Shown: positions 1-22,498 of the stretch, piece by piece
How positions within the stretch are numbered: position 1 is the first letter of the stretch
How the letters are laid out: the number at the start of each line of letters is the position of its first letter
Made by a program: the position numbers and the translations under genes
Notes under the pieces: generated by a model
The model's input: the letters and a program-made list of their open reading frames with translations, nothing else
Told to the model about the DNA's origin: nothing
Database searches by the model: none
IMG/VR virus record: IMGVR_UViG_3300021247_000264
Coordinates: 1 to 22,498 of that record
DNA length: 22,498 bases
Source of the DNA: a virus
Direction: 5' to 3' (one strand)

Positions 1-2222
1 GTGTGATTGTTCCACTTGTGTATGTAACTAACGAACCACCGTACTGAACAGATCCACTTACTACTGACGTTCCATTGAATGTTATTGGGTTACTAAGTAA
101 AAAGTTTCCGCTCCATGTACCACCTGATAACTCAATTGGTGCTGTACCTGATACAGCAACACCTACAGTAAGACCTGCAGTAATAAGCTTAGCAGAAGTT
201 GACGTATTGAAAACTTGTGTACCGCCACCTATAGTTGTTACTCCTAATGAATTTAAATTAGATATTAGAGTGACTATGCTGTTGGTATATAAGTTAGTTG
301 TTACATTTTTCCAAGAAATTAAAGACGTATCAATTGAACACGTACCTCTTAAAAATAACGTAGAGGTTGATGCGTTGTTTGTTCCTGATAAATATTTTAA
401 TATACCAGCCCCTGATTGATAATCTGTGGTAAAATATAATACAGAATTTGCAAAAGTAACATTACCGTCAAGAGTTAATGCTGTTGATAATCCATACGTG
501 TAAGCTCCTGTAGTTATTGTCCCACCTTTTGCAATAACCTCAGCTGTTCCTCCTGCTCCATTATTAAGTATAGTTATTCCCCCATTGACAGTAATTGTTT
601 CAGACGTGGTTTTATTGTATGTACCTGCCATAGTAAATAATCCATTAATAACAAGATTAGATGTTAACGTGATAGGATTTGCTCCTGAAATCATAGGTAC
701 ACCAAAGTTATTAAATGTTATTCCTGCTAAATTTAATGTGGCTGGACCACCAACCTGAAAATTAGAACCTGTTGTAGTGATAGTTCCGCTTACATAATTT
801 ACGGGCTTGTTTATAGTTATAAAGTTAACAATTGTTACATCTCCTTGAAAGTCTAACGGAAAAGCGAATCCTCCATACCCTGCTCCTGTATTAAGTGATC
901 CTCCTGTAGCTATATGTTTTGCTGTTCCTGTAGGTACACAGTTATTGCCAAAATATATTCCGCCTGCACAAGTTACTGTTTCTGTAGTGGTGCTATTGAT
1001 GATTGGAGATACTTGACCTGTGCCTGTTGACCAAAGACCGCCAATAATTAAATTGCTTGTTAAGGTTGTCGTTGAACTAGCGATAAACGAAATATTGTTC
1101 CATACTAACGCACTTGTATTTAATGTACAATTTGAAACAATGTTTAATGTACCTCCTGTTATGGTTCCACTTGTATAACTAATTGTTCCTGTGCCATAAT
1201 ACACATTACCACTGATAGTTACAGCACCATTAATATTCAAAGGAGCTGAGATTCCTGTAGTGTTTGTACCTGACCAAGTTCCTCCTGTTAGTGCAACTGT
1301 TGCAGTTCCTGCTAATACTGCATTTACTGCAATACCACCCCCGCAAGAAAAAATCTCTGTTATAGTCTTATTAATTGTTGTGCCTGCTGAAATTGTTACA
1401 AGAGCTCCTGTGCTAAAATTACCAAGCAATGTTTTTGTACCACCTGAAAGTGTTATAGGAACTTGCATGTTAACACCTGCATCGAATGTAATTGTTTGAG
1501 TTGAATTATATAAAGTTAAGGTTGCAGTGGTAATTCTTGTAATTACTCCACTTATATAAGTAAAAGAACTTCCTCCATGAAGTAGACTACCACCCATTGA
1601 TATATTCCCATCAATAGTTATAGGCATTGCAAATGGAACATTTGTAAATGTGCCTGCAGTCCAAGTTCCACCTTTTAAGATGATTGTAGCGGTTCCTCCA
1701 AATGTTTGATTTTCTGTACCTTGTGTTAATCCTCCATACGCATAAACCACTTCATTTGTGGTTTTATTTATATTTTGATTTCCATTATTTAAAAAAAGAC
1801 CATTTACAGTTAAATTAGAAGTTAATGTAAGTGTACCATAACCTGTATTAAAGTTATTAAATACAGCTCCATTAGAATTAAAATTAGGACCACCTCCATT
1901 AAACGTGCTTGTTCCTGCGTTAATTGTACCCAAGTTAGTAAAACCACCATAAGAACCAAGATTAGTTCCTGATAAAGCGACAATTCCATACACTGTCATT
2001 GGAACTCCTGTCTGAACCGCAGTCCATGTAGATCCATAAAAGTCTAATGCTGCAGTGCCGTTAATATAATTTGGACCTGTTCCTATACCTCCTGCTAACC
2101 CCCCATTTACAATTAATTTTTCTGTTGTTGTTTTATTTACAACTGCAGCAGGTGCGCCATTATATGCTCCTACGTAAAGTATACCATTAATTGTAAAATC
2201 ACCAACCAATGTAAATGTTCCA
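1..2222 (-). repeat. Six coding repeats of about 125 codons in the large adhesin
   Basis: The protein encoded here repeats a pattern of a hydrophobic SNLxINGLF-type strand, an N(K/S)TTTE-like turn, a GG(L/I) strand, a GTAxxxLxGGTW strand and a YxSGTIT strand. The N(K/S)TTTE-like turns lie at residues 310, 433, 565, 690, 817 and 953, giving a period of 123 to 136 residues. The copies are diverged at both protein and DNA level, so this is an old duplication. The last copy continues past the window edge. Such spacing suits stacked beta-solenoid modules. Confidence 0.7.
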
Positions 2223-3064
2223 GGAGCTACGGAAAGTGTGAGGCCATTAGGCCATGTTTTACCGTTAGACGTAATTGTAGCTGTAGCATTCAATTGCAAA
2301 TTGCTTGTTCCAGCAATAGTATAATTTGCACCAAAAGTTACATTTCCTGCAATTTGTAAAAGTGCGTTATGTGTCATTGTGGCTGTGTGCCCACTTGATA
2401 TACTAAGCGACAACACTGTTATGCCTGCTGATATAACGCTATTGCTATTTCCTAGGTCATCAAAAAATACTCCATCAGCAGATGTTGGAACACTTGCGTT
2501 ATTAGCTCCTCCTGATGTGGCGCTCCAATTCGTATTTACCGTAGCATTCCAATTAGTAGAACTACCTCCACCTACCCAATACCTTGAAGCATTGTGAAAA
2601 GTCATTCCATCCGCTATATAACTACTGTCTCCGCTTACATCTAGTTTCCACCAAGAAGGTAGTTCAACTTGCTCTATAGAAGTTATTATAATATCTTCAT
2701 CTAAATCATTGTATATTACATCCCCAACCTGCAAATCACTTGCATGGACAACATTCATATTTGCCCAAACAGATTGACTCTTATAGAAGTCAAAGGTTCC
2801 ATTAATTCTATAGAAGATCCAATCCCCGTGAATCCTTTGGAACACTTCATAACTTGTATTTACCAATACAGGAGGAACCCAATTACCATCTTCATCATAG
2901 TGTCCTACAGTATATTCTGCAGGATACATATCAGGAGTCCATAAAGTCTTGCCTTCGAGATGATTGATTATTTCAGCTCCTGTGTTGACATCGTATGCAA
3001 CTACAGCATCACCTATGTTTAGGTCATTAATATCTACATAGCCTGACGGTGTTAGTACTTGCAT
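1..3064 (-). CDS. Large beta-solenoid adhesin with N-terminal degenerate Hint domain (3' end off window)
   Basis: The reading frame is open from the ATG at 3064 to the left edge, 1021 residues, with an in-frame TAA shortly upstream, so the start is secure and the C-terminus is missing. Residues 2-158 look like a compact Hint domain: block A (VLTPSGY, residues 3-9, then VGD-type turns), a second VGD segment near 115, and a C-terminal block with SYIADG and a closing His157-Asn158. The usual first Cys is absent because the protein begins inside block A, and the expected TxxH motif is not visible. Residues 161-200 carry the RYWVGG...NW...W start common in large secreted solenoid proteins. From about 285 onward six imperfect repeats of 123-136 residues follow, each with an N(K/S)TTTE-like motif (310, 433, 565, 690, 817, 953) and most with a GGTW-like motif. 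It is probably a virion fibre or adhesin; the role is inferred from architecture only. Confidence 0.85.
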   Translation of the reverse strand, partial: MQVLTPSGYVDINDLNIGDAVVAYDVNTGAEIINHLEGKTLWTPDMYPAEYTVGHYDEDGNWVPPVLVNTSYEVFQRIHGDWIFYRINGTFDFYKSQSVWANMNVVHASDLQVGDVIYNDLDEDIIITSIEQVELPSWWKLDVSGDSSYIADGMTFHNASRYWVGGGSSTNWNATVNTNWSATSGGANNASVPTSADGVFFDDLGNSNSVISAGITVLSLSISSGHTATMTHNALLQIAGNVTFGANYTIAGTSNLQLNATATITSNGKTWPNGLTLSVAPGTFTLVGDFTINGILYVGAYNGAPAAVVNKTTTEKLIVNGGLAGGIGTGPNYINGTAALDFYGSTWTAVQTGVPMTVYGIVALSGTNLGSYGGFTNLGTINAGTSTFNGGGPNFNSNGAVFNNFNTGYGTLTLTSNLTVNGLFLNNGNQNINKTTNEVVYAYGGLTQGTENQTFGGTATIILKGGTWTAGTFTNVPFAMPITIDGNISMGGSLLHGGSSFTYISGVITRITTATLTLYNSTQTITFDAGVNMQVPITLSGGTKTLLGNFSTGALVTISAGTTINKTITEIFSCGGGIAVNAVLAGTATVALTGGTWSGTNTTGISAPLNINGAVTISGNVYYGTGTISYTSGTITGGTLNIVSNCTLNTSALVWNNISFIASSTTTLTSNLIIGGLWSTGTGQVSPIINSTTTETVTCAGGIYFGNNCVPTGTAKHIATGGSLNTGAGYGGFAFPLDFQGDVTIVNFITINKPVNYVSGTITTTGSNFQVGGPATLNLAGITFNNFGVPMISGANPITLTSNLVINGLFTMAGTYNKTTSETITVNGGITILNNGAGGTAEVIAKGGTITTGAYTYGLSTALTLDGNVTFANSVLYFTTDYQSGAGILKYLSGTNNASTSTLFLRGTCSIDTSLISWKNVTTNLYTNSIVTLISNLNSLGVTTIGGGTQVFNTSTSAKLITAGLTVGVAVSGTAPIELSGGTWSGNFLLSNPITFNGTSVVSGSVQYGGSLVTYTSGTIT

Positions 3065-3083
3065 GCTTCTTTAGTTTTAGTTA

Positions 3084-3503
3084 TTAGTAGTTTCCTGCGT
3101 AAGCTATCGCGTCTGTTTGGTCTGCAGCACTCGCGTAAACAGACTGACAAACAGTCATGATCTGACCTGATCTCATTATGACCGGTTGATCGAATGTGAA
3201 TATAGAAGTAGTTCCAATAGCTGTAGTACTTCTTGTAGCTGCAGCTGTCGCTACTTCTCCAATAAGTCTTGGATTCAATCCAGACGCGTCAGACAAGAAT
3301 ATACGATGAACCATGTTTGAAGAGGCTGCAGCTGTTAATTGAGCGTTTCTAAATCTGACTCCGTCGACCCTTGAACCATCAGCACCCGCTGTAACTAGAG
3401 TTACGAGTGCACCAGATCCGTCTGATGCTGTGTTAGCTGCTGCTATCCTAGCTGGTAAAAAGTTTCCAATTAAAGTGAATATTGGAGATGTGTTTGCTGG
3501 CAT
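3084..3503 (-). CDS. Small conserved phage structural protein, function unknown
   Basis: This 139-residue protein has no signal peptide or membrane segment. It is rich in Ala, Ser and Thr and contains a run of short beta-strand-like segments: AANTASDGSG (residues 23-32), a TAGADGSRVDGVRFRN stretch (38-53), an M(V)HRIFLSD strand (64-72) and a closing VCQSVYASAADQ segment. From memory this pattern matches a small family often seen beside tail-fibre or decoration genes in phages, but no biochemical role is known to me. It lies 19 bases upstream of the large adhesin gene and 18 bases after the 182-residue fibre protein, so it probably belongs to the same late transcript. It could be a decoration or adaptor protein; that is inference. 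Confidence 0.75.
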   Translation of the reverse strand: MPANTSPIFTLIGNFLPARIAAANTASDGSGALVTLVTAGADGSRVDGVRFRNAQLTAAASSNMVHRIFLSDASGLNPRLIGEVATAAATRSTTAIGTTSIFTFDQPVIMRSGQIMTVCQSVYASAADQTDAIAYAGNY

Positions 3504-3521
3504 GATTTTGTTTTTTTATTT

Positions 3522-4070
3522 TTATATGAAATTGTAGTAGTTGAATAGTTTTGCTGCTACTGGTTGTGGAGCATTAACGACGTTTAACGCAAGAGGCGTA
3601 AATGTCGCATAAGAAGAAGTTCCAAACAAAGATCCAGTGATGCTTCCAGATACTGATAAAGATCCTGTTACTGTATGCCTGTCTGTAATAATGTTTCCTA
3701 GATTGACTCCAGTAGTCTGAACTGTAAATTCATTATTTAAAACATTTACACTTCCGGATACTGCGAAAGATCCCGTAAACTCCATCGTGTCTGCAGCGAT
3801 CTCTATAACGTCACCGTCTATGGATACAACGTCACCGGAAATATCAAGTACGCTTCCAGTAGGACTGTAGATACTCAAAGATCCTGTAAGAGCTACTGAT
3901 CCCGTATTCTGCGCTCCCGTGGTGATTGCGGACTGTATGGTGTCAGTAGATCCAGACTTGCGTAGGAATATCCTACCGTCTGGGACGTTTAAGGCCAGTT
4001 CTCCTGGTACTAGGGAAGCTGTTGTAGGTAGCGATCCTGAAGTTAAACTTCTTTTTAATTGTATTGGCAT
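3522..4070 (-). CDS. Small repeat-rich fibre protein, paralogue of the 201-aa protein at 6567-7172
   Basis: This 182-residue protein starts MPIQLKRSLTSGSLPTTASL and continues with GELALNVPDGRIFLRK. That LxxGELxxNxxDGRxFxRK signature is common at the N-terminus of phage fibre proteins and resembles the N-terminal attachment domain of the Bordetella phage tropism determinant (Mtd_N-like). The middle is made of GSLSxSGS-type beta repeats, including a TGVNLGNIITDRHTVTGS block that is nearly duplicated in the 201-residue protein. The C-terminal 30 residues (ending KLFNYYNFI) differ from the paralogue. The gene lies 38 bases after the adhesin gene at 4109-5002. It is probably a fibre or adaptor subunit of the virion; receptor, partner and exact location are unknown. 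Confidence 0.75.
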   Translation of the reverse strand: MPIQLKRSLTSGSLPTTASLVPGELALNVPDGRIFLRKSGSTDTIQSAITTGAQNTGSVALTGSLSIYSPTGSVLDISGDVVSIDGDVIEIAADTMEFTGSFAVSGSVNVLNNEFTVQTTGVNLGNIITDRHTVTGSLSVSGSITGSLFGTSSYATFTPLALNVVNAPQPVAAKLFNYYNFI

Positions 4071-4108
4071 GTCTTATATAAATATCTTTGTTATTTGTAT
4101 CTTAAGAG

Positions 4109-5002
4109 TTAATATATTGAATAGTAGGAGTTTATGTTTGCGTTTATGTTTGCTCTATTTGTAGTTTGATTAGAGTTGTAAATTACTATTTCTTGATAAA
4201 CAGTATTATAAACTGCGCTTTCATTCCAGTTTCTACCTAAAAACAAAGTGCCTACATTGTTTGTTCCGGCATTACCTGATGCCACTAAATTATTATTGTG
4301 ATAAAAATAAGAATTATTACCGTTTGACAAAGTTGATATTAAAGAATACGATGGTCTACTTAAACTATCTCCTATCGCAACGCCTGAATATAAATATGTT
4401 CTGGTCGCCGGTATTGATGAGTCTACACTAATTTCAAATCCAGCATCTGTGTTTGCTTGGTTTGCAGCTGATAAAACTGTTTTAAATGAAACGGCATTTG
4501 TGTTTGGTAATGCAAGAACAAATACGGAAATTGGTTGTGAAATATTTAATACCGCAGTCATTCTCCCCCAAGGATTTACGGTATCACAACTTACAACTGG
4601 TTTACCATTAAGTAAAAATATAACTGAATTTCCAACAATTTGAGGTTGCCTTGCGGTGGTTGTTTCAGTTGCATTTTTTGAATTCCCACTTTGATCGTAC
4701 CATGTAGTAACAAATCCGCTTCCTGCTCCACAGAATGTAAGAAGCGACGCTGTATCTAAAGCGTTGTTTACGAATCCTATATCAGTTTCAGTATTATCAC
4801 TTGACCTTCTTACTCTTATAGCGGCTCCACTATAAGCTGTCCTTAGTTTACGCAGTGAATAAGCAACTATCGCGCTAGAATAAGTGTCCAAAAGAAGTGG
4901 TGGCGGTGGTGGAGTAACGCTTGTCGTAAACCTTCCTCCGAAAGATCCTCCCTTAAGAGTAATCATTCCCCCCTGTCCCGTACTAGTTAGTGTTAGTGCC
5001 AT
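4109..5002 (-). CDS. GH54-like / concanavalin-like adhesin paralogue 1 (297 aa)
   Basis: One of five paralogues in this window. Residues 1-25 form the shared glycine-rich anchor (MALTLTSTGQGGMITLKGGS, then FGGRF), followed by a PPPPP linker at 31-35. Residues 37-107 carry the family core: LLLDTYSSA, AYSLRKLRTAYSGAAIRVRR, IGF, LDTASLLTFCGAG and WYDQSGN (101-107). This order matches the start of the alpha-L-arabinofuranosidase B (GH54) catalytic domain, which has a concanavalin-like sandwich fold. I cannot locate the GH54 catalytic residues, so enzyme activity is not claimed. The rest is beta-rich and ends in the family tail NINSYYSIY. Binding of host surface glycan is the likely role. Its start follows a leftover tail fragment of another paralogue (5006-5032). 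Confidence 0.85.
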   Translation of the reverse strand: MALTLTSTGQGGMITLKGGSFGGRFTTSVTPPPPPLLLDTYSSAIVAYSLRKLRTAYSGAAIRVRRSSDNTETDIGFVNNALDTASLLTFCGAGSGFVTTWYDQSGNSKNATETTTARQPQIVGNSVIFLLNGKPVVSCDTVNPWGRMTAVLNISQPISVFVLALPNTNAVSFKTVLSAANQANTDAGFEISVDSSIPATRTYLYSGVAIGDSLSRPSYSLISTLSNGNNSYFYHNNNLVASGNAGTNNVGTLFLGRNWNESAVYNTVYQEIVIYNSNQTTNRANINANINSYYSIY

Positions 5003-5005
5003 TCG

Positions 5006-5032
5006 TTAGTATATTGAGTAGTATGAGTTTAT
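5006..5032 (-). pseudogene. Remnant C-terminus (INSYYSIY-stop) of an adhesin paralogue
   Basis: Directly after the stop of the 512-residue gene, the minus strand reads ATA AAC TCA TAC TAC TCA ATA TAC TAA in a frame shifted from that gene. It encodes INSYYSIY-stop, the conserved tail of the adhesin family. There is no start for it, and it fills almost the whole gap before the next gene. It is best explained as the displaced original 3' end left when the upstream gene acquired a LamG domain. Confidence 0.75.
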
Positions 5033-6567
5033 AATCCAAATCTTGTTTTTCTTGCGTTATAATTTTGAAGAACTTCTGGAGCTGTTAAAGCTCTATTATA
5101 CATTTGAGCTATCGGAATATAACCTTTGAAACATCTTGAATTTACTGATCTTGATCCTATTCCCCAGGTATTAGCGGTGTTTGCTCCGTTTACAGTACTA
5201 GCAAATATAGAATCTTGTACTCCATTTATGTATATTATTTTTGATGTTCCATTGTACGTACACGTAACATTATACCACGTATTTTGATTTATTAATGTGA
5301 TTGAATAATCTTCAACGCCGTATCCTGTAAGATTAGCTATATAAAAATCTACTTTACTTGTATTCACATTCATGCCTACTGCCCAACCTTTTGTACCGTC
5401 TAGACTTACATTTGAGAAAAAATCAACAACATTGGCAGCGTCAGGATTTCCATTTCCAGTTTTATAGATCCACACAGAAATACTACCGCTTGTCGATAAG
5501 CTTATGATTGGTGTATCTACATAATCATTAGATCCATCGAATATAATAGTTCCTGTGGGAACTGAACCGTATGTTGGTCCATTAATTAAGGTTCCGTTAT
5601 TACTATTTCCGCTTAAATCAGTCCAAGTAGTTCCTGATCCTGGATATGAAGATATGTTTGCCGCGTCTAAGCTTAGCACTAATCCAGTAGTTACTATTGG
5701 AGATTCCGCACCAAGAGCCTCGTAGATTGAATAATAAGAGTTTACGTTTGTCTCTATTGGTACTCTATTTGAAATTTGATCTGACGGATATAATACGATT
5801 TCTTGATAGTGACCTGTTACGTTCCATCCTCCAGGAAAATTAGAAATTCCAAAACTTGTTAAATTACTTCCCAAAGTTGGAAAGAATTGAGTCGATAGTA
5901 TTGGTAAATTTATACTATAATTTGTAAAAGCTTGACCCTGAGTTGTTGTTGAAGTTAAAATTGAATTTTTATATCTAGAGGTAAGCCCCATTGAATCAGG
6001 TCCTGATCCTGCGCCTGGTGAACCTGCTAAGTTATAACCCCCGTTAATAGTATTAACTACAAAATTACCAGCATCGTTTATTTTAAATACTTCAAATAGC
6101 GACAACGCTGTATTAGCAGTGTTTACTGTACTATTGACCATAGCATCATCAACTCCATCAAAATAAATCGCTGGCTTGTTATTCACAAGTTCTACGACTC
6201 CAGTATTTACTATTCTCGGTTGAGTTGTAGTGGTGGCTTGCACAAGATTTTTAGCATTACCACTTTGATCGTACCAAGTAGTCACAAATCCGCTTCCTGC
6301 TCCACAAAAAGTTAATAGAGTTGATGTATCTAATACATTAGCAACAAATCCAATATCGATTTCTGTATTATCGCTTGATCTTCTTACCCTTATTGCAGCG
6401 CCACTGTAAGTGTTTCTTAACTTGCGTAATGAATAAGCTGTTGCAGCTCCAGAATATACATCTAAAAGTAGCTGTAATAATACGTACCTAGCCTTAAAAC
6501 CTCCAGTAGAGTTTCCAGAGACCTTTAGTCTTCCGCCCAATCCCGTATTTGATATTAGTACTGGCAT
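5029..6567 (-). CDS. Two-domain adhesin: GH54-like half plus C-terminal LamG domain (paralogue 2, 512 aa)
   Basis: Residues 1-282 are a full member of the five-paralogue family: glycine-rich anchor (MPVLISNTGLGGRLKVSGNS), YSLRKLRNTYSGAAIRVRR core, TFCGAGSG, WYDQSGN at 98-104, and the family tail NSYYSIY at 276-282. Unlike its relatives it does not stop there. It runs through a short linker (EALGAESP) into a LamG / concanavalin-like domain from about 290 to 512, with LVLSLDAAN, TWTDLSGNSNNGTL, FDGSNDYV, WYNVTCTYNG, IYINGVQ and the usual closing NRALTAPEVLQNYNA. The ATG overlaps the stop of the 201-residue gene (TAATG), with GGAGG 9 bases upstream. The protein probably adds a second glycan-binding site to the appendage. 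Confidence 0.88.
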   Translation of the reverse strand: MPVLISNTGLGGRLKVSGNSTGGFKARYVLLQLLLDVYSGAATAYSLRKLRNTYSGAAIRVRRSSDNTEIDIGFVANVLDTSTLLTFCGAGSGFVTTWYDQSGNAKNLVQATTTTQPRIVNTGVVELVNNKPAIYFDGVDDAMVNSTVNTANTALSLFEVFKINDAGNFVVNTINGGYNLAGSPGAGSGPDSMGLTSRYKNSILTSTTTQGQAFTNYSINLPILSTQFFPTLGSNLTSFGISNFPGGWNVTGHYQEIVLYPSDQISNRVPIETNVNSYYSIYEALGAESPIVTTGLVLSLDAANISSYPGSGTTWTDLSGNSNNGTLINGPTYGSVPTGTIIFDGSNDYVDTPIISLSTSGSISVWIYKTGNGNPDAANVVDFFSNVSLDGTKGWAVGMNVNTSKVDFYIANLTGYGVEDYSITLINQNTWYNVTCTYNGTSKIIYINGVQDSIFASTVNGANTANTWGIGSRSVNSRCFKGYIPIAQMYNRALTAPEVLQNYNARKTRFGL

Positions 6568-7172
6568 TAGTATGTGCCTCCGTCTATGTTTATCGATCCT
6601 GAAACTGAGAAGGATCCGGTAATTGTATGAGCGTCTGTGATAATATTTCCTAACTTCACTCCAGTAGATTGGACTGTGAATTCGTTATTAAAGACGTTTA
6701 CACTTCCAGATACGGATAGAGACCCAGTTATTACAGCGCTTCCTGAGAAAGGAAATCCGTTGGTTGAATAGGAAGAAGTAACAGCAAAGCTTGAACTTAC
6801 TGCTGCGCTTGAGGTTCCAAATAGACTCCCTGTTATGTTTGCTGCAGTTAATCTACCTACAATGGTAGTCGATCCGGAAACAGAAAAGCTTCCGGTAAAC
6901 TCCATCTGATCTCCATTGAACTCTAACGTGTCGCTCGCTACCGATAGCGCGCTTCCAGAGGTCGAGAAAATCGCTAGCGATCCGCTCAATACTACAGATC
7001 CAGAGTTTTGGGCTCCGGTAGTTATTGCGGACTGGATCGTGTCTGATCCTGATCCTGACTTTCTTAAAAAGACCCTACCGTCAGGAACGTTTATTCCCAA
7101 CTCTCCCGCTAATAGCGATGCAGTAGTTGGGAGTACTCCTGCGACTAAACTTCTTTTCTGTAATATTGGCAT
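6567..7172 (-). CDS. Repeat-rich fibre protein with Mtd_N-like N-terminus (201 aa)
   Basis: The N-terminal 40 residues (MPILQKRSLVAGVLPTTASL, then GELGINVPDGRVFLRK) parallel the protein at 3522-4070, and the two share the blocks DTIQSAITTGAQN and TGVxLGNIITDxHTxTGS. The rest is a chain of (I/L)TGSLxVSGS-type beta repeats, including an SLFGTSSAAVSSSFAVTSSY segment also found in the 96-residue and 1742-residue proteins. It ends in the short sequence NIDGGTY. Compared with the 182-residue paralogue it carries extra GSLFGTSS repeats in the middle. The stop overlaps the start of the adhesin gene at 6567 (TAATG), so the two are probably co-translated and may act together as shaft and tip. That pairing is inference from the gene arrangement. 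Confidence 0.78.
   Translation of the reverse strand: MPILQKRSLVAGVLPTTASLLAGELGINVPDGRVFLRKSGSGSDTIQSAITTGAQNSGSVVLSGSLAIFSTSGSALSVASDTLEFNGDQMEFTGSFSVSGSTTIVGRLTAANITGSLFGTSSAAVSSSFAVTSSYSTNGFPFSGSAVITGSLSVSGSVNVFNNEFTVQSTGVKLGNIITDAHTITGSFSVSGSINIDGGTY
6577..6581 (-). promoter_or_regulatory. Shine-Dalgarno site encoded in the upstream gene's C-terminus
   Basis: GGAGG on the minus strand lies 9 bases before the ATG at 6567. It falls inside the Asp-Gly-Gly codons that close the 201-residue gene, and the stop and start overlap as TAATG. Most other genes here lack such a site. Confidence 0.65.
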
Positions 7173-7191
7173 GGCTTGTTGATTCTATTTG

Positions 7192-7590
7192 TTAAGGTTG
7201 TGGTAGGTCTGCAGGAGCGGGAAACCATCCGTCTGCTTCTAACTCTTCTTTTGTTTTTACTTGAACGTAAGAAGGCAAGATTTCTCCGAAAGGAATGTGG
7301 CTCGCTCCGTCTATGGATTGCGTTATTATAGAGATCTCCTCAGCAGTAGCTGCGGGATTCAATATGGATATAAGAGCGGTTAGGTCTTTTTCGGGGTGTA
7401 CGTAGATAGAGTAATCAAGATCTACTTGTAAAGCGTAAAGGTCTTCTTTGTTTATCCATCCAAAAAGATACATTGACACGTCTTCGGGTTGGTTTACTGG
7501 CTTGCTAATTTTGAATAGTTCCCTTGAGAAAAGTTCGCACCTCTCCTTTGAAGTTAGGGTCTCTGATGGGTTTACGATGATGTAGTTCAT
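7192..7590 (-). CDS. Hypothetical protein, 132 aa, unlike its fibre-type neighbours
   Basis: I do not recognise this protein. It is acidic and globular-looking, with charged helices (LTSKERCELFSRELFKI near residues 12-28, LNPAATAEEISIITQS near 97-112) and no Gly-Ser beta repeats, signal peptide or membrane segment. A KTKEELEADGWFPAPADL segment lies at the C-terminus. Its composition differs strongly from the surrounding fibre genes. It lies 12 bases downstream of the 461-residue adhesin gene and 19 bases upstream of the 201-residue fibre gene, all on the same strand. A chaperone or assembly role for the neighbouring fibres is possible, since such small helical proteins often accompany fibre genes, but nothing in the sequence proves it. 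Confidence 0.7.
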   Translation of the reverse strand: MNYIIVNPSETLTSKERCELFSRELFKISKPVNQPEDVSMYLFGWINKEDLYALQVDLDYSIYVHPEKDLTALISILNPAATAEEISIITQSIDGASHIPFGEILPSYVQVKTKEELEADGWFPAPADLPQP

Positions 7591-7602
7591 GTCTTTATTG
7601 TT

Positions 7603-8988
7603 TTAGTATATTGTGTAATACGAATTTACGTTTGCGTTAATTGCAGATAAATTTATAGATTGATCCGAGTTATATATTACGATCTCTCTGTTCCAACCTT
7701 GTAAGTTAATTGCGGTATCTAAGCCTCTTCTACCTATGGATATCGTTCTTGTTCCCGCAGCAGATAGAGCCGTAGTATTCGTTGTACTTGATTGAGAATT
7801 ATTGATATATGCTTTAGACGCTCCAGTAATACGAAGTAGCGAACCTAAAGTCCAATTATTAAAAGCAGTGCCAAAAGAACCAACATTCACACCTCCAGTT
7901 TGTATTTGCACTAAATCTACTCTGCAGTCAAAGTTTGCATTGTTATCTCCAAAAAAAGTTCCATTCGGTCCGCCGTTTGTTCTTCTAGCTAACCAAAAAG
8001 TTGATATAGACGTACCTAAAGTGGTACTATTTGTATCTAAATAGTTGCTTCCTCCATGCCATACAGCAGAAGTTACTTTATTGTCAGGATTAATTAGTAT
8101 CTGAGGTTGGTTACTTGTTGTGACTTGGATTGCGTCTAAAGAATTTCCGCTCTGGTCGTACCATTTTGTTACATATTGAATATTTTGACTTGCCGTTGTT
8201 TTCTGATACGGTTGCGCTTTATATCCAATATTTAGTTGCGATCCCCATGCGTAAAAGGCATCTGCGCCAAGACCTGTATATGTCAAAGCCGCAACGGTAC
8301 CAGAATTATTACCGCTTATTATTATCGTTGTGCCTGAAGGATTTTGAAAAGTTACAGAACATCTATACCATCCATTTCCAACGCTTTCAATATTCGTTGA
8401 TATCGGAGTGACTGATCCTACAGATGTTGGAGCTAAACCATTTTGAATATCGAATATCACTTGTATTCCAGAACTATTACTCAATTCTAACATCACGTAT
8501 CTTCTCGCTATATATCTTAAATAAATTGAATACGTGTAAACATACCCAGTTGCAAATGATTGATTTTCATATATTCTATGTACTTCATTTCCAGAACTTT
8601 CTGAAAATTTATCAGCTGTAGTAGTGCCATCAGGAGCCTGTATTGAGTCTACAGTTATTGTGCCTCCGTTTTTTGTCCAATACACGTTAGAGTAATCTTC
8701 AGAATACAGAGTTAAATTTTGATAACCCGCGAACGACGATAAGGATCCTGTGTCCAAGTTTTTTCCTATGAATCCTATATCTTGCTCAACGCTATCAGAA
8801 GATCTTCTAACTCTTATAGCACTACCTGTATACGCAAATCTAAGTTTACGTAGAGAATACGCGGCAGTCGCTCCAGAATACGCGTCTAACAATAAAGGAG
8901 TAACTGTAGAAGTCATAAGACCTCCACGACCTAGATTTCTAAATCTTACTACCGAACCCTGACCGCTATTTGTTATAGTTATTCCCAT
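7603..8988 (-). CDS. GH54-like adhesin with nested carbohydrate-binding-type insert (paralogue 3, 461 aa)
   Basis: The family anchor covers residues 1-25 and the core YSLRKLRFAYTGSAIRVRR 44-62. After LDTGSLSSFAG (79-88) the GH54-like domain is interrupted: residues 90-268 form a separate module with NLTLYSEDYSN, TKNGGTI, APDGTTTADKF, ESVGNGWYRCSVTF (201-214) and FYAWGSQLNIG. This is the pattern of a CBM4/9-like domain widespread in phage tail fibres. The host domain then resumes with VTKWYDQSGN at 273-282 and continues to the family tail NVNSYYTIY. The TFCG Cys of the uninterrupted paralogues is lost at the insertion site. The ATG directly abuts the stop of a leftover tail fragment (8989-9018). 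Glycan binding is likely; enzymatic activity is unsupported. Confidence 0.85.
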   Translation of the reverse strand: MGITITNSGQGSVVRFRNLGRGGLMTSTVTPLLLDAYSGATAAYSLRKLRFAYTGSAIRVRRSSDSVEQDIGFIGKNLDTGSLSSFAGYQNLTLYSEDYSNVYWTKNGGTITVDSIQAPDGTTTADKFSESSGNEVHRIYENQSFATGYVYTYSIYLRYIARRYVMLELSNSSGIQVIFDIQNGLAPTSVGSVTPISTNIESVGNGWYRCSVTFQNPSGTTIIISGNNSGTVAALTYTGLGADAFYAWGSQLNIGYKAQPYQKTTASQNIQYVTKWYDQSGNSLDAIQVTTSNQPQILINPDNKVTSAVWHGGSNYLDTNSTTLGTSISTFWLARRTNGGPNGTFFGDNNANFDCRVDLVQIQTGGVNVGSFGTAFNNWTLGSLLRITGASKAYINNSQSSTTNTTALSAAGTRTISIGRRGLDTAINLQGWNREIVIYNSDQSINLSAINANVNSYYTIY

Positions 8989-9018
8989 TTAGTATATTGT
9001 GTAGTAGGAGTTTATGTT
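8989..9018 (-). pseudogene. Remnant C-terminus (NINSYYTIY-stop) of an adhesin paralogue
   Basis: The minus strand encodes NINSYYTIY-stop immediately before the ATG of the 461-residue gene (TAAATG). This is the conserved 3' end of the adhesin family, but the frame is closed a short way upstream and has no start. The real upstream gene ends 46 bases earlier with a divergent tail (NTNTFYSIF). The fragment looks like the original end of that gene, stranded after its 3' part was replaced. Confidence 0.75.
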
Positions 9019-9063
9019 ATATCTCTTGATACCATACTGGTACTGGTGTTATATTTGCCATAA

Positions 9064-9966
9064 TTAAAAAATTGAATAAAATGTATTTGTATTACTAACT
9101 ATTCCTGTCCTATTGCTTGATTGATCTGTTTTATAAATAATTATTTCTGAAATTTTTGCCGTTGACCTAAAATTGAAATATCCGCCAATAATTGAATAAG
9201 ATGTAGGGCTTAACGATGCTGCACTTAATGAAAAAGAAAAAATAGTATTATTTTGGTATATATAATAATTTGATGAATTAACAACACAATTAAATATTAA
9301 AAAATTTGTATTTGCATAGTTTGGAATAGTTCTTACAAAATTATATGTTCCATTTAACCCGCCACCAAAAGCATAGTCAGAACCGATACTACTTGCAAAA
9401 TAACCAAAAAATACTGTAGGTGCTCCTGAGCCACCTAACATTGGTCCATATAAAGATAAACTATCACCTTTACCAGTCATGAATATGCTGATATTGGTAT
9501 TTGATAAAATAGGAGTTGCAATTTGTAATGAATGGTCTGAACTTGCTAAAAACCTAATAGATGGCTTTGAGTTTTGCGTTTGTAAAACCCCACTAATAAC
9601 AATTAGTGGTGGTTGATTAACGCCTGCAATATATGTAGCATTATTGCCATTACCGCTTTGGTCATACCAAATTATTACAGATCCATCACCACTACCACAA
9701 AATGTTAATAATGTAGTTGTGTCTAATTCACCATTAACATTAAACCCAATATCAGTTTGTGCAAAATCACTTGACCTTCTTACCCTTATGGCTGCACCCG
9801 TATAAGCAGTACGCAATTTGCGAAGTGAATAAGCGGCAGCAGCACCGGAATAGGTATCAAGCAGCAAAGGAACCGGATCAGCCCCATACTGGAATCTCCC
9901 TCCAAGACCTCTGCTTGATATGGAGACTCTTCCGCCGTAATTGTTACTTGTGATCCTTATTGCCAT
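9064..9966 (-). CDS. GH54-like / concanavalin-like adhesin paralogue 4, mosaic (300 aa)
   Basis: The family anchor (MAIRITSNNYGGRVSISSRG, then LGGRF) is followed by LLLDTYSGAAAAYSLRKLR (34-52), the GAAIRVRR segment, LDTTTLLTFCGSG (81-93) and WYDQSGN at 100-106. The remaining two thirds is beta-rich and ends NTNTFYSIF, a diverged form of the family tail. Base composition changes within the gene: the 5' 200 bases (about 9760-9966) are visibly richer in G and C, while the rest is very AT-rich. Together with the stranded tail fragment downstream (8989-9018), this suggests that the 3' part came from another source. Its ATG lies 9 bases after the stop of paralogue 5. Likely a glycan-binding virion appendage; catalytic residues of GH54 were not identified. 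Confidence 0.83.
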   Translation of the reverse strand: MAIRITSNNYGGRVSISSRGLGGRFQYGADPVPLLLDTYSGAAAAYSLRKLRTAYTGAAIRVRRSSDFAQTDIGFNVNGELDTTTLLTFCGSGDGSVIIWYDQSGNGNNATYIAGVNQPPLIVISGVLQTQNSKPSIRFLASSDHSLQIATPILSNTNISIFMTGKGDSLSLYGPMLGGSGAPTVFFGYFASSIGSDYAFGGGLNGTYNFVRTIPNYANTNFLIFNCVVNSSNYYIYQNNTIFSFSLSAASLSPTSYSIIGGYFNFRSTAKISEIIIYKTDQSSNRTGIVSNTNTFYSIF

Positions 9967-9975
9967 TGACTTTTA

Positions 9976-11334
9976 TTAGTATATTGTGTAGTATGAGTTT
10001 ATGTTTGTGTTTATCGCTGCTAGATTCGATGTCTGATTTGTTGTGTATAATATGATTTCCGATATATTACCGTTATAGTATAATGCTCCAGTACCTAAAA
10101 TTCGACCTATTTGTAGTTTATTATTTATAGTCACAGCGCTGGTTGGTAATGCCGAAGTTCCTAAACTAGTATTATTGATATAGTAGTCCGAACCCGTGTT
10201 TTTGAAAATAGCCGAGGTTAGCTTCTGAGCTGTAACTGCTGTAAACGTAAAGTTAGCATCGTTAGCGTAGTGAGCTATACTAACTTGCGAAGTAGATCTG
10301 TATCCTATACCAACAATGGTATTAGGACTGCCCCCTGTATAGTCGATTCCTATGAAATATCTATCATTTCCTATTGTCGATTGAGTTTCTACTACAAAAG
10401 CAGTATACGCTGTATTGGTTAAGAAAGTAGCATCATTTATTGTCCTTAATTCGTAAGGATTAATATAGTAAATAGAAGATTGGTTTTTTACGTCTTTTGC
10501 TATGATCATAGGTTGAAGACTAGTTGACGCTTGTTCTGCGTTTCTAGTGTTTCCACTTTGATCGTACCACTTTGTAATATATCCAGTATTTGTACTTTGA
10601 GTTGCTGAATACGTTTGATATCCGTTATTTGTTAATTGAGCGCCCCATGCATATACGCTTGTTGTGTTATAAACACCGCACGTAATCGCACCATTATATA
10701 CTCCAGTAACAGAACATCTATACCAACCATTACCTACACTCTCTATTTTAGCGTTAGTTCCAAAAGTCTGAGTTGTTATCGTTCCAGTATCTAAATTAAA
10801 AGTAGCTTGCGATAAAAAACCTACTGAGGTCTTATAAATATATAAATCACAAGTTGATTGAGTTGATTTTTTTAAATAACAACTAAATATGAATGACAGT
10901 GTTGTTGATGGTGAATGATCTTGATAAATATTAATTTGCGTAGCTTGCGTTATTAAATCTGCAGTTGTTGTGCTATCTGGTGCAGTTGTTGCATTTGCTG
11001 TAACTGTGGTACCACCTAATTTTGTCCATATCGCATTATCAAACTCTTGTGTAAAAGCTAATAAGTTTTGACTTCCAACAAAATTATTTAACGATCCTGT
11101 ATCTAATGTATCATTAACAAACCCAATATCGGTTTCAGTATTATCACTTGATCTTCTTACTCTAATCGCAGATCCAATATACGTGTTTCTTAGCTTTCTT
11201 AAAGAATACGCAGCAGAAGCTTCAGGATATAAATCGAGTAATAAAGATTTCCTATAAATAGTCTTAAACCTTCCAGAAGTTCCGGAAAACTTAAGCTTGC
11301 CGCCAAGTCCGTTATATGATAAAGTAACTCCCAT
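9976..11334 (-). CDS. GH54-like adhesin with nested carbohydrate-binding-type insert (paralogue 5, 452 aa)
   Basis: The anchor is MGVTLSYNGLGGKLKFSGTS, then GRF, and the core YSLRKLRNTYIGSAIRVRR lies at 43-61. As in the 461-residue paralogue, a second module replaces the loop after LDTGSLNNFVGS: residues 90-249 contain NLLAFTQEFDNAIWTK, APDSTTTADL, ESVGNGWYRCSVTG (198-211) and YAWGAQL, then the host domain resumes with ITKWYDQSGN at 253-262. The C-terminus is the family tail NINSYYTIY. The start overlaps the stop of the 96-residue gene (TAATG) with GGAGG 9 bases upstream. Insert and host domains both have beta-sandwich-like sequence. Function is inferred as surface sugar binding on the virion. 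Confidence 0.86.
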   Translation of the reverse strand: MGVTLSYNGLGGKLKFSGTSGRFKTIYRKSLLLDLYPEASAAYSLRKLRNTYIGSAIRVRRSSDNTETDIGFVNDTLDTGSLNNFVGSQNLLAFTQEFDNAIWTKLGGTTVTANATTAPDSTTTADLITQATQINIYQDHSPSTTLSFIFSCYLKKSTQSTCDLYIYKTSVGFLSQATFNLDTGTITTQTFGTNAKIESVGNGWYRCSVTGVYNGAITCGVYNTTSVYAWGAQLTNNGYQTYSATQSTNTGYITKWYDQSGNTRNAEQASTSLQPMIIAKDVKNQSSIYYINPYELRTINDATFLTNTAYTAFVVETQSTIGNDRYFIGIDYTGGSPNTIVGIGYRSTSQVSIAHYANDANFTFTAVTAQKLTSAIFKNTGSDYYINNTSLGTSALPTSAVTINNKLQIGRILGTGALYYNGNISEIILYTTNQTSNLAAINTNINSYYTIY

Positions 11335-11624
11335 TAGAAGCCACCTCCATCAACGTTTAAAGCAAAAGATCCTGTTATAGAAAAGGAAGAAGTCACAGCG
11401 TACGAAGAAGACAACGCGTAAGAAGCGCTAACTGCATACGAAGCGCTAAGAGCGTAAGAAGAGCTTACAGCGTAAGATCCAGAGAGCGAGTAAGAAGAAG
11501 ATACAGCGTTTGATGAAGTTCCAAAAAGAGATCCTGAGATACCTCTTGTTACCGTTAAAGATCCCGTAATTGTGGAATCGTTTTGCGCTATTACGCCATT
11601 TCTGGCTATAAATTCTAAACTCAT
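11334..11624 (-). CDS. Short hexapeptide-repeat fibre protein (96 aa)
   Basis: After a 20-residue head (MSLEFIARNGVIAQNDSTIT) the protein has one GSLFGTSSNAVSSS unit, as in the 1742- and 201-residue proteins. Seven uninterrupted six-residue repeats of the form (Y/F)(A/S)(V/L/I)(S/T)(S/A/G)S then run from residue 45 to 86. It ends FALNVDGGGF. Such short-period Ser/aromatic repeats suit a slim trimeric beta fibre. There is no signal peptide or transmembrane segment. The gene starts 49 bases after the 1742-residue fibre gene and its stop overlaps the next adhesin's start (TAATG). It may form a shaft for that adhesin; this is inferred from the coupling and from the matching arrangement at 6567. 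Confidence 0.78.
   Translation of the reverse strand: MSLEFIARNGVIAQNDSTITGSLTVTRGISGSLFGTSSNAVSSSYSLSGSYAVSSSYALSASYAVSASYALSSSYAVTSSFSITGSFALNVDGGGF
11344..11348 (-). promoter_or_regulatory. Shine-Dalgarno site encoded in the upstream gene's C-terminus
   Basis: GGAGG (within GGAGGTGG) lies 9 bases before the ATG at 11334 and inside the Asp-Gly-Gly codons closing the 96-residue gene. The stop and start overlap as TAATG. Site, spacing and overlap are the same as at 6577-6581. Confidence 0.65.
11367..11492 (-). repeat. Seven tandem 18-bp coding repeats
   Basis: Seven consecutive 18-base units encode YSLSGS, YAVSSS, YALSAS, YAVSAS, YALSSS, YAVTSS and FSITGS. The DNA units share a GC(A/G)TA(C/T)-centred pattern but are not identical, so the array is constrained mainly at protein level. 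Copy number could change by slippage or recombination. Confidence 0.8.
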
Positions 11625-11673
11625 ATCTTTGTGTCTCGGTTCACTCTCCCCAAGACGAGGGTTTATCTATTGT

Positions 11674-14600
11674 CTATAAATATGTTACTGTACTTCTTAT
11701 TTGCCAAGCAGAATCGTTTGTTTGTATATTAAATTGAGCTTCTGAGTTTATTATGGCTACTGAAGCGGTTACTGCGTTAGTTGTTCCTAAGTCCGCTGTA
11801 GAGATATCAGTGTACTGTACGTTTCCTCCGTTCCAGACTGCGAATACTTCTCCCGCTCTAGCGTTTGATCCACTGTATACCGTGTACTTGTAGAATCCAG
11901 AAGTAAAGCTTCCGGTCTGTTTGGTGAACAGGTTGTTAGATCCAACGATGGAAGAGTTAACTGTTGCGTACTCTGTAAGGGTTCCTCTGATTTGAAATGA
12001 CACCGCGTAAGAGGCAGTGGTTGCTACTGCCGCGTAAGAAGAGGTTACCGCGAACGAAGAGCTAGCCGCTTGCAATGCATAGGATGCAGTTAGGGGCACA
12101 TTGGACGCGTAAGAAGCAGTTAGCGCATATGAACTACTTACTGCTTGAGAAGACGTGCCAAAAAGAGATCCTGTGATTCCTGCAGATACATATAAGCTTC
12201 CTGTTATAGTTTGATATCCTGTAACATTTAAGCTCGAAGAAACTAGTAGGCTTCCTGTTATTACTGCAGATCCAGAGAAAGGAAATCCTGCTCCTGTTCC
12301 GCCTGATCCTGATATGTAAGAAGCTGTCAGCGCGTAAGAAGCTGAGGTAGCTGTAGAAGCATTACCTATCAAAGTCGATGTTATCGTAGATTGATTCTGC
12401 CACTTTGCTATAGAAGCGTTGTAGGCTAACGGTTGACCGTTTGTAGGAGCAGAAATCGATACATCAGAAAGATCAGATAGTCTTGTTGTTGCGGTTGATC
12501 CTCCACCACCGGTTCCACCGATTGATCTAAAGATTCCTGCTTGCTTTATTGAGTATGAGCTTGGAGTAGTAAAGTTAGCGTTTCCTTGTAAGATTAGGTA
12601 AGCAGATAATATCGCACCGGCCGCAGTATTTGGAGCTTCGGTAAAAGCTTCTGTATCTATGTTCGCAGTTGCTTCTAATAGAGAATCGTATACAGCGTTA
12701 CCGTAGTAGACGTATATTCCCTTTGTTGCTCCTCCAGGAAACATAAACACTCTCTGTATTGACCATTTTGCTGGATTTACTGATGCGAGCGTTCCGTTGT
12801 TGTTGTACTGACCTGGATTTATGCTTAAAAATCCAGCACCACCATTAGTTTCGTACTTAAAGTCTGATCCGCTTTGATAGTACCTGAATATTTTTGAATT
12901 GGTTATTCCGTTTTCTATTACGTAACTAGGATTATTTGGATCTACTGTGTAGTTTCTTCCATCGCTATAAGCAGTTCCGCTAGTTATTATTAAACTTCCT
13001 GTAGAAGATCCACTTGGATACGTGTTTAATCCTGTTAGTTTTAAAGCTCCGAACGCTCTAATAAAGTCGTTAGTTCTTTGCTTGTACGCGTAAGCAACGC
13101 TTGGATACGTAGCTGTTGCGTTTATAGTAGACCTATTCTGATGGATAACATTTCCTATTGGAATTAACGTATTGTATTGTCCGTCATCAAAAGGAACTCC
13201 TTGAGCGTATATTGATCCAATGTTTCCAGATTTTTGTATAGCTATGAAAGACTGATCGAATGATGCACTTAATGGAGCAATATTAGCAGTCAAATTTGGC
13301 CAAGACACGTATTCTGTTGTTGGATACGGATTATCTCGTATACTCGCGTTCATGTTAACAAAGATACCGCTACCACTAGAAACTTGATAAACTGTTGAAG
13401 ATTGAGTCGTTATCAATCCTCCGTTTAACAATCCAGTGTATAGGTTACCTTCTAGCCATCTTAATCGAGTAACGTTAGCGTATCCTTGACTGTTTTGAGA
13501 AAAATACAAGTCGTTTGTAGATCCAGAAACAAATATATACGAAGCTGATACGCTCGTATCTATGTTGGTAGATTGCGGACTAAACTTTAGGTACCCGGTC
13601 ATCGTAGTATCACCGTAGATATTCACCGATGAAGAGTAACTTCCTACTGGGAAAGACGCTGATACGATTATGCTACCTGTTAATACAGTGTCTCCTAATA
13701 AAGTGTTATTTCCCACTTGGAAAGTAGATCCAAGAGTTCTAAGACTTCCGGTTACTTCTTGTGTGCCTCTAAATACGTTAGATCCAGTAGTAGCAAATGT
13801 AGATCTTGTTTTTCCGTCAAATAATATCGAATTGTCAGATATACTTGAGCTATCCGCTCTTGAAGCAGAAGTAGCGGTAGCTGCGTTTCCAAAAAGGCTT
13901 CCTGTGATACCGTTTCTTACAATAAGTCTATCGCTTATGTCTAAAGATCCGGTTATCTCGTGTTGATTATTTGGATTGAATATCGCTTTTCTACTTATAT
14001 CGCTATCCAAATCTCCTGTAAATATTTGAACAGGATAGTTAGAAGCGTTTCCTATGTGTAAGTGTCTACCTGTAGAGTAAAGGTACGCATCGTTAGATAG
14101 ACCAACAGGTCCAACGAAGTTTTCTCCGTTAATACCCATGTCTATGTAGTTGCTGCTCTCGTCTCCGTTATTAGCGGTAGCAACTACGTCAGATGATGCG
14201 CTTAATCCTTGATTTGTATTTTGTATGTTAAGCTGTAAGTAATTGTTTAGATTACCCTTACCACTTATTACGTTGAAAGAAGAAGTGCTAGACTGCCACA
14301 CGTACAATGCTTCAGGCGCAGCAGTAGTTATTGCTTCCTGATTGATTGCAATGCTCTGTGGATATATTTGATACATCGAACTGGTAACTAGGGTGTCTAC
14401 CGACGCAAAGGCTGGAATGTATTGTACTCTTCCTCTTAGGTTGCCTAAGGATCCAGTAAAATTGCCAGTTAAATCACCTGCAAAAGATCCGGTAAATGAT
14501 CCAGTATTATATACATCTATAAAATTCTCATAAGACGACGAAAGTATCGATATACTTGAGCTATTTTGAGTAATCCTTGAAGATAAAGATGAACTCAAGT

Positions 14601-16902
14601 TACGTACTCCAGTGCCAATAGACTCACTCACCGCAGATACGTACTGTTTCACAGCGTATTGAGTTGGAGTTGTATCTTCTCCGTAAATTCCTTGAGAATT
14701 TATTAGAGCCGTATTATTACTTACCTCTTGAAGTACGACTCCAACAGGAACTCCGTTTCTTTTGAACGGTCCGATCGCGTTTAATCCTGATAGATTGAAG
14801 GAATTTGCGTTTATCGTTACTTCGCCTGTTAATTGATTTACCGCGAAGTAGCTTCCTATCGCCAAGTTTCCTATGTTATCAATAGTGGCGTAGAATACTT
14901 TACCAGGAGCGATTTGAGTGACCTCTCTTTGCTTTATCGGAATTCCTCCGTACTGTGGAAGTGCGTTGTAAGTTACACCGCTACCAACGTATTCGTTTAC
15001 TAGTCCTCCAGTTGATATATTCGATAGATCGTAAAAATCAACAGTGTCTCCTGTGTTTATACTCGCTGGAGATGGATAAGTAGTTAATCTTTTTTGTGAT
15101 GGTTGACCTGTTACTGGAGCTACTCCTGTGATAAGGTAGTTGGTTCCATTAAGTCTCATGTTTGAGCTTATGTCTACGCTTCTTGATCCGCTAACCAAGC
15201 TTATCAGCATTTCAGATACTCCAGTTATGCTAGCTTTACCTGCAACTGTAGTAGCTTGAATTCCACCTACTCCGGTTGGAGCCGCGATAGTCACTGTTGG
15301 TTGATCTGTGTATCCGCTACCACCAGTAAGTAAGACTATTTCATCTATTGATCCGTTCGCATTAACGTTCGCTTCAGCTGTTGCGTTTACAGTAGCTCCG
15401 CCACCAGTAATCGTTACACCAGCTACTGAACCTGTGTAGCCCGCTCCATTTTCGTCCAAAACAAATCCGCTAACAGTAGAAGTTTTAGCCTCTAAAGAAG
15501 ATCCTGTGTTATACGTAAATGGATAATAAGTTTTGGAGATCAATCCGTATTTACCAAAGTCAATTACTGAGTTTGATACGTTTGCGAAACCTCCAGCAGC
15601 AGTTTTGAATCCGTAAGTACAGAATGTAGTGAAACAAGAAACGAACTGAGCGTAACCTCTGTTGATTACTAAGTGACCTGGTCCTCCTTGGTTAACTTGA
15701 GTGAATGAGTCAGCCACCATAGATCTTAATGGAGAACCAACAGTAGTTAAGTTTCCGTCTATTCTTAATCCTCCACCAGCTCCTTGATCGTCTACGTTAC
15801 TTGTGTCGTAAGGTAACGGAGTGAATACTGGTATTATGTTTCCAGAAGTATCAAAAGGACCAGTGATTGAAGAACAGTTCTGAATGTACGGAGAAGTTGC
15901 TATAAATGGTCTTACAGAAGTGGCGATTGGAATCGATACCAGAGGCTTTTCTCCTACTGCATATCCAGATCCTCCGTTCGTAATAGTGAATGAGGTTATT
16001 AATCCTCCAGATATAGTGGCCAAAGCTGTTGCAGCAGTTCCTATTCCGTCTGGCTCTTCTATTAATATGTTTATGTCTTGATCTACTCCGTCTGTGTATC
16101 CAGCGCTAGAGTGAATCAGGTTTAGTCCTGTTACTTGTCCTCCAGATATGGTAGGGGTCGCGATTGAACAAGGAAAAGAGAATGCAAACGCAGGATGCTG
16201 TAAGTTTAGAATCCTAAGTCCATAAAAGTAAGTTGATTCGTATATGTGGAAGTAATCCTTTGTTGGATTAGCTGCGGTCAACCTTACAGTACGTAAGTTG
16301 TCTCCAACTATCGCTACTCCTGGAGGAACCACAATAGGGTTTTGTTCAACATAATCTCCTGATCCCACGAATATCGTGTATCTTTTTATGTTGTAAGGAC
16401 TTTTCGCTCCCAAGCTGTCTACAGCAGCTTTAATAGTTTTAAAAGGCTTGTGAGGTTCTGTACCATCATTGGTGTCTATGCCTTCTGGTGAAACGTAAAG
16501 CCTTTTAGATCCTGACATCGCATTTTCTAAAAGATCTGTCCTTTGATCAAAAGAACCGCTGTCTAATTTATAACTAGATGTAAAGTTATTAAATCCAATC
16601 AGAGTTGTGTAATTGGGAGCAAATGATGCAGTATCGGCGTTGATCGCTTGTGTAGCATAACTAGCAGTACCTATTAGATCACCGTAAATTTCAGTTATAA
16701 AAAGAGATCCAGACACGTCTAAAGATCCAGATACTATAAATGATCCGCTTATTTCAACTCCATCGCTTTTTAGATACAGTCCAGTTGCGCTTCCACTACC
16801 GTCTGATATGTTTTTAAAATTAGGAGTTATTTGCCCGTTGTCGCCTACTTTTAATAACGATGCGTATGTATCTTTTATCTTTTGTCCTGTTAATGATGCC
16901 AT
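11674..16902 (-). CDS. Giant fibre-type virion protein with beta-helix and C-terminal tip domain (1742 aa)
   Basis: Residues 1-60 form the head (MASLTGQKIKDTYASLLKVG, then an ISDGSGSATGLYL segment), a pattern seen at the N-terminus of structural proteins of T4-like marine phages. Residues 133-470 look like a pectate-lyase-type right-handed beta-helix, opening with LYVSPEGIDTNDGTEPHKPF and PIVVPPGVAIVGDN. Three GSGY/GAGY-type motifs (such as TGGSGYTDQPTVTI) follow. Most of the remainder is (I/L)TGSLxVSGS and GSLFGxxxxAxSASYA repeats, ending in TASYA-type repeats near 1590-1635. Residues 1635-1742 form a separate beta-rich tip with GFYKYTVYSGSNARAGEVF. It is probably a long tail or whisker fibre. 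The gene is preceded by a 70-base gap with an A-rich leader and is the largest complete gene here. Confidence 0.85.
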   Translation of the reverse strand: MASLTGQKIKDTYASLLKVGDNGQITPNFKNISDGSGSATGLYLKSDGVEISGSFIVSGSLDVSGSLFITEIYGDLIGTASYATQAINADTASFAPNYTTLIGFNNFTSSYKLDSGSFDQRTDLLENAMSGSKRLYVSPEGIDTNDGTEPHKPFKTIKAAVDSLGAKSPYNIKRYTIFVGSGDYVEQNPIVVPPGVAIVGDNLRTVRLTAANPTKDYFHIYESTYFYGLRILNLQHPAFAFSFPCSIATPTISGGQVTGLNLIHSSAGYTDGVDQDINILIEEPDGIGTAATALATISGGLITSFTITNGGSGYAVGEKPLVSIPIATSVRPFIATSPYIQNCSSITGPFDTSGNIIPVFTPLPYDTSNVDDQGAGGGLRIDGNLTTVGSPLRSMVADSFTQVNQGGPGHLVINRGYAQFVSCFTTFCTYGFKTAAGGFANVSNSVIDFGKYGLISKTYYPFTYNTGSSLEAKTSTVSGFVLDENGAGYTGSVAGVTITGGGATVNATAEANVNANGSIDEIVLLTGGSGYTDQPTVTIAAPTGVGGIQATTVAGKASITGVSEMLISLVSGSRSVDISSNMRLNGTNYLITGVAPVTGQPSQKRLTTYPSPASINTGDTVDFYDLSNISTGGLVNEYVGSGVTYNALPQYGGIPIKQREVTQIAPGKVFYATIDNIGNLAIGSYFAVNQLTGEVTINANSFNLSGLNAIGPFKRNGVPVGVVLQEVSNNTALINSQGIYGEDTTPTQYAVKQYVSAVSESIGTGVRNLSSSLSSRITQNSSSISILSSSYENFIDVYNTGSFTGSFAGDLTGNFTGSLGNLRGRVQYIPAFASVDTLVTSSMYQIYPQSIAINQEAITTAAPEALYVWQSSTSSFNVISGKGNLNNYLQLNIQNTNQGLSASSDVVATANNGDESSNYIDMGINGENFVGPVGLSNDAYLYSTGRHLHIGNASNYPVQIFTGDLDSDISRKAIFNPNNQHEITGSLDISDRLIVRNGITGSLFGNAATATSASRADSSSISDNSILFDGKTRSTFATTGSNVFRGTQEVTGSLRTLGSTFQVGNNTLLGDTVLTGSIIVSASFPVGSYSSSVNIYGDTTMTGYLKFSPQSTNIDTSVSASYIFVSGSTNDLYFSQNSQGYANVTRLRWLEGNLYTGLLNGGLITTQSSTVYQVSSGSGIFVNMNASIRDNPYPTTEYVSWPNLTANIAPLSASFDQSFIAIQKSGNIGSIYAQGVPFDDGQYNTLIPIGNVIHQNRSTINATATYPSVAYAYKQRTNDFIRAFGALKLTGLNTYPSGSSTGSLIITSGTAYSDGRNYTVDPNNPSYVIENGITNSKIFRYYQSGSDFKYETNGGAGFLSINPGQYNNNGTLASVNPAKWSIQRVFMFPGGATKGIYVYYGNAVYDSLLEATANIDTEAFTEAPNTAAGAILSAYLILQGNANFTTPSSYSIKQAGIFRSIGGTGGGGSTATTRLSDLSDVSISAPTNGQPLAYNASIAKWQNQSTITSTLIGNASTATSASYALTASYISGSGGTGAGFPFSGSAVITGSLLVSSSLNVTGYQTITGSLYVSAGITGSLFGTSSQAVSSSYALTASYASNVPLTASYALQAASSSFAVTSSYAAVATTASYAVSFQIRGTLTEYATVNSSIVGSNNLFTKQTGSFTSGFYKYTVYSGSNARAGEVFAVWNGGNVQYTDISTADLGTTNAVTASVAIINSEAQFNIQTNDSAWQIRSTVTYL

Positions 16903-16972
16903 TTTCTTTTTTTAAGTACTGTCAATAAATATGAAGTAATTCTATGTTTATCGCAACTTGTTTTCTTAGTTT

Positions 16973-17278
16973 TTACAAACTTCCGCTAGTAATGGATCCG
17001 CTTACGAATAAGTCTCCTGTTATGGCTACGGAACCTGATATATCTATGCCTCCGCTCTGATATGCACTTGAAGTTACCGTAGTATTTCCGTAGATCACAA
17101 AATCAGGTATTCCTGTTCTTGTTCCATCCCAGTTTCCAAAGGAGTTTTCCCAATTTTCGTCTATTTCTTCGTACTGCAAGTTCGCGGTTGGTATTTTAGA
17201 TCCACTTAATATAAGCTGATCGTTCGCTTCGTTGTAGTGTAAGTTAGACAATATCTGTTTTAGCTTTATTCTTGCCAT
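16973..17278 (-). CDS. Small fibre-type structural protein (101 aa)
   Basis: The N-terminus ARIKLKQILSNLHYNEANDQ is an arginine/lysine-rich helix-like head. A short DENWENSFGNWDG segment and a beta-repeat tail (GSVAITGDLFVSGSITSGSL) follow. The tail repeat is of the same kind as in the 1742-, 201- and 182-residue proteins. I do not recognise a named family. It starts 4 bases after the stop of the 114-residue gene and is followed by the 70-base gap before the giant fibre gene. An attachment or adaptor role between the tail-completion proteins and the fibre is plausible from position and repeat type, but unproven. Confidence 0.72.
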   Translation of the reverse strand: MARIKLKQILSNLHYNEANDQLILSGSKIPTANLQYEEIDENWENSFGNWDGTRTGIPDFVIYGNTTVTSSAYQSGGIDISGSVAITGDLFVSGSITSGSL

Positions 17279-17282
17279 AGCG

Positions 17283-17627
17283 TTATAAAAATTTTCCTAT
17301 TGATATTATAATATCATTATATTCAAGTTCGTATTGTAAAATCTCTGGATTTATCACTAAAACAGAACTACTTAGCGAAGAAGTAAAGCTTTGTATCGCC
17401 TCAATCTCAACGCTAGATCCGTTTATGTAAAATTGAAACTGATCGCTGGTATTTGGAGGAAAATCAGAAGGCGCTACAGCCCAACTTCTATTAAAAATAG
17501 CGGTTCTATAGTCGGTATAAGATCCAGTAATAACAGTGTTAGACGCCAAGTAGTTCAAGATATCTGCTCTTGAATTGGTAGCGCCTTGAGAAGTGCCTCT
17601 AACTATTATATTCTTATCTGGTATCAT
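17283..17627 (-). CDS. Free-standing copy of the gp15-like protein's C-terminal domain (114 aa)
   Basis: The whole protein aligns with residues 308-421 of the preceding gp15-like protein. Shared landmarks in order are NIIV, SQG, the YLxxNTxxxGxY block, FNxxWAxAPS, PxNS, the F-x-INGxxxE strand, LVINPxxLxYxLExND and a terminal GKF. The length also matches (114 residues in both). There is no other domain. Its ATG overlaps the stop of the gp15-like gene as ATGA, so translation is probably coupled. The fold is likely a beta-sandwich, judged from alternating hydrophobic strands. It seems to be a tandem duplication of the domain; whether it binds the same partner, perhaps as a decoration around the neck, is unknown. 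Confidence 0.8.
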   Translation of the reverse strand: MIPDKNIIVRGTSQGATNSRADILNYLASNTVITGSYTDYRTAIFNRSWAVAPSDFPPNTSDQFQFYINGSSVEIEAIQSFTSSLSSSVLVINPEILQYELEYNDIIISIGKFL

Positions 17628-18889
17628 ACTGTAGAAAATTTACCTACCGCTATTATTAGATCATTAGATTCTAGACTGTATCCAAGCAAAGTTGGATTAA
17701 TTACTAACGTAGAATATGTTAAGTTATCTGTAAAGGTGTATGAAGACGGTTCGATATAAACTCCATTGATAAATATGTTGAAATTAACTGCGCTGTTTGC
17801 AGGCAAAGGACTAGGCGCTATAGCCCAACCCTTATTAAAAGTCACAGAAGTCGAACTAACGTAAGTTCCAACTAAACTTGTGTTATTTATTAAGTAATTT
17901 GCGTAAATCGGGGTTAGTCCTTGAGATCCTCCATCATTAACAATAATATTAACTCCGTCTTGAGCCAAAATAGATCCCAAAGGTTTAAAATTGTTCGATC
18001 TTTTCTTCACTGCGTCTGTTGATTGCTGACTATCGCTTGTTTCTATTCCAAATACGATCTTGGATACTCCAAAAGATCTATTTATTGATGCCATGCTCTT
18101 GTTTACGGAGTCTGGTATTAGATATCCGTTAAGAGTTAAAGAAAAAGAGTTTTTTATGGCTCGATCTTCTCCAACCTCGTAAGTTATAGACTCTTCAAAA
18201 GATTCTATAGAAGAATAGAATTGAAATTTTGTAGGATCTCCCCAATAAGTTCTTGAAGCAAAGTTAATCGACTCTACTAAAGAGTCCATTTGCTCTATAA
18301 AGTAAGTCCACACTATACAATCGTACTCTACAGTTACATAATCTGGGGTAACCGAAGCTACATACTCAACTTCGGGATTTCTGTTGTTTAATATGTTGAA
18401 ATTACCGTAAATGTTACGCTTACTGTACTTTTTTTTGAATAACTGTATGTTTTTTGCTGAATTACCGTCTAGTTTGTTTCCTAAACTTCTGTTCTGCGTG
18501 ATGCTTCTTCTTTTGAACATGATTAAAGGAGCTAAAAGCTTACCGTTAGCATCCCTATAGTAGCCGTCAGACTGAACCGTCTTCCAATTTTCTGGAGATC
18601 CGTAAAGAACTGGAACGTTTATCCTTGTATTGTTCTGAATGACCGAAGGTTTTAGCACTTCTTTAAAGTAATACATCAAGGCTTCGTCGAAATCCTGTAT
18701 TCCTATCTTATAGTCTCTTATATTGTCATCCTTTACTGAGACTTCTCTTGCTCTATTTATCTCTGGTTCGCCTAATTTAGCTGGTTCAGAGAATATTTCG
18801 TTTGGATTACCTGACTTTGGATCGTAAGGTTCTACAAGTTTATTCATAAACTCTCTGCGCGAAGCTGGTCTTACTGTTTGATTCGCCAT
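17624..18889 (-). CDS. gp15: gp15-like tail sheath stabiliser / tail completion protein with extra C-terminal domain
   Basis: The first 265 residues follow the T4 gp15 pattern: an RINVPVLYGSPENW segment (89-102, compare the VPITYAS segment of T4 gp15), an LIMFKRRSI strand (122-130), a YDCIVWTYFIEQMDSLVESI stretch (189-208), then FEESITYEVGEDRAIKNSFS leading into LNGYLIP (253-259, compare the EVNGWMYPP region of T4 gp15). In T4 this protein caps the tail tube and sheath and joins the tail to the head. The protein is 421 residues against 272 in T4. The excess is mostly residues 308-421, a separate domain repeated in the next gene. Its start overlaps the gp14-like stop (TAATG), and the 13-14-15 order agrees with T4. 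The family match is by eye and distant. Confidence 0.75.
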   Translation of the reverse strand: MANQTVRPASRREFMNKLVEPYDPKSGNPNEIFSEPAKLGEPEINRAREVSVKDDNIRDYKIGIQDFDEALMYYFKEVLKPSVIQNNTRINVPVLYGSPENWKTVQSDGYYRDANGKLLAPLIMFKRRSITQNRSLGNKLDGNSAKNIQLFKKKYSKRNIYGNFNILNNRNPEVEYVASVTPDYVTVEYDCIVWTYFIEQMDSLVESINFASRTYWGDPTKFQFYSSIESFEESITYEVGEDRAIKNSFSLTLNGYLIPDSVNKSMASINRSFGVSKIVFGIETSDSQQSTDAVKKRSNNFKPLGSILAQDGVNIIVNDGGSQGLTPIYANYLINNTSLVGTYVSSTSVTFNKGWAIAPSPLPANSAVNFNIFINGVYIEPSSYTFTDNLTYSTLVINPTLLGYSLESNDLIIAVGKFSTV

Positions 18890-19380
18890 TATAGTCTATT
18901 TAAATTTATTCCAAGCTTATCTGGACTTGTGTAATGCGTATTGAGTATGATAGACAAAGAGTTTCCGTAATTTTGTAATCCTTCTGAATAAGCATAGTCA
19001 GAATCTTTACCTACAATGAATTGGTTTTCGTTAACGTTATCGACTTCAAAGAAGTGTTCGTTCCAAAAAACTACGTCTCCTATTTCAGGGTATACGTTGG
19101 CATCTATCAAGTGATTTTTAAAAAATCTAAAAGTTGATTCTCTAGTCACATCTATGTTGTAGTCTATCCTATTTACTCCAAAGTCTCCTCTTTCTATAAG
19201 ACAGTTAAGAAGAACAGGACCTATATAGTACCTATTCGTAGCCTCTCCGTAAACGTTTGTCGAAGTATCGTTAAGTTTTATTTTATAGTACCCCACTTGT
19301 TGACTGATTATGTCCTCAAGCAGCTCCCTATTCATTGTATTGAATAATTGTATGTCTCTGTTTCTACCGAATAACGCCAT
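18889..19380 (-). CDS. gp14: Probable gp14-like neck / head-tail connector protein (163 aa)
   Basis: The protein has an N-terminal helix (NTMNRELLEDIISQQVGYYK), then beta-rich sequence with YYIGPVLLNCLIERGDFG, a VTRESTFRFFKNHLI stretch, and PEIGDVVFWNEHFFEVDNVN followed by NQFIVGKDSDYAY. The GDVVFWNxxFFEVDNV pattern is typical of small head-tail connector proteins. It is shorter than T4 gp14 (256 residues). The call rests mainly on position: it sits between the gp13-like and gp15-like genes, as gene 14 does in T4, 17 bases after one and overlapping the other by one base. In T4, gp13 and gp14 form the collar that seals the filled head. Another connector family is possible. Confidence 0.62.
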   Translation of the reverse strand: MALFGRNRDIQLFNTMNRELLEDIISQQVGYYKIKLNDTSTNVYGEATNRYYIGPVLLNCLIERGDFGVNRIDYNIDVTRESTFRFFKNHLIDANVYPEIGDVVFWNEHFFEVDNVNENQFIVGKDSDYAYSEGLQNYGNSLSIILNTHYTSPDKLGINLNRL

Positions 19381-19397
19381 TCTAATTCTAATTTATT

Positions 19398-20564
19398 TTA
19401 TCCAATAAAAATCAATAACGGTATTTCTTTTAGTGTATCATTCAGAGATTGATTTTCTGATTGTTTTCTTTCTAATTGAGATCTTCTTGACATGTCTTCA
19501 AAGTCTTGTCTTAGTTTATCTCTTAGAGCTGTTTGAGCATCTTTTCCCTTAGATATTAAGTCTGCTCCGTTCAAAGTTACTTCAGATCCTGGAATAGGCA
19601 CTTCAGAGTACTTTCCTCTTATCAATCCGAGTATTTCTGATGCTAAGGCTAAAGCAAACTCGTATATCCACTGTTTTCCAGGCTGATTTATTTGAGAATA
19701 CGTGATATTTCCGTAAGGCGCCTTAGATGGATTAGTAACCAATCCTGTATTAGATCCGTAAGGACTGTTTTGAATTGGATCTGAGTATTCGCTTTTCTTA
19801 GAAAACTGTATCCACATCGTAGCGTCGTCTATTTCTGGTTTAGGAAACACTTTTAGTTTGTTGTTTATTACTTCAAAAGTGTAAGCCGATCTTCTTACGG
19901 TATTGGACATCTCGATCTCTTGAATCCTCTGAATGTCCCAATAAACTGGGAACAATACGAAGTTCAATCCAGGAGAGTAACTTCCCCATCCAAAGTTTTC
20001 TGTAGCTCCTTGATAGTTGATACTTCCTCCAATGTACGGATCGTAATATTGATTTACCGCTGGAACTCCTTGATAGAATATGTTTTGAATGACCATTCTA
20101 TCACTAGAGCTTATGTAGTTGTTTTCTATTCCCCAAGCTTGCAAATCGTATACTTGCTGACCAGCTTTTAATCTAAGAGATCCGCTTCTCCAATCTACTA
20201 CACCTCCGATTCCTATTTGAGTTCCGTAAGTATCAGATATATTTATTACGTTTTGTAGAGACGGAGCAACAACTATATTATTTAGTTGAGATGCGGTTGG
20301 TGTGCCTTCCAAAGAAAGATAGTTATCTTTTATTTTGGATTGATAAAGCTCTTCTGCGTATACAGCTACTGATTCTTCGAAGCAAGCGTAAAGTTGTTCG
20401 TCGATTAACTCTACATCCATTACTGGATAACCGAGTTTTGTTACTATATACTTAGCAACCTTATCAGCGTCGCTTTGGAAACTGAGATCATAGTCGTAGA
20501 ATCCAAAAGGTGTTTCTCCTGGGAAGAAACTAGATGATCCAGGCCATATAGGACGATTTGCCAT
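19398..20564 (-). CDS. gp13: gp13-like neck protein (388 aa)
   Basis: Residues 33-86 contain the signature ADKVAKYIVTKLGYPVMDVE, then LYACFEESVAVYAEELYQSK and DNYLSLEG. This matches the N-terminal part of neck protein gp13 in T4-like phages, including the marine ones. A GSLRLKAGQQVYDLQAW strand, a Tyr/Gly-rich middle loop (YYDPYIGGSINYQG) and an NKLKVFPKPE segment follow. The C-terminus has a charged helix (RDKLRQDFEDMSRRSQLERK). At 388 residues it is longer than T4 gp13 (309). In T4 the gp13-gp14 collar closes the DNA-filled head and receives the tail. The gene lies 9 bases after phoH with no visible Shine-Dalgarno site. Confidence 0.78.
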   Translation of the reverse strand: MANRPIWPGSSSFFPGETPFGFYDYDLSFQSDADKVAKYIVTKLGYPVMDVELIDEQLYACFEESVAVYAEELYQSKIKDNYLSLEGTPTASQLNNIVVAPSLQNVINISDTYGTQIGIGGVVDWRSGSLRLKAGQQVYDLQAWGIENNYISSSDRMVIQNIFYQGVPAVNQYYDPYIGGSINYQGATENFGWGSYSPGLNFVLFPVYWDIQRIQEIEMSNTVRRSAYTFEVINNKLKVFPKPEIDDATMWIQFSKKSEYSDPIQNSPYGSNTGLVTNPSKAPYGNITYSQINQPGKQWIYEFALALASEILGLIRGKYSEVPIPGSEVTLNGADLISKGKDAQTALRDKLRQDFEDMSRRSQLERKQSENQSLNDTLKEIPLLIFIG

Positions 20565-20573
20565 ATTTATTTA

Positions 20574-21245
20574 TTATCTAAAATTATCGTACACTTTTAA
20601 TATATCTTCTACTATCGGATCTCGATGATTCGTCTTTAGGGTGTATACCCCAAAACCTTGCACCGAACCTAAATTGTCGCATATGAATTTGAAACCCGAC
20701 ATCCTTCTGTCCTTCAGGTCTATTTGTGCTACATCTCCACAAATTATCATTTTTGAACCAGTACATAGTCTACCCAACATTAATTCCATTTGCGCGCTTG
20801 TTACGTTCTGTCCTTCGTCAACTACAACACAACAGTTAGATAAGTTTCTTCCTCTCATAAACGCTAGAGGTATTACCTCTATGTTTCCTTCCATGATTTC
20901 TTTGTCAATCTTCTCTTTGTTGTAGAGCCGATACATGTTATCGTAAATTGCTGCGGTATACGGAGCCAACTTAGCATCTTTATCTCCTGGAAGGTAACCT
21001 ATTTCTTCTCCTGAAGTCACTGCCGGTCTAGTTAGAATTATCTTTTCGACCTCTTTCTTAAATAACATGTCTAAAGCGACTTGAGCTGCAACCATCGATT
21101 TTCCTGATCCAGCTTGACCTTTTAAAACCGTTATTTTGTTTTGCATTATGAAGGTCTTTGCCTCCTTCTGCTCTTCGTTAAGCGATACTGAGAACCTAAT
21201 TGGATTTTTTAACCTTTTTGTTGTTTTGCCGTGAGCTTCGTTCAT
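20574..21245 (-). CDS. phoH: PhoH-family ATPase
   Basis: This 223-residue P-loop protein has a Walker A motif GQAGSGKS at 43-50, GYLPGD at 83-88, a Walker B motif CCVVVDEGQN at 138-147 and the GDVAQID motif at 170-176, all in the PhoH order. There is no KH or PIN domain, so it is the short form usual in phages. PhoH proteins are predicted nucleotide-driven RNA-acting enzymes; the role in phages is unsettled, and the old link to phosphate starvation does not hold for all. It lies between the capsid terminator and the neck genes, an unusual site for a non-structural gene. It must be transcribed from a start between 21246 and 21286 or by read-through of the terminator. Confidence 0.93.
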   Translation of the reverse strand: MNEAHGKTTKRLKNPIRFSVSLNEEQKEAKTFIMQNKITVLKGQAGSGKSMVAAQVALDMLFKKEVEKIILTRPAVTSGEEIGYLPGDKDAKLAPYTAAIYDNMYRLYNKEKIDKEIMEGNIEVIPLAFMRGRNLSNCCVVVDEGQNVTSAQMELMLGRLCTGSKMIICGDVAQIDLKDRRMSGFKFICDNLGSVQGFGVYTLKTNHRDPIVEDILKVYDNFR

Positions 21246-21256
21246 GAAACAGATTT

Positions 21257-21268
21257 AGTATAAATATC
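21257..21268 (-). promoter_or_regulatory. Candidate late promoter element upstream of phoH
   Basis: Only 41 bases separate the capsid terminator from the phoH start, so any dedicated promoter must lie there. The minus strand contains GATATTTATACT about 13 bases before the ATG. Similar ATATTTAT(A/T) strings occur upstream of the genes starting at 4070 and 16902. In the opposite sense this string contains TATAAATA, the T4 late-promoter core, which would point the wrong way. The assignment is tentative, and such strings are expected often in AT-rich DNA. Confidence 0.22.
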
Positions 21269-21286
21269 GTCACAATGAAAGTATAC

Positions 21287-21314
21287 AAAAAAAAGACCCA
21301 ACCGAAGTTGGGCC
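21287..21314 (-). terminator. Rho-independent terminator after the capsid gene
   Basis: On the minus strand an 8-bp stem, GGCCCAAC with GTTGGGTC (one G-T wobble), closes a TTCG loop and is followed by eight T residues. The C(UUCG)G loop is the exceptionally stable tetraloop. It begins 24 bases after the capsid stop codon and is the only convincing terminator in the window. Confidence 0.93.
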
Positions 21315-21338
21315 TTAGTTTATTGTGTTACCGTTAGG

Positions 21339-22498
21339 TTAGACAACGTTAAGATCAGAAACAGCTACAGTTCCGTAGAATTCAGGACGAACCATGGTCA
21401 TCGCGTAGCGAGTCATGATACCTTTTCTAGGAGTGAATGTTGCTGGATCGTAGATCAATGGAGTCATGATCAATGGAACGTAAGGGCTATAAACCGCTCC
21501 GCACTCAAGGAATTGACCGCCTTTGTAACCCATAAGGATCACATTCTCAATCATGTAAGGGTTTTTGTAAACCTTGTAACGACTGTTAAGGGCACCGATC
21601 TTTTGTACGCCGAAAGCATACTTCATTGTATCTGCTGCACCGTCAGTATCAGCTGCGAATCCAGGAATTGATTCCAAGATGGTAGCTACTGCTGGAGAAA
21701 CAACCATGAAGTTTGCACCTCCACGCATTGTGCGCTGATGGATGATATTGCTTACCTTTTGAAGTTTGATACCAATTGTTTGGAACCAAGACATTTGAGT
21801 GTAATAAACACCTGCTGTGTTAGAATCGAATCCAGTTCCAGCGTTGTTAAGTTGGTTACCAACTTTAGCTGACCATACTTCGTTGATAGGAGCATTTTGG
21901 ATCAACATGTCAAGTACTTCTAGATCGATCTCCAAAGAGATGTGCTCAGAAAGCATGCCAGTCAATTCAGCTTCAGCATCCAAAGAATGATAAGCGTTAA
22001 GATCTTGTGCAAATTCTGGAGTCCATTGTGCTTTCAACTTACGAGTTTTAGCAGAGATGGTTTGGCTCTTCATTTGTACGTTGATCTCAGGGATAACGAT
22101 AGAAGTGTTAGAAAGACTGTTAGGAACTGAAGGAAGTCCGGTACGATCTTCAAAATCACCACGGCTATTAAAATCGGTAGCTTTATTGTAGAATACTGAC
22201 CAATTTGCAGATGCAGTTAGTTCTGCAGTAGAACCGGTAAAGTAGAAATTGATATCTCCACCACGCAATTCAGTGAATGCAGGATACATCTTAGCCGCGC
22301 TATCGGTAAAATTAGAACCAGAAATAGCTACGAAAGATCTAACACCATCAAGGTTTGGAGTAAGTAAAGAAGCAGTTGGAACAGCAACTTTCTTAATTTG
22401 ACCAAGCGCAACTGATGCAGACACAGAAGCGTCAAAGTTAACATCAGCGTAAGAAGCGGATGTAATAACTGCACTAATAGCAGAAGCAGTAAATTGGT
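21339..22498 (-). CDS. gp23: gp23-like major capsid protein (5' end off window)
   Basis: The frame is open from the right edge to the TAA at 21339, about 385 residues, and the true start lies beyond the window. An in-frame GTG at 22424 is probably internal, because the upstream codons remain open and encode similar Ser/Ala-rich sequence. Around 21950-22060 it encodes TRKLKAQWTPEFAQDLNAYH followed by DAEAELTGMLSEHISLEID, matching the best-known conserved block of T4 gp23 (LKAxxSxELAQDLxAxHGxD followed by AELxxILxxEI). In T4, gp23 builds the hexamers of the head and is cut by the gp21 protease; a processing site near the N-terminus would be off-window. The DNA here is less AT-rich than in the fibre genes, as expected of a strongly expressed gene, and a strong terminator follows. 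Confidence 0.93.
   Translation of the reverse strand, partial: QFTASAISAVITSASYADVNFDASVSASVALGQIKKVAVPTASLLTPNLDGVRSFVAISGSNFTDSAAKMYPAFTELRGGDINFYFTGSTAELTASANWSVFYNKATDFNSRGDFEDRTGLPSVPNSLSNTSIVIPEINVQMKSQTISAKTRKLKAQWTPEFAQDLNAYHSLDAEAELTGMLSEHISLEIDLEVLDMLIQNAPINEVWSAKVGNQLNNAGTGFDSNTAGVYYTQMSWFQTIGIKLQKVSNIIHQRTMRGGANFMVVSPAVATILESIPGFAADTDGAADTMKYAFGVQKIGALNSRYKVYKNPYMIENVILMGYKGGQFLECGAVYSPYVPLIMTPLIYDPATFTPRKGIMTRYAMTMVRPEFYGTVAVSDLNVV

Follow-up and report, generated by a model that had tools for sequence, protein, structure and literature searches.

A Hint domain leading a phage adhesin lacks the residues for N-terminal splicing chemistry and keeps the C-terminal His-Asn

The first 158 residues of an adhesin encoded by a T4-like phage form a Hint domain. 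The same domain is found on related adhesins in 10 other viral contigs and in 4 genes of Candidatus Staskawiczbacteria (CPR), and the architecture is a family that is not confined to the phage analysed here. In alignments, the domain falls exactly at the junction of Met1 and Ala2 in what is otherwise a normal phage adhesin. Judging by the residues lost and kept, it is probably specialised for C-terminal cleavage by Asn cyclisation, which would leave the adhesin with the Ala N-terminus native to it. New here are the existence of a family, its precise position relative to Met and Ala, the loss of N-terminal chemistry while His-Asn is kept, and a tandem paralogue without the Hint domain; our search of the open-access literature found no description of such a leader Hint domain.

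Results

The window, i.e. the whole stretch of DNA that was analysed (22,498 bases, one IMG/VR virus record), comes from a T4-like phage, with a capsid protein that is 53-65% identical to its counterparts in Microcystis phage Mel-JY01 and Flavobacterium phage immuto. The adhesin reading frame lies on the minus strand and runs from 3064 off the contig end, with the opening residues MQVLTPSGYVDINDLNIGDAVVAYD. The features of this region are as follows:

2..2590, minus strand: adhesin proper, residues 159-1021, predicted beta-solenoid, running off the contig end (AF2 of residues 1-460; Hint-free relatives)
2588..2590, minus strand: Ala159 (+1), equivalent to Ala2 of the Hint-free adhesins, not a splicing nucleophile
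2591..3064, minus strand: Hint domain, N-terminal leader of the adhesin, residues 1-158 (AF2, Foldseek, hhalign to BILs, 10 viral and 4 CPR relatives)
2591..2596, minus strand: block G His157-Asn158, predicted cleavage after Asn158 (invariant in 15/15 members; 8/8 in HN-independent scans)
2606..2653, minus strand: block F, residues 138-153, F:4 = Lys140 and F:13 = Ser147 (family alignment, hhalign, gp41-1 alignment)
2765..2806, minus strand: block B equivalent, residues 87-100, INGTFDFYKSQSVW (in the hhalign columns, B:10 His = Gln97 and B:7 Thr = Tyr94)
2993..3058, minus strand: block A remnant, residues 3-24, VLTPSGYVDINDLNIGDAVVAY, the Cys1-containing start being absent (aligned to gp41-1 residues 10-32 and to BIL block A)
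3071..3073, minus strand: in-frame TAA just 5' of the adhesin ATG (sequence; similar upstream stops in L044, L049, L055, L057 and L061)
3084..3503, minus strand: small gene upstream of the adhesin (relatives in 41 viral contigs, mostly followed by a Hint-free adhesin)

Because of the in-frame TAA, the ATG is the true left limit of the Hint domain, and there is no N-extein beyond the Met. The same stop led us to reject a frameshift fusion to the upstream gene; an internal restart at Met154 was also rejected because Met154 is not conserved. AF2 predicts numerous short beta strands in residues 159-460, as would be expected of a solenoid. No confident match to a solved structure (PDB) was found for the part beyond the Hint domain, and the name adhesin is therefore based on the repetitive composition of the protein and on the virion genes around its gene. 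Elsewhere in the window, between 4109 and 11334, are five minus-strand paralogues (4109-5002, 5029-6567, 7603-8988, 9064-9966 and 9976-11334) that share an N-terminal module around YSLRKLR.AY.G.AIRVRRSSD and differ in their remainders; this set looks like an expanded receptor-binding cassette.

The first-pass annotation had assigned residues 2-158 to a Hint domain, and both structure prediction and profile comparison agree. The AF2 model of the domain, built from 11 sequences, is confident for most residues (pLDDT block means 67-96) and shows the Hint fold; its best 50 Foldseek matches in the PDB are all BIL, intein or Hedgehog structures, hence all Hint folds, the best of them being Tetrahymena BUBL BIL2 (6y75, 6tmm; 1.5e-6). 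The end of the domain forms strands in this run and is of low confidence in a longer run (residues 1-460), exactly at residues 146-158. When searched alone against Pfam, the window sequence gave only sub-threshold matches near residues 2-32 (PT-HINT, E 0.02; Hint_2, E 0.11; Hint, E 0.25) and did not reach the gathering score (15.4 bits for PT-HINT, cut-off 27.7). Once the relatives are included, the assignment is clear, PT-HINT matching 9 of 11 members (best 2.4e-5). The 15-member family profile matches the gp41-1 intein (E 8.6e-5) and the Clostridium thermocellum BIL 2lwy (E 5e-4), and also finds Tetrahymena BIL2; when compared by hhalign with canonical Patescibacteria BILs, it yields a probability of 99.6 and E 1e-24. 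No endonuclease Pfam match was found within the 158 residues, a size that is typical of mini-inteins and BILs.

Nine IMG/VR contigs with the same arrangement were identified with a degenerate DNA pattern for YI.DG...HNA, a profile scan added one viral member (L072), and the four Candidatus Staskawiczbacteria genes were found with a second pattern, a genome scan with the family profile having yielded nothing. Searches of IMG/VR with the window Hint domain alone and of a phage collection with the Hint domain of one relative found no relatives; in such direct searches with single sequences, only the distant fractured TerL intein of Vibrio phages surfaced. Among the weaker Patescibacteria matches, those that were read are ordinary BILs, many of them in large surface proteins, and fall outside the leader family.

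Reading frames are open through the Hint domain in all members. In the viral genes, block A follows the start codon almost at once, and a stop codon is often found a short way upstream; three CPR members carry an N-terminal signal-peptide-like segment directly before the domain. The genes around the Hint-plus adhesins are virion genes of different phage types, including tail sheath and tube, head-tail adaptor, tail proteins and head maturation protease. In most viral members, the domain has a GC content like that of its contig; in L060 and the CPR members, it is slightly lower than the contig's. For the only unsaturated close pair (L057/L061), dN/dS of the Hint domain is 0.28; the overall range is 0.13-0.80, the other pairs being unreliable due to saturation and extreme GC3. 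In one CPR protein (L219, 1112-8000), the Cys1-less Hint domain is internal and follows a long N-terminal region; C-terminal cleavage there would yield two proteins from one. In L055, an insert at 3575-4168, ALHSLLVLRYPKNAPDSVMVRDLVVGDQVYKL, resembles a second partial Hint segment.

All viral members share the start M-x-[VIL][LR]TP.GY. Cys1 and the block-B TxxH are absent in 15/15 members, and both are kept in nine of nine aligned control BILs. The block-B His, the most conserved intein residue with two exceptions known at the time of a 2014 review (PMC4031507), is replaced by Gln97, which, like Ser98, is invariant in 15/15 members; the gp41-1 alignment pairs B:10 with Ser98 rather than with Gln97, and neither is His. 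At the block-B Thr position, the window has Tyr94 and the relatives mostly Phe. The F:4 position is Lys140 in the window and Arg, Glu or Leu in the relatives, with Arg as the family norm and Asp in none, and F:13 is His in most members and Ser in the window (Ser147), L049 and L072. At the other end, residues 148-158 read SYIADGMTFHN, followed by Ala159. All 15 members have His at G:6, Asn at G:7 and Ala at +1, a conservation that is partly circular, most members having first been found with a pattern containing HNA; two scans with motifs other than HN recovered eight members in all, 8/8 with HN|A. Invariance extends to Gln97, Ser98, His107 and Trp138.

As read from this alignment, the pattern is selective, with the N-terminal reaction apparently disabled and the C-terminal residues retained. 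The annotation had described a block A-like start, SYIADGMTFHN immediately before Ala159, and a first Cys and TxxH missing with His-Asn kept; the ORF translation and the family alignment confirm this description, and the His157-Asn158 pair, for which it had proposed a comparison of homologues, is conserved throughout the family, including the members recovered without HN. Two outcomes that the annotation had listed as refuting, a predicted structure lacking the Hint fold and homologues that have freely lost His-Asn, were thus looked for and did not arise. Its term degenerate is too weak, since the residues of the N-terminal reaction are gone whereas His-Asn is invariant: the domain looks specialised, not simply decayed.

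Hint-free relatives of the adhesin are far commoner than Hint-plus ones and begin with Met-Ala exactly at the position of Ala159. The small upstream gene is followed by a Hint-free adhesin in about 30 of its 41 contigs, and 28 of 30 Hint-free adhesins found via this neighbour begin with Met-Ala (counted by eye); a whole-record search of 19 neighbour-gene relatives detected no Hint domain. A scan for M-A-x-x-[FY]-W starts found at least 120 contigs, and related Hint-free N-termini occur in the named phages Limnohabitans phage DC31 and Methylophilaceae phage P19250A. In a 50-sequence alignment, Met1 is followed by a gap and then by Ala159. In L067 (5001-8679), a Hint-plus and a Hint-free adhesin are tandem paralogues, 50% identical from the Ala to the end. 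Because the Hint-free relatives start with Met-Ala at Ala159 and the L067 paralogues align from that same Ala, the domain maps exactly between Met1 and Ala2, with no linker between its end and the native adhesin N-terminus. On the Hint-free relatives, removal of Met1 by methionine aminopeptidase would leave an Ala N-terminus. Adhesins of about 280 residues occur both with and without the domain. The presence of the domain is patchy, and the adhesin tree implies two to three gain/loss changes, with weak support that does not resolve their number.

Discussion

The evidence favours one-sided cleavage after Asn158, which the annotation had named first and a folded cap second, because the Hint-free relatives begin with Met-Ala exactly at Ala159; this reading is probable. 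Since the domain has no Cys1, block-B His, Asp F:4 or +1 nucleophile, neither an N-terminal reaction nor splicing is expected, and the leader would carry out the second half of the intein reaction only. Under this scheme, the domain would fold and Asn158, helped by His157, would cyclise, breaking the Asn158-Ala159 bond and freeing an adhesin with an N-terminal Ala, the same end that Hint-free relatives would have after loss of Met1. Cleavage would conceivably occur during or after folding and before or during virion assembly, and the freed N-terminus may be what the adhesin needs.

Asn can cyclise even if the N-terminal step has not taken place, and Asp F:4 has been proposed to restrain this cyclisation; the F:13 His can assist, although it is not required in all inteins (PMC4031507). 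Removal of Cys1 and/or mutation of the F:4 Asp makes C-cleaving inteins (PMC9033041; PMC12245125), those without the F:4 Asp being faster (PMC9033041). The gp41-1 intein accepts most +1 residues and fails only with Asp, Glu and Pro, whereas its D107K variant, with Lys at F:4, is inhibited in C-cleavage (PMC12245125). Two features of the window count against cleavage, namely Lys140 at F:4, as in D107K, and Ser147 at F:13, a position that is His in most relatives.

The resemblance of Lys140 to the inhibitory gp41-1 change, together with the loss of N-terminal chemistry, would also suit a domain that stays uncleaved as a folded cap or docking module at the N-terminus, with HN-Ala kept for folding or by co-evolution of the domain with the adhesin start, and the invariance of Gln97, Ser98, His107 and Trp138 indicates that conservation is not limited to cleavage residues. 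Nevertheless, we consider such a cap unlikely: most relatives start with Met-Ala and have no cap, few positions are invariant and both chain-breaking residues and the +1 residue belong to them, and the domain ends, without a linker, exactly at the native N-terminus. Less likely still is a decaying intein or BIL relic that has no present role and is tolerated at the protein end. The absence of Cys1, TxxH, Asp F:4 and the +1 nucleophile and the patchy presence would be compatible with decay, but the same losses and retentions recur in 15 members across different phage backbones and a CPR lineage, the frames are open in all of them, and the unsaturated pair has a dN/dS of 0.28. That the domain is half of a split intein, with a separate short peptide bringing the missing Cys1 strand for a reaction in trans, appears highly improbable. 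Fractured TerL genes with split inteins do occur in related settings (Vibrio phage 1.244; L245 in the L072 phage); however, the block-B His and the +1 nucleophile that splicing requires are missing as well, the signal-peptide-like segment stands directly in front of the domain in three CPR versions, and no N-terminal partner was noticed in the window, itself a fragment.

One-sided cleavage can be extended to a broader proposal, held more tentatively and with prospects just short of even: the leader Hint domains would be a natively evolved, C-terminally self-cleaving family, an optional cassette that in several phage backbones occupies the exact Met1/Ala2 junction of adhesins and in CPR bacteria follows signal peptides, and that first masks and later uncovers the functional N-terminus of a surface-binding protein. 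If so, they would be the natural counterpart of the C-cleaving inteins engineered by removal of Cys1 and Asp F:4, and would show a Hint domain serving as a removable leader rather than as a splicing element. The L067 paralogues, with and without the domain, make the gain to a phage adhesin from a self-removing cap directly testable, and purification tags might be made from natural C-cleaving domains that have Ala at +1.

Relation to known inteins and BILs

The leader domain is a variant of the Hint/BIL kind, distinct both from splicing inteins and from typical A-type BILs. Type A BILs (C. thermocellum 2lwy; Patescibacteria BILs) share with it the Hint fold, the C-terminal His-Asn, the non-nucleophilic +1 residue (HN|A in 15/15 members) and the location on variable surface proteins. 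The BILs used for comparison differ in keeping Cys1 and the block-B TxxH, which serve the N-terminal thioester and are both absent from the leader family, and in lying between two flanks, whereas the leader domain in most cases opens the protein or adjoins its N-terminal end. Class 1 mini-inteins such as gp41-1 share the Hint fold and the similarity in blocks A and F/G (the family-profile match given above). Of the class 1 set (Cys1/Ser1, Thr B:7, His B:10, Asp F:4, HN, Cys/Ser/Thr at +1), the leader domain keeps only HN; without Cys1, the block-B His and Asp F:4, and with Ala at +1, the class 1 route is not possible, and class 1 splicing was rejected given the lack of an N-extein and of nucleophiles. 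Neither does the domain carry the class 2 set (Ala1, Cys+1, Ser at G:6; PMC4031507), its +1 being Ala and its G:6 His, or the class 3 set (Cys F:4, Trp-Cys-Thr), F:4 being Lys, Arg, Glu or Leu and block F having no Cys.

Laboratory C-cleaving inteins (delta-I-CM D422G, Npu D118G, gp41-1 C1A/D107G) likewise have lost the first nucleophile and/or the F:4 Asp and set free a C-terminal cargo, as is predicted for the adhesin; they are engineered and have Gly at F:4 (PMC9033041, PMC12245125), whereas the leader domain is natural and has Lys, Arg, Glu or Leu there. Tetrahymena BIL2, the best structural match, comes from a eukaryotic BUBL locus, and its Cys1 was mutated (C1A, according to the entry titles), whereas the leader domain has no Cys1.

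Other Hint-type sequences were observed alongside the family. In Vibrio phage 1.244 (L002, 602-3749), the large terminase is encoded as two overlapping genes, the first with an intein N-part (CVWGETKIL) ahead of a GIY-YIG-like stretch and the second opening with an intein C-part that ends in YIADGITFHN|C. The L072 contig, which also carries a leader Hint adhesin, has an ORF (L245) with a Hint domain near the N-terminus ending in GLLHHN|TT, followed by terminase-like sequence. Canonical BILs (Cys1, TxxH, and HN followed by a charged residue) are present in L246, L248, L250, L251, L275 and L276, inside surface-type proteins of Patescibacteria of about 1,800 residues.
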